A stretch of DNA of 64,000 bases from an uncultured Gammaproteobacteria bacterium (GTDB lineage: Bacteria > Pseudomonadota > Gammaproteobacteria > Pseudomonadales > Pseudohongiellaceae): positions 1 to 64,000 of the forward strand of contig CAIOZF010000146.1 in the NCBI GenBank assembly GCA_903862645.1, written 5' to 3'. Positions within the stretch are counted from its first letter, which is position 1; each line of letters starts with the position of its first letter. The position numbers and the translations under genes are program-made. Positions 1 through 64,000 of the stretch are shown here, in pieces. The notes beneath the pieces were generated by a model. That model ran no database searches, had not been told where the DNA came from, and worked only from the letters and a program-made list of their open reading frames with translations.

Positions 1-78
1 AGTTGCTTACTTTGATAATCTTGCAAATTTGCACAAGACCATCTCGACAAGCACCCACCTCTATTACTTAATCTCTAC

Positions 79-90
79 TTTTTAAAGAAC
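79..90 (-). promoter_or_regulatory. rRNA leader boxA antitermination site
   Basis: On the minus strand the sequence reads GTTCTTTAAAAA, close to the boxA of pseudomonad rRNA leaders, which recruits the Nus antitermination complex. A GC-rich hairpin (CCTCAGCC against GGCTGGGAGG, 96-118) sits between P2 and boxA. From 78 down to 1 the leader continues with no gene; the 16S gene is expected within a short distance to the left. Confidence 0.65.
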
Positions 91-124
91 TTTTTCCTCA
101 GCCTTCGTGGCTGGGAGGCCGCGC

Positions 125-152
125 ATTATACGCACCTGCTCATTCTTGGCAA
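125..152 (-). promoter_or_regulatory. rRNA operon promoter P2 (leftward)
   Basis: A second leftward promoter has -35 TTGCCA (147-152), a 16-base spacer, -10 TATAAT (125-130) and discriminator GCGCGG. An A/T-rich block (about 155-195) lies just upstream. Its spacing and discriminator match P1, so the two form a tandem pair reading out of the left edge of the window. Confidence 0.7.
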
Positions 153-236
153 GAGAAGATTTTAAAATCTTTCATCTGCCCAAAAAACATAAACTCTGTT
201 CTTCTATCCCTTGTACATCTCGTCACAGGGGCGCGC

Positions 237-264
237 ATTATAGGTCTAAATCCAAGCCTTGCAA
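237..264 (-). promoter_or_regulatory. rRNA operon promoter P1 (leftward)
   Basis: Read leftward there is a -35 TTGCAA (259-264), a 16-base spacer and a perfect -10 TATAAT (237-242), followed by a GC-rich discriminator GCGCGC. An AT-rich stretch with UP-element character lies upstream (about 265-290). This architecture is typical of stringently controlled rRNA promoters. A second similar promoter and a boxA follow downstream, which supports the call. The 16S gene itself is not in the window. Confidence 0.7.
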
Positions 265-319
265 GCGTCTTTTCAGAAAAGAATTCAACCTCACTCTGAG
301 AGCTCGCCGAAAACCTAAA

Positions 320-946
320 CTACACCACCTCACCACCAGCTTTTCGCTTTTTAATCACGCCGACATACCAAATGTAAACACGATACAACAAAAGCGGGAG
401 CAAGATACTACCATAAAATATAGCTTCAGAAAGATCTGTTCGCAAAATCCAGAATAGATGAAGTAAGCCAAGAATATTTGACGCATAGACCAACTTGTGT
501 AGTTGCTTCCAGCGACGCCCCATTCGCCGCATGCTCGCCTTGTTTGAAGTCATACCAAGAATAACGAGGACTATGTAGGCTGCAAACCCAACCGTGATAT
601 ACGGTCGCTCCAATATGTCGCCTGTTATCTCAGACCAGCGGAATTGGAGAAGAAAGGCTATATAAGTGAAAAAATGAAGAGAGGCATAGAAGAGGGCAAA
701 CAGCCCAAGCGATCTCCTGAAGGGGAATATCCACGCCCATCCAGTAAAATTCTTGAGTGGTGTGATCGACAATGAAAGAAGTAAAAATCTAAATGTCCAC
801 AAACCCGTCTCGATTGCAAGCTCATCGGCTGGATCCGGGCCAAGTGTATTGCGAAAGACCGCGACGAGCATGCCGACAAACGGTAAAAGGCAAACAAGGA
901 AGACTACCCATCTCAACGCCCTAAGCATGTAGACAGGAGTGATCAT
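320..946 (-). CDS. msrQ: Heme-binding membrane subunit MsrQ of the periplasmic methionine sulfoxide reductase
   Basis: MsrQ passes electrons from the quinone pool or flavin through heme to the periplasmic MsrP. The 208-residue protein has about six membrane segments and the histidines expected for heme ligation (about residues 91, 150 and 163, in ASLHFF, KQLHKL and LLHLFW). The length is normal for the family (about 200-210). It starts three bases after the msrP stop, so the two are co-transcribed and probably translationally coupled. Order rrn - msrQ - msrP - pssA matches Pseudomonas. Confidence 0.93.
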   Translation of the reverse strand: MITPVYMLRALRWVVFLVCLLPFVGMLVAVFRNTLGPDPADELAIETGLWTFRFLLLSLSITPLKNFTGWAWIFPFRRSLGLFALFYASLHFFTYIAFLLQFRWSEITGDILERPYITVGFAAYIVLVILGMTSNKASMRRMGRRWKQLHKLVYASNILGLLHLFWILRTDLSEAIFYGSILLPLLLYRVYIWYVGVIKKRKAGGEVV

Positions 947-949
947 CTC

Positions 950-1993
950 TCAATAAAGCTTGGACAAGTCCATGCCTGAGTACATTGATGCTACTTGTTC
1001 CGCATATCCATTAAAAAGCAGAGTTGGAATCCGTGAACTACTCAACAGGGTCTGGGGCAGCCTGGTTTCCATGTCCTGGCGCCACCGAGGATGATGCGCC
1101 CCGGGATTCACATTCGCATAGAAACCATACTCTTGGGGCGCAAGCATATTCCAGCTGGTGGCTGGCTCATTCTCGGTAAATCGAATTTTAACAATTGACT
1201 TAATGCTCTTAAATCCATACTTCCACGGCACAACAAGCCTGATTGGCGCACCATTTTGTGGAGGCAGGTAATTCCCATATACGCCAACTGCCAGCAAGGT
1301 TAGAGGATTCATAGCCTCATCCATCCTCAAACCCTCTCTGTAGGGCCATTCGATGGTTGTGAATCGAGAGCGCTGCCCCGGCATACTTTGGGCGTCCTGC
1401 AATGTCGAAAACTCAACATACTTCGCTTTAGAGGTTGGCTGAAAGCGCTTGATCAGATCCCCAAGAGGAAAACCAACCCATGGGATTACCATTGACCACC
1501 TTTCGACACATCGCAAACGATAGATGCGCTCTTCTAAATCATGGGGCTTCAAAATATCTTCCAATGTGTATACGCCTGGCTTCTCCACCTCTCCTTCTAT
1601 GGCGACAGACCAAGGATCAGCCTTGAACTCACCGGAATTGGCAATGGGATCACCCTTGTCAGTTCCAAACTCATAAAAATTGTTATAAGAAATGACATCT
1701 CTATAGGGAGTAAGCGATTCACTCGTATAAAAATCACCATTTATGTCAACAGGCCTGATGCTTTCAAATTTTGGCCCCCACCATACTGCGGGCGCAGTTC
1801 TAATCAGGTCACTTGGGGCAGTTGCCCTGAGCCCATCCCCGGCGGCTGCCAATGCCGATTGCGGCACAAGACCAGAGACAACACCGCTCAATGCAATCCC
1901 AAGACTACTTGTAATGAAATCACGGCGATTTAGATAAACACTCTCGGGGGTAATTTCGGAGGGTCTAATATCCGATGGTACCTTGATTAACAT
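950..1993 (-). CDS. msrP: Molybdopterin-dependent periplasmic methionine sulfoxide reductase catalytic subunit MsrP
   Basis: MsrP reduces methionine sulfoxide in periplasmic proteins using a mononuclear molybdopterin. A twin-arginine signal (NRRDFITSS, residues 22-30) is followed by a hydrophobic stretch ending in an ALA site near residue 50. The Mo-ligating Cys is about residue 162 in [11 protein letters not shown]. The ATG at 1993 is preferred because AGGTGG lies 6-7 bases upstream; an in-frame GTG at 2002 overlaps that ribosome site. About 347 residues, somewhat longer than the E. coli protein at the N-terminus. Operon with msrQ. Confidence 0.93.
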
Positions 1994-2166
1994 TTTGGCC
2001 ACCTGTGTTGAATTCCGCTGTTTGAAATGAAATTAAGCTCGCCAGATCACTTTTTGACCGGGAAAATACAACTATCCGATCAATCCGCTGAAAAATCGCT
2101 TCATAAAAAGGACAGAAATTTCGAAAATATTCTTTCATATCTCCACTGCTGTTTAAATGCCATCTT

Positions 2167-2991
2167 CTAAGAGCCGCCTGCGGAACCAGATTTTCGCAGT
2201 TTCGAAGATGGCATACGATACAACCAGATAGCAGGACCCGACGCGCCATATAAGATGCACATGACCAAGAGCACGTCGTGCGGATTTTGAGCAATCACCA
2301 CCAACAGTACCACCGCCATGAGAAACACTACATATGGGACCGTACCCTTGAAATGTATTTCCTTGAAACTGAAGTAACGGTAATTCGAAATCATCAATAT
2401 ACCAGTGAAGGCTGTAAGTACCGCAGTTCCGAAGGCAACCACAGGGGTAATCTCAATGCCATACTTGAAACCGACCCAGGCAACAAAAGTCACTAGACCT
2501 GCGGCAACCGGACTCTGCAAGCCAACAAAAAATCGCTTATCTACTGTACCCAGTTGAACATTGAATCGCGCCAGCCTAAGCGCGGCACAAGCAATATAGA
2601 TAAAGCTGGCAGCCCAGCCGGCCTCTCCCAATGACGACAAAGCCCAACTGAATATAATCAGGGCAGGTGCCACACCGAAGGATACCATGTCAGATAGGCT
2701 GTCGAACTGAGCCCCAAATGCACTTTGGGTATTCGTCAACCTGGCAACGCGACCGTCGAGCCCATCCAGTACAGCGGCAATCAAGATTGCCCAGCCAGCC
2801 TCGTTGAAATTGCCACTCATGCCAGCAATTATCGCGTAAAACCCGGCAAACAAAGCCCCCAGTGTCAGCAAATTAGGTAGTAGATAAATACCTTTACGAC
2901 GAATCTTTCTGCCATCTTCCGATACAACCTCCTCATGCTCATCTATCGGAATGAGACTGTGTTCTTGATCTTTATCGTTCTCAGTATCCAT
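2167..2991 (-). CDS. pssA: CDP-diacylglycerol--serine O-phosphatidyltransferase
   Basis: This enzyme makes phosphatidylserine, the precursor of phosphatidylethanolamine, at the inner membrane. The CDP-alcohol phosphotransferase signature is complete: D79-G80-x2-A83-R84-x8-G93-x3-D97-x3-D101. About eight hydrophobic segments follow a charged N-terminal stretch of about 30 residues. It is the short membrane-embedded type (274 residues), as in Pseudomonas and Bacillus, not the peripheral E. coli type. It lies upstream of msrP on the same strand, 173 bases from its start. Confidence 0.93.
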   Translation of the reverse strand: MDTENDKDQEHSLIPIDEHEEVVSEDGRKIRRKGIYLLPNLLTLGALFAGFYAIIAGMSGNFNEAGWAILIAAVLDGLDGRVARLTNTQSAFGAQFDSLSDMVSFGVAPALIIFSWALSSLGEAGWAASFIYIACAALRLARFNVQLGTVDKRFFVGLQSPVAAGLVTFVAWVGFKYGIEITPVVAFGTAVLTAFTGILMISNYRYFSFKEIHFKGTVPYVVFLMAVVLLVVIAQNPHDVLLVMCILYGASGPAIWLYRMPSSKLRKSGSAGGS

Positions 2992-3058
2992 AGTGCGGGT
3001 ATGTCCTCGAGAGGTAGGGCAGCAAACAAATCATGAATTACCATATTGGTGCGCCACG

Positions 3059-3064
3059 ATTATA
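3059..3064 (-). promoter_or_regulatory. Candidate -10 element for pssA
   Basis: A perfect TATAAT reads leftward 68 bases before the pssA start, inside the short pssA-ilvY intergenic region. No convincing -35 hexamer is visible at the usual distance, so this is only a candidate. Confidence 0.35.
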
Positions 3065-3094
3065 CACATCTTGGTTTCGGAAAGGACTGCAAGG

Positions 3095-4009
3095 CTAGAC
3101 GACCTCACCCCCCATATGCTCTTGCGAAAGATCCCAAAAGGCTTTAATCAATGGGCTATTAAGCTTCCGCCGCATAATGCACAATCCTATAGAGAAGGGC
3201 TTAAGTTGCGGCTCGACCTGCAAAATTTCGACTTTGCTCCCAATCGGACTATTTTCAACCACCAATAGAGGTACAACCCCTACTCCAAATCCCAGGCTCA
3301 CCATACTCACGATTGCTTCATTGCCACTGACCTGGGCATATATGTTCGGCCTGATTTGCCGATCACGGAACCAGAGATTTACCCTGGTTCTAGCAAGCCC
3401 CGATTCTGACAACACAAGAGGAATTCGTTGCCAGGGCAGTACCGTACCGGACTGCATCGAGTCATCGATCAATTCCCTAAGCGGGCACGCAGTCAGCGGC
3501 GCGATAAACACCAATGGTGATTGGCTTATGGCGCGAAAACAAAGTTTGTCAGGAAGAGAATCGGGACGTGCGGCTATCCCGACATCCTCTTCTTCGTCAA
3601 GAATTCGCTGAATTGTCGCAGCCGTATCACCCGTGCGTAATTGAATTTCCACGGATGGATAGAGTGCCCTGAACTGATCAAGCAACTCATGCAAGAAGCT
3701 GTAACTCGCTGTAACCGAGCAAAAAATACTTAGCTTACCGGACAATTGATCAGAGGTTTGCTGCAGCTCACGCTTCAATTCGAACCAGTTCTCAAGAGCC
3801 TGAATGGCGTACTCTCGAAATCTGATTCCTGCAACTGTCGAGGTTACCTTACGATTATCGCGATCAAACAGACTCGCACCTATCTCATGCTCGAGCTTCT
3901 GTATGGTTCTGGTCAAACTCGAAGGGCTAACGTGAAGCTCCCTGCTAGTTTTGCCAAAATGCAGGCTCTTGCACAGATTCAGATACAATTGCAGCTCCCT
4001 GATTTCCAT
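3095..4009 (-). CDS. ilvY: LysR-type regulator IlvY of ilvC
   Basis: IlvY activates ilvC when acetolactate or acetohydroxybutyrate accumulates. The N-terminal winged helix-turn-helix (residues 1-60) contains LHFGKTSRELHVSPSSLTR and then FDRDNRKVTST, very like enteric IlvY; the rest is a LysR effector-binding domain. The frame is open to 4093, but the ATG at 4009 is chosen because it aligns with the E. coli start and has GAGGG 5-6 bases upstream. That gives 304 residues, the usual length. It is divergent from ilvC, as in enterobacteria, which strongly supports the assignment. Confidence 0.88.
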   Translation of the reverse strand: MEIRELQLYLNLCKSLHFGKTSRELHVSPSSLTRTIQKLEHEIGASLFDRDNRKVTSTVAGIRFREYAIQALENWFELKRELQQTSDQLSGKLSIFCSVTASYSFLHELLDQFRALYPSVEIQLRTGDTAATIQRILDEEEDVGIAARPDSLPDKLCFRAISQSPLVFIAPLTACPLRELIDDSMQSGTVLPWQRIPLVLSESGLARTRVNLWFRDRQIRPNIYAQVSGNEAIVSMVSLGFGVGVVPLLVVENSPIGSKVEILQVEPQLKPFSIGLCIMRRKLNSPLIKAFWDLSQEHMGGEVV

Positions 4010-4040
4010 CCAGCCCTCTACAGCTATAGCGCCATTGCTA

Positions 4041-4075
4041 ATTAATGTTTCATTAATGGAAACATATTGTTTCAC
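4041..4075. promoter_or_regulatory. Candidate IlvY operator between ilvY and ilvC
   Basis: Two overlapping palindromes lie here: ATTAATG-TTT-CATTAAT (4041-4057) and TGTTTC-N7-GAAACA (4046-4064). A third half-site, ATTGTTTCAC, follows at 4066-4075. The block ends 10 bases before the -35 of the ilvC promoter and begins 32 bases before the ilvY start, the position expected for a LysR activator that also represses itself. Binding by IlvY is inferred. Confidence 0.6.
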
Positions 4076-4084
4076 ATATATCGT

Positions 4085-4113
4085 TTTACGCAATCCTCGG
4101 AATCACCTATTAT
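4085..4113 (+). promoter_or_regulatory. Candidate ilvC promoter
   Basis: A -35 TTTACG (4085-4090), a 17-base spacer and a -10 TATTAT (4108-4113) followed by GCGCGCC. The weak -35 next to the palindromes fits an activator-dependent promoter. The untranslated leader to the ilvC ATG is roughly 95 bases. Confidence 0.5.
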
Positions 4114-4216
4114 GCGCGCCTGATCTTGCGGGTCTAGTACTGCTGTTGGCCAATAACGCCACCAGCAGAAACGACGGCCAATTCGAATCGATAAAACCGA
4201 CCACTGGAGAACCACC

Positions 4217-5686
4217 ATGAACTACTTCAATACCCTGCCCCTGCGACTGCAACTGGAACAGCTGGGAAAATGTCGCTTTATGGATCGCAGCGAATTTGCA
4301 GACGGCGTGAACTATTTACTTGGCAAGAAAATCGTCATCATCGGCTGCGGCGCCCAGGGCCTGAACCAGGGCTTGAACATGCGTGACAGCGGTCTGGACA
4401 TCTCCTACACGCTGCGCGCCGCCGCTATCGCAGAGAAGCGTCAGTCCTGGAAGAACGCAACCGAGAATGGCTTCAAAGTCGGCACCTACGAAGAACTTAT
4501 CCCTACTGCAGACCTCGTTCTAAACCTGACTCCCGACAAGCAGCACACCCCCGTTATCAAGGAGATTATGCCATTGATGAAGAAGGATGCCTGTCTTGCC
4601 TATTCACACGGCTTCAATATCGTTGAAGAAGGCATGCAAATTCGGAAGGATCTGACTGTCGTCATGGTCGCGCCGAAGTGCCCCGGCACCGAAGTTCGTG
4701 AAGAGTACAAGCGCGGTTTCGGTGTCCCGACTCTGATTGCTGTACATGCCGAGAATGACCCACGCAGCGATGGCCTGCAGATTGCGAAGGCGTACGCCGC
4801 AGCAACCGGCGGCCACCGTGCCGGTGTTCTGCAGTCCTCCTTTATTGCAGAAGTAAAGTCTGACCTGATGGGTGAACAGACTATTCTGTGCGGCATGCTC
4901 CAGACCGGCACAATCCTCTGCTACAACAAGATGGTTGAGAAAGGCATTGAGCCTGCTTACGCGTCCAAACTGATGCAACACGGCTGGGAAGTCGTCTCTG
5001 AAGGCCTGAAGCACGGCGGCATCACCAACATGATGGATCGCCTTTCCAATCCCGCAAAACTCGTTGCCAATTCCCTGGCAGCTGAGCTCAAAGAAATCAT
5101 GGCGCCTCTATATCAGAAGCACATGGATGACATCATCAGCGGCGCATTCTCCAGCGGCATGATGGAAGACTGGGCCAAAGACGACGAGAAATTGCTGACC
5201 TGGCGCGCGGCCACAGCCGAGACCGCATTCGAGAAATCAACGGCGGGCGCCATGGCGATCAGCGAGCAGGAATACTATGACCAAGGCATTCTGATGGCTG
5301 CCATGCTGAAGGCTGGCGTTGAACTGGCTTTCGAAACTATGACTGACAGCGGCATCATCGAAGAGTCAGCTTATTACGAGTCTCTGCACGAAACCCCGCT
5401 GATCGCCAATCTGATCGGTCGCAAGAAGCTCTACGAAATGAACAAGGTGATCTCCGACACTGCAGAATACGGTTGCTACCTGTTCTCACACGCCTGCGTT
5501 CCATTGCTCAAGGATTTCATGGCGAAGATCGATGTCGATGTAATTGGCAAAGGCCTGAGCCTGAAAGACAACAACGTGGATAACGCCGAGTTGATCGCCG
5601 TGAATCAGGATATCCGCAATCACCCGATCGAGATCATCGGCAAAAACCTGCGCTCTTACATGACCGCGATGAAGAAAGTGATCTAA
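4217..5686 (+). CDS. ilvC: Ketol-acid reductoisomerase, class II (long form)
   Basis: IlvC performs the second step of valine/isoleucine synthesis: alkyl migration and NADPH reduction of acetolactate or acetohydroxybutyrate. The Rossmann glycine motif [17 protein letters not shown] is near residues 46-62, and [16 protein letters not shown] near 150-165. At 489 residues it is the duplicated class II form (about 490), not the 330-340 residue class I form of Pseudomonas. The ATG has GGAG about 8 bases upstream. It is divergent from ilvY and converges on ilvH across a shared terminator. Confidence 0.96.
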
Positions 5687-5752
5687 TGCGGGAATGATCC
5701 GAGACGGCGACTACCTGACTTCGCAGGACAGTCGCCGCTTCCTGCCGGCATG

Positions 5753-5790
5753 GAAATAAAAAAAGGGCCAAAAGGCCCTTTTTTTATTTC
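5753..5790. terminator. Bidirectional intrinsic terminator between ilvC and ilvH
   Basis: A perfect inverted repeat (5753-5769 against 5774-5790, AAAA loop) has a GGGCC/GGCCC core flanked by A7 and T7, so it gives a hairpin plus U-tract on both strands. It serves the convergent ilvC and ilvIH transcripts. A second stem without a U-tract (CGGCGACT 5705-5712 with AGTCGCCG 5730-5737, inner CCTG/CAGG) lies just before it on the ilvC side. Confidence 0.9.
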
Positions 5791-5807
5791 AGCACTATGC
5801 AGCCAAC

Positions 5808-6299
5808 TCACACGTTCAACACTTTCTCGCCCCTGGAGATACCAGACACTCCGGTTCGCGCCACTTCAAGCACCGTAGTACCGCTTATCGCAGCAAGGAA
5901 ACTATCAAGCTTTTCAGAGGTACCCACCAGCTGAATGGTGTAAATGGTATTCGTCACATCCACGATCTGACCACGGAATATATCCGTGGTACGTTTGACT
6001 TCATCACGCTGAGCACCCGTTGCCTTAACTTTGATCAGCATCAACTCCCTTTCGATGTGCGCGCCCTCGGTCAGATCCACCAGTTTGACCACATCAATCA
6101 GTTTGTTGAGGTGCTTGGTGATTTGCTCAATCTTGCGGTCGTCACCGATGGTCGTAATTGTCAAACGTGACAACGTTTGATCATCAGTCGGGGCTACGGT
6201 CAAAGACTCGATGTTGTAATTGCGCTGGGAGAACAAACCGACCACTCGTGACAAGGCACCAGGCTGGTTCTCCAGCAGAATCGAAATAATGTGCCTCAT
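5808..6299 (-). CDS. ilvH: Acetolactate synthase small (regulatory) subunit
   Basis: The regulatory subunit activates IlvI and confers valine feedback inhibition. The N-terminal ACT domain begins MRHIISILLENQPGALSRVV and contains the valine-site region (RNYNIESLTV, about residues 27-36). The length of 163 residues is standard. It starts one base after the ilvI stop, so the pair is an operon. Confidence 0.96.
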   Translation of the reverse strand: MRHIISILLENQPGALSRVVGLFSQRNYNIESLTVAPTDDQTLSRLTITTIGDDRKIEQITKHLNKLIDVVKLVDLTEGAHIERELMLIKVKATGAQRDEVKRTTDIFRGQIVDVTNTIYTIQLVGTSEKLDSFLAAISGTTVLEVARTGVSGISRGEKVLNV

Positions 6300-6300
6300 C

Positions 6301-8031
6301 TCAGGTTCTCTCCGTCTTGCTCAGATACATATCTTTCATCGCGCCGCCTGCGATTGCCATAGGGTAGACGTGTTCCATCGGATCGACCAGCACGTCGATA
6401 AACACTAACCTGTCCTTGAGAGCAAACGCTTCAGTCATCTTGTCTTTGAGCTCCGACAACTTTTCGATACGAACTCCAACATGACCATAGGCTTCTGCCA
6501 GTTTCACAAAGTCGGGCAAGGATTCCGCGTAGGTACTATGCGAGTAGCGCCCGCCGTACTGCATGTCCTGCCACTGCTTTACCATTCCCAGTGCTTCATT
6601 ATTCAGACAAACAATCTTTACCGGCAGTCGATATTGCATGCATGTCGCCAGTTCCTGAAGATTCATCTGGAAGCTGCCCTCACCGGTCACACAGACGGAT
6701 ACTGCATCAGGAAAGGCCAATTGCACCCCCATGGCAGCTGGGAACCCGAAGCCCATAGTGCCAAGCCCCCCTGAGTTGATCCATCGACGCGGCTCGTCAA
6801 ACTTGTAATACTGTGCGGCAAACATCTGATGCTGACCAACATCGGAAGACACATAGGCCTCACCATTGGTAATCTCGTAAAGGCACTGAATCACCTGTTG
6901 CGGTTTGATGACGTCATTGCCCGCAGGTGTCACCTTCAGGCAATCTTTCTCACGCCAGCCTTCGATCTGCTGCCACCATAGATCAAGAGACTGAGTATCA
7001 ACACGGGCATCCGATTGCTTGATCAGCTGAAGCATTTCTTCAAGCACACTGGTGATGGAGCCAACGATGGGCACATCTGCCGAGACCGTTTTCGAAATGG
7101 CGGCCGGATCGATATCAACATGCAGAATTTTCGCACCGGGACAAAACTTACTGATGTTGTTAGTCACGCGATCATCAAATCTGACACCAATACCCAAAAC
7201 GACATCGCTGCAATGCATCGCCATGTTGGCTTCATAGGTACCGTGCATACCCAGCATGCCAAGGAACTGACGATCAGTCGCCGGGTAGGCTCCAAGCCCC
7301 ATCAGCGTATTGGTTACGGGGTAATTTAGCAGGCGCGCCAATTCCTTCAACAAGTCACTACCATTGCCCTGCACCACGCCACCACCTGTGTAGATGATGG
7401 GCCGCTTGGCAGCAAGAAGAATCTCCATGGCCTTTTTTATCTGCCCCGTGTGCCCCTTGCTCGGGACGGAATAGGAGCGCAGCTTGACTGACTCTGGATA
7501 GTGGTACTTGAATTTCTTGTTTGGATCGGTAATGTCCTTGGGAATGTCGATGACGACGGGGCCCGGTCTACCAGTCGTGGCAATATAGAAAGCCTTCTTG
7601 ACTATCATCGGGATATCTTCGGGATTCTGCACCATGAAGCTGTGCTTCACGATGGGACGGGAGATACCGATCATGTCAGTCTCCTGAAAACCATCTGAAC
7701 CTATCAACGAGCTATGCACCTGACCGGAAATCACGATCATGGGGATAGAGTCCATGAACGCGGTAGCGATGCCCGTGATGGCGTTGGTTGCACCAGGGCC
7801 GGACGTCACCAACACGACACCAGGCCTGCCTGTTGCACGAGCGTAACCATCAGCCGCATGAGTTGCCGCCTGCTCGTGACGCACAAGGATGTGCTCGATC
7901 TTGTCCTGATTGAATAAGGCATCATAAATGTGCAATACGGCACCACCCGGGTAACCGTAGATGATGTCAACGCCTTCGTCGTGCAACGCTCTGATGAGTA
8001 TTTCACCACCAGATAATAATTCCACTTTCAT
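6301..8031 (-). CDS. ilvI: Acetolactate synthase large (catalytic) subunit
   Basis: IlvI is the thiamine-diphosphate enzyme that condenses pyruvate with pyruvate or 2-oxobutyrate. Visible are the catalytic Glu in [18 protein letters not shown], the central FAD-binding domain and the TPP motif GEGS...LNN (Glu in place of the usual Asp of GDGS). The frame is open to a TTG at 8076 with another ATG at 8055, but the ATG at 8031 aligns with E. coli IlvI (MEMLSGAE) and has AGGGG just upstream, giving 576 residues. Operon with ilvH. A long structured leader precedes it. Confidence 0.93.
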
Positions 8032-8062
8032 AAACCCCTGTGCTGTCGTGATCATTGGTAAA

Positions 8063-8173
8063 TCATCGTGGCGCAATCCAATAGCTGCGAAGTCGCCAGC
8101 TGAGAGCGACGATGATCATTTTGACTGATAAAAGATTCTGGGGGACGCCAACTAGTTGCCGAGTCACGAACAT
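8063..8173 (-). CDS. Candidate ilvI leader peptide (36 residues)
   Basis: A short ORF begins at ATG 8171-8173 with AGG 8 bases upstream (8182-8184) and stops at TGA 8063-8065, 31 bases before the ilvI ATG. Of its 36 residues, 5 are Val, 5 Leu and 3 Ile, including an Ile-Ile-Val-Ala-Leu run at residues 20-24. The Ile-Ile-Val codons form the 5' arm of an inverted repeat (8109-8116 with 8062-8069). This fits a leader peptide for translation-coupled attenuation of ilvIH, but there is no homology evidence and no U-tract terminator before ilvI. Confidence 0.4.
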
Positions 8174-8199
8174 GACTCAAACCTAATTCTGGCTGACTC
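8161..8199 (-). promoter_or_regulatory. Alternative hairpins in the ilvI leader
   Basis: Read leftward, TGACTC at 8161-8166 can pair with either of two GAGTCA copies, at 8173-8178 (6-base loop) or at 8194-8199. The nearer stem contains the first base of the leader-ORF ATG and leaves the rest in its loop. Mutually exclusive pairings of this sort are typical of regulatory leaders. The rest of 8200-8350 has no gene I can support. Confidence 0.45.
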
Positions 8200-8355
8200 C
8201 GGGCGGCTCTCTACGCGGTAACGTGCGGAGCCTAAGGTGGATGTTGTTTGACACCTAGGGTAGTCACGGTGCCCGGTATTTTTTTGCCGGACAACCACTG
8301 AATCAGATCGGATGAGGGGGTTGATCTAATCAGTCTGCAAACCAAAAACGCTGCC

Positions 8356-8384
8356 AATTTTCCCACCAATTGAGGCAATGTCAA
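8356..8384 (-). promoter_or_regulatory. Candidate ilvIH promoter
   Basis: A perfect -35 TTGACA (8379-8384), a 17-base spacer and a weaker -10 AAAATT (8356-8361) read toward ilvI. This predicts a leader of more than 300 bases, which contains the hairpins and the small ORF. The clpB stop is at 8426, immediately upstream. Confidence 0.55.
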
Positions 8385-8425
8385 GCGTTTAAATGGCCTG
8401 CAGACCAACCGCAGATCAGGACATC

Positions 8426-11017
8426 TTATTTCTTGCTGAAACGGAACTGATCATCCGCGACATCGATGAAAATGCAATCACCCGGTTCGTAATCTCCTTT
8501 TATCACCTGTTGCGCAAGTGGATTTTCAATCCGGTTCTGGATAGCTCGCTTCAAAGGACGGGCTCCATAGACCGGGTCATAACCGAGGTCGGCAATTTTC
8601 TCCAATACCGCGTCACTGACTTCCAAGTGCAGATCATTGTCCTGCAAGCGCTTATTGAGCAACTCGATCTGAATATCGGCTATTCCGCGGATCTGCGACT
8701 TGAGCAACGGATGAAACACCACCGTCTCATCGATCCTGTTTACAAATTCCGGTGAGAAATGCCGCACCACGACAGAAAGCACCTCTGCCTTCACTCGCTC
8801 ATAGGTTCTTTCGTTGGGCACGCCTTCGCTCATCATTTCCTGGATGCGGTCAGAACCCAGGTTTGAAGTCATCACGATAACGGTGTTGCGGAAATCGACC
8901 GTGCGCCCGTGACCATCGGTTAGACGCCCATCATCCATTACCTGCAACAGGATATTGAAGACATCCGGATGCGCCTTTTCTACTTCATCCAACAACAGCA
9001 CGGAATAAGGACGACGACGCACGGCTTCCGTCAGATACCCGCCTTCTTCGTAACCCACGTAACCGGGAGGCGCACCTATCAATCTCGCCACCGAATGTTG
9101 CTCCATGAATTCGGACATATCGATGCGCACCATCGCCTCTTCCGTATCGAACAGAAACTCTGCCAAAGCCTTGCACAATTCCGTCTTGCCGACACCCGTT
9201 GGTCCAAGAAATAGGAAGGAGCCATTCGGTCGGTTGGGATCGGACAAACCCGAACGTGAGCGGCGCACGGCATTGGCAACTGCCGCTACTGCCTCATGTT
9301 GACCGATGACGCGCTTATGCAGTGCATCCTCCATCGCCAGCAGTTTCTGTTTGTCCCCCTGTAACATCTTCGCGACGGGAATGCCGGTCCAGCGCGAGAC
9401 CACCTCGGCAATCTCCTCTTCGGTCACACGACTGCGCAGAAGACGCATGTCCATCATCTCGGTTTGGGCTGACATGTCCAAGGTTTTTTCAAGATTCGGA
9501 ATGATGCCGTACTGCAGCTCTGACATGCGCGCCAGGTCACCCGCACGACGCGCCAACTCCAGTTCATTCCGGGCGCGCTCCAGATTGCTCTTGACGGATT
9601 GCGCCCCCTGCACGAAGGCCTTCTCTGCTTTCCAGATTTCTTCGAGATCGGAGAATTCAAGTTCGAGCTTGTTGATCTCGTCGGCCAGCTTTTCCTTGCG
9701 CTTGCGCGACGCCTCGTCCTCCTCCTTCTTCAGCGCTTCGCGTTCGATTTTCAACTGAATCAAGCGGCGCTCCAGACGATCCATCTCCTCTGGCTTGGAG
9801 TCGATCTCCATGCGGATCAGACTGCCCGCCTCATCAATCAGGTCGATGGCCTTGTCCGGAAGCTGACGATCCGGAATGTAACGCATCGACAAACGCGCAG
9901 CGGCAATAATTGCCGCATCGGAGATTTGCACTCCGTGGTGCACCTCATAACGCTCCTTCAGACCACGAAGAATGGCGATTGTGTCTTCCTCGTTGGGTTC
10001 ATCGACCAGCACCTTTTGGAAGCGGCGCTCCAGAGCGGCATCCTTCTCGATGTATTTCCTGTATTCATCCAGCGTGGTAGCGCCCACGCAATGAAGTTCG
10101 CCGCGAGCCAGCGCTGGCTTGAGCATATTGCCGGCATCCATGGCGCCCTCCGCCTTGCCGGCACCGACCATGGTGTGCAACTCGTCGATGAAAAGGATGA
10201 CTGATCCTTCCTGCTTGGAGAGTTCGTTCAGAACGCCTTTCAGTCGCTCCTCAAACTCGCCACGATACTTGGCACCCGCAATCAACGAGCCCATGTCCAG
10301 CGCGAGAATTTTCTTGTCCTTCAAACCCTCCGGCACCTCGCCATTGACTATGCGCTGCGCCAAGCCTTCCAGGATTGCCGTCTTACCCACACCCGGCTCG
10401 CCTATCAACACGGGATTATTCTTGGTACGACGCTGCAAAACCTGAATAGTGCGACGAATCTCGCTGTCACGACCAATCACAGGATCGAGCTCACCTTTCG
10501 CAGCACGCTCGGTGAGATCCACGCAGAAACGCGACAGCGCCTGCCAGGAATCCTCTGCTCCCGCGTCGGTGGCTTTGTCGCCACCACGCAGGTTGGCGAT
10601 GGCGTTCTCCAGCGCCTTCTCGCTGACGCCATAAGAGCTAAGCAGCTTACCGAGTTCGCCCTTGTCACTCATGGCAACCAGCACTATGGACTCACTGGAG
10701 ATGAATTTGTCGCCACTCTTCTGCGCCAGTTTGTCCGCCTGGTTCATCAGGCGGCCAAGTTCATTGGAGAGACTGATGTCACCGGCATTGCCCTGCACTT
10801 TTGGCAGGCGGTCGATCAGCTGTTGCACGCGAGTGCGCAGATCCGCGATGTTGAATCCCGTTTGCGATAACAGCGGTCGTACAGAGCCGCCCTTCTGATC
10901 GAGCAACGCGAAAATCAGGTGAGCGGGCTCGATAAAATTGTTGTCGTGGCCGACGGCCAGGGATTGGGCATCAGAGAGTGCGGCCTGCAGCTTGCTGGTC
11001 AATTGATCCATGCGCAT
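8426..11017 (-). CDS. clpB: Chaperone ClpB (disaggregase)
   Basis: ClpB is the hexameric AAA+ disaggregase that works with DnaK to rescue aggregated proteins. The N-domain starts [20 protein letters not shown]. Walker A of NBD1 ([10 protein letters not shown]) is near residue 205, the coiled-coil M-domain about 400-520, and Walker A of NBD2 ([10 protein letters not shown]) near 605. Arginine-finger regions are intact. The 863 residues are standard. The start has GAGGTG upstream and aligns with the E. coli start. A sigma-32-like promoter lies upstream. Confidence 0.98.
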
Positions 11018-11133
11018 GTGTTCACCTCAAGAAGAAGTACGGTCTGAAAAAGAATCTGGGTATTTAGCCTGAAGAACGCCCGGGTCCGGAGTTGCCAGAG
11101 TTGCGGACTTGCTTCCTGCTGCGATTGACCACT

Positions 11134-11161
11134 TAATGCGGCCTTGCCCAGCAAATTCAAG
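11134..11161 (-). promoter_or_regulatory. Sigma-32-like heat-shock promoter for clpB
   Basis: On the minus strand CTTGAA (11156-11161), 14 bases, then CCGCATTA (11134-11141). This differs at one position from the sigma-32 -10 CCCCATNTA core and has the perfect -35. It lies between the pgeF stop and the clpB start and would give a leader of about 110 bases. ClpB is a classical RpoH-regulon member. Confidence 0.7.
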
Positions 11162-11197
11162 TATGCCAGCGGTTACCATTGAGGACAGGAACATAGA

Positions 11198-11989
11198 TCA
11201 AGAAATAGGACGCAAACCAATCACACTGGCCATGCGGCCTGTGACACCATCCCGGCGGTAAGAATAGAAGCGCGAAGTATCACAATGAGTGCACCAGCCA
11301 CCTCCTGTCACGTCGACAACTCCAAGTGCCAGCAACCTGATTCTGGCGATGGCGTAGAGATCGGCCAGATATTTGCCGGTTATCAGCCCCGGCCGAAAAC
11401 CGTCTGCGGAGATTCGACCGCGCAACTGTTCGTCGACAGTGGAATCAAGGAAGATTTCGCGAACCTCTGCGCCCACCTCGAAATGACATGGACCGATCGC
11501 GGGGCCCAGCCAGGCGATGATCTCGGAGGTGGGTACCGGAAAGCGGGCCAAGGTCTGTTCAAGTATCCCATCGGCAAGACCACGCCATCCTGCATGCGCT
11601 ACCGCGACACTGCGCCCATCCCGAGCGGCAAAGAATACCGGCAGGCAATCTGCCGTCAGGACCGCGCCTGCAACCCCCATAGTGTCTATGAAGACTGCGT
11701 CGCCAGCACGTTCACCTTTACCGCATTCGGCATGCACAACTTCGGTGCCATGCACCTGCGCGAGCCACTGGAGGTGAATCGGCCCGTCCAGCAACTCTTG
11801 TAGCAGCGCCCGATTGGTGGCGACATCGATGGGATTGTCATTGACGTGCAAGGCCAGATTGAATGTATCGAAAGGAGCGTTGCTGACGCCGCCCTGGCGC
11901 GTTGTGACCAGCGCGAAGACCGAGGCTGGCGCGGACCAGGAAGGCTGCAACAATCGCATAGTATCGGTCACCTTGCTGGTCTCGGTCAT
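11198..11989 (-). CDS. pgeF: PgeF/YfiH family protein (peptidoglycan editing factor, laccase-like fold)
   Basis: Family members have multicopper-oxidase-like or nucleoside phosphorylase activity in vitro; PgeF removes mis-incorporated L-Ser stem peptides in cell-wall synthesis. The metal/catalytic pattern is present: QVHGTEVVHAE, then TADCLPVFFA, VAHAGWRGL and GPAIGPCHFEVG, supplying conserved Cys and His residues. Length 263 residues. The start could also be an internal Met ten codons downstream (11959). It is placed between rluD and clpB, the usual gammaproteobacterial order. Confidence 0.9.
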   Translation of the reverse strand: MTETSKVTDTMRLLQPSWSAPASVFALVTTRQGGVSNAPFDTFNLALHVNDNPIDVATNRALLQELLDGPIHLQWLAQVHGTEVVHAECGKGERAGDAVFIDTMGVAGAVLTADCLPVFFAARDGRSVAVAHAGWRGLADGILEQTLARFPVPTSEIIAWLGPAIGPCHFEVGAEVREIFLDSTVDEQLRGRISADGFRPGLITGKYLADLYAIARIRLLALGVVDVTGGGWCTHCDTSRFYSYRRDGVTGRMASVIGLRPIS

Positions 11990-12026
11990 GGCTGCCCCAT
12001 CGTGGTCAATAGAGGTTCTATCGAGG

Positions 12027-12974
12027 TTAAATATCGTCCTGCAGCGCGACCAAAAGCGCCTGCATGTCTGCGGGCAGCTCGGATTCCCAGCTCACCATCT
12101 CACCGGTGCGAGGATGAATGAAGCCGAGTCGACGGGCGTGAAGGGCCTGCCGGTCAAAATTCTTCAACACATTGGCGAGAGCTCCACTGCAGCCCTTGGG
12201 GATCTGCAACCGTCCACCATAGAGGGGATCGCCTACCAGCGGATAGCGGATATGGCTCATATGCACCCGAATCTGATGGGTTCGACCGGTCTCCAGCTTC
12301 ACACGGACGTGGGTATGTGAACGAAAACGTTTAAGGACACGATAATGCGTCACCGCGTCTTTGCCATTTTCGATAACCGCACGCTTCTGGCGATGCACCG
12401 GATGTCTGCCCAGTGGCAGGTTCACCGTACCTCCAGCCGTCATCACCCCAATCACCACCGCCTCGTACTCGCGCTCGACTTCCCTGCGCTGCAGTTGCTT
12501 GACGAGAATTCGGTGCGCCTGCAGGTTCTTGGCTACAACCATCAGTCCGGAGGTGTCCTTGTCCAGACGATGCACGATGCCTGCTCTCGGAATTTCGCTC
12601 AACTGCGGGCAATAATGCAGCAAGCCATTGAGCAGGGTACCGGAGCGATTACCCGCCGCAGGGTGCACCACTGTATTGACTGGCTTGTCGATCACCAGCA
12701 CATCATCGTCTTCATAGACGATATTCAGCTCTCTAGGCTCAGCCACCCACGTCTCATCGGCGACCAGTTCGGTTTCGAGTGACAACGTGTCGCCCGCATA
12801 GATCTTGTCTTTGGAACGCAGGACCTTGCCGTTGACCAGCAGATTGCCCTCCTTTATCCATATCTGTAGCCGCCCGCGTGAGTACTCTGAAAACAGACCA
12901 GCGGCAACCTGATCGAGCCGTTGTCCGGAGAGCAGATCGGGAACTTGTGCCTGCAATGAAATCTTTGTACTCAT
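12027..12974 (-). CDS. rluD: 23S rRNA pseudouridine(1911/1915/1917) synthase RluD
   Basis: RluD modifies helix 69 of 23S rRNA. An N-terminal S4 RNA-binding domain (about residues 15-75) precedes the catalytic domain with HRLDKDTSGLMVVAK, which holds the catalytic Asp, and later LKRFRSHTHVRVKLETGRTH. At 315 residues it is normal length. Divergent from bamD, a conserved pairing. pgeF follows 37 bases downstream on the same strand. Confidence 0.95.
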   Translation of the reverse strand: MSTKISLQAQVPDLLSGQRLDQVAAGLFSEYSRGRLQIWIKEGNLLVNGKVLRSKDKIYAGDTLSLETELVADETWVAEPRELNIVYEDDDVLVIDKPVNTVVHPAAGNRSGTLLNGLLHYCPQLSEIPRAGIVHRLDKDTSGLMVVAKNLQAHRILVKQLQRREVEREYEAVVIGVMTAGGTVNLPLGRHPVHRQKRAVIENGKDAVTHYRVLKRFRSHTHVRVKLETGRTHQIRVHMSHIRYPLVGDPLYGGRLQIPKGCSGALANVLKNFDRQALHARRLGFIHPRTGEMVSWESELPADMQALLVALQDDI

Positions 12975-13287
12975 AGCGCCTTAAGGGGTTGAATCCAGCA
13001 ACAGTCTGCCGCCCCTCTGCGTCTGACGCGCCGGAGCTGGCTGGGTTCTGATCGGTGGAGATAGAAAGAGTACAGCATAACTTTGGTTTAAGAGGAATGC
13101 TGTGGTTAAATACGCCATCGCTCGGGCAGGCTTAAAACAAGCCGCTCCTGACAAAATGCTGCCACCGTGGCGGCCGACAAAGCGGGCGCATTATAACCGC
13201 TAATTTCCAGTTGAATTTATTATTTTCCTGTTACCCCGAGCGGCTGAATCCAGGCAGAGGAACAGGAATAGAAGAGGTTGTGGACGC
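12975..13287. other. Divergent rluD/bamD intergenic region
   Basis: This 313-base gap holds no gene I can support. Reading toward rluD there is a perfect TATAAT (13190-13195) with a GCGCCCGC discriminator, like the rRNA promoters at the left edge, but the best -35 (TTCAAC, 13210-13215) is only 14 bases away, so the promoter call is tentative. No clear bamD promoter is visible. Confidence 0.35.
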
Positions 13288-14244
13288 GTGAGAATTCTGA
13301 TCCTGATGACGCTTTTCCTGACCCTTGTGTCCTGTTCTATCTTCAATGGCGACGAGCGCGACGAGTTCGAAGGGCTGACTACCGAAGAACAGTTCTATGT
13401 CACTGCACAACGCCAACTGAATGCCCGCAACTATCGTGCCGCCATCAGTACCTATCAGGCACTTGAGTCCCGCTTCCCGTTTGGGCGCTACGCAGCCCAG
13501 GGTCAGCTGGAGCTGATTTACGCCTATTTCAACAATCTGGACCTGGAATCAGCGCGTACTGCAGCCGACCGTTTCATTCGCCTGAACCCGGATAACCCCA
13601 GTGTCGATTATGCGTACTACATGAAAGGCATGGCCTCATTCGCAGAAGACTCCGGTTTCATGAGCCGCTTCCTGCCGACTGATCCGGCCAGGCGTGACCC
13701 GGGCCGGGCACGCGACGCCTTTGCTGAATTCTCCATGCTGCTGGCCTTGTATCCGGACAGCGATTATGCGGCCGATGCACGGGCACGTATGATTTATCTG
13801 CGCAATCTGCTGGCCACCTATGAGATCCATGTGGCGACCTATTATCTGGAAAGACGTGCCTACGTTGCGGCACTGAATCGCGGCCGTTATGTCGTCGAAA
13901 ACTTCCAGGGCAGCCCGCTGGCGGCAAACGGCATGGCGATCATGGTGGAATCATATCTGCGTATGGGCCTGGACGATCTGGCGGGAACTTCGCTCGCACT
14001 GCTCAAGCAGAATTTTCCGGACCATCCCTCCCTGGACGGCAATGGCAATTTCATCGTGCGCAGCGATGTGACCAACCCTTCACTGCTGTACACGGCCTCA
14101 TTCGGCCTGCTGGGGGATAACGTCGACAACACGCCGCTGGCGCCTACCACCCGCCCATTCCAGCCAGATAGTCCCGTCATGAATGAGCCGCCACCCACAG
14201 AGCGCTCGTTGTTCAGCATCCTCACCTTCGGCATTTTCGACTAA
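13288..14244 (+). CDS. bamD: Outer membrane assembly lipoprotein BamD
   Basis: BamD is the essential lipoprotein of the BAM complex that folds outer membrane beta-barrels. The signal peptide ends in lipobox LVSC (Cys16). TPR repeats follow ([40 protein letters not shown]). Length of 318 residues is somewhat longer than E. coli (245) through a C-terminal extension rich in Pro, Asn and Thr. The start is GTG with GAGG about 10 bases upstream. Divergent from rluD. Confidence 0.95.
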
Positions 14245-14254
14245 GCGCTTGGAC

Positions 14255-14842
14255 CTAGTTGTAGTTCTCCGGGCAGAACTCCCTCTCGATCAGCTCAATC
14301 AGGATATGGATGATCTTGATATGGACTTCTTGCACGCGATCGGCAAAGGCGCTCTTTCCCGCACTGATGTCGACCGTGGCCAGCGCGCCCAGCGCCGAGC
14401 CAGACGCACCAGTCAGGCTGATGACTTGGATACCGTTGGCACGGGCAAATTCCGCCGCCTTGATCACATTGCGACTGCTGCCACTGGTACTGATTGCCAG
14501 CAGGCAATCCCCCGTGCGACCACGTGCCTCGAGGTAGCGAGAGAAGATATATTCGTAACCAAAATCGTTGGCGACACAGCTGATATGCCCCGGATCGCTG
14601 ATGGCCGTCGCCGAGAGCGCTCGTCGATTCTGGCGATACCGTCCGGTCAACTCTTCCGCAAAGTGCATCGCATCACTCATGGAACCACCGTTGCCGCAGC
14701 TGTAGATGGCTTTGCCAGACTGCAAAGCGCCGATCAGCACAGCGGCAGCCCCCGCGATACTCGCAATATTGGCTTCCAGCGCCATGAAGCGCTGCAAGTA
14801 GTCGTGAGAGTCATTCAATGTTGCGATGATATGTTGTTTCAA
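14255..14842 (-). CDS. gmhA: Phosphoheptose isomerase (SIS domain)
   Basis: GmhA converts sedoheptulose-7-phosphate to D-glycero-D-manno-heptose-7-phosphate for LPS inner core. A single SIS domain contains SCGNGGSMSDAMHFAEELTG (about residues 48-67), DPGHISCVANDFGYEYIFSR and STSGSSRNVIKA, all close to GmhA. The paralogue DiaA, a DnaA-binding protein, is the main alternative, but the AMHFAEELTGRYR signature favours GmhA. 195 residues. It converges on bamD. Confidence 0.85.
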   Translation of the reverse strand: MKQHIIATLNDSHDYLQRFMALEANIASIAGAAAVLIGALQSGKAIYSCGNGGSMSDAMHFAEELTGRYRQNRRALSATAISDPGHISCVANDFGYEYIFSRYLEARGRTGDCLLAISTSGSSRNVIKAAEFARANGIQVISLTGASGSALGALATVDISAGKSAFADRVQEVHIKIIHILIELIEREFCPENYN

Positions 14843-14915
14843 TCTTTCACCCTTCTATCTGCTGCTGTTCAATGAGTGGGACGGACTGGATCGGGATACT
14901 TCTAGCAGGGGGTAA

Positions 14916-16583
14916 TCACTCGCCAAGCTCCCAGCCGGAGGTAATTGGATAGCGGCGATCCCGTCCGAAGCCGCGCTGGGACAGGCGAACCCCCACCGGG
15001 CTCTGCCTGCGCTTGTATTCATTGAGGTCCACCAGTCGCAATACGCGCCTGACCGTGGCCTCCGCGAATCCTCTACTGATGATGTCTGCCGCGCTGCAGT
15101 CCTGTTCGACGTAAAGCTCCAGTATGGCATCGAGTTCGTCATAGGGCGGCAGGTTGTCCTGATCCATCTGCCCCGGTGCGAGCTCTGCCGAGGGTGGACG
15201 ATCGATGACGGCCTGCGGAATCACGGCAGAACCGAGAGCGTCGGGCTGCGTATTGCGATAATCGGCCAAGCGATAGACGACAGTCTTGGGAACATCCTTC
15301 AGGACGTCGAAACCACCGGCCATGTCGCCATACAACGTACAGTAACCCACGGCTATTTCGCTCTTGTTGCCCGTGGTCAATACCAGCACCCCTTTCTTGT
15401 TGGAGATCGCCATCAACAGCACGCCGCGGCAGCGGGCCTGAATATTCTGCTCTGTGACATTAATCTGCAGACCGGCAAACTCGTCTGTCAGCACCGCTAC
15501 AAAACTCTCATAGGCGGTATTGATAGGAATCACACTGTAACGGATTCCCAGCCGCTCGGCCTGCGAACGAGCCTGATCGAGACTGAGTTGTGAGGTATAT
15601 GTGAACGGCATCATCACCGCCTGCACGCGTTCGGCTCCCAGCGCATCTGCCGCGATGATTAACGTCAGGGCCGAATCGATGCCGCCGGAGAGCCCCAGCA
15701 CCACGCCCTTGAAGCCATTCTTGCGGACGTAGTCGCGCACTCCGAGTACCAAGGCCTTGTACAGTCCTGCCTCCACCCCGTCGCTCAAGCTGGACACGCC
15801 GGCTCCGGGATTGAGACTTACCTGTCGTCCTGACGCCGCATCCGCCATGACATCCAGGCGCACCGGGAACAAACCTTCCTCGAACGAAGGCGCCTGGACA
15901 AGACAAGCGCCCTGGGCATTCACCGCCATGGAGCTGCCATCAAATACCAGCTCATCCTGACCGCCGACAAGATTGACATAAACGATCGGTATTCCCGCCT
16001 CCTGCGCTCTCGTGCGCAACAATGCCGCACGATCAACCACCTTGTTTCCGTGATAGGGGGAAGCGTTGATATTGATGAGCAGGCTGGCACCAGATTCGGC
16101 GGCCTGCCGGGTCGGCGCCTCCTCCCACATGTCTTCACAGATGGTCATTGCCACTGCAACACCATTGATCATGGTTACGCAGGCCTCTTCACCGGGCCAG
16201 AAATAACGCCGCTCATCAAAAACCTGATAGTTGGGCAGACATTGTTTGCGATAGGTGGCCAGGATTTCCGTGCCCCTTATCAGGGAAACGGCATTATAGA
16301 GACGCCCGTTCTCATGCAGCGGATGGCCAACCAGCATGTGGATTGGTAAGTTGGCTGAGCGCAGACGCGACAGTGCCTTTTCGATACGGATCTGCAGGCT
16401 GGGACGCAACAACAGGTCTTCGGGGGGATAGCTCGTCAGCGTCAATTCCGGAAAGGCGATGATGTCGGCACCGTGCTCGTCGATGGCCTGCCGTGCGGCG
16501 GCAATCACCCGATCCGTATTGCCCTTGATGTCCCCTACCAGCAGATTCAGCTGGGCCATAACAACGATTAACTGCCCTGGCAT
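14916..16583 (-). CDS. nadE: Glutamine-dependent NAD+ synthetase
   Basis: The enzyme amidates nicotinate adenine dinucleotide to NAD+ using glutamine. The N-terminal nitrilase-type amidase domain (about 1-260) has the Glu-Lys-Cys triad regions, including FPELTLTSYPPEDL and TICEDMWEE. The C-terminal ATP-pyrophosphatase domain carries the P-loop LGLSGGIDSAL. The frame is open to 16730, but ATG 16583 is chosen because GGGGAG precedes it and homologues start MAxLN-like within a few residues. 555 residues. Divergent from pilS. Confidence 0.93.
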   Translation of the reverse strand: MPGQLIVVMAQLNLLVGDIKGNTDRVIAAARQAIDEHGADIIAFPELTLTSYPPEDLLLRPSLQIRIEKALSRLRSANLPIHMLVGHPLHENGRLYNAVSLIRGTEILATYRKQCLPNYQVFDERRYFWPGEEACVTMINGVAVAMTICEDMWEEAPTRQAAESGASLLININASPYHGNKVVDRAALLRTRAQEAGIPIVYVNLVGGQDELVFDGSSMAVNAQGACLVQAPSFEEGLFPVRLDVMADAASGRQVSLNPGAGVSSLSDGVEAGLYKALVLGVRDYVRKNGFKGVVLGLSGGIDSALTLIIAADALGAERVQAVMMPFTYTSQLSLDQARSQAERLGIRYSVIPINTAYESFVAVLTDEFAGLQINVTEQNIQARCRGVLLMAISNKKGVLVLTTGNKSEIAVGYCTLYGDMAGGFDVLKDVPKTVVYRLADYRNTQPDALGSAVIPQAVIDRPPSAELAPGQMDQDNLPPYDELDAILELYVEQDCSAADIISRGFAEATVRRVLRLVDLNEYKRRQSPVGVRLSQRGFGRDRRYPITSGWELGE

Positions 16584-16713
16584 ACACTCCCCACTGCCCG
16601 CACGGCATTGATGGCTATTGTCAAACAAGTGCGATATTGTCCGACAAACAATCCGCATAAGCAAAACGCAATTCGTCTGGAACAGCATCCCTCGAGTCAG
16701 TAAAACTTCGCAG

Positions 16714-18345
16714 ATGATGGAAGCAAGCACACAGCCAGATCAGAACCTCCGGGTCCTGCAAATATTCAATGCCTATCGAGTCATTCTGGTTCTGGTCCTG
16801 CTGCTCACCTTCCAGTCCAGCCCCAATACGACCCAACTGGGCGTTCATGACCCGGATCTGTTCATGGATATCCTGCTCGGTTACGGCTTTTTCAGCCTCG
16901 CCGTCATTGTCCTCACCCGGCCGGTTCAAAATGCCAAGGCACATCAGAACCTGCTAAGCTCGCTGTTGATCGTCGACATTCTGGCTGTAGCTCTTATCAC
17001 CTACAGTTGCAGCGGCATGGTCAGCGGTCTCGGCCTGCTGCATCTGGTGACCATAGCAGCCGGCAGCATCATCATCATCGGCAGAATGAGTACCTTTCTG
17101 GCTGCCATCGCCAGCATCGCTACGATCTATGCAGAGGTCTATCTCAGTTTCAGCAGGGACATGGTGAACAACCAATATATGCAGGCCGGTCTGTTGGGGG
17201 TTCTGCTGTTCACCACCTCGCTGTTTCTCCAATCCCTGAGCCAGAAGATGCGACGCAGTGCTGTGCTCGCCTTAGAGCTAGCAACCAACATCGTCAACCT
17301 GGAACAGCTCAATCAGCTAGTAATACAGCGGATGCGCACAGGGATTGTGGTTGTGGATGCCAATGCCCACATTCTGACCGCAAACGATGTGGCCATTCGC
17401 CTGCTTGAACTCAGCGATGCAGGGGAAGGCAAATCCTCTAAGGCAAAACCACCAAAACTGCGAGGGCTACCGCAGATACTCGAAGAACACCTCTCGTCCT
17501 GGCGTCAGCGGCCCAACCGCCGGATACCGACCTTCGCCACCAGCAATGCAGCGCCACAACTGCAGGCCAACTTCGCCTACCTGAATCCGACCACCGATTC
17601 CAACATTCTGATCTTTCTGGAGGACAGCACCCAGATCATTCAACGGGTCAGGCAAATGAATTTGATATCTCTCGGGCGGCTGACAGCCAGCATCGCCCAT
17701 GAAATCCGCAACCCGCTTGGCGCCATCAGTCACGCCAGTCAGCTGCTGCAGGAAGCCGACGGGATAAGGGACGCTGATCGGCGTCTGCTGGAGATCATTC
17801 TTAATCACTGCAGTAGAGTGAATCTGATCATCGAAGATGTCCTGCACATGTCGCGACACAAACAGGACAGCAGCGACAGGGTCAATCTGCACGATTGGCT
17901 GACACGCTTTGTGGAAACTTATTGTGAGACTCATCAGGTCAGTGGCAACGTCACTGTTGACATTCGCCCGCGCGACACCGAGGTGCGTGTCATCGTCAGC
18001 CAGCTCGAACAGATTCTCACCAATCTAATGGAGAACGGCTTGCGTTACAGTGAGCAGGCTACCGGCAGCGCCACACTCACGCTCATGGGCGGGCTAAGCG
18101 TCAAGGGCGAAGGATCGACTCCCGTGCTGCATGTGATTGATGAGGGTCCAGGCGTGCCGCCGGAGTCAGAGGAGCATCTCTTTGAGCCGTTCTACACGAC
18201 CGATCCGAAGGGCACAGGGCTGGGACTTTATATCTCCAAGGAACTGTGCGAAGCTAATCAGGCACGGCTTTCCTACCGCAGAGACACCGAAGGCAAGAGC
18301 TGCTTCAGCATCCATTTCTCGCACCCCGACAGAAATATGGATTGA
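16714..18345 (+). CDS. pilS: Type IV pilus sensor histidine kinase PilS
   Basis: PilS senses PilA in the membrane and phosphorylates PilR. About six membrane segments occupy the N-terminal half, then a PAS-like linker, then HisKA with the phospho-acceptor His at about residue 329 (TASIAHEIRNPLG), N-box NLMENGLRYSEQ and G-boxes DEGPGVPPE and GTGLGLYISKEL. The frame opens upstream at 16618; ATG 16714 or 16717 is the likely start, though no strong ribosome site is visible. The protein appears intact, in contrast to its partner pilR 38 bases downstream. Confidence 0.88.
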   Translation: MMEASTQPDQNLRVLQIFNAYRVILVLVLLLTFQSSPNTTQLGVHDPDLFMDILLGYGFFSLAVIVLTRPVQNAKAHQNLLSSLLIVDILAVALITYSCSGMVSGLGLLHLVTIAAGSIIIIGRMSTFLAAIASIATIYAEVYLSFSRDMVNNQYMQAGLLGVLLFTTSLFLQSLSQKMRRSAVLALELATNIVNLEQLNQLVIQRMRTGIVVVDANAHILTANDVAIRLLELSDAGEGKSSKAKPPKLRGLPQILEEHLSSWRQRPNRRIPTFATSNAAPQLQANFAYLNPTTDSNILIFLEDSTQIIQRVRQMNLISLGRLTASIAHEIRNPLGAISHASQLLQEADGIRDADRRLLEIILNHCSRVNLIIEDVLHMSRHKQDSSDRVNLHDWLTRFVETYCETHQVSGNVTVDIRPRDTEVRVIVSQLEQILTNLMENGLRYSEQATGSATLTLMGGLSVKGEGSTPVLHVIDEGPGVPPESEEHLFEPFYTTDPKGTGLGLYISKELCEANQARLSYRRDTEGKSCFSIHFSHPDRNMD

Positions 18346-18382
18346 AGAAAATCCCGAACAAATTTCCGCTACCGGAGCCACT

Positions 18383-19801
18383 ATGACTGGCAGTGTTCTG
18401 ATTGTTGATGATGAGCCCGATATTCGCGAGCTGCTCGAAATCACACTGGGCCGCATGTCTCTCATTACGGAAAGCGCGAGCAATCTGAGCAGCGCTTATG
18501 AACTCCTGCAAAATAAGAAATTCAGCCTCTGTCTCACAGACATGAGACTTCCAGACGGCGATGGTATCAGCCTCGTTGAACATATCTAGGGCCAATACAG
18601 CCATATGCCCGTCGCCGTCATCACCGCGCACGGCAATACCGAGACCGCCATTCGCGCCTTGAAAGCCGGGGCTTTTGATTTCGTCTCAAAACCTGTGGAG
18701 CTGCAGAAATTGCGGGATTTGGTCAATTCGGCACTGAAACTGTCGCTGCATTCGCAAGTGCCTCCGATAGCAGTGACGAGAAATTCCAGAGAGATAAATA
18801 TAACCGGAAATTCCATAACAATACGCAATCTGCGCGAGCAGATTGCACGACTGTCACGCAGCCAGGCCCCCGTTTTCATCTTTGGAGAATCCGGCAGTGG
18901 AAAGGAACTGGCCGCCCGCTCCATTCACCTTCAAAGCGCACGGGCAGACGGCCCCTTCATCGCGGTGAACTGTGGAGCCATCCCCGCCGGGTTGATGGAG
19001 AGTGAATTGTTCGGACATGTCAAAGGCAGCTTCACCGGTGCCGAAAAAGACAAGACCGGACTCTTTCAGGCAGCCAAGGGCGGCACGCTGTTTCTGGATG
19101 AAGTGGCAGATCTGCCCCTGCACATGCAAGTGAAACTGCTGCGCGTGATTCAGTAAAAATCCGTGCGCCCCGTGGGATCGCAGTCTGAGATTCCGACCGA
19201 TGTCCGCATTCTCAGCGCCAGCCACAGAAACCTTGCCGACGAAGTCAGCCGACGCAATTTCCGCCAGGATCTCTACTATCGCATCAATGTCATCGAGTTG
19301 GCAGTGCCCAGTCTACGCCAGCGTCGGGACGATATCGCCGAGTTGAGTGCTGAGATTCTGATGCGCATCGCCGAAGACAACCACATCAGCCCCGTGCCGG
19401 CGTTGAGTACCGAGGCTCTGCAGGCGCTGCTCGAGTACGCTTTCCCCGGCAACATTCGAGAGTTAGAGAACCTTCTGCAACGCGCAGTAACGCTGTGCGA
19501 AAATAATATCGTGTCCGAGCGCAATCTCGACCTGCATCCGAGCACGGCCGCACCAGTGACGACCTTGCCAGTATCGACCACGCTAGCAATCAGCGAACTC
19601 CCGAGAGAGGAAGTTGAGACGGCGCTCAGCCTGTCGCAGGGAAATGGTTTCTCACTGGAGAAACATCTGGAGGCAATAGAGCGCAAGGCTATCGAGCACG
19701 CTCTCGAAGAAACCCGCTGGAACAAGACCGCTGCCGCTCAGCGCCTCGGCATGAGCTTTCGCTCTCTGCGCTATCGGATGAAGAAACTCGAAATGGAGTA
19801 G
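18383..19801 (+). pseudogene. pilR: Type IV pilus response regulator PilR, interrupted by two in-frame stops
   Basis: PilR is the NtrC-type activator of pilA with sigma-54. One continuous frame encodes a receiver (VDDEPDIRELLE, phospho-acceptor Asp53 in LTDMRLPDG), an AAA+ domain (GESGSGKE, GSFTGAEK, LFLDEVADLP) and a Fis-type helix-turn-helix (NKTAAAQRLGMSFRSLRYRM). TAG at 18587-18589 (codon 69) and TAA at 19154-19156 (codon 258) cut it into three pieces; the flanking residues align with P. aeruginosa PilR without insertion or deletion, TAG replacing Gln (VQYIQQRH) and TAA replacing Glu (IQEKAVR). Loss of PilR should silence pilA unless the stops are sequence errors or suppressed. Confidence 0.9.
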
Positions 19802-19831
19802 TTCGGGATTGGGAAGTCCACTCTCGAGGCA

Positions 19832-20947
19832 TCAGGGTGTTGGGGCATAAGGCGCCGGATCAATCACAGGTTCGCGCCCCAGCAACAGATCGGCCAGCAA
19901 TTGCGCCGACGCCGGGGCAAGCACCAGGCCATTGCGATAATGTCCTGCGTTGACATAAAGATTCTCGCTACCTGCCACTTTACCAATAAACGGCACGCCG
20001 TTCGGAGCGCCAGGCCGCAATCCCGCCCACTGCGTGTGAACCGGGCATTGGGCCAGCTCAGGCAACAGGGCCTGTGCACTCTGACGCAGACTATGCAGTG
20101 CTTCTTGCGTAGTGGATTTGTCGAAGTCGGTATGCTCCAGCGTACTGCCAACGAGTAGATGGTTATCGCGACGCGGAATCAGGTAGCGCCCATCGGTCAG
20201 CACGATAGTGTCAAGCAGACGCCGGGCAGGCCTGTACAGGAGCATCTGTCCCTTCACGGGGACCACCGGCAACGACACGCCCAGCGTGGAGAGCAAACCT
20301 CCCGACCACGCACCTGCGGTAATGACGACACGATCAGCAACCAGACTCTCCGCCTTCCCCTCCCTCAACACGTTCACCTGCGTGACTGTGCGGAGCGCTT
20401 CGCCGTTGGCACCCTCAGACTGCAGCGACAGCACCCGCGTATATTCATGTATCTGCACCCTCGGATTACGACGCAGACTGCTCACCAGTGCCTGTCCTAG
20501 TCGTGGATTGCGAATATTGGCAATATCCGGCATCCACAAACCACGGCGGAAACCCGGCGCCAAACCATTCTCCCGGCCATAGATGAACGAAGCTGTCACG
20601 CTCTGCATGGTTTTTGCGTTACCCGCTGCCCATTGCAGCGCTTCGCTCTCGTCAGCGGCGTCAAGCATCAACAGACCGGTATATTCCAGCTCCGGGTCGA
20701 TACCAGTTTCCGCGAGCAGTTCTGCGGCCAGCTTGGGATAAGCCTGCTGCGCCTGGGATGCCAGGGCGGTGACGGCAGGAGAATAACGCCACGGATAGAG
20801 CGGCGAGACGATGCCACCGCCCGCCCAGGACGACTCCTGACAACACTGTCCCTGATCCACGACCACCACCTGCGCACCCACAGTGGCAAGTTCTCGGGCC
20901 AGCAGCAGTCCGATGACACCACCCCCGATGATCAGAAAATCATTCAT
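19832..20947 (-). CDS. thiO: FAD-dependent glycine oxidase, ThiO-like
   Basis: ThiO oxidises glycine to dehydroglycine for the thiazole moiety of thiamine. The dinucleotide motif IIGGGVIGLLLARELA is at residues 6-21, and ESSWAGGGIVSPLYPWRY matches the ThiO/D-amino acid oxidase family. The C-terminus has WAGLRPGAPNGVPFIG and GHYRNGLVLAPASA, typical of the FAD-binding end. ATG 20947 aligns best; the frame opens at 20992. A DAO-family gene between pilR and fimT is also the arrangement in P. aeruginosa. About 371 residues. Confidence 0.82.
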   Translation of the reverse strand: MNDFLIIGGGVIGLLLARELATVGAQVVVVDQGQCCQESSWAGGGIVSPLYPWRYSPAVTALASQAQQAYPKLAAELLAETGIDPELEYTGLLMLDAADESEALQWAAGNAKTMQSVTASFIYGRENGLAPGFRRGLWMPDIANIRNPRLGQALVSSLRRNPRVQIHEYTRVLSLQSEGANGEALRTVTQVNVLREGKAESLVADRVVITAGAWSGGLLSTLGVSLPVVPVKGQMLLYRPARRLLDTIVLTDGRYLIPRRDNHLLVGSTLEHTDFDKSTTQEALHSLRQSAQALLPELAQCPVHTQWAGLRPGAPNGVPFIGKVAGSENLYVNAGHYRNGLVLAPASAQLLADLLLGREPVIDPAPYAPTP

Positions 20948-21065
20948 ACACCGGCTGCTTCCTTCTGCAACATTTGCTTCTAACCCCACCACCGCGCGAC
21001 CGGCGCAATAGTGGTTCCTAGTCTAAACTTGAGGCGGGCAACTGTAACACAAGGAGGTGCCAGTC

Positions 21066-21674
21066 ATGTCTCAACACACTCGCAGCTGTGGCCACTGCGG
21101 CCAGTACCACCTCGACCATCAGGGAGGCTTCACGCTTCCGGAGATCATCATCACCCTCGCCATCGTCGGCATTCTTTCCAGCCTTGCCACACCTAGCCTG
21201 CAGACCTTCACACAGCAAAAAGAGGGAGAGACCACAATGCATGTGCTCGCCGATCATCTTGCGCTGGCCCGTTCCAGCGCGGCGAGTTTTGGGCAGACCG
21301 TCACCTTTTGCCGGTCCGCTGATGGCCTGACCTGCTCCGGTAGCTGGAGCGATGGCAGCATCATATTCACGGACAGAAATGCCGACCGTCAGATCAATCA
21401 GGATGACCAGCTGCTGCGCAGTCAGAGCAATGCAAAGCTTTCAGGTACGGTGGTATGGCGAGCATTTCAGAATCGACAGTACTTGCAGATTGAGGCGACC
21501 GGATTCATGCGCTATCAGAGTGGGAACTTCACCTATTGCTCCGAGGACAGTGATGCCAGGCATGCCAGGCAGTTGATCGTCAACAGCACAGGCCGCGCGC
21601 GTTATGCCCTGGATGCTGACGGCGACGGCATCCGCGAGGGTAGCAATGGCCAGCCTTTGAGCTGCCCGCCATGA
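21066..21674 (+). CDS. fimT: Type IV pilus minor pilin FimT/GspH-like
   Basis: A class III signal GGFTLPEIIITLAIVGILSSLA has Gly/Phe cleavage before the N-methylated residue and Glu at +5 of the mature protein, followed by the hydrophobic helix. The remainder is the GspH/FimT beta domain with four Cys (FCRSADGLTCSG and YCSEDS...LSCPP). ATG 21066 is chosen because AAGGAGGTG lies 8 bases upstream; the GTG at 21057 is within that site. It is preceded by thiO in divergent orientation and faces the pilVWX block. Confidence 0.85.
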   Translation: MSQHTRSCGHCGQYHLDHQGGFTLPEIIITLAIVGILSSLATPSLQTFTQQKEGETTMHVLADHLALARSSAASFGQTVTFCRSADGLTCSGSWSDGSIIFTDRNADRQINQDDQLLRSQSNAKLSGTVVWRAFQNRQYLQIEATGFMRYQSGNFTYCSEDSDARHARQLIVNSTGRARYALDADGDGIREGSNGQPLSCPP

Positions 21675-21724
21675 GCGGTGCAGAAGTATTGAGGATTTGA
21701 GAACCCAGGAGCGCCGGCACTTTA

Positions 21725-21886
21725 TCAGCGCCAGCACTCGGCCTTATCGCCGCCCGGGCACGCTGACATGCGGATCGCCAAAGCTCGAATAGGTGTGATG
21801 ATTCGAGTGATAGCGCTCCTGCCTGGCGCAGGCTTGCTGTCCTTCAATATAGAGCCCGCGATGCCTCCACGCCCGACATTCCGCAT
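21725..21886 (-). CDS. Small ORF downstream of pilX (53 residues), unknown
   Basis: An ATG at 21884-21886 has GGGAGG 7 bases upstream, a strong ribosome site, 32 bases after the pilX stop. The product is basic, with no signal, membrane segment or motif I recognise (begins MRNVGRGGIAGSILKDSKP). Its position is where pilY1 would follow pilX. It could be a real small gene, the remnant start of a deleted gene, or chance. Confidence 0.3.
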   Translation of the reverse strand: MRNVGRGGIAGSILKDSKPAPGRSAITRIITPIRALAIRMSACPGGDKAECWR

Positions 21887-21917
21887 ATTTTGTCCTCCCT
21901 GATCCGCCTCCCTGTGG

Positions 21918-22445
21918 TCACTTAGTCGCAAAGGTCTGGACGGCCGTTGACTGCTGCAGCACCACTATGGAGTTCGAGAGCCCCGGGGCTCGCACAGTAA
22001 TCCTGTATGCACTGCGCGGGGAATCCATGATGTGTGAAAGCTCTTCGATCACGTAACGCGGTGCCGCTGCCGCCGACGGCAGGACCTCCGCCTCCGTGCC
22101 CCGCGCCAGCCACCAGTCCTCACTCAGGCACTCCAGCTCTTCCCACCACGGCACGGAGTTCGATTCATCCGGATCGAGGCTGTCACGCAGCCAGACTCCA
22201 GTGGTCCCATCGGCGCTGGCAGACGGCCGATCGGTTTGGGCGGTGAGCCACTGTTGTGCCTCACGCAGAACAGCATCCGCCGCATGGACGGCGCTCTGAT
22301 GACGGATCAGATTGCCCGCCATGCGTTCCTGCATCAGTGCCGACTTCATACCCGTGGTTGCCAGCAGCGTCAGCACCAACAGGAGCACCAGACAGAAGAT
22401 GAGAATGGCCCCTGACTGCGCTCTAGAAAAGTCGTGATACCTCAT
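21918..22445 (-). CDS. pilX: Type IV pilus assembly protein PilX
   Basis: PilX is a minor pilin that primes pilus assembly. It has the PilX N-terminus QSGAILIFCLVLLLVLTLLA, then MKSALMQERMAGNL and AVHAADAVLREAQQWL, a strongly conserved PilX pattern. Unlike other pilins it lacks Glu5 of the mature form, as is usual in PilX-type proteins. 175 residues. The start overlaps the pilW stop by four bases (ATGA), so pilW and pilX are translationally coupled. Confidence 0.85.
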   Translation of the reverse strand: MRYHDFSRAQSGAILIFCLVLLLVLTLLATTGMKSALMQERMAGNLIRHQSAVHAADAVLREAQQWLTAQTDRPSASADGTTGVWLRDSLDPDESNSVPWWEELECLSEDWWLARGTEAEVLPSAAAAPRYVIEELSHIMDSPRSAYRITVRAPGLSNSIVVLQQSTAVQTFATK

Positions 22446-23587
22446 TCACCTGTCCCCCGCGACAGTCGCGCACGCAGTGTAACTGTGGCGGTGAAGGTCT
22501 GTGGCTCGGGTAACGACCTATCCTCCGACGATTGCTGCAGCACAGGTTGCACCAGCAGGCTGATGCGAACACTGATGACATTCAGCCAGTCGGACACCTG
22601 ACTGGCCGGCAGGTAGGCATCGATACTTTTTATAGCGAAGTCATTCATAACACCCTCATTCATCGTGTCTTCGTCCAGATTCACCCCGTACAGAAACTGC
22701 ATGTCTGCAATGCCCTCCACCAGCTCCTCGGCCGCGCCGGCCAGCGCCGTCCGACTGAGCTGGCGTCTGAACAATGCCGGGGGATTGGTCGCCATATCAC
22801 CGCGCTTGCCGATGTAGAAGATGCTGCTCCTCAGACTCAGTACCTCACCTCCGACGCCGCTATTCAGCCCTCTGTCGGGGTCATTCCCGGGGGAGCACAA
22901 GGGCGAGGCCTGGGAATTGATAAGCACGTCTGTGCCAGCGGCCTGCACATGGCAGGCCTGTACCCAGTCCACCTGCAGACAGTCACTGAGCAGCAGAAGA
23001 TCGCCTTCGGCCAGCACCGGTCTGCCTGAGCCCTGCAGGGCCAAAGCATTGGTTTGCGAGATCGATGCCAGCGTCGCGCCTGTACTCTGTGCCTGCCAGA
23101 CTCTCAGAATGTCAGAGCCCGGTAACGCGAGGGTCCGCTCCGGAAGGTCGCCCGTGGCATTTGACCACTGCCCGTCCGAGGAACTAGTCACGGCAATGTC
23201 AGAGGCAACGGGCGGCGCGCTGCCGGATAATGGTTGCGCCGCCTCCCACCCCTCGACCCCGCGAACCGGCCGCAGGGTAATCGGCATGCTCTGCAGCGTG
23301 CTATGAACTTCGGTAGCGGGCAGATCCGGGAGACATCCCAGCGCCCCGGCCAGACGCAGTTCGCGCGTTAACAGCTGGATCGCCAGACCGGCGTTCTCAT
23401 ACATCCTCGCGCGCACCTCGGTATCGCCGGCCATTGCGATACTTGCGAGGTAAATCTGCAGCACAGCGCTGGCGAGTGTCAGCGCCATGACCATCGAGAT
23501 GAGCAACTCGATCAGTGAGAGGCCGGCCATGTGGGAAGGACCCTTGCCAGGGAGGCCGGAGCAGCATTCAGTCGTCGTAATCCGCAT
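22442..23587 (-). CDS. pilW: Type IV pilus assembly protein PilW
   Basis: The prepilin-type signal MAGLSLIELLISMVMALTLA (about residues 20-39) gives Gly/Leu cleavage with Glu at +5. The large C-terminal domain ends near SVRISLLVQ and VTLRARLSRG, as in other PilW proteins. 381 residues. GAGAGGAAGG lies about 7 bases before its ATG, directly after the ancestral end of pilV. Operon pilV-pilW-pilX. Confidence 0.85.
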   Translation of the reverse strand: MRITTTECCSGLPGKGPSHMAGLSLIELLISMVMALTLASAVLQIYLASIAMAGDTEVRARMYENAGLAIQLLTRELRLAGALGCLPDLPATEVHSTLQSMPITLRPVRGVEGWEAAQPLSGSAPPVASDIAVTSSSDGQWSNATGDLPERTLALPGSDILRVWQAQSTGATLASISQTNALALQGSGRPVLAEGDLLLLSDCLQVDWVQACHVQAAGTDVLINSQASPLCSPGNDPDRGLNSGVGGEVLSLRSSIFYIGKRGDMATNPPALFRRQLSRTALAGAAEELVEGIADMQFLYGVNLDEDTMNEGVMNDFAIKSIDAYLPASQVSDWLNVISVRISLLVQPVLQQSSEDRSLPEPQTFTATVTLRARLSRGTGE

Positions 23588-23653
23588 TCTTCAACCTTCC
23601 TCTCACGGCCGAAAGCTCAAGGTGAAGCGTTGCTCGGCCAAGGTATCCCGATC

Positions 23654-24145
23654 CTAGTCCCACCAGATCTTCACGGCGTAAACGGCGGACGCGCCCGCCT
23701 CGTTGGCGTCACAACCGTGCGCCGTTGGCAGGCCATCCTGGGGAGTGGAGTCCAAACAGACGGTGCCCGCCCCAGCAGGAAGACTACCCTCCAGTGCGGC
23801 CTGCCACTGTGCCAGATCATGAGCCGCAAGTTCGGCAGCGTCACACCCTGAGGGCGTCATACAGCCCGGATTGAGGATTCGCGGCCTGTCGTCGTAGGCA
23901 CCGAGCAGAGCCCCTTGGCGGTTTGCCAATACCCGCTCCAGCATGTCGTTGCCGAGGACCAGGGCCTGCAGGCGCAGAGTGGCGCTGTGTGAGGTGCGCA
24001 GGCTTACGGTTTGCAATCCAGCCATGCCAAGGAGCCCGACGGCCACGATGAGCAGGGAAATGAGAACTTCGATCAGCGTAGCTCCCAGACACTGAGACGG
24101 GAAGCCGCTTTGTGGTGCAAAGTAACGCTGCCTGATCCGTGGCAT
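23654..24145 (-). CDS. pilV: Type IV pilus minor pilin PilV, probably C-terminally truncated by an in-frame TAG
   Basis: The signal CLGATLIEVLISLLIVAVGL has Gly/Ala cleavage and Glu5, followed by LLGMAGLQTVSLRTSHSATL, typical of PilV. The reading frame stops at TAG 23654-23656 after VKIWWD. The same frame continues DRDTLAEQRFTLSFRP and ends at TGA 23603-23605, right before the pilW ribosome site. That tail looks like the normal PilV end (W-x-DRD...Q-F-L-R-P), so the TAG is probably a nonsense change removing the last 16 residues. The short loss might be tolerated. Confidence 0.75.
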   Translation of the reverse strand: MPRIRQRYFAPQSGFPSQCLGATLIEVLISLLIVAVGLLGMAGLQTVSLRTSHSATLRLQALVLGNDMLERVLANRQGALLGAYDDRPRILNPGCMTPSGCDAAELAAHDLAQWQAALEGSLPAGAGTVCLDSTPQDGLPTAHGCDANEAGASAVYAVKIWWD

Positions 24146-24272
24146 TTTGCGCAGACCTCCGGGGCCGATGTCGCGTCCGTACTTTATTTATAGCAGATGA
24201 TTGCAAATCGGTTTGCTACACTGCCTGCGCTTGACACATCGGCCTCTCAACGTATCAGGTCCACCGACTTCC

Positions 24273-25031
24273 ATGGAATACAACATCCCCTTGCTCTTCG
24301 TGCTGGCCGCGATGGGTTTTCTCGCCGGCGGCATCAATACGATTGCTGGCGGCGGTTCCAACCTGACACTGCCCGTTCTCATGCTGTTGGGGCTACCAGC
24401 CGATGTAGCCAATGGCACCAACCGCGTCGCTGTGGCCCTGCAGTGTGTCGTCGGCATTCGCGGCTTCAAGAAGCATGATCGTCTGGACGTGCCGGCGATC
24501 ATGCCCATCCTCGTGCCCAATCTGATCGGCGGGGTGATAGGCTCACTGGCGGCCGCCGTGATCCCTCCGGTCGCGCTCAAGCCTCTGCTGCTGGGGACTA
24601 TCATCCTCATGTCGGCCATCATCCTGGTACGCCCCAATTTCATTGCTCCGCCCGAAGGCACACCAGTCATCGCGGTCAGCGAAAGTCGCGGTGCATGGTG
24701 GACGCTGCTGCTGGCGGGGGTCTACGGCGGCTTTGTGCAGGCTGGTGTCGGCTTCATTCTACTAGCGGCGCTGGCCGGTGGACTGCGCTATGACCTGGTA
24801 CGGGCGAATGCGTTGAAAATGGTCTGCTCATTGGGCTTTACGCTGATCGCGCTGGTGGTTTTCATATATTTCGATCAGGTGCGGTGGATGCCCGGCTTGA
24901 TTCTGGCGGCGGGCTCGATGGCCGGCACCTGGTTGAGTGTCAAGTTCGCAGTGCGGGCGCAGCAGAGTACAATCAAGTGGTTCCTGTTCGGGATGACGTT
25001 GGCCTCTTGTGTGGCCGCGTGGCTCTTCTGA
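24273..25031 (+). CDS. TauE/SafE-family sulfite or anion exporter (permease)
   Basis: This family moves small organosulfur or carboxylate anions across the inner membrane. About eight membrane segments are visible. The two family half-motifs are present, GGINTIAGGGSNLTLPVLML near the N-terminus and GVYGGFVQAGVGFILLAAL in the middle. ATG 24273 is the likely start, as the upstream in-frame codons lack hydrophobic or conserved sequence. 252 residues, normal length. It is divergent from pilV; substrate unknown. Confidence 0.85.
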   Translation: MEYNIPLLFVLAAMGFLAGGINTIAGGGSNLTLPVLMLLGLPADVANGTNRVAVALQCVVGIRGFKKHDRLDVPAIMPILVPNLIGGVIGSLAAAVIPPVALKPLLLGTIILMSAIILVRPNFIAPPEGTPVIAVSESRGAWWTLLLAGVYGGFVQAGVGFILLAALAGGLRYDLVRANALKMVCSLGFTLIALVVFIYFDQVRWMPGLILAAGSMAGTWLSVKFAVRAQQSTIKWFLFGMTLASCVAAWLF

Positions 25032-25046
25032 CATCGCCGCCGGGAC

Positions 25047-26495
25047 TCATTGTCCCGCACTGTCTTCTCCGGCAAGCTGGAAATTCCTGAAAACCAGCTG
25101 GATGCAGGCCCCTCCGGCCACGCTGCTGCCGACCTCGATCTGCCCCCCATAACTGGTAACAATATCCGTAACCACGGCGAGACCGATGCCCTGACCACGG
25201 GCGAGCGTGTCGAGTCGAGCGCCTCGTTGCAGTACCCATTCCTGATGCGCGGCGGAGATGCCTGGACCATCATCATCGACAACGATACTGAGCTGCCGCA
25301 CGGGAATAGTTGTGGCCACCGCCGAGATAGAGAGCCAGGTGCCACCGTATTTGTAGGCGTTGTCTAGCACATTGCCCAGCACCTCCATCAAGTCGCGTTC
25401 GTCACCCAGAAAGACAATGCCGTCATCGATATGACACTCTGCGCGCATCCCCTTGTCGGCATAAACTTTATCGAGTGCACGCAATACCTTGCCCGCTGCC
25501 TCCGCCACCCGCACCCGGCGCGCCAGCGCGGTGGACCCGTTGGATTTAACCGCTCGTTGCAGCTGATACCCCACGATCTGATTCATGCGCTCCAGCTGTT
25601 CATCGACAGTCCGGATCTGTTCCTGCACGGCACTCTCGCGCTCCTCCGCAGGTCTGCCAGGCTTGGTGTCACGCAGCGCCTGCATGATGCCGGCAATCAC
25701 CGCGAGCGGCGTCTTGAGGCTGTGCGCCAGATCACCAAGAGTTTCGCGATACCGCTGCTGTTGTTTGCGCTCGGTCTTGATGAGTAGATTGAGGTTGGCG
25801 GTGACCGCACGCAGCTCGCGGGGATAGCGCTCTTTCAGCTCCTCGCTCACACCGCTCTCAATGCCTTTCAGATCTATGGCGAGACGTCGCAGTGGTGACA
25901 AGCCCCAGCGCAGCAGCAGCACCTGCAACACCAGAAGAAGGATCGCAACACCACCGAGCCAGGACCACAGACTGGTACGGAATTTATTCACCTCGACAAG
26001 ATAGGTGCCAGTGGACTCCAGCACGGAGAAATTGTACTGATCCTCACCGTTTTCCCAGACGACCCCATAAGAGGAAACAAAATACTCCTGGCCCTGCGGG
26101 GTGATAAAGCGGGTGAAGAAGCTCTCGCCGCGTCCAAGGTTCTCCCACAACCCGGTGAAGTCTGAAAATTCGATTTCCAGCGCTGAAGGTGTGCGCAGCA
26201 CCTCACCGCTCAACGGACTGCTGACCACACCATAGAGACCGGAATTGAGTTGCGAGAAACGTGGCTCGCGCAGATCCTCTAGAAAGTAGAACTGACCCTG
26301 TTCTTCCTCAACAGCAGACAACAGCACATAGATCTGCACCTGCAGCTGCTCAGCTACACCCGCCTCGACACTGCTGCGAAACGCACGGTCGAGCACGACG
26401 CCGGTAAGGCCTAGAAAGATACACAAGAGCACGCTGACGGCCGTCAGCAGGCGGGTCTGGAGGGAGTAATCGGAACCAGAGGATCCAGGAGTCAT
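25047..26495 (-). CDS. Sensor histidine kinase, PhoQ-like
   Basis: Topology is membrane helix (SLQTRLLTAVSVLLCIFLGL), a periplasmic domain of about 150 residues, a second helix (SWLGGVAILLLVLQVLLLRW), then HAMP-like linker. The HisKA motif is GDLAHSLKTPLAVI, with N-box NVLDNAYKYGG and G-boxes DDDGPGIS and ARGQGIGLAV. The ...DLAHSLKTPLAV form is typical of PhoQ-type kinases. The start may instead be ATG 26525, overlapping the regulator gene by 11 bases; neither has a strong ribosome site. Operon with the regulator and PepSY gene upstream. Confidence 0.83.
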   Translation of the reverse strand: MTPGSSGSDYSLQTRLLTAVSVLLCIFLGLTGVVLDRAFRSSVEAGVAEQLQVQIYVLLSAVEEEQGQFYFLEDLREPRFSQLNSGLYGVVSSPLSGEVLRTPSALEIEFSDFTGLWENLGRGESFFTRFITPQGQEYFVSSYGVVWENGEDQYNFSVLESTGTYLVEVNKFRTSLWSWLGGVAILLLVLQVLLLRWGLSPLRRLAIDLKGIESGVSEELKERYPRELRAVTANLNLLIKTERKQQQRYRETLGDLAHSLKTPLAVIAGIMQALRDTKPGRPAEERESAVQEQIRTVDEQLERMNQIVGYQLQRAVKSNGSTALARRVRVAEAAGKVLRALDKVYADKGMRAECHIDDGIVFLGDERDLMEVLGNVLDNAYKYGGTWLSISAVATTIPVRQLSIVVDDDGPGISAAHQEWVLQRGARLDTLARGQGIGLAVVTDIVTSYGGQIEVGSSVAGGACIQLVFRNFQLAGEDSAGQ

Positions 26496-26514
26496 CTCTA
26501 ATCGTCTGTTGCGA

Positions 26515-27189
26515 TCATGAACCATCCCGGAAACGGTAACCCTGACCACGGATGGTCTCTATTGGTTTCAGCGTATCATCGGGATCGAGTTTCTGCCGCA
26601 GGCGGCGGACGAAGACTTCCAGGACATTGCTATCGCGATCATAATCCTGAGCGTACAGATGCTCGGTAAGTTCGGTCTTGGAGATTACCTGTCCGGGATG
26701 CAGCATCAGGTATTCGATCATCTTGTATTCGTACGCGGTCAAATCCACATTACTGCCATTCAAAGTCACGCGCTTGCCGCTGGTATCCAGCGCAATCGGC
26801 CCGAATTCGATAAGGGGTTTGGAGAATCCGGCGGCGCGGCGCAGCAAAGCGTTGAGACGGGCCAGTATTTCTTCCAGCTGAAAGGGCTTCACCACATAAT
26901 CGTCGGCACCGGCATCCAGTCCACCGACCTTATCCTGCCAATCACCACGAGCGGTCAAGATCAGAATGGGAAACGTCTTGCCCTTGGCTCGAATCTGACG
27001 GATAAGCGAGATTCCATCCAGCAAGGGCAGGCCAAGGTCGATGATCGCGGCGTCGTAATCAAACTCTGTCGCGAAATACAGCCCTGCTCTGCCATCTGCC
27101 GCATCGTCCACCACATAACCGTGTCGGGTCAGCCCCTGACTAAGTTGCTGGCGCAACAAACTCTGATCTTCGACAACCAGAAGGCGCAT
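26515..27189 (-). CDS. OmpR/PhoP-family response regulator
   Basis: The receiver domain starts MRLLVVEDQSLLRQQL with phospho-acceptor Asp in AAIIDLGLPLLDG (about residue 51) and the switch Lys in DDYVVKPF. The C-terminal winged helix has LTAYEYKMIEYLMLHPG and VEVFVRRLRQKL-like sequence. ATG 27189 aligns with PhoP homologues; the frame opens further upstream only as the shadow of the PepSY gene. 224 residues. It starts 4 bases after the PepSY stop. Confidence 0.9.
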   Translation of the reverse strand: MRLLVVEDQSLLRQQLSQGLTRHGYVVDDAADGRAGLYFATEFDYDAAIIDLGLPLLDGISLIRQIRAKGKTFPILILTARGDWQDKVGGLDAGADDYVVKPFQLEEILARLNALLRRAAGFSKPLIEFGPIALDTSGKRVTLNGSNVDLTAYEYKMIEYLMLHPGQVISKTELTEHLYAQDYDRDSNVLEVFVRRLRQKLDPDDTLKPIETIRGQGYRFRDGS

Positions 27190-27193
27190 CTGT

Positions 27194-27550
27194 TTACTGT
27201 TCCCGGGTGATGTCGCCACTGGCAGCGTCGACGTAGAGCGTGTAGATATTGCCTTCATTGTCCATGCGGACACGGTAGAACAACCCCCCGCCCTGTTGGA
27301 CCTCGTTGATGCTGATGACATTACCCGGATAGCGGGCACGCACCAGGTCCAGAGCCTGACGTTGCGACACTGCCGCCTGTTGCGCGCCGGGCTCCACGGT
27401 CTGACCGCGTCGGTCCTGGCCCGGGGCATCACCCTGCTGGGCTTGGGCGACAGGTATCCCCGCCAGCAGCAGCACAGCAGCGACGCTGAGCCATTGCCTG
27501 GCGGTCGGCAAGAGCCGGCATAACAGACTTGTCAGTGAATTTGACTTCAA
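27194..27550 (-). CDS. Secreted PepSY-domain protein
   Basis: A signal peptide (LSVAAVLLLAGIPVAQA, cleavage after AQA) leads to one PepSY domain with ALDLVRARYPGNVISINEV and YRVRMDNEGNIYTLYVDAASGDI. PepSY proteins act in the periplasm and commonly accompany PhoPQ-type systems, possibly modulating the sensor. 118 residues. First gene of a PepSY-regulator-kinase operon. Confidence 0.82.
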   Translation of the reverse strand: MKSNSLTSLLCRLLPTARQWLSVAAVLLLAGIPVAQAQQGDAPGQDRRGQTVEPGAQQAAVSQRQALDLVRARYPGNVISINEVQQGGGLFYRVRMDNEGNIYTLYVDAASGDITREQ

Positions 27551-27625
27551 AACAGACCCTCTCCAAATAAGCTGCGGGGAACAGCCTGTGAGTCAAACGA
27601 GCCTTCACTGACTCTTGATATGACC

Positions 27626-28222
27626 TCAGAACACAGGCTGAACATTGACTCTGATGCGGACCTGGGAGCCTGGCTCCTCGTCCATTCGCACCGAATACTC
27701 TTCATCGTTGTAGCGATAGCGAACGTCGTATCCAACAAGACGCTCCTCGTCACGGTACTCATAAACAGTCTCGCACTGACGCACCGTCTCGTAGTGCCTG
27801 CTGCGCTCGCGACTGCCATTGGCCGAGACTATATCACGTCCTATGGAGTGCCCCAACACAGCCCCGACCACCGTCCCTACCCGCGCATTTGACTTGCCAT
27901 GACCGACCGCATTGCCGATTGCACCACCGATGATGGTGCCCAGGATAGCCGGCGTGTTGCTACTCGAACGGTCACGGCGATGCACGACCACCTCCTCGTT
28001 CCAGCACTCCTCTCGGGGTATCGAAATCTCCACCGTCTGATAGATTGGCCGCGATTCGATCACTGCCGCATATTCATAGGTAGTTCTTTCGCCTGAAGAT
28101 GCCAGCGCGGGACTCGCCAGCACAGAAGACATCAACAACACTGTCGCAGTTGCGCACCCCAATACTGTTTCTCCTGTCATGATCCGTGTAGCAAGCAGAT
28201 TTTTCAGTGTCTGGTTATTCAT
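27626..28222 (-). CDS. Glycine-zipper 2TM envelope protein
   Basis: An N-terminal signal-like helix (about residues 18-42, ending ALAS) is followed by a double glycine-zipper hairpin, ILGTIIGGAIGNAVGHG then VGTVVGAVLGHSIGRDI, as in the 17-kDa antigen/SlyB superfamily. No lipobox Cys is obvious at the signal end, so it may be periplasmic or membrane-anchored rather than a lipoprotein. The C-terminal third has an alternating charged/aromatic pattern (YDVRYRYNDEEYSVRMD). 198 residues; Met15 is an alternative start. Confidence 0.75.
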   Translation of the reverse strand: MNNQTLKNLLATRIMTGETVLGCATATVLLMSSVLASPALASSGERTTYEYAAVIESRPIYQTVEISIPREECWNEEVVVHRRDRSSSNTPAILGTIIGGAIGNAVGHGKSNARVGTVVGAVLGHSIGRDIVSANGSRERSRHYETVRQCETVYEYRDEERLVGYDVRYRYNDEEYSVRMDEEPGSQVRIRVNVQPVF

Positions 28223-28530
28223 AAGCTCTTGACCTCACTCTGAAGAAACCCCGCCGATCACTGCGGCGGGAATGGTCTTGAGTCCACTGGGACCATCCCA
28301 TCGACTCTTGCTTGCATACTGTGGGTGTCAAGCTGAATACTTGCTGAATCGAAGCGAAAGGCTTTTAAGAAAAGCCAAGTGCTACGGTTGGAATTGCAGT
28401 TGCGGCATGGGTTTGATTTATCAACAAACCTCGTTAGAATTGACCCCTTGAAGCGGACGAGACTCCTGCGCAGGCAGAGAGTATCGCTGACTTCAGTGAA
28501 TAATAATTATAAGCAGCCAAGAGAGTATCC
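28223..28530. other. Intergenic region with three hairpins
   Basis: No gene is visible in this 308-base divergent region. It has a perfect stem CCCGCCG/CGGCGGG (28250-28270), a bulged stem pairing GGGAATGGTC with GACCATCCC (28268-28300) and a perfect stem GGCTTTT-AAG-AAAAGCC (28360-28376). A TTGACA reading leftward (28326-28331) would put the first two stems in the leader of the glycine-zipper gene, but its -10 is weak. The rightward leader of the cold-shock gene starts somewhere in the second half. Confidence 0.45.
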
Positions 28531-28950
28531 ATGTCCAACTTCAACAAACCGCTCAGTATTGCTTTTATTACCACCGCTGTTATTGCCATGCCTGTTTTCC
28601 TTCTCGATATCCAGCTCTCCAGCATCACCGCCACCGCCGCCACTTTCATCGTAAGCCTCGGCTCCGCCTTCATGGCAACGCGCACCAGCAAGCCGCGCGC
28701 CAGAAAACAAGTGGAGGAAAACCGTATTCCCTACAACCAGTCCAAACGCGAAAGTGGCAGCGTGAAATGGTTCAACGCCAGCAAGGGTTTTGGTTTCATA
28801 ACCCGCGACAGCGGGGATGACATATTCGTGCACTTCCGTTCGATTCGCGGAGAAGGCCACCGTGTCCTGCACGACGGTCAGCGAGTCGAATTTGCGATCA
28901 GTGAGGGAGACAAGGGCCTGCAGGCCGAGGATGTCGCTGCGGCCACGTAG
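28531..28950 (+). CDS. Membrane-anchored cold-shock domain protein
   Basis: The C-terminal half (about residues 74-139) is a complete cold-shock domain: [20 protein letters not shown] with RNP1 (KGFGFI) and RNP2-like DIFVHFRSI. Unlike CspA (about 70 residues), it carries an N-terminal region with two hydrophobic helices ([19 protein letters not shown] and [20 protein letters not shown]) and a basic linker. This predicts a nucleic-acid-binding domain tethered to the inner membrane. Its partners are unknown. Start ATG 28531 follows AAGAGAG. Confidence 0.82.
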
Positions 28951-29013
28951 CGGCCTAGACTAACGTGCACTTACCAATACGCGATCAGCAGAGCGCATAA
29001 AGTGACAATACTA

Positions 29014-29256
29014 TCAATAATGCGGAGGCCTCTCGTCAACAGAGGCACTCGCGTTATTCTTGTCAGGAAGATTGTCCATGACATGGGTGATGCGATCTCT
29101 GTGCAGCAGGACTTCTCTGTGCAGCACATCGATCTGTGTCTGCTGCCGCGCCACGATGTCGTTGAGTTCGCGCAACAGATCCTCCTGAAAGGCGAACTGC
29201 GACTGCAGATCAAAAAGCTGCTCCAGCAATTGTTCCTGACTCAGATTCTTGCTCAT
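29014..29256 (-). CDS. slyX: SlyX family protein
   Basis: A short coiled-coil protein of 80 residues with QSQFAFQEDLLRELNDIVAR and the typical C-terminus ending ERPPHY. SlyX is widespread in gammaproteobacteria, with no firmly established function. It converges with the cold-shock gene and is divergent from the desaturase. No terminator is evident between it and the cold-shock gene. Confidence 0.88.
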   Translation of the reverse strand: MSKNLSQEQLLEQLFDLQSQFAFQEDLLRELNDIVARQQTQIDVLHREVLLHRDRITHVMDNLPDKNNASASVDERPPHY

Positions 29257-29503
29257 TCTTGGACCATCGGCTGGCGTGAAAAGGGTGCCAATTAAAACAG
29301 ATCAGACAAGCGCCTGACCATAGCACTTTTTTTTGTTTCGTCATTCATGCAATAATTTCTCACTTTCCGCTGTCAGTATACACTGCGTCAAGTGCTTCCC
29401 CTGCTGTTCGAGCGCCGACGGCAGAATGCAGAATGGATCGGAGTTCAATTCTCTCAGGTCGGCGCCGACAATTATTTTACAAGCCCCAGCAGGAATCGCA
29501 CTT

Positions 29504-30652
29504 ATGCAGAAGCCGCCCGTAAACTGGACAAATACCCTCCTGTTTACCCTGACACCTCTTTTCGCCGTCACCCTCGTACCTTGGTATGGCTTCACCCATG
29601 GTTATGACCTTTACGAGTGGGTGGTGTTTGTTCTGCTGATGGGTTTTTGTGGCATGTCTATCACGGCAGGTTACCATCGTCTCTGGTCCCACAAGGCCTA
29701 CAAGGCCCGCGGCGTGCTGCGGTTCTTCTTCGCGCTGGGCGGCGCCTGTGCTCTCCAGAACGATGTGCTGCACTGGGCATCTGACCATCGCCGCCATCAT
29801 GCTCATGTTGATAACGATGACAAGGATCCCTACTCCGCAGGCCGAGGGTTCTGGTTCTCCCACATTGGCTGGATTCTGCGCAATTATGAAAGTGGCAAGG
29901 AAGATTTCTCGAACGTGAAGGATCTGCAGTGCGATCCCGTTGTGGCGTGGCAATACAAACACTATCTGAGCCTGGTGCTGCTGATGAACATCGGGTTGCC
30001 GGTGTTTCTGGGTTTTCTGAACGGGGACATCATAGGCTCTCTTCTCCTCGGTGGTCTGCTGCGCCTGGTAGTGAGTCAGCACGTGACCTGGCTGATCAAC
30101 TCCATCGCCCACATGTGGGGACGTCAACCTTATAGCAACGAAAGCTCGGCACGGGACAACGGTCTGCTGGCATTTGTCACCTACGGAGAGGGTTATCACA
30201 ACTACCACCACGCCTTCCAGTGGGACTATCGCAATGGCATCAAGTGGTGGCATTACGACCCGACCAAATGGTTCATTCGGGGCTGTGCCTTCCTGGGCCT
30301 GACCAGTGACCTCAAACGCATCTCGGCTGTCGTAATCGAAACCGCCCGATTGGACATGCAATTCCGCCGTGCAGCGGCACGCTGTGAATCCATGAGCAAT
30401 TCGGACAAGTGGCAGCAACGTCTGGAGCAGGAATACGAGCAGCTGAAGTCAACGCTGCAACTGTGGGCTCAGCACCAGCAGGCCTGGTACGAAGCCAAGA
30501 CCACAGCACTGCATGAGAAGTTGACCCATTGGGAACGCCTGCAGATGCGCGACAGCTACCGTGAAGCCCGCTTCCGCCTCAAGATTCAACAGCAGCGCTG
30601 GCAACAGCTCATTCGGAGTTTCCCGGCCATGCATGTCATGCCGGCAGCATAG
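29504..30652 (+). CDS. Membrane fatty acid desaturase (acyl-CoA/acyl-lipid delta-9 type)
   Basis: It introduces a double bond into saturated acyl chains with a di-iron centre. The three histidine boxes are present: HRLWSH, HRRHHAH and HNYHHAF, with four or more membrane segments around them. ATG 29504 is preferred (AGGA 10 bases upstream; the earlier open frame is not conserved-looking). After about residue 285 there is a 95-residue C-terminal extension rich in Gln, Glu, Arg and Trp, predicted helical or coiled-coil, not part of the catalytic domain. Confidence 0.9.
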   Translation: MQKPPVNWTNTLLFTLTPLFAVTLVPWYGFTHGYDLYEWVVFVLLMGFCGMSITAGYHRLWSHKAYKARGVLRFFFALGGACALQNDVLHWASDHRRHHAHVDNDDKDPYSAGRGFWFSHIGWILRNYESGKEDFSNVKDLQCDPVVAWQYKHYLSLVLLMNIGLPVFLGFLNGDIIGSLLLGGLLRLVVSQHVTWLINSIAHMWGRQPYSNESSARDNGLLAFVTYGEGYHNYHHAFQWDYRNGIKWWHYDPTKWFIRGCAFLGLTSDLKRISAVVIETARLDMQFRRAAARCESMSNSDKWQQRLEQEYEQLKSTLQLWAQHQQAWYEAKTTALHEKLTHWERLQMRDSYREARFRLKIQQQRWQQLIRSFPAMHVMPAA

Positions 30653-30679
30653 GTAGTCAGGGCTAATGGAGACACACAC

Positions 30680-31210
30680 ATGATTCTGCGTGGACTGTTT
30701 GTGGCTGCCGCCCTGCTGCTGAGCACGGCCTTGGCGCCTGGGGCCATGGCGTTGGAAGAAGGCACACCGGCTCCGGATTTCACGCTCCCGGACATACAGG
30801 AAGACCAACCCGCCATCAGCCTGAGCGCACTGCGCGGCAAGACCGTGTATGTGGATTTCTGGGCATCCTGGTGCACCCCCTGCCTGCGCTCGATGCCACT
30901 TATCAACGATCTCTACGTCAAGTACCGCGAACGCGGTTTCGAAGTGGTGGCGATCAATGTCGATGATCCCGTCGAGGATGGCCGCGAATTCCTGCTGGAC
31001 ACCCCGCTCGACTACCTGATCGCCGCCGACACCGACAGCGCGGTACTGGATCAGTATGGTGTGATCGGTATGCCCACCTCCTACCTGATCGACCCCCAGG
31101 GAGTGGTGCGACTGGTACACATTGGCTTCAAGGACAAGGACATCGAGATCATCGAACAGGAAATCACTGCAGTTCTGGATGAAGCCAGTCCGTCAGTACA
31201 GCAGCCGTAG
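30680..31210 (+). CDS. TlpA-family periplasmic thioredoxin-like protein
   Basis: A signal peptide (LFVAAALLLSTALAPGAMA) is followed by a TlpA/ResA-like thioredoxin fold with active site WASWCTPCLRSMP (CxxC near residues 75-78) and the cis-Pro region GVIGMPTSYLID. It probably reduces disulfides on periplasmic or cytochrome c substrates. 176 residues. It follows the desaturase by 27 bases on the same strand, and its last 18 bases overlap the 3' end of the convergent srkA. Confidence 0.85.
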   Translation: MILRGLFVAAALLLSTALAPGAMALEEGTPAPDFTLPDIQEDQPAISLSALRGKTVYVDFWASWCTPCLRSMPLINDLYVKYRERGFEVVAINVDDPVEDGREFLLDTPLDYLIAADTDSAVLDQYGVIGMPTSYLIDPQGVVRLVHIGFKDKDIEIIEQEITAVLDEASPSVQQP

Positions 31211-32269
31211 CGGCGGCTCGTCCAGCGCTGCCATCTGCTCGCGCAGCTCCAGAATGTGCTCCGCCCAGTAGCGCTCGGTATTGAACCAAGGGAAGCTCTT
31301 AGGGAACGCAGGATCTTCCCAGCGCCGCGCTAGCCAGGCACTGTAATGCATGATCCGCAGCGTGCGCAGAGCCTCGATCAAGTCCAGCTCGCGGGGGTTG
31401 AAATCGTTGAACTCATTGTACCCTTCCACCAGCTCCAGCAGTTGTCCCTGGCGCTGATCCCGTTCGCCGGACATCAACATCCACAGGTCCTGAATGGCAG
31501 GCCCGGTCATGGTGTCATCAAAGTCCACAAAATGAGGCGCATCGGTTCGCCACAGCACATTGCCCGGATGGCAGTCACCATGGATGCGCTGCAGCCGTAT
31601 GCCCTTGTTGCGTGCGAATACGGCCTGCAGTCTGACGATCAAATCATTGCTGAGCGTGTCGTAGGCACGGATCAGTGAATCCGGAATGAAGTGATTGCCG
31701 AGCAGATACTCCCGGCTCTCGATAGCCAGCCGCTCGACCGTCAACCCGCCCCGATGTTTGAAAGTGCGTGTCGCGCCGACCAGGTGCACGCGGCCAATGA
31801 AGCGCCCCAGCACCACCAGATTATCCGGGTCATCCAGATCCGGGGCGCGGCCCGCAAGACGCTCGAACACGGCAAAGGAGAAACCATCGAAATCATAGAG
31901 CGTCTGTTTACCATCAAGAGGCAACGGCGGCACCACCGGAATTTCCAGATCCGCCAGCTCTGTGGCAAAGGCGTGCTCTTCGAGAATCTGTTCGCGGGTC
32001 CAGCGCTCTGGCCGATAGAACTTCACGATCACCGGCGGACCATCTTCCACACCTACCTGATAGACGCGATTCTCGTAGCTGTTGAGCGCGAGGATGCGGG
32101 CGTCAGTGCGAATGCCGACACTCTCGACAGCGTCGAGTACGCGCTCAGGAGTAAGACGCTGATAGGGGTGCACCGCGAGAGATTGATGCTGCAGATCATG
32201 TGTTGCGTCGGCGTGGAAGTCAGCGTCTGACGCTGATTCCTCTGGCAAATCATCCTGAGTGTGAGGCAT
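31193..32269 (-). CDS. srkA: Stress response serine/threonine kinase SrkA (YihE/RdoA)
   Basis: SrkA is a eukaryote-like kinase that counters MazF-linked death under stress. The catalytic loop IHGDCHPGNVLWR and metal-binding FVDFDDTMTGPA are intact, with the N-lobe Lys in VIVKFYRPERW. ATG 32269 is chosen since AGGAC lies just upstream; the frame opens at 32332. 358 residues versus about 328 in E. coli, the extra being an acidic N-terminal segment. Confidence 0.9.
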   Translation of the reverse strand: MPHTQDDLPEESASDADFHADATHDLQHQSLAVHPYQRLTPERVLDAVESVGIRTDARILALNSYENRVYQVGVEDGPPVIVKFYRPERWTREQILEEHAFATELADLEIPVVPPLPLDGKQTLYDFDGFSFAVFERLAGRAPDLDDPDNLVVLGRFIGRVHLVGATRTFKHRGGLTVERLAIESREYLLGNHFIPDSLIRAYDTLSNDLIVRLQAVFARNKGIRLQRIHGDCHPGNVLWRTDAPHFVDFDDTMTGPAIQDLWMLMSGERDQRQGQLLELVEGYNEFNDFNPRELDLIEALRTLRIMHYSAWLARRWEDPAFPKSFPWFNTERYWAEHILELREQMAALDEPPLRLLY

Positions 32270-32442
32270 GTAAAGTCCTGATCGAGTTTGCGCGGAGTAT
32301 ACTGTAAAATCCGCGCGCTTGTTCGCGGCCACCGGTACGCAGAATACTCTCAGTGCAGAACAGGCATAAAACCGTCATGACCAGTGAAGCCATCCGTTAA
32401 ATTCAACAGCGCTGCGAGAGCGCCGTCCTTGAGGAGCGATTC

Positions 32443-33735
32443 TTGAATCACCAGCAACTGCAAGCCAGACAACAGGAATTACGTGCACAGTACCAGAGCG
32501 TCAGCGCCCAGAAACTGAATCTGGATTTGACGCGCGGCAAACCATCGACGGAACAGCTGAACCTCAGCGACGAACTCGACGGTATCCTTGCTGGGAACTA
32601 CCTGTGTCATGACAACTCCGACAGCCGCAACTACGGCGGCATTATGGGCATCCCGGAAGCCAGACAGCTGGCTGCTGACTACCTGCAGACGACCCCAGTG
32701 CGCACTATGGTTGGCGGCAACAGTAGCCTGCAGTTCATGTATCAACTGGTGACCAGCTCGCTCTATCACGGCGCGCGCGGCGCTGATTCCTCTTGGCAGA
32801 AGGAGGCGGCAGCCACTGGTGGCACAGTGAAATTCCTGTGCCCCGCTCCTGGTTATGACCGTCACTTCGCCATCTGCGAAGCACTCGGCATCGCCATGAT
32901 CCCGGTCGCCATGAACTCTGAAGGCCCGGACATGGATCAGGTCGAGGCACTGCTGAAGGCTGACCCGTTGATCAAGGGCATCTGGTGTGTGCCCAAATAT
33001 GCCAACCCCGATGGTGTCGTATACTCCAAAGCGGTAGTCGGCAGAATGGCGCAACTGGGTAAAATTGCCGGCGCCAACTTCCGCATAATGTGGGATAACG
33101 CCTACGCCGAACATCATCTGGTGGATAACCCGCCCGAGCTGGCCAACATCATTGCACTGAGTGAAGCAGCGGGTACGCTGGACAACGTTCTGGTGATTGG
33201 CTCTACATCGAAGATCACTCAGGCCGGCGCCGGCATCTCCTTCATTGCGACGTCAGAGGCCAACCTTGCCGCTTTCGCAGAACAGCTTGGCATCGCTACT
33301 ATCGGCCCCGACAAGGTCAATCAGCTGCGTCACGTCAAATTCCTCAAGGACATGCCCACGCTGCGCGCGCTGATGCAGCGCCACCGTGCCATTCTGGAGC
33401 CGAAGTTCAAGGTCTTGCTGGAACAGCTGAACAAGGGCCTGAAAGGTAAAACCATCAATGGCAAGAGCCTGGGAGACTGGACGACACCGCAGGGTGGTTA
33501 CTTCGTGCTGTTCAATACTCAGCCGGGGCTGGCTGACAAAGTGGTGAAACTGACAGCAGGCGCCGGTGTAAAGTTGACGCCTGCAGGCTCCACCTATCCC
33601 TACCGCAAAGATCCTGCCAACACGAATATCCGGCTGGCGCCTTCCTTCCCAAGCTTGAGGGAAATCGACGCTGCCATGGAGGTGTTTGTGCTGTGTGTGG
33701 AGTTGGCGACTATCGAAAGAGAGTTAGGGGTTTAG
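32443..33735 (+). CDS. PLP-dependent aminotransferase (PF12897-type aspartate aminotransferase-like)
   Basis: The protein is a fold-type I aminotransferase of the group annotated as Aminotran_MocR/Asp_aminotransf, without a DNA-binding domain. The PLP Lys is in GSTSKITQAGAG, the Asp for the pyridine nitrogen in IMWDNAYAEH and the carboxylate-binding Arg near TNIRLAPSFPS. The start is TTG 32443 with AGGAG 7 bases upstream; no ATG is better placed. 430 residues. The amino-acid substrate cannot be read from the sequence. Confidence 0.85.
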   Translation: MNHQQLQARQQELRAQYQSVSAQKLNLDLTRGKPSTEQLNLSDELDGILAGNYLCHDNSDSRNYGGIMGIPEARQLAADYLQTTPVRTMVGGNSSLQFMYQLVTSSLYHGARGADSSWQKEAAATGGTVKFLCPAPGYDRHFAICEALGIAMIPVAMNSEGPDMDQVEALLKADPLIKGIWCVPKYANPDGVVYSKAVVGRMAQLGKIAGANFRIMWDNAYAEHHLVDNPPELANIIALSEAAGTLDNVLVIGSTSKITQAGAGISFIATSEANLAAFAEQLGIATIGPDKVNQLRHVKFLKDMPTLRALMQRHRAILEPKFKVLLEQLNKGLKGKTINGKSLGDWTTPQGGYFVLFNTQPGLADKVVKLTAGAGVKLTPAGSTYPYRKDPANTNIRLAPSFPSLREIDAAMEVFVLCVELATIERELGV

Positions 33736-33809
33736 CAGTGTCAGATCAGGCTGTCGGCTGGCTCTGCACTGCCAGCCCGATCGCTTGACCAGTCTGATGG
33801 TTTAGGGAA

Positions 33810-34151
33810 TTACTCGGACTTCTGGGTATCAGTATTGCGCGAGGCCATGAACGGCACCGGGAATGGCGTGATATTGTCGCCATTGAATATCTTGCTGACC
33901 CCGCCCTTCTCGACCTCGTCGATGCGGACAATCGCCTGAATCGGAATAAAGCTGCGCTTGACCCCGTGGAACTCGGCCTTCAACTTTTCTTCGCTCGGGT
34001 CTACTACCACCTGACTGCGCTCATCGAAGATGTAGTCTTCGACTTCGATGAAGCCATACAGCTCGCTCTGATAGACCTGCTTGGCAAAGACTTCATAGAC
34101 CTTGCCCTTGTTGAGGAAGGTGATTCTGTAGATTTCGGAAGGAGTAGCCAT
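33810..34151 (-). CDS. DUF1820 family protein
   Basis: A 113-residue soluble protein beginning MATPSEIYRITFLNKGKVYE, with GFIEVEDYIFDERSQVVVDP and RSFIPIQAIVRIDEVEKGG. This matches the gammaproteobacterial DUF1820 family of unknown function. It is divergent from miaB. The C-terminal tail (SRNTDTQKSE) looks disordered. Confidence 0.82.
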   Translation of the reverse strand: MATPSEIYRITFLNKGKVYEVFAKQVYQSELYGFIEVEDYIFDERSQVVVDPSEEKLKAEFHGVKRSFIPIQAIVRIDEVEKGGVSKIFNGDNITPFPVPFMASRNTDTQKSE

Positions 34152-34402
34152 TAATGCAATCTCGTAAACGTTGACGCTCCTTTATATCAGGGCGAATTCG
34201 TGTATTTCAAGCGCGAATTCTCGGACCGGACGGAGCTGGCTGGCATTTTACAGCAATTGTACCGTGGCCACCCGACAATCTTTCACTCCCGTACGCAGGT
34301 TTTGTGCCGACGGCTAAGCTGCTACAATCCGCGCTCTGCTGAAAACCAGCACCTTCGCCAGGCCCGTTTCGCAATGCCCTTCGGGGTGGAATCCGACAAA
34401 CC

Positions 34403-35857
34403 ATGATGAACAACGACACTCAGACTCAGGCCGTCCAGTACGTGACGCCTGCTTCCCATGCCGCTGCAGCAACCTCTCCTGTCCCCACTCCCTTATCAGG
34501 ACCAGTGGCCGCCAAAACCGGACTGCCCACAGATGGGACCATCAAGAAGGTGTTCATCAAGACCCATGGCTGCCAGATGAACGTGTATGACTCGTCACGC
34601 ATGCTCGACATGCTGCGCGAATCCCACGGGGCTGAACTCGTCGACACTCCGGAGCAGGCTGATCTGCTGTTGCTCAATACCTGCTCGATTCGTGAAAAGG
34701 CGCAGGAAAAGGTCTTCCATCAGCTCGGCCGCTGGAAGGCATTAAAGAAGATCAACCCGAATATCAAGATCGCGGTGGGTGGCTGTGTCGCCAGTCAGGA
34801 AGGCGCCGCCATCGGCAAACGCGCCCCCTACGTCGACGTGGTCTTCGGTCCGCAGACGCTGCATAAACTCCCGCAAATGCTCAACAGCTCGAACGGCAGC
34901 AACACCTTAGTGGATATCAGCTTCCCCGAGATTGAGAAGTTTGACCGCCTGCCCGAACCCACGGTCGATGGCTGTGAGGCTTTCCTGACAGTGATGGAAG
35001 GCTGCAGCAAGTACTGCTCTTTCTGCGTGGTGCCTTATACCCGAGGCGAAGAAGTCAGCCGCCCACTGGACGACGTGCTGGCAGAAGCCGTGCACTTAGC
35101 CGCACAAGGCGTTCGCGAAATCAACCTGCTGGGGCAGAATGTGAATGCTTATCGCGGCCTGACCCATGATGGTCAGCTCACGGATCTGGCCACTTTAATC
35201 CAATACGTTTCAGCCATCGAGGGTATAGGCCGAATTCGCTTCACAACCTCGCACCCCACCGAGTTCAGCAGTCGCTTGATCGACACCTATCGCCATGTCC
35301 CTGGCTTGGTGGATCACCTGCATCTGCCGGTACAGAGCGGTTCGGACCGCATGCTAGCGGCAATGAAGCGGAATCACACCGTGCTCGAGTACAAGTCCAT
35401 CATCCGCAAGTTGAAGGCCATCCGCCCCAACATGAGCCTGTCGTCGGACTTCATCGTTGGCTTCCCGGGCGAGACCCACAAAGACTTTGAAGACACCATG
35501 AACCTGATCATGGAGATCGGCTACGACACCTCCTACAGTTTCATTTACAGCGCCCGCCCCGGCACCCCGGCATCCGATCTGCCCGACACGACTTCCGAGC
35601 AGGAGAAAAAACACCGCCTGAGCATCCTGCAGGCCCAAATCATCCAGCAAGCGGCCGCCATTAGCGAAGGCATGATAGGCACGACCCAACGCATTCTCGT
35701 CACCGGCCTCTCACGCAAGGATCCGGGTGATCTGCAGGGCCGCACGGAGAACAACCGCGTGGTAAATTTCCGCGGGGATGACCATCGTCTGATCGGGCAA
35801 TTTGCGGACGTGAAAATCACCAGAGCCTACCCCAATTCACTGGTGGGGACCTTGTAA
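34403..35857 (+). CDS. miaB: tRNA-2-methylthio-N6-isopentenyladenosine synthase MiaB
   Basis: MiaB adds the methylthio group to i6A37 in tRNAs reading UNN codons. The UPF0004 domain supplies three auxiliary-cluster Cys ([30 protein letters not shown]). The radical SAM motif is [15 protein letters not shown], and a TRAM domain ends the protein. An N-terminal extension of about 45 low-complexity residues rich in Ala, Thr, Ser and Pro precedes the conserved [10 protein letters not shown]. First of a miaB-phoH-ybeY-corC cluster. Confidence 0.96.
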
Positions 35858-35877
35858 TCAACACCCCGTTAAAACTG

Positions 35878-35905
35878 CTTACAAGTAGCGATAGATTGGT
35901 ATACT
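35878..35905 (+). promoter_or_regulatory. Candidate phoH operon promoter
   Basis: -35 CTTACA (35878-35883), 16 bases, -10 TATACT (35900-35905), between the miaB stop and phoH. AGGAGG follows at about 35951, but is 16 bases from the phoH ATG, longer than usual for a ribosome site. Confidence 0.45.
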
Positions 35906-35972
35906 ACGGCCGCAACGCGACCGATATCCGCAGGCAATTTGACCCAATGCAGGAGGTTTGTAAGCTGTCTTA

Positions 35973-37037
35973 ATGGCAACCGAGAAATTCACCCAACAGC
36001 TCGTTCTTGAGCCCGACAACACGCACCGCCTGGCCAATTTATGCGGCCATCTCAATGAACACCTGCAGCAGATTGAGAAGTCGCTGGCGGTCAAGATTCA
36101 GCAGCGCGGCAATGTCTTCAACCTCTCAGGCTCGCAGAGCGCAGTGGAGAGCGGCCGAAATCTGCTGGACAAACTCTACGCCGAGACAGGCAGCGGCGAG
36201 GGTGTCAATCCGGATGTCGTGCACCTGGCGCTGAAGGAAGTGCAAAATGTCCAGCCCGCCAAGGTGGACAAGACCCACGAAGATGTTGACAAACCGCTAA
36301 TCATCAAGACCCCGAACACTTCTGTGAAGCCACGTGGCCCGCATCAAAGCGAGTACGTGGAATCCATACAACGTTTTGACATCAATTTCGGCATAGGCCC
36401 GGCCGGTACCGGCAAGACCTATCTCGCGGTGGCATGTGCCGTCGAGGCCCTGATGCAGGAGCGTGTGCAGCGTCTGCTGCTGGTTCGTCCTGCGGTAGAG
36501 GCCGGCGAGAAACTGGGCTTCCTACCCGGAGATCTCACCCAGAAGATCGACCCGTATCTGCGCCCGCTCTACGACGCCCTCTACGAAATGCTCGGCTTCG
36601 AGCGCGTCGCCCGTCTCATCGAAAAAAATGTCATCGAGATTGCGCCGCTGGCCTACATGCGCGGACGCACACTGAACAACTCCTTCATCATCCTCGACGA
36701 AAGTCAGAACACCACCACGTCACAGATGAAGATGTTCCTGACCCGTCTCGGTTTCGGTTCCACGGCGGTCATAACCGGCGACGTCACGCAGATTGACCTG
36801 CCCAAGGGCACCCGCTCTGGACTGATTGAAGTGACCCGCGTGCTCAAGGATGTCGAAGGCATCGCCTTCACCTGGTTTGATTCCAAGGACGTGGTGCGAC
36901 ATTCGCTGGTGCAGCGAATCGTGGAAGCCTATGACCGTTACGACAAGAAGAATATCGGTGCATTCAGCGGACCGGACGGTCTTAAAGACGCTGCTAAAGA
37001 CGTAAGCCAGGACCAGGGCCATGACCGCGACGCTTGA
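35973..37037 (+). CDS. ybeZ: PhoH-like protein (YbeZ), ATPase
   Basis: YbeZ is a P-loop ATPase that works with YbeY in rRNA/ribosome quality control. Walker A is GPAGTGKTYLAV (about residue 142) and Walker B FIILDESQNTT, preceded by an N-terminal KH-like segment. 354 residues. It overlaps ybeY by 17 bases, so the two are translationally coupled. Confidence 0.95.
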   Translation: MATEKFTQQLVLEPDNTHRLANLCGHLNEHLQQIEKSLAVKIQQRGNVFNLSGSQSAVESGRNLLDKLYAETGSGEGVNPDVVHLALKEVQNVQPAKVDKTHEDVDKPLIIKTPNTSVKPRGPHQSEYVESIQRFDINFGIGPAGTGKTYLAVACAVEALMQERVQRLLLVRPAVEAGEKLGFLPGDLTQKIDPYLRPLYDALYEMLGFERVARLIEKNVIEIAPLAYMRGRTLNNSFIILDESQNTTTSQMKMFLTRLGFGSTAVITGDVTQIDLPKGTRSGLIEVTRVLKDVEGIAFTWFDSKDVVRHSLVQRIVEAYDRYDKKNIGAFSGPDGLKDAAKDVSQDQGHDRDA

Positions 37038-37503
37038 TTTTGAGAACGCCTGCGTCGGAATTGCGGTTCCTCTAGAAGAAGATTTCCTGCGCTGGATTGA
37101 GTGCGCACAGCGGCACGCACGCGCCACACAGAAACCGGTGAATATCGGCATCCGTATCGTCGACACAGCGGAGTCCACGCAACTCAACAAAGATTATCGC
37201 GGCAAAGACTACGCTACCAATGTGCTGTCTTTCATCAGTGATATTCCGGACGCCATTTTGGCCGATCTGGAGGAGCTCCCGCTGGGAGACCTCGCCATCT
37301 GTGCCGACGTCGTGGCACGGGAAGCTGCAGAGCAAGGTAAGCCCGCCGCTGCGCATTGGGCGCACATGGTCGTGCACGGCACGCTGCATCTGAATGGCTA
37401 TGATCATGAGGACGATGACGACGCGGAGGCAATGGAAGCGCTGGAGCGCCGCATTCTCTCCGCTCTGGGAATCGCCGATCCGTACCTGAACGACGAACAC
37501 TGA
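37021..37503 (+). CDS. ybeY: Endoribonuclease YbeY
   Basis: YbeY is a zinc RNase for 16S 3'-end maturation and ribosome quality control. The metal motif H-x3-H-x5-H is in HMVVHGTLHLNGYDHEDDDD (about residues 117-136). NKDYRGKDYATNVLSF matches the family. 160 residues, normal. Coupled to ybeZ and followed by corC. Confidence 0.96.
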   Translation: MTATLDFENACVGIAVPLEEDFLRWIECAQRHARATQKPVNIGIRIVDTAESTQLNKDYRGKDYATNVLSFISDIPDAILADLEELPLGDLAICADVVAREAAEQGKPAAAHWAHMVVHGTLHLNGYDHEDDDDAEAMEALERRILSALGIADPYLNDEH

Positions 37504-37563
37504 TTTTCAACACTTAATCTCCACCATTTAATATCCAACCGCACGAGGCAGAAAGATCAGGAA

Positions 37564-38430
37564 ATGGCAGACGACCAATCGAGTATCGATCCAAGACCCC
37601 GGTCCTGGATCGAACGAATAGCGCAGGTTTTCTCGGACGAGCCCACGGACACCAAAAGCCTGCTGGAACTGCTGCGCAACGCGGAGCAGGACCATGTGCT
37701 GGATGCAGACGCATTGGCCATCATCGAGGGTGCGCTGCAGGTATCAAACATGCAGGTGCGGGAAATCATGATTCCCCGCGCGCAGGTCATCACTGTCGAT
37801 GCCACGGATTCCTTCGAGCAGCTGCTGGACGTAACCGTGACAGCATCACATTCACGCTTCCCTGTCATCGCCGAAAACTCCGACTCCGTAATCGGCATTC
37901 TACTCGCCAAAGACCTGCTGCAATATATCCGCAGCGGCGATCGCAGCAGTTTCGATGTTCGCAGCATCATGCGCGCGGCGACCTTTGTGCCGGAGAGCAA
38001 GCGCCTGAACGTGTTGCTCAAGGAGTTCCGGGAGACCCGCCACCACATGGCGGTGGTCATCGATGAGTACGGCAGCTCCTGCGGTATCGTCACTATCGAA
38101 GACGTATTGGAACAGATCGTCGGTGAGATCGAAGATGAATACGACGTCAACGACGAAAGCTTCATCAAGAAGATCGACACGCGCAACTACATCATCAAAG
38201 CCCTGACACCGATTGCGGAATTCAATGAGTATTTCAGCTCGGAGTTCAGCGATCAGGAAGTCGATACCATCGGAGGCCTGGTACTGCAGCACCTGAACCA
38301 TATCCCCGAACGCGACGAGAGCGTTGAAGTGGGGACTTTTCACTTCACTGTTCTGAATGCCGACAGCCGCCAGATTCGCCTGCTGAAGGTCACCACCACC
38401 AGTCCACGGGCGGTCCCGAAATCCACCTGA
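37564..38430 (+). CDS. corC: CorC/YbeX: CBS-domain magnesium/cobalt efflux-associated protein
   Basis: Two CBS domains (MIPRAQVITVDATDSFEQLL and VPESKRLNVLLKEFRETRHH) precede a C-terminal CorC_HlyC transporter-associated domain. It has no membrane segments, as expected. YbeX is linked to ion homeostasis and to ribosome maturation. 288 residues. In most relatives lnt follows; here lptE follows after 50 bases. Confidence 0.93.
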   Translation: MADDQSSIDPRPRSWIERIAQVFSDEPTDTKSLLELLRNAEQDHVLDADALAIIEGALQVSNMQVREIMIPRAQVITVDATDSFEQLLDVTVTASHSRFPVIAENSDSVIGILLAKDLLQYIRSGDRSSFDVRSIMRAATFVPESKRLNVLLKEFRETRHHMAVVIDEYGSSCGIVTIEDVLEQIVGEIEDEYDVNDESFIKKIDTRNYIIKALTPIAEFNEYFSSEFSDQEVDTIGGLVLQHLNHIPERDESVEVGTFHFTVLNADSRQIRLLKVTTTSPRAVPKST

Positions 38431-38480
38431 GTACCAGGGGTGATCCAACAGAACGTCGACAACTCAAACGAGCAGCCACC

Positions 38481-38975
38481 ATGCAACACGCAATGACCCG
38501 CTTCACTATTCTTTTTGTTCTGCTGCTGGCACTGCCGGCCTGTGGTTTCACACTGCGCGGCGCACAAGAGGGGGCACTGCCTTTCACCAGCGTTCAGTTG
38601 CAAGCGGCGCAGGCTAACAGCAGTTTTCTGCAACAATTGCGTGAAGCACTGCTGAGCGCGCAGGTCAGCACCGGTAATGGCCAATCACCCTATGCGCTGC
38701 GCATCGGAGCGGAACAGTCGGATACGCGGACAGCTTCGGTGAATGGACGTGCAAGAGCGGCTCAGTATGATCTGCAGCTGGCCGTCGAAGTCAGTCTGGA
38801 GCGCGATGGTGTTGCTCTTTACGGCCCCCAGGTCCTATCGGCGCAGCGCAGTTATTTCGAAGATATCGCCAACATCGCCGGCAGCACTGAGGAGATGGAG
38901 ATGCTGCGCGCTGAAATGCGGCAGGAACTGGTGCAGCAATTACTCGGCAGACTGCGCGCACTGGGCAATATCTGA
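38481..38975 (+). CDS. lptE: LPS-assembly lipoprotein LptE
   Basis: LptE plugs the LptD barrel in the outer membrane for LPS insertion. A lipoprotein signal ends LLALPACGFTLRG with lipobox Cys near residue 21, and GFxLRG after the Cys is the family signature. 164 residues. Met5 is an alternative start. It abuts holA, whose ATG begins immediately after its stop, the conserved lptE-holA arrangement. Confidence 0.93.
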   Translation: MQHAMTRFTILFVLLLALPACGFTLRGAQEGALPFTSVQLQAAQANSSFLQQLREALLSAQVSTGNGQSPYALRIGAEQSDTRTASVNGRARAAQYDLQLAVEVSLERDGVALYGPQVLSAQRSYFEDIANIAGSTEEMEMLRAEMRQELVQQLLGRLRALGNI

Positions 38976-40025
38976 ATGCGCATCAACTCGGACCAGCTTG
39001 GCGCCCATCTGCAGCGACAACTGTTGCCGATGTACTGGGTCGCCGGTGACGAGATCCTCCTGGTTCAGGAGTCGCTGGATAAACTGCGTGGCCGCTGCCG
39101 CCAGCAGGGTTTCAGCGAGTGGGAACTGTTCTTCGTCGATCGCAGTTTCAACTGGCAGACCATGTTGCAGTCAGGCAACAGCATGTCGCTGTTCTCCGAC
39201 AAAAAGATCATTGAACTGCGGCTGTACTCCGCCAAGCTGGAGGAAGAAGGACGCGCAGCCCTGCAGCGGTATCTGTCCGATCCGAATCCAGACAACGTCC
39301 TAATCATCGTCAGCCCGCGCCTGGAATCAAGCACACTCAACACCAAGTGGTTCAAGGAATTGGAAACACCCGGCGTCTTCGTGCAGGTGTGGCCGGTGGA
39401 CAGCAAGGGCATGCCGCGCTGGCTCAGCACCCGCATGGCGAGCTACGGCCTGAACGCCGATGCCGAGGCCATCACGATTCTGTGCGATCGTCTGGAAGGC
39501 AATCTGCTGGCTGCAAGTCAGGAGATCGAGAAACTGCGTATCCTCACAGGTGCCTCGCCAGACAACAAGATTCAGATTGACCGCAAACACATCATGAACC
39601 TTGTCGCCGACAACTCTCGCTACAACACCTTCAATCTGCTGGATGCGGCACTGTTGGGCAATGCCCGTCACTGTCTGAAAATATTGAATGGTCTGCGTGC
39701 CGAGGGCAACGAAGTGCTGGCTCTGCTGGGCATGCTAACTCGCGAGCTGCGTATCCTGATTGCCGTGGCGACGCGCGTCGCGGCGGGCCAGAATCCGGGC
39801 AGCGCCATGCAGAACGAAGGGGTCCGCAAAATCCATGAAGCGCCGGTGGCTGCCGCCATCGAGCGGCACAGTGTCCGGGCTCTGGAAAAATTGCTGCAAC
39901 AGGCTCGCCTCGTCGACCTCGCCGTCAAAGGCCTGCACAAGAGCGACCCATGGACAGAACTCAACACAGTCCTGCTGGGACTGTGTGGAATCCAACTCTG
40001 TACGGCCAATAGATTGGAGCGTTAA
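38976..40025 (+). CDS. holA: DNA polymerase III delta subunit
   Basis: The clamp-loader wrench subunit opens the beta clamp. The N-terminus MRINSDQLGAHLQRQLLPMY and the internal VAGDEILLVQESLDKLR match HolA. The sequence LPMYWVAGDE and the region SMSLFSDKKIIELRLYSAKL are conserved in the AAA+-like fold. 349 residues, standard. Between lptE and fadE on one transcript. Confidence 0.94.
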   Translation: MRINSDQLGAHLQRQLLPMYWVAGDEILLVQESLDKLRGRCRQQGFSEWELFFVDRSFNWQTMLQSGNSMSLFSDKKIIELRLYSAKLEEEGRAALQRYLSDPNPDNVLIIVSPRLESSTLNTKWFKELETPGVFVQVWPVDSKGMPRWLSTRMASYGLNADAEAITILCDRLEGNLLAASQEIEKLRILTGASPDNKIQIDRKHIMNLVADNSRYNTFNLLDAALLGNARHCLKILNGLRAEGNEVLALLGMLTRELRILIAVATRVAAGQNPGSAMQNEGVRKIHEAPVAAAIERHSVRALEKLLQQARLVDLAVKGLHKSDPWTELNTVLLGLCGIQLCTANRLER

Positions 40026-40027
40026 GA

Positions 40028-42454
40028 ATGTCGACTCTAGTGCAATCGCTGATCGTGCTCGCTGTCATCTGGATTCTCGCCTATCGACGCGCTCGCATGG
40101 GCAGCATCCTCATCGCCATTGCCATGACCCTGATCGCACTGACCTGGTTGGGCGGCTTCGCGTGGCTCCCATGGCTGGTGCTATTTGCAGTTGCCTTCTT
40201 TTACTTCGCGGACAACCTGCGGCGCGACAAACTGACACGTCCAGTTTACTTGTTCTTCCAGCGCGTCCTGCCACCGATGAGCGAAACAGAACAGGAGGCA
40301 CTCGAAGCGGGAGACACCTGGTGGGAAGCCGATCTGTTCAGGGGCGCGCCAGATTGGAAGAAGTGGCTGGCAATTCCCTACCCCACTTTGAACAAGGCCG
40401 AGGAAGAATTTCTCGCCAGGCAGACCGAAGAACTGTGCAGGATGATCAGTGACTGGGACATAGTGCACAAGGACAAGGATCTGCCGCTAGCGGCATGGGA
40501 TTATTTGAAGAAAGAAAAATTCTTCGGCATGATCATTCCAGAAGAATACGGCGGGCTGGGCTTTTCGGCACTGGCGCACTCCACGGTGGTGACCAAGATT
40601 GCCACGCGCAGTTGCAGCGCCGCGGTGACCACCATGGTCCCGAACTCACTCGGACCGGCCGAACTTCTGATGAAGTACGGCACCGAGGCGCAGCGCCAGC
40701 ACTATCTGCCGCGACTGGCCTGTGGCGAAGAAATTCCGTGCTTTGCACTGACTGGCCCAGAGGCAGGAAGTGATGCTGGCGCGATGACGGATACCGGAGT
40801 TGTGTGCATGGGCGAGTATGAAGGCAAACAATGCCTGGGCCTTTCACTGACCTGGAACAAGCGCTATATCACTCTGGCGCCGGTTGCGACCGTCCTGGGT
40901 CTCGCGTTCAAGATGGTCGACCCTGATCATTTGCTGAGCGATGTAGTGGACCGGGGCATCACAGTGGCGCTCATTCCTACTTCACATCCTGGTGTAGAGA
41001 TCGGAAATAGACACTTCCCCATGGGCATGACTTTCATGAACGGGCCGACCCGTGGTGAAAACGTTTTCATCCCGCTGGAGTGGATCATCGGCGGTGTTGA
41101 GCGCGCGGGTCAAGGGTGGCGAATGCTGGTCGAGTGTCTCTCGGAGGGACGGGCGATCTCTCTGCCAGCCCTGGCCACCGCCACCGGCAAACTGTGTTAC
41201 AGGATGACTGGCGCATACGCCAGGATTCGCACCCAATTCAATCTCGCCATTGGCAATTTCGAAGGAGTCGAAGAGGCGCTAGCGAGAATTGCCGGGCATA
41301 CCTATCAGCTTGAAGCAGCAAGAATAATTACTGCTGGCGCTGTGGATGCCCACATCAAACCTGCCGTGGTATCCGCTATTGCCAAATATCACATGACGGA
41401 AAAATCCCGCTCCGTCATCGGAGACGCTATGGATGTCCACGCCGGCCGAGGATTGATCCTCGGGCCGTCCAACTATCTGGCACATGCCTACATGAGCATG
41501 CCCATCGGCATCACCGTCGAGGGTGCCAACATTCTCACGCGCAATCTGATGATTTTCGGGCAGGGTGCAATACGCTGCCACCCTTTTATAGCCCGCGAGA
41601 TGCAGGCAGCCAAGCATAACGACGACGAGGCAGGACTGCGTGAATTTGACAGCCTGATCTTCCGCCACATCGGCTACGGCATCAGCAATTTTGTCCGCAC
41701 GCTGACACTCGGTCTAAGCGCAGCATTGATAGCCGACAGCCCGGCCCACGACGGCAGTAGGACTTTCTACCAACAGCTCACCCGCATGAGTTCAGCGCTG
41801 GCTTTGGTGTCAGATGTTTCCATGCTCATGTTCGGGGGAGAGTTGAAACGCAAGGAAAGACTCTCGGCACGTCTTGGCGATGTACTCAGTCAGCTCTATC
41901 TGGCATCTGCAGTACTGCGCTATTACGAAGGCAATGGGCGGGCGTCAGAAGATTTGCCCTATGTGCGTTGGAACATTGAGTTGGCACTCCATGAATGCCA
42001 AAGCGCCCTCACCGATTTTTTTGACAATATGCCCAATCGCTTCGTGGCAATTTTTCTCAAGCGCGTGGTGTTTCCTTGGGGATATGCCTACCGTCGACCA
42101 CAGGACACCCTGGACCATGCCATCGTGCAGACCATGTGGAGCAATTCCGAGTTGCGGGAACGCCTGACTCGCTATGCCTTCATTGGCAGCAGCGATGCGG
42201 ATTCCGCATTTGTCATCGAGAATGCCTTTCAAAAGATAATTGCCACAAAGTCAATTCGAGACTCGATTCGTGCAGCAATCAAGCAGGGAACGTTGCCGGT
42301 TGACGCATCTTTCGAAATATTAGCCGCAGAGGCCGTCAGCAGAAATATCTGTACTGTAGAAGAGGCCGCGAACTATGTCGAGGCGGAACAGGCGCGCAAC
42401 CGGGCAATTCAGGTCGACGAGCATGTGTCCTTGATATTTGACGCCACGCAATGA
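40028..42454 (+). CDS. fadE: Acyl-CoA dehydrogenase FadE
   Basis: FadE catalyses the first, FAD-dependent step of beta-oxidation. Two N-terminal membrane helices (residues 4-19 and 28-60) precede an acyl-CoA dehydrogenase fold with CFALTGPEAGSDAGAMTDTG and the catalytic-region sequence MDVHAGRGLILGPSNYLAHA. The C-terminal FadE-specific domain (DUF1974) is present. 808 residues, like E. coli (814). It starts two bases after the holA stop. Confidence 0.95.
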   Translation: MSTLVQSLIVLAVIWILAYRRARMGSILIAIAMTLIALTWLGGFAWLPWLVLFAVAFFYFADNLRRDKLTRPVYLFFQRVLPPMSETEQEALEAGDTWWEADLFRGAPDWKKWLAIPYPTLNKAEEEFLARQTEELCRMISDWDIVHKDKDLPLAAWDYLKKEKFFGMIIPEEYGGLGFSALAHSTVVTKIATRSCSAAVTTMVPNSLGPAELLMKYGTEAQRQHYLPRLACGEEIPCFALTGPEAGSDAGAMTDTGVVCMGEYEGKQCLGLSLTWNKRYITLAPVATVLGLAFKMVDPDHLLSDVVDRGITVALIPTSHPGVEIGNRHFPMGMTFMNGPTRGENVFIPLEWIIGGVERAGQGWRMLVECLSEGRAISLPALATATGKLCYRMTGAYARIRTQFNLAIGNFEGVEEALARIAGHTYQLEAARIITAGAVDAHIKPAVVSAIAKYHMTEKSRSVIGDAMDVHAGRGLILGPSNYLAHAYMSMPIGITVEGANILTRNLMIFGQGAIRCHPFIAREMQAAKHNDDEAGLREFDSLIFRHIGYGISNFVRTLTLGLSAALIADSPAHDGSRTFYQQLTRMSSALALVSDVSMLMFGGELKRKERLSARLGDVLSQLYLASAVLRYYEGNGRASEDLPYVRWNIELALHECQSALTDFFDNMPNRFVAIFLKRVVFPWGYAYRRPQDTLDHAIVQTMWSNSELRERLTRYAFIGSSDADSAFVIENAFQKIIATKSIRDSIRAAIKQGTLPVDASFEILAAEAVSRNICTVEEAANYVEAEQARNRAIQVDEHVSLIFDATQ

Positions 42455-42486
42455 AATAGGCGGTATGAGCGGCCAACAGTTCTCGA

Positions 42487-42747
42487 TCAGATTCCGATAC
42501 GCCCAAGACTGTCTATCAGTTCCCGGATCACCTTCTCAGCGACAGGGAGGTTCACCGCAAAGCGCGCCTCCAGTGCAATCGCGTCATCCAGAACGGGACT
42601 ATTGACGTCTTCGGCCGAAGCGATAAAGGAACTAATCTCCTTATCCAGAGTTCTCGCCATCGCCAGAGTCTCCTCATCTACGGTGCCACCTTCATGCAGA
42701 GCCTGCCGCAACTGCTGCAACAAACTTTTTATATTATTTTCACTCAA
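42487..42747 (-). CDS. DUF4404-like small protein
   Basis: The 86-residue protein has N-terminal NNIKSLLQQLRQALHEGGTV and a heptad-like helical remainder, the pattern of the DUF4404 family (unknown function). The start is TTG 42747, because AGGAG lies 8 bases upstream and homologues begin just before the ...LLxQL motif; the earlier ATG 42783 would add 12 unrelated residues. It converges with fadE. Confidence 0.65.
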   Translation of the reverse strand: MSENNIKSLLQQLRQALHEGGTVDEETLAMARTLDKEISSFIASAEDVNSPVLDDAIALEARFAVNLPVAEKVIRELIDSLGRIGI

Positions 42748-42984
42748 GTCTTTTCTCCTCACGCCGATAACTACTACAGGCACGTCGTCCTCAAGCTTCT
42801 GGTATCAGCCCGACACTGCCTGAATCAGCTCAGTTTGAACCAATGCAAAACACCTCGCAAGCTCAGAGGTGAACCTGCAGGCAATGAAACCCCACACAGC
42901 ATAAAACGCCTCCCGATCAAACGCTCCCTGATTCAACAGGGCAGCATCAGCGCGTGCTCACATATTCTTTCAGAAAAAAGAGTC

Positions 42985-43611
42985 CTATGACTCAGCCTGA
43001 CGCAACCCCCTGCTGTAAGCGCGCTGCTTGAGTCGCTTGCTGGATCGCTTTTCCCTGTTCTTGTACTCCATCCAGTAACGCGGAATATTCATCACCATCT
43101 GCCAACGGGTTGTAAAACTCACGCGAATCGTCGAGTGGCTGGCGCTGCCGGCCATCAGCATGGGCGGGCCTTCGTACAGCAGTTCCGGATTGGTAAGACT
43201 ATGAATATTTTTGACATTGCCATTACGCAAATTAGCCATCAGCAAAACATATTTCTTTTTTGTGAAAAATACATCCCACATCATATGGATCCATATCCGA
43301 AAATAATCGGAGGCTGATTTTAATGAGGCGCTGATCCAGACGCCATTGACCTCCATCATTTCATATTGATCGTTCTGGAAGAATTCATGACTCGCTTTCA
43401 CGCTGTCCGGGACAAACATAAGACTTCTGAACGCAGGCTTGGTCACCATCATATAGCCAGCAACCATCTCATCACCCTTGAAAGCAGCGACTATTCTGCT
43501 GCGCATCGAATAGTCGTAGGGAAGTCTGACACCTACGAAACCTTCGAATTTGTTGATTTACTTTTCGATCTCAATTTCTGTGACCAGTGTTCTAAAATTG
43601 ATAGCATCCAT
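42985..43611 (-). pseudogene. Unknown gene (possibly acyltransferase-like) interrupted by an in-frame TAA
   Basis: A gene start with strong GAGGA and ATG 43609-43611 encodes MDAINFRTLVTEIEIEK and then TAA (43558-43560, codon 18). The same frame continues INKFEGFVGVRLPYDYS and a further 173 residues that look like real protein (AAFKGDEMVAGYMMVTKPAF, MMEVNGVWISASL, RWQMVMNIPRYWMEYKNREK). The DEMVAGYMM...EVNGVWI pattern is weakly reminiscent of GNAT/autoinducer-synthase folds, but I do not recognise the family. Met43506 could start a shorter product, without a ribosome site. It is divergent from the cyclase. Confidence 0.55.
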
Positions 43612-44157
43612 TTTGTATCCTCGGTAGGAACATTCCTACATTATGAATATATTTTCCATACTCTGGTGAGTACACGCTTGTCCCGATGAGCTGTCGAATC
43701 GAGCTGGCAGAGCAGAAATAAACTCATCGAGGTCTAGCAGTGTAATCCACAAGATTGGCGATTAAAATACCAGCCCTCCATGTAGATTGTGTCGTGGCTC
43801 CGATGTTATTTCGCACCAAATTCGCTCACTGGCATGGGCCCCCTGTTGCAGCTTCGATCCCGTTTCCCAACAGCAGGAAAAAGAATTGGAATGAACGAAA
43901 AAAGTAGTCAGGTCACTTTTTTACGTTGAGGACACAGCACGGAACGAGCAGAGATGATCAGTGCGCTTGTTCATGCTGTTGTTGGAACGTCGTTCATTAA
44001 TTTCAACATATTGATATATAAGCGAATTGCCCACGGGAGCTATTACTGTATAATCACGCGACTCTCAAGTGTACTCCGGGTGTAATCGCTACCGGAATTT
44101 GACGGGTTAGAGTCTATTCGACATGGATCATCGTTCTGCATGAAATTAAGAACATAA
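43612..44157. other. Long intergenic region upstream of the cyclase gene
   Basis: No gene or RNA is supported in these 546 bases. The GC content falls, with A/T-rich stretches at 43871-43925 and 43990-44030. Only the promoter listed separately stands out. The length is unusual for this compact region and may hold a decayed gene or regulatory sites. Confidence 0.4.
44027..44054 (+). promoter_or_regulatory. Candidate promoter of the cyclase gene
   Basis: -35 TTGCCC (44027-44032), 16-base spacer, perfect -10 TATAAT (44049-44054). The start codon follows about 100 bases later. Confidence 0.5.
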
Positions 44158-45540
44158 ATGAACTCAGAAAAGTATTCCGCGTATTGCAGAGAACACATCA
44201 AGGAGTTCAGGGATGAATTGCGGGACGAGGCGTCCCAGGCACTGACCAGCTGGCCCGGGAAATCGGCTGCCATACTGCTGGCTATGTCCTCTGTCATGAC
44301 GTACGTGACGCGTTCTGGCAGCCAAAGTCCCCTGGCATTCCAGGCGCTGTTCGCCTATGCCGTACCCATTCTTTTGATTTTTCTCTTTCCGATCGCATCG
44401 CTGCTGAACTCCCGCATCGAGAAGTACTCCCGAGTTGCACTCGACCTTGCCAGCCTGACAGTGTTGCTAGGTTTTTGCCTGACACTGCGTTTTGTTTTTG
44501 AGCCCAGACTGATACTAGATCAGCAGTCCGCCATCTTTCTGGTACCGTCTGGCCAGATAAACTTCACCTTGCTGATGACCACAGCGTTTTCCTACCACAC
44601 GTCATACAGAACGACTCTTCTGCGCAATATCATGTTCACCGTGATCATGGTGTCATTGATTTTCCTGATTAGTCCCCAGTATCTGGCGACCAATGCGGTC
44701 CAGGTTATCCAGGGCTTGCTGGCGGGAACGATCTTCAGCTGGATGTTTTTCGCACGGGTACAGATTCGATTCTATTACCGCTCGATTGATGCCGACACGC
44801 GACAGCATCTGTATAACCAGCTCTCGAAACTGGTGTACCCGCATCAGCTGGAAATGATCAAGGCCGGTGATGAGCTGGAAGACACCATGCCGGTCGCAAA
44901 AGGACGTGCCATCATCAACGTGTTCGATGTGCAGCGCTCCAGTGAGATCAAGCACGAACGCACCAAATCGTTTTTCCTCGACGTTTTTCGAAACTTTTTT
45001 CAGATCTGTATGCTGGGCTACCAGCATAATCCACTGAAGTCACGGGCCTTCCGACTCAAGGAGACCGGTGACGGTTTCATCAGCTCCATCGGCTACCCAT
45101 TTCTGGCGGACGAGCCGGATTTGCTGGCCGATCATGCGATCTCGACGGCGTTGATGATGTTCAGAGAGTTCAACGAGGAGGTCAGGCGATTTGGCTATAG
45201 CACCCCTATCAAAGGGGCTATGGGGCTGGCTTTCAACTCGGTACAGGGAACGTTCCAGAGTAGCGGAATCAAATCCTATGATCTGTTCGGGGATGCCCTG
45301 ATCCAAGCCTATCGTTATGAAGAAATCCGCAAGCACCCCGTCATTGAAAAACTGATTAACGACCGAGCACTGGAATTGGGCCTCGCCCACTACAATATCC
45401 TGATCATCCAGGAAGTGATCTACAACTCGCTGAAGACGGAGTACAAGGCACTGTTCGACCGTATCAATCTGCGCGAAATCAGTTTCCAGATCCGTCAGGA
45501 TATCAGTGCAGAGTACGTCTACTTCCACTTGCTGCCGTAA
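44158..45540 (+). CDS. Membrane protein with divergent class III nucleotidyl cyclase domain
   Basis: Residues 1-200 hold a cytoplasmic N-terminus and about six membrane helices. Residues about 245-400 resemble a class III adenylate cyclase domain: metal-binding Asp257 (INVFDVQRSS) and Asp305, base-selecting Lys301 (RLKETGDGF) and Asp375 (SYDLFGDA), and Arg386 (QAYRYEE). The transition-state Asn expected four residues before the Arg is Ile382 (GDALIQAYR), so activity may be weak or lost. No HAMP or other sensor is apparent. 460 residues. A preceding TATAAT promoter and a divergent broken gene are its context. Confidence 0.65.
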   Translation: MNSEKYSAYCREHIKEFRDELRDEASQALTSWPGKSAAILLAMSSVMTYVTRSGSQSPLAFQALFAYAVPILLIFLFPIASLLNSRIEKYSRVALDLASLTVLLGFCLTLRFVFEPRLILDQQSAIFLVPSGQINFTLLMTTAFSYHTSYRTTLLRNIMFTVIMVSLIFLISPQYLATNAVQVIQGLLAGTIFSWMFFARVQIRFYYRSIDADTRQHLYNQLSKLVYPHQLEMIKAGDELEDTMPVAKGRAIINVFDVQRSSEIKHERTKSFFLDVFRNFFQICMLGYQHNPLKSRAFRLKETGDGFISSIGYPFLADEPDLLADHAISTALMMFREFNEEVRRFGYSTPIKGAMGLAFNSVQGTFQSSGIKSYDLFGDALIQAYRYEEIRKHPVIEKLINDRALELGLAHYNILIIQEVIYNSLKTEYKALFDRINLREISFQIRQDISAEYVYFHLLP

Positions 45541-45549
45541 CGCCTGGCA

Positions 45550-46860
45550 TTAGCCGGCGTCAGCTTTTCGCAGATACAGCAGTGCTCCTTGTCCCGCGCG
45601 ACGCCCGCTGGCAAAGCAGGCATTGAGCAGATAGCCTCCTGTAGGAGCCTCCCAGTCAAGCATTTCCCCGGCGCAAAACACGCCGGGAAGCGCACGGCTC
45701 ATCAAATTCTGATCCAATCCACTGAGTAGTATTCCCCCTGCCGTCGAGATGGCTTCGTCGATGGGCCTGACACCTCGCAGCGTTTGCGGCAAGCATTTGA
45801 GCAAGTGCGCAAGCTGTTCGCCATCGCCACCGGGTTTGCATGCCAGCTCATGCAGCAGGCTCAAGCGCAGTCCATCCAACCCCAAACGCTTGCGCAGGAA
45901 ATTGCTCAAGGAATCCTTTCCTCGCGATACCCGCAGCGCCGCCCTCACTTGCCCAGGCGTGTGATCTGGCAGCAGGTCCCAATAAAGCGTGACCTTGCCA
46001 TGCAGTTCAATCTGCTCACGAATTGCACTCGAGGAAGCGTAAATGAGACTACCCTGAATCCCGTGGCGACTGACGAGAGCCTCGCCCTTACGGGTAAACA
46101 CCAGGGTTCCCGTGGAATCGACTACGCTTAGTCCCACAGGTTTCAGCGGACTGCCAGCATACTGGGACAATAAACGCTCACTCCAGGGGAAATCAAAACC
46201 ACAATTGGCAGGTTTGAGCGCAGTGCAGGCTATTCCTTCCTGAGCAAGCACTGGCAACCAGCTGCCATCGCTGCCCAGCCGCGCCCAACTGCCTCCACCC
46301 ATCGCGAACACCACGACCTGCGCCGAAACTTCCTTGGGCCCCTCGGGAGTTTCAAAGAGCGAGGGGCGCAACAGTCCTGGATCGGAAATTCTGGAAGATT
46401 CGTCAGCGAAACCTACCCAGCGCCAGCGGGTATGCAGCACACATCCCTGTTCGCGCAATCTGTGCAACCAGGCCCGCAACAACGGTGCTGCCTTCAAGCC
46501 AACGGGAAACACCCGCCCCGAACTGCCCACAAAAGTCTCCACACCAAGCTGGCGCGCCCAGCTCCGTAGCGCGATGGCATCGAAGTCGTGCAACCACGAC
46601 GAGACTGTCGCCACACCCTGCCCCATCGTCGCCGCAGCCTCTGCCTCTGAGTGCGAATAACGGGAGTGAAAGGCAGCGGTATCTTCGCCGTGGGTAAGGT
46701 TGAGCCCGCCGATGCCCGCGCGCAGAAATTTTCGCCCTGGCGACGGCATGGCATCACAAACGTGCACCGCAACGCCCGCAGCGACAAGTTGCTCCGCAGC
46801 CATCAAACCGGCCGGGCCTGCACCGATCACCAGTACCGGGATGCTGTCAGGAAATACCAA
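45550..46860 (-). CDS. HI0933-like flavoprotein (TIGR03862-type NAD(P)/FAD oxidoreductase)
   Basis: The N-terminal FAD motif VLVIGAGPAGLMAAEQLVAAG is followed by SPGRKFLRAGIGGLNLTH, the signature of HI0933-like proteins. The C-terminal STAGGILLSGLDQNLM and VFCAGEMLDWEAPTGGYLLN complete the family pattern. The role is unknown; members bind FAD tightly. 436 residues, standard. It converges with the cyclase gene and precedes the GST gene's stop by 12 bases. Confidence 0.88.
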   Translation of the reverse strand: MVFPDSIPVLVIGAGPAGLMAAEQLVAAGVAVHVCDAMPSPGRKFLRAGIGGLNLTHGEDTAAFHSRYSHSEAEAAATMGQGVATVSSWLHDFDAIALRSWARQLGVETFVGSSGRVFPVGLKAAPLLRAWLHRLREQGCVLHTRWRWVGFADESSRISDPGLLRPSLFETPEGPKEVSAQVVVFAMGGGSWARLGSDGSWLPVLAQEGIACTALKPANCGFDFPWSERLLSQYAGSPLKPVGLSVVDSTGTLVFTRKGEALVSRHGIQGSLIYASSSAIREQIELHGKVTLYWDLLPDHTPGQVRAALRVSRGKDSLSNFLRKRLGLDGLRLSLLHELACKPGGDGEQLAHLLKCLPQTLRGVRPIDEAISTAGGILLSGLDQNLMSRALPGVFCAGEMLDWEAPTGGYLLNACFASGRRAGQGALLYLRKADAG

Positions 46861-46872
46861 GATAATCCTTTA

Positions 46873-47496
46873 TCACTGAGGCATGCGCGCCAGTGTGCGT
46901 TGAAACGCTGGTCGAGCCTTCATTTCCCGATACCAGTGCTGAATGGAGGGATAGGCGTCGAGGCTCAAAGAGGTGACCTCCTGGGCATGAAAATAAGGCA
47001 GAGCAATCGTATCTGCCAATGTGATCTCGTTACCACACAGAAACCTGCCGGTGCTCAGGAGCTTGTCGATATAGGGCAGCACTTGATCGAGGAATCCTTT
47101 GGCCTCGATCATGGCTTTTTCGTCCGGCTGCTTGTTGTAGTACTTTTTGAGCACCACTTCCTGATAAAAGAAGACACCCAGCCAACGCCCCACGTGATGG
47201 CAGATCATATCCACCATCTGATCAATCTCCGCCGCACGCAACGGGTCGGCAGCGTACAGACGCTTGTCACTGATGTTAGCGAGATAACGACAGAGCGAAG
47301 CGCTCTCAAACAAAAAATGACCGTTATGCTCAATAGCCGGCACCTTGCCCAGCGGATGGCGCGCCAGATGTTCAGGACTCTTGTGTTCGCCCTTCACAAA
47401 ATTCAGATGTATGTAGTCGCAGGGGACACTTAATTCCTCAGCGGTAAACAACACTTTAGTGGCATTGTAAGTACTGCCTCCATAGATCTTGAGCAT
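46873..47496 (-). CDS. Glutathione S-transferase family protein
   Basis: The thioredoxin-like N-domain starts MLKIYGGSTYNATKVLFTAE and has the glutathione-binding HPLGKVPAIEHNG and FESASLCRYLA, followed by an all-helical C-domain. ATG 47496 is chosen because GGAG lies 8 bases upstream; the longer frame to 47616 is not GST-like. 207 residues. Substrate unknown. Confidence 0.9.
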   Translation of the reverse strand: MLKIYGGSTYNATKVLFTAEELSVPCDYIHLNFVKGEHKSPEHLARHPLGKVPAIEHNGHFLFESASLCRYLANISDKRLYAADPLRAAEIDQMVDMICHHVGRWLGVFFYQEVVLKKYYNKQPDEKAMIEAKGFLDQVLPYIDKLLSTGRFLCGNEITLADTIALPYFHAQEVTSLSLDAYPSIQHWYREMKARPAFQRTLARMPQ

Positions 47497-47645
47497 AGTA
47501 TTTTCTCCGGCTTTGTCAGGGGGTGGTCCCGATGTATAGTGTCGATTACCACCGGCAATGATGGGGCGGCCCGCGCGTCGCCACCGCAATGTACAGAAGG
47601 CATTTTTCTTATGCAAGCAACGCCAATGCGCGGCGCGTCATCATC

Positions 47646-48818
47646 ATGACGCTGAATATCGCCGAGATCAGAAAGCAGACGCCGGCCTGCAATGATCTGA
47701 TCCATTTCAACAACGCTGGCGCTTCGCTCTCGCCTCTGCCAGTGCATCAGCGCCTGTTGCAGCACCTCGCGCTCGAACAGCAAACAGGTGGCTATGAGGC
47801 AGCATCGCAAGCCGCTCCCGCAGTTGAAAACTTCTATGCGGCATTCGCGCGGCTGTTGCATTGTCAAACGAACGAGATCGCCTACGCTGAAAGTGCTACT
47901 CATGCCTGGAACTCGCTCTTTCATGCCATCCCCCTGCAACCCGGCCAGCGTATTCTAACCGGGCAGTCCGAGTACGCCAGCAACTACCTGGCGCTTCTGC
48001 ATATGGCACGTTCGAAGAACCTGCGCATCGAGGTCATTCCGAACGACTCTCAGGGCTGCATCTGCCTTGAACACCTGACAGCTGCCATCGGCGACGATGT
48101 CGGCCTGATCGCCCTGACCCACGTGCCCAGCCAGTGCGGGGTAGTCCATCCAGCCGCAGAAGTCGGACGTCTTGCCAGAGCACATGGCATTCTTTATCTT
48201 CTGGACGCTTGTCAGTCGGCAGGGCAGGTCGATCTGGACGTTACTGAACTGGGTTGCGACATGCTGACAGGCACCGGGCGCAAATATTTGCGTGGGCCAC
48301 GCGGCACCGGGTTCCTCTATGTCCGTCGCGAGTCTTTGCAAAGGTTGCAGCCGGATCGCATCGACTTTCACTCTGCCAGGTGGACTTCTGAAAACCACTA
48401 CGAATTTCGCGATGATGCGCGACGCTTTGAAAGCTGGGAATGCAGTGTGGCCGGCAAGATTGCGCTGGGTGCTGCGGCAGACTACGCGACGCAGTTGGGA
48501 ATGCCGGACATCGAGCGACGAGTGCGTATGCTCGCCGCCCAATTGCGAACGACTCTGAGAGGACTGCCAGGAATACAGGTGCACGAGACTGGCGAACAGT
48601 TGAGTGGCATCGTAACCTTCAGCAGTGGACATGAGAGTGCCGAGACTCTGCAGCGGCGACTTCGCGACAGCAGCATCAACACCTCTGTCACACGCCTGAA
48701 TGGCAATCTGCTGGATCTGCCCCGTCGCGGGCTGGGAGACATCAATCGGGCTTCCGTGCACTACTTCAACACGGAGGAGGAAATTCACCGCTTCTGTCAG
48801 GTATTGCATAACACCTGA
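47646..48818 (+). CDS. Class V PLP-dependent aminotransferase/cysteine desulfurase-like protein
   Basis: Fold-type I PLP enzyme with HFNNAGASLSPLPV at the N-terminus, Asp in LLDACQSAGQVDLDV, and the Schiff-base Lys in TGTGRKYLRGPRGTGF. It belongs to the SufS/NifS/kynureninase-like class V group; no active-site loop Cys typical of desulfurases is clear, so lyase, racemase or transaminase activity is possible. ATG 47646 is chosen by homology-like start; the longer frame overlaps the divergent GST leader. 390 residues. Confidence 0.85.
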   Translation: MTLNIAEIRKQTPACNDLIHFNNAGASLSPLPVHQRLLQHLALEQQTGGYEAASQAAPAVENFYAAFARLLHCQTNEIAYAESATHAWNSLFHAIPLQPGQRILTGQSEYASNYLALLHMARSKNLRIEVIPNDSQGCICLEHLTAAIGDDVGLIALTHVPSQCGVVHPAAEVGRLARAHGILYLLDACQSAGQVDLDVTELGCDMLTGTGRKYLRGPRGTGFLYVRRESLQRLQPDRIDFHSARWTSENHYEFRDDARRFESWECSVAGKIALGAAADYATQLGMPDIERRVRMLAAQLRTTLRGLPGIQVHETGEQLSGIVTFSSGHESAETLQRRLRDSSINTSVTRLNGNLLDLPRRGLGDINRASVHYFNTEEEIHRFCQVLHNT

Positions 48819-48873
48819 CAGAGGGTCGTCTGAGGATGCAGGGGCGTCCGACGTACAGTTCGAACCGCCAGCT

Positions 48874-49848
48874 CTATTGTTCGAAGGACTCCAGTGTGAA
48901 CTCCCAGGCCTGCGCATTGCTAAGCGCGAGCACAACATTCCTGTACACCAGGATATTGCCATTGTTGTTCACTTCCATGGATGGAATGCGCAACTTATTG
49001 TCAGCGGTGACGAAGGTCGCTGCGCCAACCGGTTTGATCGCCAGCGTAATCATACTATCGGCATTCAAACGGAATACCACTCCGGGGCGACTCGTCTGCA
49101 ACGACATGCTTAGACTATAGACTCCGAGAGACTCGCCACCATCCACAGTCAGCAAAAGCCGGCCGGACTGCGATTCGAATACCGCCAGAGCTTCACTGAA
49201 ACGTTGCACCACTTGCGTGGACATGGTGACGAAGTTCGATGCCTTCACTACCGTGAACGCCTCATAATTTGCTAACGGAAGCTGCGTATGCGTCTGCCCG
49301 AGACTGAAAATACCAGTCTGGGTATTGATGGTATCCAACACGTTCATCCCATTGCCAAGTACCCTTCCGAACGCAGTGAACCCACCATTCTGACTATCGA
49401 GGTTGGCACTGTTGTCCGCTAAATTCACAAACCACTGATTGGTGGCGCTGTTCGGATCGCCCCCCTGCTTGGCCATCGCGACGGTACCACGTGTATTAGA
49501 CACCCGGTACTCATTGACGATTGGCGGGTCCTGCGTAAGCGCAATTGGACCGACGAAAGGCTGGAAGCGATACCCGCCTCCCTGCAGCACAAAGCCCTTA
49601 TCAAGACGGTGAAAGTAACTGCCATTGAAGGTGCCGCGATTCACGTAATTCAGAAAATTACGCACGGTGACCGGTGTCACGGTATCAAACAGTTCAATGG
49701 AAAAATCACCATAAGTGGTACTGACACGCACAATGGTGTTCGCCTGCACGGCGGTTCCGACCAGCGCCAGCATAAGTACCAGAACCTGACCGATCCTGAA
49801 CAGCGCCCGACCCGACGCACGTGAAGACTGCTTCCTGACTACTGCCAT
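48874..49848 (-). CDS. Secreted cyclophilin-type peptidyl-prolyl isomerase with C-terminal domain
   Basis: A signal peptide (IGQVLVLMLALVGTAVQA) leads to a cyclophilin domain with SYFHRLDKGFVLQGGGYRF, GTVAMAKQGGDPNSATNQWF and FTAFGRVLGNGM. After about residue 200 there is a C-terminal region of about 125 residues, beta-rich and without family signature. ATG 49848 has AGGAG 5 bases upstream; the frame opens at 49890. Periplasmic folding catalyst; the extension is unusual in length. Confidence 0.88.
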   Translation of the reverse strand: MAVVRKQSSRASGRALFRIGQVLVLMLALVGTAVQANTIVRVSTTYGDFSIELFDTVTPVTVRNFLNYVNRGTFNGSYFHRLDKGFVLQGGGYRFQPFVGPIALTQDPPIVNEYRVSNTRGTVAMAKQGGDPNSATNQWFVNLADNSANLDSQNGGFTAFGRVLGNGMNVLDTINTQTGIFSLGQTHTQLPLANYEAFTVVKASNFVTMSTQVVQRFSEALAVFESQSGRLLLTVDGGESLGVYSLSMSLQTSRPGVVFRLNADSMITLAIKPVGAATFVTADNKLRIPSMEVNNNGNILVYRNVVLALSNAQAWEFTLESFEQ

Positions 49849-49936
49849 GACAACTCCTGATTCCTGTGTTCGCCCCTTGATTTGGGCCACATCCTAACGT
49901 GAAAAATTATCACTATCGCAAGCACCTTAACCGATG

Positions 49937-50899
49937 TCAGACCGCCTCACCGCGCGCCTGTTTGTCGGCATGATAGGAAGAGCGCACCAGCGGCCCACTG
50001 GCCACGTGCACAAATCCGAGCGCCTCACCGTACACACGCAACTCCTCAAATTCATCTGGGTGCACAAAACGGCTGACGGCCAGATGGTTGCGACTGGGCT
50101 GCAGATACTGCCCCAGCGTGACCATGTCGACGTTGTGAGCCTTAAGATCGCGCATCACCTCCATCACTTCTTCCTTGGTTTCCCCCAGCCCGAGCATCAG
50201 TCCTGACTTGGTCGTCACAGAAGGTACACGCTCTTTGTAACCCTTCAGCAGCGCCAACGACCATTTGTAGTCGGCGCCGGGTCGAGCCTGACGGTACAGG
50301 CGGGGCACTGTCTCCAGGTTGTGATTAAAAACGTGCGGAGGCGTTTTTTCGAGGATATCGAGCGCGATCTCCATACGACCTCGGAAATCCGGCACCAGTA
50401 CCTCGATTTGGATTTCTGGATTCAAACGGCTTACTTCGGTGATGCAATTGGCAAAATGCTGGGCACCACTGTCCTTGAGGTCATCGCGATCCACAGAGGT
50501 GATGACGACGTAGCTCAATTCCATCTCGGCAATCGCTTCCGCGAGTTCAAGGGGTTCATTCTCGTAGAGTGGTTTCGGTTTGCCGTGGGCCACATCGCAG
50601 AACGGGCAGCGCCTCGTACAGATCTCACCCATAATCATGAAAGTCGCTGTGCCATTACTGAAGCATTCACCGAGATTCGGGCAGGAGGCCTCCTCGCACA
50701 CTGACGCCAGTTTGTGCTTGCGCAGCTTTTCCTTGATGCTGTTAATTTTCGGCGAAGCAGGAATCTTGACTCTAATCCAATCCGGCTTTTTCAAGAGGTC
50801 TACTGTGGGGATGACCTTGACCGGAATGCGCGCCACTTTTTCGGCTCCTCGCAGCTTCTCCCCTTCTATCAATACATTGCGTCTTGGCTGATCGGACAT
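49937..50899 (-). CDS. lipA: Lipoyl synthase
   Basis: LipA inserts two sulfurs into octanoyl-protein. It carries both clusters: auxiliary C-x4-C-x5-C in [12 protein letters not shown] and radical [16 protein letters not shown]. The C-terminal RSSYHADKQ includes the conserved RSSY serine ligand. 320 residues, standard. lipB lies 65 bases upstream on the same strand. Confidence 0.97.
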
Positions 50900-50964
50900 A
50901 ATGACTCTGCAGACCTTTTTAAGGTCCTATTAAAAATATCTGATGAAAAGTTTCTTGTGCAAAA

Positions 50965-51720
50965 TCAGTGCCGCGGGGACCCAATACCCAAATTTCCCAG
51001 CCGCGCAGCCAGTGCGCTGCCCAGCAATTGCGCGCTCCTGTCCAGCAGATCACTGACGTCGGCATTGACCGGCAACAGCTCTCTAAGTTGAGTCACGGGC
51101 ATACCCTCATAACCACAGGGATTGATCCGGCGAAAGGGCGAGAGGTCCATATCGGCATTGAAACTCAGGCCGTGATAGGAGCAACCGTGGCGTATCCGCA
51201 AACCGAGCGCGGCGATTTTAGCACCCTTTACGTAGACGCCGGGAGCTTTTCGCTGACTCTCACCGACGATGCCAAACTGCGCCAGTACATCGATCACACT
51301 CAACTCGATACACTCTACCAGTTCACGTACACCAAGCCCGGCGCGCCTGACATCAATCAGCACGTAGGCCACAAGCTGTCCGGGCCCGTGATAGGTCACC
51401 TGCCCACCACGATCGATCTGCAATACAGGGATCTCGGCCGTGTTCAACAAATGCTCGGGCTTGCCTGCCTGCCCCTGAGTAAAGACAGGCTTGTGGGTCA
51501 GCAGCCAAATTTGATCGGCGGTCTCCTCGTTACGAGTCGCCGTGAATTCACGCATGGCGTTCCACATCGGGACATAATCCAGAGCATGGGATGGACGCAG
51601 ATCAAAACGGCGCACGAGCAATGTCCCGGCATGATGGGTTATGGGAGTGGCGCAGAGGAGTTCAGTGAATTGCCCGGCGTCGTCAATAACAACATGGGTC
51701 GCGTTGTCGCCAGGGGTCAT
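50965..51720 (-). CDS. lipB: Octanoyltransferase LipB
   Basis: LipB transfers octanoyl from ACP to lipoyl domains. [33 protein letters not shown] and the catalytic Cys/Lys region [19 protein letters not shown]...RINPCG are intact. About 30 residues longer than E. coli at the N-terminus; its ATG overlaps the ybeD stop by four bases (ATGA), which supports this start. Operon ybeD-lipB-lipA. Confidence 0.96.
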
Positions 51721-51986
51721 AGCACCATCTTGACGCTGGTGTGAGTCTTGAGGTCTTCAAACATCACCGTCAGCTGTTCCAGGCCGGTGGCCTCAATCAC
51801 CACAGTGACCGCAAGATAATTTCCGTTACTGCTGACGCGCACAGTCACGTGCTCATCGCCCACCTCAGGCGCGTGGCGCCTGACTAGCGAAACCACCTCC
51901 TTTTCGAAATGCGGCGTCGCCAGCCCCATCACCTTGATAGGGTAGGCGCACGGAAATTCGATCTTGGGCGCTTCAACGGTCGACAT
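51717..51986 (-). CDS. ybeD: DUF493/YbeD family protein
   Basis: A small ACT-like fold protein of 89 residues with [20 protein letters not shown] and [13 protein letters not shown], typical of YbeD. Its gene lies between dacA and lipB in most gammaproteobacteria. The role is not firmly known. Confidence 0.93.
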
Positions 51987-51996
51987 GGACGATGGC

Positions 51997-53196
51997 CTAA
52001 CTGAAGAGGTTCGTGAAAAACATGGTGAGGAAATCGATCAGACGCTTCAGCAGGCCAGCTCTCTCGACAGCCTGCAAGGCTGCGACATCACCGTGGTACA
52101 GCGTCTCGCCGTCGAGCATAATGTCGACGGTGCCTAGCACCTGTCCCTGTTCGATCGGACCGGTGATGGTCTCCTGCTGGTTCAGACTGGCCTGCAGATC
52201 AGCTATCCGGCCACGCGGAATGGTCATGTAGAGTTCTTCGGTAATCCCCAAGTCCACAGAATTCTCTTTGCCCGACCAGACCTTCGCAGAGCCCAGCACC
52301 TGCCCGGCCTCATATAGTTTGAGAGTCTCGAAAAAACGGAACCCATAGGTCATCAGCTTCGCACTCTCGGTGGCACGGGCATCTTCACTGGCAGTACCCA
52401 TCACTACTGAGATCAGCCGCATCCCGTCGCGCTCGCCGGAGGCCACCAGACAAAAGCCGGCGGCTGTGGTCCAGCCAGTCTTCATGCCGTCGATGGTGTT
52501 GTCACGAAACAGCAGCGTGTTGCGGTTGGGCTGAGTAATGCCGTTGTAGCTGAACTCGCGCTGGGAATAAATGCTGTAGTGATCCGGATGCTCGTTGATG
52601 GTTGCTCTGGCGAGCGTCGCCAGATCGCGGGCAGACATGATATTGAAAGCTTCTTCCGTGTCCAGACCACTGGAATTCATGAAGTGGGTATTGGTCATTC
52701 CCAGGCGCGCGGCGTGCTGATTCATCATGTCGGCGAAAGCCTCTTCGCTGCCGGCCAGATGCTCTGCCATCGCGACGCTGGCATCGTTACCAGACTGGAT
52801 AATGATGCCACGCAGGATGTCTTCGACACGCACCTTGCTATTTACGTCCACAAACATCTTGGAGCCTTGAGTAGCCCAGGCCTTTTCGCTGATATGCACC
52901 TCGTCATCCATGCTCATGTTGCCGTTGTCGATTTCTACCTCGGCAATATAGGCCGTCATGATCTTGGTAAGACTCGCCGGGGGCAGTTGGAGGTCAGCAT
53001 TCTGTTCCACAATGACTTTGCCGGTCTTGGCATCGAGCAGAATGTAACTGCTGGCTGCAACCTCTGGCGCGCGCGGCACAATGGCCTGAGTGGCAGGTTC
53101 TGCATTCAAGGTTGGTGTCGGCTGTGCCGAGACGAGGCCGGCCGGGATAAACAGGGCGACAATCGTCAGTGCGACTGTCCGGCCCGTAGTAGCCAT
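51997..53196 (-). CDS. dacA: D-alanyl-D-alanine carboxypeptidase (PBP5/6 family)
   Basis: It trims pentapeptides in the periplasmic cell wall. SxxK is ASLTKIM, SxN is QSGNDASVAMAEH and KTG is DGMKTGWTTAAG. The C-terminal beta domain and amphipathic anchor (LLKRLIDFLTMFFTNLFS) are present. ATG 53196 gives a clean 24-residue signal (ending VSA); the longer ATG 53262 cannot be excluded. About 399 residues. Upstream rlpA completes the conserved cluster. Confidence 0.94.
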   Translation of the reverse strand: MATTGRTVALTIVALFIPAGLVSAQPTPTLNAEPATQAIVPRAPEVAASSYILLDAKTGKVIVEQNADLQLPPASLTKIMTAYIAEVEIDNGNMSMDDEVHISEKAWATQGSKMFVDVNSKVRVEDILRGIIIQSGNDASVAMAEHLAGSEEAFADMMNQHAARLGMTNTHFMNSSGLDTEEAFNIMSARDLATLARATINEHPDHYSIYSQREFSYNGITQPNRNTLLFRDNTIDGMKTGWTTAAGFCLVASGERDGMRLISVVMGTASEDARATESAKLMTYGFRFFETLKLYEAGQVLGSAKVWSGKENSVDLGITEELYMTIPRGRIADLQASLNQQETITGPIEQGQVLGTVDIMLDGETLYHGDVAALQAVERAGLLKRLIDFLTMFFTNLFS

Positions 53197-53312
53197 GCGC
53201 AGCAGCACTCCATCATTATGACGGGCGCGGGTACCTGAAAGCCGTCTAGTATTCTGGTGCATATTCGTGTTCCATCCTCAGCGATAAAAATTGCCCGCCA
53301 CGCGCCTGTTCA

Positions 53313-54278
53313 TCAGTCGCGGACAGTGTAAGGTCTTCCCAAATCAGCGGCAACCACGGTGTCCGTTATGCGAGCAGCCTCGGCAGCATCCGGGATAGGC
53401 CCGACGCGCACGCGGTGTAATGGCGGATTTCCAGTATCTGATTCAATAGACCGGATGAACACAGGCCTTGATGTCAGGCCACGCACTTTTACCGACAGTT
53501 GTTCAGCGGCACGCAGATCGGAAAAGGCGCCAACCTGCAGAAATTGTCCAGGCGAGCCGGATTGTCCCTGTGTATCACTAACAGCACTCACGCCACCCTC
53601 CACGAGGGTTGCCCGTAGAGGGGAAGCCGCGGTTCTGACTGCGGCAGTGGTGACGGCATTGTCTGCCGGACGGGAACCCGGTCCTGCCAGCGTCGGCACG
53701 ATTGCCTCCACCTCAACCATCGCAGTGCCCTTGTTGTCAAAACCGAGCATGTAGGCAGCGGCATAGGACAGGTCGATCACGCGATCACTGTGGAAGGGTC
53801 CGCGGTCGTTAACCCGGACTATGATGCTGCGCTCATTCTCCAGATTGGTCACCCGCAGAAACCCCGGAATCGGCATGGTCTTGTGGGCAGCAGAGATCTG
53901 ATACATGTCATAGATCTCCCCATTGGAAGTTTTGTGCCCGTGAAACTTTTCTCCATACCATGAGGCAAAGCCACGTTCCTTATAGCCCTCTTCCGATGGC
54001 ATTATCCGGTAGGTGGCACCATTGACGGTGTATGGGCTCTTGTTGCCAGCCAGCGTGCGCGGCTCGATCATCGGAATAATTTCCCGTACTTCCGAAGGGT
54101 CTATCTGACGCGAAGGACCGCGATCCTGCTGGATGTTGTAGCGACTGGCCTGATAAGCATCAGACGCCGACATGGTGGCAGCGCCAGAGGACTGCCCGGA
54201 AGGGGAACTGGCACAGGCTGCAAGCAATAGCACGACGGCAGCAAGCGACATTGCCTTTAGCATGCGGATTTCATACAT
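53313..54278 (-). CDS. rlpA: Septal ring lytic transglycosylase RlpA (lipoprotein)
   Basis: RlpA cleaves denuded glycan strands at the septum. A lipoprotein signal has lipobox LLAAC. The double-psi barrel (GFASWYGEKFHGHKTSNGEI, VRVNDRGPFHSDRVIDLSY) contains the catalytic Asp, and a SPOR domain (QVGAFSDLRAAEQLSVKV) ends the protein. ATG 54278 or 54263 are both possible. rodA lies upstream; mltB, usually between them, is absent. Confidence 0.93.
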   Translation of the reverse strand: MYEIRMLKAMSLAAVVLLLAACASSPSGQSSGAATMSASDAYQASRYNIQQDRGPSRQIDPSEVREIIPMIEPRTLAGNKSPYTVNGATYRIMPSEEGYKERGFASWYGEKFHGHKTSNGEIYDMYQISAAHKTMPIPGFLRVTNLENERSIIVRVNDRGPFHSDRVIDLSYAAAYMLGFDNKGTAMVEVEAIVPTLAGPGSRPADNAVTTAAVRTAASPLRATLVEGGVSAVSDTQGQSGSPGQFLQVGAFSDLRAAEQLSVKVRGLTSRPVFIRSIESDTGNPPLHRVRVGPIPDAAEAARITDTVVAADLGRPYTVRD

Positions 54279-54328
54279 CGGCTGGCTCACTCTCAGGGTT
54301 TTTACCAATAATTATTATAATCAATATG

Positions 54329-55474
54329 TTATCTCGGCAACACCCGCTTGTGCGTTTGAATCGACATTAAAATGCCAAAGCCGAGCATCAGGGTCACAAT
54401 AGATGTCCCGCCTTTGCTCACCATTGGTAGTGGCAAACCCACCACTGGCATCAACCCCGAAACCATCGCCATGTTCACAAATGCGTAAAAGAAGAACGTT
54501 AGAACGATGCTGCCAGCAAGTAGACGACTGAAGGTGTCCTGGGCGGTCAGCGCAATGAAAAATCCTCGTCCAATCACTGCCACATAGAGTGCTATCAGGA
54601 ATAGCACTCCCAGCAAACCGAACTCCTCCGCGAGCACCGCCAGGATGAAGTCGGTATTGCTCTCGGGAATGAAATCCAGCTGCGACTGCGCGCCATTGAG
54701 CCAGCCCTTTCCCTGCACTCCGCCAGAACCGATGGCGATTTGCGATTGGATGATGTTGTACCCTGCCCCGGTCGGATCGCGGTACGGATCAAAAAAAGTC
54801 AGGATGCGGTTCTTCTGGTGTGTCTGAGCGACAAATATCCACCAGGCAGGAGAGGCCATCGCCAGCGCGACCACCCCGGCTATCACGATGCGCCAGCTGA
54901 TCCCTGCCAGCAGAATTACAAACACACCCGACATCATCACCATCAACGCGGTCCCGGTATCGTTCTGCATCAGAATGAGGCCGACAGGCAGCGCGATGAT
55001 CACCACGCATACCACCAGATCCCTGAAACGTGGCGGCAGCGGGCGGGTAGAGAGGTAGCAGGCCAGCAGCATGGGCACCAGAAATTTCTCGATCTCCGCC
55101 GGCTGAAAGCGCGGCAGTCCGGGCAGATCGAGCCACGCCTTGGCACCGTTGGTCTCTGCACCAAAGAACAGCACGACGATCATCAAGCCGCAACCGCCAG
55201 CAAACATCAGGGGCGCGCCTCGACGGAAAAAGTGCACATCCAACTGAGCCACCACCAGCATCACGACAAATGCGACGACTATGGCTGCTGCCTGACTCCG
55301 CACATCGCTGATGTTTTCGCCGCTCGCACTGAACAGCACCATCAGCCCGTAGCTGGCAAGGCAAAAAAGAAAAAACACCAGCGGCGCGTCGATACGGAAC
55401 GACTGCCAGATAGCTCCAGGGCCACTGGAAAGACGGTAGAAATTGCTGCTCAACTGACGATTGACACTGGCCAT
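54329..55474 (-). CDS. rodA: Peptidoglycan glycosyltransferase RodA
   Basis: RodA is the SEDS polymerase of the elongasome. About ten membrane helices, with SEDS motifs FQPAEIEKFLVPMLLACYLS and the catalytic Asp region PESNTDFILAVLAEEFGLLG. ATG 55474 has a G-rich ribosome site and lies inside the end of mrdA (stop 55485), so it follows mrdA directly. 381 residues, normal. Confidence 0.95.
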   Translation of the reverse strand: MASVNRQLSSNFYRLSSGPGAIWQSFRIDAPLVFFLFCLASYGLMVLFSASGENISDVRSQAAAIVVAFVVMLVVAQLDVHFFRRGAPLMFAGGCGLMIVVLFFGAETNGAKAWLDLPGLPRFQPAEIEKFLVPMLLACYLSTRPLPPRFRDLVVCVVIIALPVGLILMQNDTGTALMVMMSGVFVILLAGISWRIVIAGVVALAMASPAWWIFVAQTHQKNRILTFFDPYRDPTGAGYNIIQSQIAIGSGGVQGKGWLNGAQSQLDFIPESNTDFILAVLAEEFGLLGVLFLIALYVAVIGRGFFIALTAQDTFSRLLAGSIVLTFFFYAFVNMAMVSGLMPVVGLPLPMVSKGGTSIVTLMLGFGILMSIQTHKRVLPR

Positions 55475-55484
55475 GCCTGCCCCC

Positions 55485-57440
55485 TCACTGAGCGTTGGAA
55501 CCGAGTGCAGAGACCTCGTCGAAGGTCTCCGTGCGCGGCAACAGGTAAGCATCCAGAACTGCCCTGGCTACCGGAAAAGCCACCGAACCCCCGCCACCAC
55601 CATTCTCGACAAATACGGCAACAGCGATGCGGGACTGCTCCGAAGCATCGAATGCGATGAACATCGCGTGGGTGCGAAACTCTTCGGGCACCTCGGATTC
55701 ATCACGGTTACCGGCGCTGTCCACCTGGAACTGTACCACCTGCGCCGTTCCCGATTTGCCGCCCATCGGATACTCCAGAGGTCTGCCACTGTCGCGCAGC
55801 GTCGGGTAGGCCGAACCCTCATGACGACGATGCTCAGAATCGTAAGGTTTGTTGACAACTTCCACCATGGCGCTGCGCACGAGCTCAATCTGCTCCTGAG
55901 ACGGCAACAACTGCTTCGCTGCCGCCGTGTCCTCAAAAATCACATCGGTAATTTCACCGTCATTGCCGATCGTCCCGCGCAGCATGCGTGGCTGCTTGAG
56001 CACGCCATGATTGGCGATGGCGGCAGCCGCCGCCGCCATCTGCAGCGTCGTCGCCTGGAAGATGCCATTGCCGATACCCTCATAGGGCGTCTCTCCGGCA
56101 TACCAGACCTCGCCACGATTCTCCTGCTTCCAGGCAGTCGATGGCACGATACCGGCGCTAGCCTCGGGGATATCAATGGCAGCGTTGGCGCCGAAACCGA
56201 AGGTCAGCAGATAATCATGAATCCGGTCGATGCCCATCTCAACGGCAAGGGTATAAAAGTAGGTGTTGCAGGACTGATAGATCGCGCGACGCAGATCAAT
56301 AGCTCCGTGGCCACTCTTGTCCACCCACCAGGTCCAGTCGTAGTAGGGGCGCGAGCGACCCGGCAACCGGTAATAACCAGGATCATTGATCACCGTATCC
56401 GGCGTGATGACGCCATGGTAAAGACCACCGAGTCCTATGAAGGGTTTGATGGTAGAGCCTGGAATTCGCGAGGCTATAGCGCGATTGAAAAGCGGGGTAT
56501 GCCCGGTCTTGTTGAGTTCGGACAACTGCGCGCGACTGATGCCGGTCACAAACAGATTGGGGTCATAACCGGGCTTGCTGACCATCGCGAGCACACCGCC
56601 GGTCGCCGGATCGATGGCCACTACGGCACCACGATGCTCACCTAGCGCGCTTTCGGCCACTGCCTGCAGATAGTTGTCCATGTGCAACACGATGTCGCGA
56701 CCCGACACCGGATCGGTTCGATCCAGCACGCGCATGACCTGACCCCGATTGTTTTTTTCCACCGTCTCGTATCCGACCTGACCGTGGAGGAGGTCCTCGT
56801 AGGTTTTTTCAATACCGGTCTTGCCGATCTGGTTGGTACCTCGGTAATTGTTGCCCTCGTCTTCCGACATCGCCGCCAGCTCTTCTTTATTGATCTCAGA
56901 GACATACCCAAGCGCGTGAGCGGCAATTTCACGGAATGGATAATGACGCACCAGTTGCGCCTCGACTGCGATGCCCGGCAGCAGGTGCTGATTAACCGCA
57001 ATACTCGCAATCTCTTCTTCGCTCAACTGATAACGCAATGGCACCGAGGTATGGGGAACCGCTCTTCGACTCTGGCGGGTGCGATACTGTTCAATGTCGT
57101 CGTCGCTCAGGTTGATAGTCGCGCGCAACAATTCCAGCGAGGCGTCGAGATCGACCGCAGTCTCTCTCACTATGGTGAGGTTGAAGATGGGACGATTGTC
57201 GGCCATCAACTCACCGTTACGATCGAAGATCAGCCCACGGTTCGGCGAGACATACTGAGAGTGGAGACGATTGCCATCGGAGCGGGCGGCGAAGAAGTCG
57301 TAGCGGAAAATCTGTAGGTGAACTATCCAAGCGACGAGGATACTCAGCAGAACGAAGATGAGCACCCCGGCGACAATCATGCGCCTGTTGAATATCAGGG
57401 TCTCAGTCTCATGGTCATTCAGCTTGAACTTTTCTGCCAT
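55485..57440 (-). CDS. mrdA: Penicillin-binding protein 2 (elongasome transpeptidase)
   Basis: PBP2 crosslinks peptidoglycan and activates RodA. A single membrane helix is followed by the pedestal domain and the transpeptidase domain with S-x-x-K (GSTIKPF), SCN (YQSCNTYFYT) and KSGT (GGKSGTAQV). ATG 57440 has GAAGG upstream; the frame opens at 57506. 651 residues. It is directly followed by rodA. Confidence 0.96.
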   Translation of the reverse strand: MAEKFKLNDHETETLIFNRRMIVAGVLIFVLLSILVAWIVHLQIFRYDFFAARSDGNRLHSQYVSPNRGLIFDRNGELMADNRPIFNLTIVRETAVDLDASLELLRATINLSDDDIEQYRTRQSRRAVPHTSVPLRYQLSEEEIASIAVNQHLLPGIAVEAQLVRHYPFREIAAHALGYVSEINKEELAAMSEDEGNNYRGTNQIGKTGIEKTYEDLLHGQVGYETVEKNNRGQVMRVLDRTDPVSGRDIVLHMDNYLQAVAESALGEHRGAVVAIDPATGGVLAMVSKPGYDPNLFVTGISRAQLSELNKTGHTPLFNRAIASRIPGSTIKPFIGLGGLYHGVITPDTVINDPGYYRLPGRSRPYYDWTWWVDKSGHGAIDLRRAIYQSCNTYFYTLAVEMGIDRIHDYLLTFGFGANAAIDIPEASAGIVPSTAWKQENRGEVWYAGETPYEGIGNGIFQATTLQMAAAAAAIANHGVLKQPRMLRGTIGNDGEITDVIFEDTAAAKQLLPSQEQIELVRSAMVEVVNKPYDSEHRRHEGSAYPTLRDSGRPLEYPMGGKSGTAQVVQFQVDSAGNRDESEVPEEFRTHAMFIAFDASEQSRIAVAVFVENGGGGGSVAFPVARAVLDAYLLPRTETFDEVSALGSNAQ

Positions 57441-57560
57441 ACTGCCTTCAATAGTTCCCTTAGGAATACCGCAGAGAGTAGCCCTGCGGTTTGCTGATGA
57501 TTTCATTGTAAGACAATCAATTTCTAATTTAGTTTAATACCATCGCGATCTCTGACACTG

Positions 57561-58031
57561 TCAGGCCCGATGATAAGGATGCGCGTTGAGCACGCTCCAG
57601 ATACGGTAGATCTGTTCGGCAACGAGGATTCTAACCAATGGGTGCGGCAATGTTAACGCCGACAACGACCATTGCTCATCCGCCCGCTGCAAACATGCCT
57701 TATCGAGGCCGTCCGGCCCACCTACGAACAACACGATATTGTGTCCTTCCATGCGAATGGCATCCACTCGCTTTGCCATTGCCTCGGTACTCAGCGTCTT
57801 CCCTTGCACATCGAGTGCAATCACGTGATCGCCGGGCCGCACTCTGGCCAGCAATGCATCGCTCTCTTTGCGCATCGCCTGACCTATATCGAGGCCCTTG
57901 CCGCGTTTTCCCAACGGCACCTCTGTCACACTGAGCGCAAAATCCGCAGGCAACCGCTTGCTGTATTCCGCAATCCCTTCCTCCACCCAGGAAGGCATGC
58001 GGGTACCAACGGTGAGGAGATTAATCTTCAT
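57561..58031 (-). CDS. rlmH: 23S rRNA (pseudouridine1915-N3)-methyltransferase RlmH
   Basis: RlmH methylates the pseudouridine made by RluD, which is also in this window. The SPOUT fold shows LFVGGPDGL and the C-terminal knot LTLPHPLVRILVAEQIYRIW ending in HPYHR. ATG 58031 gives 156 residues, as in E. coli (155); the gene overlaps the rsfS end by 11 bases. The longer frame is a shadow of rsfS. Confidence 0.96.
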   Translation of the reverse strand: MKINLLTVGTRMPSWVEEGIAEYSKRLPADFALSVTEVPLGKRGKGLDIGQAMRKESDALLARVRPGDHVIALDVQGKTLSTEAMAKRVDAIRMEGHNIVLFVGGPDGLDKACLQRADEQWSLSALTLPHPLVRILVAEQIYRIWSVLNAHPYHRA

Positions 58032-58407
58032 CCCTGGTCTTCGCCTTTGCCCTGGGCTTGCCCTCGACAGCCACAGGCACAGTGGAATCGAAATTCCACA
58101 AATCTTCCAGACTGTAAAGAGCACGAGTCCGAGCCAGCATGATATGCACCACGACGCCGCCGAGATCCACCAGAATCCATTCGGCTTGTTCCCTGCCTTC
58201 CTCGCCCACCACACGCTGACCACTCGCCTTGATCTGTCTGCTCAGTTCATCCGCCATGGACCGAAGGTGGGTGGTAGAGGTGCCAGTCACGATGATCATG
58301 TAGTCGGTGATCTGTGTCAGCTTCTGCACGTTCAGGCAGAGGATGTCCTGGCCTTTGATATCTTCAATCGCCTTTATTGCCATAACCGATAATTGTGTTG
58401 TATTCAA
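58021..58407 (-). CDS. rsfS: Ribosomal silencing factor RsfS
   Basis: RsfS binds L14 to block subunit joining in starvation. The family sequence DIKGQDILCLNVQ, TDYMIIVTGTSTTHLRSMAD and WILVDLGGVVVHIML is present. 128 residues with a basic tail. A tandem repeat lies upstream between it and nadD, and it overlaps rlmH. Confidence 0.95.
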   Translation of the reverse strand: MNTTQLSVMAIKAIEDIKGQDILCLNVQKLTQITDYMIIVTGTSTTHLRSMADELSRQIKASGQRVVGEEGREQAEWILVDLGGVVVHIMLARTRALYSLEDLWNFDSTVPVAVEGKPRAKAKTRDED

Positions 58408-58440
58408 ACTGTCGTAATCCTTATGTAGTCTCGCGGTATT

Positions 58441-58493
58441 TTTAAAACGGTCAAATTCTTTAAAACGATCAAATTCTTTAAACGATCAAAACC
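58441..58493. repeat. Three-copy 18-bp tandem repeat upstream of rsfS
   Basis: The unit TTTAAAACGATCAAATTC occurs at 58441-58458 (one G for A), 58459-58476 (exact) and 58477-58493 (one A short, altered end). It occupies most of the nadD-rsfS gap, in the rsfS leader. The third copy ends 6 bases before the nadD stop. Confidence 0.85.
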
Positions 58494-58499
58494 TTCTAC

Positions 58500-59192
58500 T
58501 CAGTCCTGCGCATAGAGGCCATGTGCCCGGATATAGTTCGCTACGGCTGCAGGCACCAGGGTCCTTGCTCCACTATGAAGGCGTAACTCCTCACGCACCT
58601 GAGTGGAGGAGATATCCCATTGCAGCGTATTCAACAACAGGATCCCTCCCTGCGGTTGTGCACACAACTTTTCTGCAGAGGCAACCTGGCGCTGCTGCAT
58701 TTCAACCCTGAGCGACGCAGGCAATTCTAGCGACACGCCCGGCCTGCTCACGACGAGCACATTGGCCAAAGTGAAGATATCCTGCCAGCGATGCCAGCCG
58801 GTGAACCCCGCAAAGGCATCAGATCCCACAATCAACACCAGCACCGCTGATGTGCACTCCGCTCGTAGCGATTCCAGTGTCTCTACCGTGTAGGAAACCC
58901 GGGGTCGCAGACACTCCCGGTCATCGACAATAAGGCGAGCATCGTCGAGTGCCGCCAGGCGCAACATATCGAGTCGCTCCTGCACCGAGGCTGCGGCGGG
59001 TCCACGATGATTCGGCAGATGGCAAGGAATCAATCGCAGTGCGTCCAGCGTCAGGGCTTGCAGTGCTGCGACCGCCACCGCAACGTGGCCGTTATGAACT
59101 GGATCAAACATGCCCCCCATAACGCCGATGCGTCGCAGCGGTTGGTGCCCCATTTTCAGACCTGCCGCCTGCACTGTATTCTCCTCTGCCAT
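58500..59192 (-). CDS. nadD: Nicotinate-mononucleotide adenylyltransferase NadD
   Basis: It adenylates nicotinate mononucleotide before NadE. GVMGGMFDPVHNGHVAVAVA carries the nucleotidyltransferase GxFxPxHxGH motif, and ISSTQVREEL the second motif. 230 residues; Met14 (MGHQPLRR) could be an alternative start. Between proA and rsfS, as in Pseudomonas. Confidence 0.95.
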   Translation of the reverse strand: MAEENTVQAAGLKMGHQPLRRIGVMGGMFDPVHNGHVAVAVAALQALTLDALRLIPCHLPNHRGPAAASVQERLDMLRLAALDDARLIVDDRECLRPRVSYTVETLESLRAECTSAVLVLIVGSDAFAGFTGWHRWQDIFTLANVLVVSRPGVSLELPASLRVEMQQRQVASAEKLCAQPQGGILLLNTLQWDISSTQVREELRLHSGARTLVPAAVANYIRAHGLYAQD

Positions 59193-59204
59193 TCACCGCG
59201 CAGC

Positions 59205-60485
59205 TTACTGCCGGATATGCCCATCACCGAGGACGATGTATTTCTGGGACGTCAGCCCCTCCAGTCCGACTGGACCGCGCGCATGCAGTTTGTCGGTTGA
59301 AATGCCGATCTCTGCCCCCAGCCCGTATTCAAAGCCGTCGGCAAATCGCGTCGAGGCGTTGACCATCACAGAACTGGAATCCACTTCGCGCAGGAAACGC
59401 TGAGCACGCCCGATATCTTCAGTGATGATCGCTTCGGTGTGCGCAGAACTGTAACGGGCTATGTGCGCCATCGCCTCATCCAGATCAGCAACCACGCGAA
59501 TCGATAGGATGGGAGCAAGATACTCGGTACCCCAATCTTCTTCGCTGGCCGGCAGTACATCATCGAGCAACGCCATGGTCTTCGCGCAGCCCCGCATTTC
59601 TACTCCAGCAGCACGATACGCAACGGCCAGTCTCGGCAATACAGTGGCGGCCACCGCTTCTGCCACCAGCAAGGACTCCATGGTGTTGCAGGTACCATAA
59701 CGATGAGTCTTGGCATTCACGGCGACCTTGACCGCTTTGTCCATATCCGCACGGTCATCAATATAAACGTGGCAATTGCCATCGAGGTGTTTGATCACTG
59801 GCACTCGCGCTTCGTTGCTGATGCGCTCGACAAGGGACTTGCCACCGCGTGGGACGATCACATCCACATAGGCAGGCATGGTAATGAGCCTGCCGACCGC
59901 CGCTCTATCCGTCGTCGCTACCACCTGCACGGCGTGCTCGCTGATGCCGGACACACGCAGGCCCTCGGCGATACAGAAAGCGATCGCCTGGTTGGAATGA
60001 ATAGCCTCCGAACCGCCGCGCAGAATCACCGCGTTGCCGGACTTCAGGCACAAACTCGCCGCCTCACACGTCACATTCGGGCGTGATTCATAAATGATGC
60101 CGACTACACCCAATGGCACACGCATCTTGCCGACCTGAATTCCAGACGGGCGAAAACGCATGTCGGTGATCTCACCAACGGGGTCCGGCAAATCGGCGAC
60201 CTGACGCAGCCCCTCGATCATGCCGTCGATGCGACTCGGAGTCAGCTCAAGCCGATCCAGCATCGCGGCATCAAGACCCTTCTCACGGCCAGCCGCTAGA
60301 TCACGCTGATTCGCGAGAGCGAGCTGGCCCCGGTGCCGCTGAATACTTTCAGCCATGGCCAGCAACGCTGCATTTTTCTGCGCCGTGGTCGCCCGCGCCG
60401 TAACGCGTGCCGCAGCCCGAGCCTGTTGGCCGAGCGTGGTCATATAGGTCGCGATGTCAGTGTCACTATCCAGATTTGTTGCCAT
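59205..60485 (-). CDS. proA: Gamma-glutamyl phosphate reductase
   Basis: Second step of proline synthesis. [37 protein letters not shown] and [11 protein letters not shown] with the catalytic Cys are present. 426 residues. It is preceded by a TATAAT promoter and followed 12 bases later by nadD. Confidence 0.97.
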
Positions 60486-60549
60486 TACTCGATCCTAACC
60501 CCACTCCTGCCAGGAAAAATTGCCAGGAGCCGCGTCCTGAAAGGGGCGC

Positions 60550-60579
60550 ATTATAGCCTCGCTGCGGGGGCACAGACAA
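60550..60579 (-). promoter_or_regulatory. Candidate proA promoter
   Basis: -35 TTGTCT (60574-60579), 18-base spacer, perfect -10 TATAAT (60550-60555) and a GCGCCCC discriminator. It resembles the other TATAATGCGC promoters of this window (rRNA, rluD). Confidence 0.55.
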
Positions 60580-60597
60580 AATATAAAGGGCACGACA

Positions 60598-60996
60598 TCA
60601 AATATCGTTTTGCAGGCTCATTTCGGCAGGATATGGCCGCATGTTCCAGGAATCCCGGATTTAGTCATTGGGGTTACGGCGAAAATGGTGAGTGAGCAGA
60701 GTGATGGGCACGAACAGGGGGACCTGGCCGCGCAGGTATTGGCCGATGGATTCGCTGAGTTCGGCCTTGTCGTCCGCATCCAGCTGATGCTTCAGATACC
60801 CTTGCATGTGCTGCAGCACGGAGTCGCCCAGGCGACCCTCCTTCTCAACAGGCAGATCGGGGAAATTCTTCATGAGCGTCTTCTCGATATAGGAATCCAG
60901 TTGATGCTGGCCATCGAAGCGCACCTTCTCGCCGAGCAAGCAACTACTCATACCTACTGGAATCCGGACCGCTTCTACTGTCGCCACTGTTGTCAC
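60598..60996 (-). pseudogene. Collapsed DUF523-DUF1722 (YbgA/TudS-like fusion) gene
   Basis: Family members are about 310-320 residues: a DUF523 domain (2-thiouracil desulfurase-like) fused to DUF1722. Here an open frame holds the DUF523 start (VGMSSCLLGEKVRFDGQHQ), then jumps to FPDLPVEKEGRLGDSVL from the domain junction, then to HMQGYLKHQLDADDKAELSE of late DUF1722. Two in-frame deletions of about 100 and 70 residues are implied. TAA at 60661-60663 falls at a Tyr position; beyond it the frame continues IRDSWNMRPYPAEMSLQNDI to TGA 60598-60600, a normal family ending. Almost certainly nonfunctional. Confidence 0.75.
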
Positions 60997-61031
60997 TCAT
61001 CCTCCCGCTCCCCGCGCTCACTCTAGGATGA

Positions 61032-61526
61032 TTATGGAACTACTGTGTTGCTCATCTGATTGGGCTCGCTGGCCCAGTACTCCACAATCTTGTCTACCTC
61101 GGCACGGAATGCCGGGGCGTAGTTCTCGCGGGATGAGGCCCAGAGGTCACGTATGCTCTTGACGCGCATGCTGCTGCGCCAGCGATCCATGCGTGGCTCA
61201 AACTCCGTTCGATCAAACAGCCCCTGCTGGAACTGATAGTAAGAGTTCTCCCACTCCCGCCAGTTACCCGCCATAAAGTAAGCTTGCATGACTCTCTCGC
61301 CTGGCTCCAGCGGCACGCCGGCGTTGACCTTGGCAATCGTCATCGCGAGAGCCATCTCATTGGTGACCCATTCCGAGAACATCATCTGTTTTGCCGAGAT
61401 GGAGTCACGCGTCTGCGAGCGCATCATGTTCGTATTCTGCCGCACCTCCATGCCCAGAAATATAATGCCCATGATGACAGCGATGCTAGACAGCAGGTTC
61501 ATCCAGTCACTAACTTTAGTTCCCAT
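61032..61526 (-). CDS. Hypothetical single-pass membrane protein
   Basis: A 164-residue protein with one N-terminal helix (LLSSIAVIMGIIFLGMEV) then RQNTNMMRSQTRDSISAKQM and a Trp/Tyr-rich helical domain. It belongs to a group of N-terminally anchored proteins with RQNTxxxR found in many marine bacteria, of unknown function. No partner is evident; it sits between the broken YbgA-like gene and a GIY-YIG gene. Confidence 0.65.
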   Translation of the reverse strand: MGTKVSDWMNLLSSIAVIMGIIFLGMEVRQNTNMMRSQTRDSISAKQMMFSEWVTNEMALAMTIAKVNAGVPLEPGERVMQAYFMAGNWREWENSYYQFQQGLFDRTEFEPRMDRWRSSMRVKSIRDLWASSRENYAPAFRAEVDKIVEYWASEPNQMSNTVVP

Positions 61527-61545
61527 AAATCAGTCCTTACTGTTT

Positions 61546-61851
61546 TTAATAAGTGTTCAGCTCCAGCTCTCCGGCTATCAACCGCTGTTTCTGGTGTTTT
61601 GGCAGGCGCTTGATCCTGCACTCCAGCACCGACGCCTGCGAACGATCCGCCGCTGCCATCTGATAAACCAGTTGCAGGGGGCCTCTGCCCCGCAGATAAC
61701 GCGCACCACGCGGAGCACCCTGCTGATGCTCGAGAAGCCTGCGCTCCACGTCGGTAGAAATGCCGGTGTACAGTGTCCCATCACCACAAAGGATCAGATA
61801 CACGAACCATGGTGACGAGATGCCGCTGTCCGATCCACCATCAACTGTCAT
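61546..61851 (-). CDS. GIY-YIG endonuclease-fold protein (UPF0213/YhbQ-like)
   Basis: The GIY-YIG core is WFVYLILCGDGTLYTGISTD with Arg in DVERRLLEHQQG, and ASVLECRIKRLPKHQKQRLI, as in YhbQ. About 100 residues. ATG 61851 is near the family start; 61863 is an alternative. Its start overlaps the 3' end of the upstream MBL gene. Confidence 0.88.
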   Translation of the reverse strand: MTVDGGSDSGISSPWFVYLILCGDGTLYTGISTDVERRLLEHQQGAPRGARYLRGRGPLQLVYQMAAADRSQASVLECRIKRLPKHQKQRLIAGELELNTY

Positions 61852-62746
61852 CTTTTGTAGCATCCTGCAACGCCGCGGCGGGGGACATGTGCCAGCGCCC
61901 CTCGGAATTCACCACACTGCCATCCTCTTCGAGTTTCAGCAGATGAGCAAGCAGTGTGCGCTGCGCCCATGGCAATAGATGTGCCGGCACGTCGTCGTAC
62001 ACCCCGGGAGTAAGCGTCTCCAGGGCGACCTCTCCTCCAAGGCGGCTCATGCTGCTCAACACGGTGACTACCTTCTTCTCTCGACGCAGACGATGGCGGA
62101 TCAGGGTCTCGATGGCCGTAGGCGGGTCGGTCATCACTTTGCCGTGGCCCGGGGCGAGCGCGCGCAAGGGCAAAGACTGCAGTCGTCGCAGGGACTCCAG
62201 ATAGTGGGTCATGTTGCCATCCGGAGGCAGGATCACCGGGGTGGTCCCTTCCAGCACATGATCTCCGGTGAAGAGCATACCTTCCTCCTCCAGAAGCAGG
62301 CACAAGTGGTTGGAGGCATGACCGGGCGTATGAATCAGTCGCACACGAAACTCTCCGCAGTCGATGCGCTCTCCGTCAAGATAGAGCCGGGTCGGGACAA
62401 AAGTCTGATCATGGTCGCCCATACCGGACATGGGCAGAGGTGGCGCAAGTCCGATCATTTGCGCACCGGTCCGTGCCTGCAGCATGGCGCTCCCCGGCGC
62501 GTGGTCGCCATGGGTATGCGTGACAAAGATCCACTCGAGCGGTCTGCCGTCCAGAATCGCCAGCAAAGTCTCGATATGTAGAGTATCCGCAGGTCCGGGA
62601 TCGATGATGGCGACGCGTTCCGTACCCAGCAGATAACTGTTAGTCCCTGGACCTGTCATCAGGCTAGCGTTGCGAGCCAGCACACGTCGCACCTGTACAC
62701 GGCCACTGCCGATGGGTTGAGCCTCGCCCACTTTCAAATCTGACAT
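61841..62746 (-). CDS. MBL-fold metallo-hydrolase (LACTB2-like)
   Basis: The metallo-beta-lactamase motif THTHGDHAPG (HxHxDH) binds two metals, with LIHTPGHASNHLCLLLE and FTGDHVLEG giving the remaining ligands. The C-terminal winged-helix segment resembles LACTB2-type hydrolases/RNases. ATG 62746 is chosen as GAGG lies 8 bases upstream. 301 residues; substrate unknown. Confidence 0.87.
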   Translation of the reverse strand: MSDLKVGEAQPIGSGRVQVRRVLARNASLMTGPGTNSYLLGTERVAIIDPGPADTLHIETLLAILDGRPLEWIFVTHTHGDHAPGSAMLQARTGAQMIGLAPPLPMSGMGDHDQTFVPTRLYLDGERIDCGEFRVRLIHTPGHASNHLCLLLEEEGMLFTGDHVLEGTTPVILPPDGNMTHYLESLRRLQSLPLRALAPGHGKVMTDPPTAIETLIRHRLRREKKVVTVLSSMSRLGGEVALETLTPGVYDDVPAHLLPWAQRTLLAHLLKLEEDGSVVNSEGRWHMSPAAALQDATKDDS

Positions 62747-63084
62747 CAGTCGCGCCTCATTCGCCGCCAGCGGCCTGTAACGGGAGCGGGCATGATAGCC
62801 CGTTTGCCTGCCAGCGAAAACCGCGTCCGAACCACCCGCCACCCTGCCTGCCGATGCCCTCCCACCACCTCCGGGGCGCAACGCAACACTAGATTTCAAG
62901 GTCATTTCAGGATATAAAGTGCGCCTTTTAAAATTACATGCGCGCATCCATTTTGATCCACTTCCTTGCCCTCAGCGCTTGCCCCCAGCGCTACCAGATT
63001 CGCCCAGGGCTTAGACGCGGTAGATGATTCGTCGCGCATCTTCAGCAAATTCAGCAACACTCCAAAGCCAGCAAGGTAGCGACG
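62747..63084. other. Divergent intergenic region, MBL gene and serA-like gene
   Basis: This 338-base gap has no gene. A perfect stem CGGGC-ATGATA-GCCCG (62787-62802) covers a possible leftward -10 (TATCAT) for the MBL gene. A/T-rich sequence (62910-62940) ahead of the serA-like start may hold its promoter, but no hexamer pair is convincing. Confidence 0.4.
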
Positions 63085-64000
63085 ATGTTCAAGATTCAGA
63101 CATTCAACCAGATTTCCAGCAAAGGCCTCGTGCGTTTCCCCGGCACTTATGAGGTGGGCCCGGGCATAGCCCACTCCGATGCCATCCTGGTGCGCAGTCA
63201 CAAACTGCAGGACAGCGACGTCAATCCGAACCTCAAGGCTGTAGCCCGTGCTGGCGCCGGCGTCAACAACGTCCCGGTTGCCGGTTATACCGAGAAGGGC
63301 ATCGTCGTGTTCAACACCCCTGGCGCCAACGCCAATGCGGTAAAAGAGCTGGTGCTGTGTGGCCTGCTGCTATCCTCGCGCGGCATTCTGCCGGGCATCG
63401 CCTACGTGAACTCTCTCATCGACATGAAAGACAATGCCGCGATGTCAAAGCTGCTGGAGCAGGAGAAGATCCGCTTCAAGGGCGGCGAGATCGCCGGCAA
63501 GACACTGGGCATCATCGGCCTGGGCGCCATTGGCTCACTGGTTGCAGAAATGGCCATCGACTTGGGCATGACAGTGCTTGGCTATGACCCGGCATTGTCC
63601 GTAGATGCCGCCTGGCGCCTGCCGAATCAAGTACGCAAGATCGAGAACGTCACCGCACTGCTGGCCAACTCGGATTTCGTGACTCTGCACCTGCCGGTCA
63701 TGGAAGCCACCCGCAATCTGATCGACGCCAATATGGTTGCCGCCATGAAGCCGGGGCTGTGCCTGCTGAACTTCTCGCGTGACGAGATCGTCAATACCGA
63801 TGCCATCGTCGCCGGTCTGAACAGCAAGCAGCTGCGTGTGTATGTGGCAGACTTTCCGTGCGCGGAACTGATCGGTCGCGACAACGTGATCCTGATGCCA
63901 CACATCGGTGCCAGTACCGACGAGGCCGAGGACAATTGTGCAGTGATGGCAGCCGATCAGCTGATGGATTTCCTGGAAAATGGCAACATCAGGAATTCAG
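63085..64000 (+). CDS. serA: D-3-phosphoglycerate dehydrogenase (SerA-like), 3' end outside the window
   Basis: It oxidises 3-phosphoglycerate in serine synthesis. ATG 63085 has AAGG upstream. The substrate domain begins MFKIQTFNQISSKGLVRFPG with VARAGAGVNNVPV (catalytic Arg), the NAD domain has LGIIGLGAIGSLVAE, and PHIGASTDEAEDN holds the catalytic His. About 305 residues are in the window; a C-terminal ACT domain would lie beyond the right edge. Confidence 0.88.
   Translation, partial: MFKIQTFNQISSKGLVRFPGTYEVGPGIAHSDAILVRSHKLQDSDVNPNLKAVARAGAGVNNVPVAGYTEKGIVVFNTPGANANAVKELVLCGLLLSSRGILPGIAYVNSLIDMKDNAAMSKLLEQEKIRFKGGEIAGKTLGIIGLGAIGSLVAEMAIDLGMTVLGYDPALSVDAAWRLPNQVRKIENVTALLANSDFVTLHLPVMEATRNLIDANMVAAMKPGLCLLNFSRDEIVNTDAIVAGLNSKQLRVYVADFPCAELIGRDNVILMPHIGASTDEAEDNCAVMAADQLMDFLENGNIRNS

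Follow-up and report, generated by a model that had tools for sequence, protein, structure and literature searches.

A rudS pseudogene, probably young, in an uncultured gammaproteobacterium with a wrecked thiI gene

The 4-thiouridine (s4U) of tRNA is made by ThiI, and TudS (DUF523) is known as a 2-thiouracil desulfurase. In Jamontas et al. 2024 (PMC11417400), RudS is described as a fusion of TudS with DUF1722 that acts as a tRNA s4U desulfidase: three cysteines of the TudS part hold a [4Fe-4S] cluster, DUF1722 binds the tRNA, and single cysteine substitutions mostly abolish activity. The same authors define RudS as TudS followed by DUF1722, each aligned over more than 80 residues, report that ThiI is encoded in 94% of the species with DUF1722, which is the published co-occurrence link, and list E. 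coli YbgA (Table 1) as a stand-alone DUF1722 protein and not a fusion. The name 'YbgA-type fusion', used for full-length relatives in the original prediction, is given up here in favor of the current names, TudS for DUF523 and RudS for the fusion.

The locus lies in the window, a stretch of 64,000 nucleotides (positions 1 to 64,000 of contig CAIOZF010000146.1, assembly GCA_903862645.1) from an uncultured member of the Pseudohongiellaceae. The window's own genome, here called G000, is a 3.1-Mb draft in 254 contigs, and the genomes compared with it all appear to be drafts as well. On the minus strand, a GTG-started frame of 111 codons occupies 60661..60996 and ends in a TAA (60661..60663), past which 20 further codons, reading IRDSWNMRPYPAEMSLQNDI, lead to the old TGA, the second stop of the frame (tail and stop, 60598..60660). 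The original prediction had seen here a single frame made up of three family segments and, beyond a stop at a Tyr position, a typical family tail, and both observations are confirmed by Pfam and by alignment to six intact relatives. In the five relatives with which the tail was compared, the position of the TAA is occupied by Tyr (G009, G011, G010, and G005) or by His (G013). A residual start of the TudS domain (Pfam 2-thiour_desulf; 60862..60957, minus strand), which holds the first of the three cluster cysteines and ends near the first of two deletions, matches profile positions 1-32 of 141 (E 1e-5; 26 bits, below the cut-off of 34.7). The residual second half of DUF1722 (60628..60822, minus strand) matches positions 53-104 of 117 within the 111-residue ORF (E 2.9e-15) and, when the TAA is read through, extends to the profile end at 117 (67.2 bits). 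Actual read-through of the TAA was considered and rejected, as there is no support for it. The locus is the sole copy of either domain in G000. A PDB sequence search with the 111-residue product returned only weak bacterioferritin matches (E 0.55-0.66), which were taken as chance, and the window holds no tRNA gene.

When the frame is aligned with full-length relatives, as the original prediction had proposed, two deletions, of 300 and 267 bp, appear against each of six intact relatives; both lengths are divisible by 3, and 100 and 89 codons, respectively, are gone. At deletion 1, which fuses ...EKTL to MKNF..., the direct repeat reaches at most 6 nt; it is ACGCT, with both copies reading ACGCTG in G005, and is shorter or less perfect in other relatives. 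At deletion 2, which fuses ...VL to QH..., it measures 3-7 nt, with both copies reading GTGCTGC in G008, G006, and G007 and 3-4 nt in others. The short repeats for which a search at the junctions had been suggested are thus present, as measured for the G000 gene. Because the two copies of each repeat share one codon register (TL/TL, VL/VL), the frame survived both deletions. That a frame should be kept through two deletions had been judged unusual; the keeping of the frame stands, but it is less odd than supposed, since the chance of both deletions staying in frame is about 1 in 9 and the repeats are in register. Deletion between short direct repeats is an ordinary route of pseudogene decay in bacteria, and the G000 copy fits it in its junction repeats, in its nonsense codon, and in the differing wrecks of its sister species. 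It departs from this pattern in the frame kept at both junctions, which is read as a coincidence of repeat register.

The intact members of the genus agree with RudS in domain order and length. The G000 copy shares with RudS the motif of the first cluster cysteine and the C-terminal half of DUF1722, but it lacks 189 codons, including those for two of the three cluster cysteines, and has a premature stop. The two lost cysteines, those of FCPE and SPSCGM, fall inside deletion 1, so that the first (SSCLLG) alone remains of the three required for a functional RudS, as assigned by position against Table 1 of PMC11417400. Neither domain is aligned over more than 80 residues (TudS 1-32; DUF1722 53-104, or 53-117 when read through). 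With TudS itself the copy has in common the N-terminal 32 profile positions, but not a complete catalytic domain or a score above the Pfam cut-off. With YbgA it has in common the DUF1722 family; YbgA has no TudS part, whereas the G000 copy has DUF1722 positions 53-117 only, beside a TudS stub. Its remaining segments are homologous to rudS and lie at the same site upstream of proA as the eight intact genes, its lesions remove function, and no intact copy exists elsewhere in the genome. The G000 rudS is a pseudogene and not a minimised protein.

A rudS gene or remnant is found directly upstream of proA in all 14 genomes of the genus. In eight of these, rudS is intact, aligning without gaps among the eight and measuring 310 residues from the IPVG motif on, in line with the full length of about 310-320 residues that had been predicted. 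In a midpoint-rooted proA tree, G000 groups with G009, G011, and G013, and rudS is wrecked in all four. In G009, three different pieces survive, their frames changed, and the final stop codon is missing; G011 and G013 retain about the last 33 codons only; none of the three shares the junctions of G000. Outside this clade, what is left of rudS in G002 is a frameshifted tail; the G004 gene is full-length but interrupted by a TAG, and Arg replaces its first cluster Cys. Five nonsynonymous and three synonymous codon differences separate the tails of G011 and G013, about what neutral decay without selection would be expected to give. The tails of G000 and G009 differ by 11 synonymous and three other changes, one of which is the stop. 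Since these differences are mostly synonymous, the comparison suggests that rudS still worked after the split of G000 and G009 and would have been lost separately in the two, common early inactivation being the alternative.

Selection was also examined along the G000 branch. Among 88 positions that are invariant in the eight intact relatives, nine are changed in G000, versus zero to four of 88-92 in each intact relative when scored at positions invariant in the other seven intact genes. Two of the nine (K to R, H to N) occur throughout the sister clade and may have a cause other than decay. In a codon model, omega on the G000 branch is 0.05, which is not significantly higher than the background of 0.027 (p 0.19) and far below 1 (p 8e-8), with synonymous sites saturated (branch length about 3). 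The retained pieces look as if they had been constrained for most of the branch. From this, the loss in G000 is read as probably recent, weak ongoing constraint being another possible reading.

The writer of the modification has fared similarly. The G000 copy of thiI, still in its native position next to glnA (contig C158, about 16700-17700; 5739-6285 of locus L136; minus strand), is a wreck of which about the C-terminal 200 residues are left, interrupted by stops and frame changes. The retained C-terminal piece is presumably rhodanese-like. A functional, rhodanese-only remnant of ThiI was considered, against which stand the stops and frame changes around that piece and the state of G008 and G004, where almost the whole of thiI is missing and thiC is kept. 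In five of the 14 genomes of the genus (G000, G009, G002, G008, and G004), thiI is wrecked or gone beside glnA, and in the other nine it is intact, scoring over the family cut-off and carrying no stops. The wrecks differ: thiI survives in G009 as at least five separate pieces and in G002 as pieces of the C-terminal half, G008 has the first 23 codons only, and beside glnA in G004 no coding part of thiI was found.

Before the fate of the two genes is considered together, other explanations of the collapsed frame must be weighed. The original prediction had offered a choice between decay and a protein first minimised and afterward interrupted by a stop. The latter would be a useful product made of a TudS stub and half of DUF1722, for example, a tRNA-binding peptide of 111 residues; the divisibility of both deletions by three, the GTG-started frame that is still open, and the low omega would all fit it. 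However, relatives with the same short form, which the original prediction had named as grounds for abandoning its account, are found neither among the other 13 genomes of the genus nor elsewhere among 137 genomes of the family (96 with DUF1722). The arrangement is likewise seen in none of 28 loci drawn from 84,980 species genomes, all of which have full-length homology, one (L050) being broken by a stop. Furthermore, otherwise invariant positions are changed, the stop cuts off the family tail, only one of the three cysteines that would hold the Fe-S cluster is left, and the sister genomes carry different wrecks. Decay is thus the part of the choice that holds, and the minimised protein is very improbable. 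Equally improbable is an artefact of assembly, in which a mis-joined or consensus-damaged contig would make an intact gene look collapsed. G000 is, to be sure, a draft of 254 contigs, but an artefact is made unlikely by the two clean junctions at direct repeats, by the nonsense change, by the similarly wrecked thiI elsewhere in the genome, and by the other kinds of wreck that this locus shows in the sister genomes. Both explanations were rejected.

A further proposal, which is compatible with decay, is that the 3' end of rudS has been kept as part of the regulatory region of the next gene. Downstream of the remnant lies an intact aldehyde-dehydrogenase-family gene (Pfam Aldedh; 59205..60485, minus strand), which we take to be proA and which was used for the tree of the genus. 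Between the two is a sigma-70-like promoter (TTGTCT-18-TATAAT; 60550..60579, minus strand), whose TATAAT and upstream TTTGTC are kept in all 14 genomes of the genus. In favor of such a role, none of the five remnants in the genus has lost the rudS 3' end or the downstream TATAAT, and the last codons, N-D-I, are identical in nucleotides across the eight intact genes. However, synonymous sites are invariant in these last three codons only. Over the last 12 codons, the mean difference is 0.44 versus 0.56 for the rest, and three of 182 windows, this one included, are as low. The G011 and G013 tails also accept five nonsynonymous changes, and any deletion running longer would take out the promoter, which suffices to account for the points at which the deletions end. 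A regulatory role for the 3' end is considered unlikely. On the other side of the remnant, an ORF of 164 residues (61032..61526, minus strand), whose Pfam matches are all below the cut-off, is matched by a homologous frame at the corresponding site in G009, G011, and G013, and G002 seems to keep its end only.

Within the genus, rudS is unbroken in seven of the nine genomes with thiI versus one of the five without it (G008). The exceptions that keep thiI without rudS, G011 and G013, are sisters. In 57 relatives, with G000 and G009 scored as lacking rudS and G004 as having it though broken, 34 have both genes, three have rudS only (G004, G008, G051), four have thiI only (G011, G013, G015, G018), and 16 have neither (Fisher p 6e-8, in a test that ignores kinship). 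Outside the genus alone, the corresponding numbers are 27, one, two, and 13. These counts agree with the link between RudS and ThiI given in PMC11417400. The coupling is nevertheless loose, because G011 and G013 have lost rudS while keeping thiI and G008 has an intact rudS without thiI. When genome size is adjusted for completeness, the five genomes without thiI are the smallest in the genus, at 2.89-3.26 versus 3.27-3.80 Mb (U = 0, p 0.003), where the sizes of the relatives are rounded to 0.1 Mb and the separation of G006 hinges on a correction for 76% completeness. G000, at 3.26 Mb, adjoins the smallest genome that keeps thiI (3.27 Mb).

Taken together, these results make it very likely that the window holds a young rudS pseudogene, and that rudS turned dispensable when s4U was abandoned in the tRNA of this lineage, the pair of writer and eraser being dismantled alongside a modest reduction of the genome. 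As sequence comparison shows, two deletions between short direct repeats removed 100 and 89 codons with the frame kept, and a Tyr codon became TAA. As thiI is also wrecked at its native site, cells of the G000 lineage would be without s4U, and rudS would have been left dispensable. In other members of the genus, the pair is dismantled in part or whole by different lesions. The correlation with genome size is observed, and genome reduction is the putative cause of the loss. In one clade, the eraser would lose its use once the writer was gone; in the other, the eraser may have been lost first or independently.

A more detailed history can be drawn on the proA tree, and we regard its chances as evenly balanced. 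In it, thiI was lost at least four times (in G000; in G009; in G004; and in G002/G008), and the decay of rudS, in almost the same set of genomes, accompanies genome reduction. One clade would show loss of the writer before that of the eraser, with G008 (thiI gone, rudS intact), G004 (thiI gone, rudS with a stop and a Cys-to-Arg change), and G002 (both gone) as stages. If so, these staged losses are a natural experiment indicating that RudS is of little use without s4U in living cells. As a gene, the G000 copy is an ordinary pseudogene of a known family, and its value is comparative. With both partners lost repeatedly and in stages among close relatives, the genus offers a direct test of whether RudS has a role apart from s4U, and it also allows one to ask what a bacterium gains or pays by dropping a widespread tRNA modification. 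No earlier report of rudS pseudogenes was found in a literature search of titles and abstract openings with partial coverage.

Two simple causes of the loss were also considered. A thiamine need behind the loss of thiI was rejected: thiC scores over its cut-off in 12 of the 14 genomes, is partial in G006, and is missing in G002 (86% complete), and it does not track thiI. Life in the dark was rejected as well, since the photolyase-type domain FAD_binding_7 is present in all 14 genomes (in G002 as a partial match only, to a second type that G008 also has), and the repair of light damage seems to be kept. Because thiC and photolyase are kept almost throughout, neither thiamine need nor dark life explains the loss simply.

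Some minor observations were made along the way. In G024, of another genus of the family (g5), thiI is split over several frames (L151, contig C64:481-1876, minus strand) and DUF1722 was not found, a possible case of co-loss. In G009, proA occurs twice, whole on C193 (L109) and cut by a contig end beside the rudS wreck on C201 (L108), which points to a split or mixed assembly. The search of the family also listed short or partial DUF1722 frames in G126, G103, G063, and G089 and at a second place in G107; those of G126 (C23:34647-34997, 146 residues) and G103 (C28:45904-46254, 279 residues) have a full DUF1722 in a short frame and are either stand-alone DUF1722 genes or broken rudS. Finally, a rudS frame of 353 residues in a metagenome-assembled genome titled 'Klebsiella pneumoniae' (L034, CAMCRC010000091.1) matches that of G008; it seems to belong to the present genus, and the label looks wrong.
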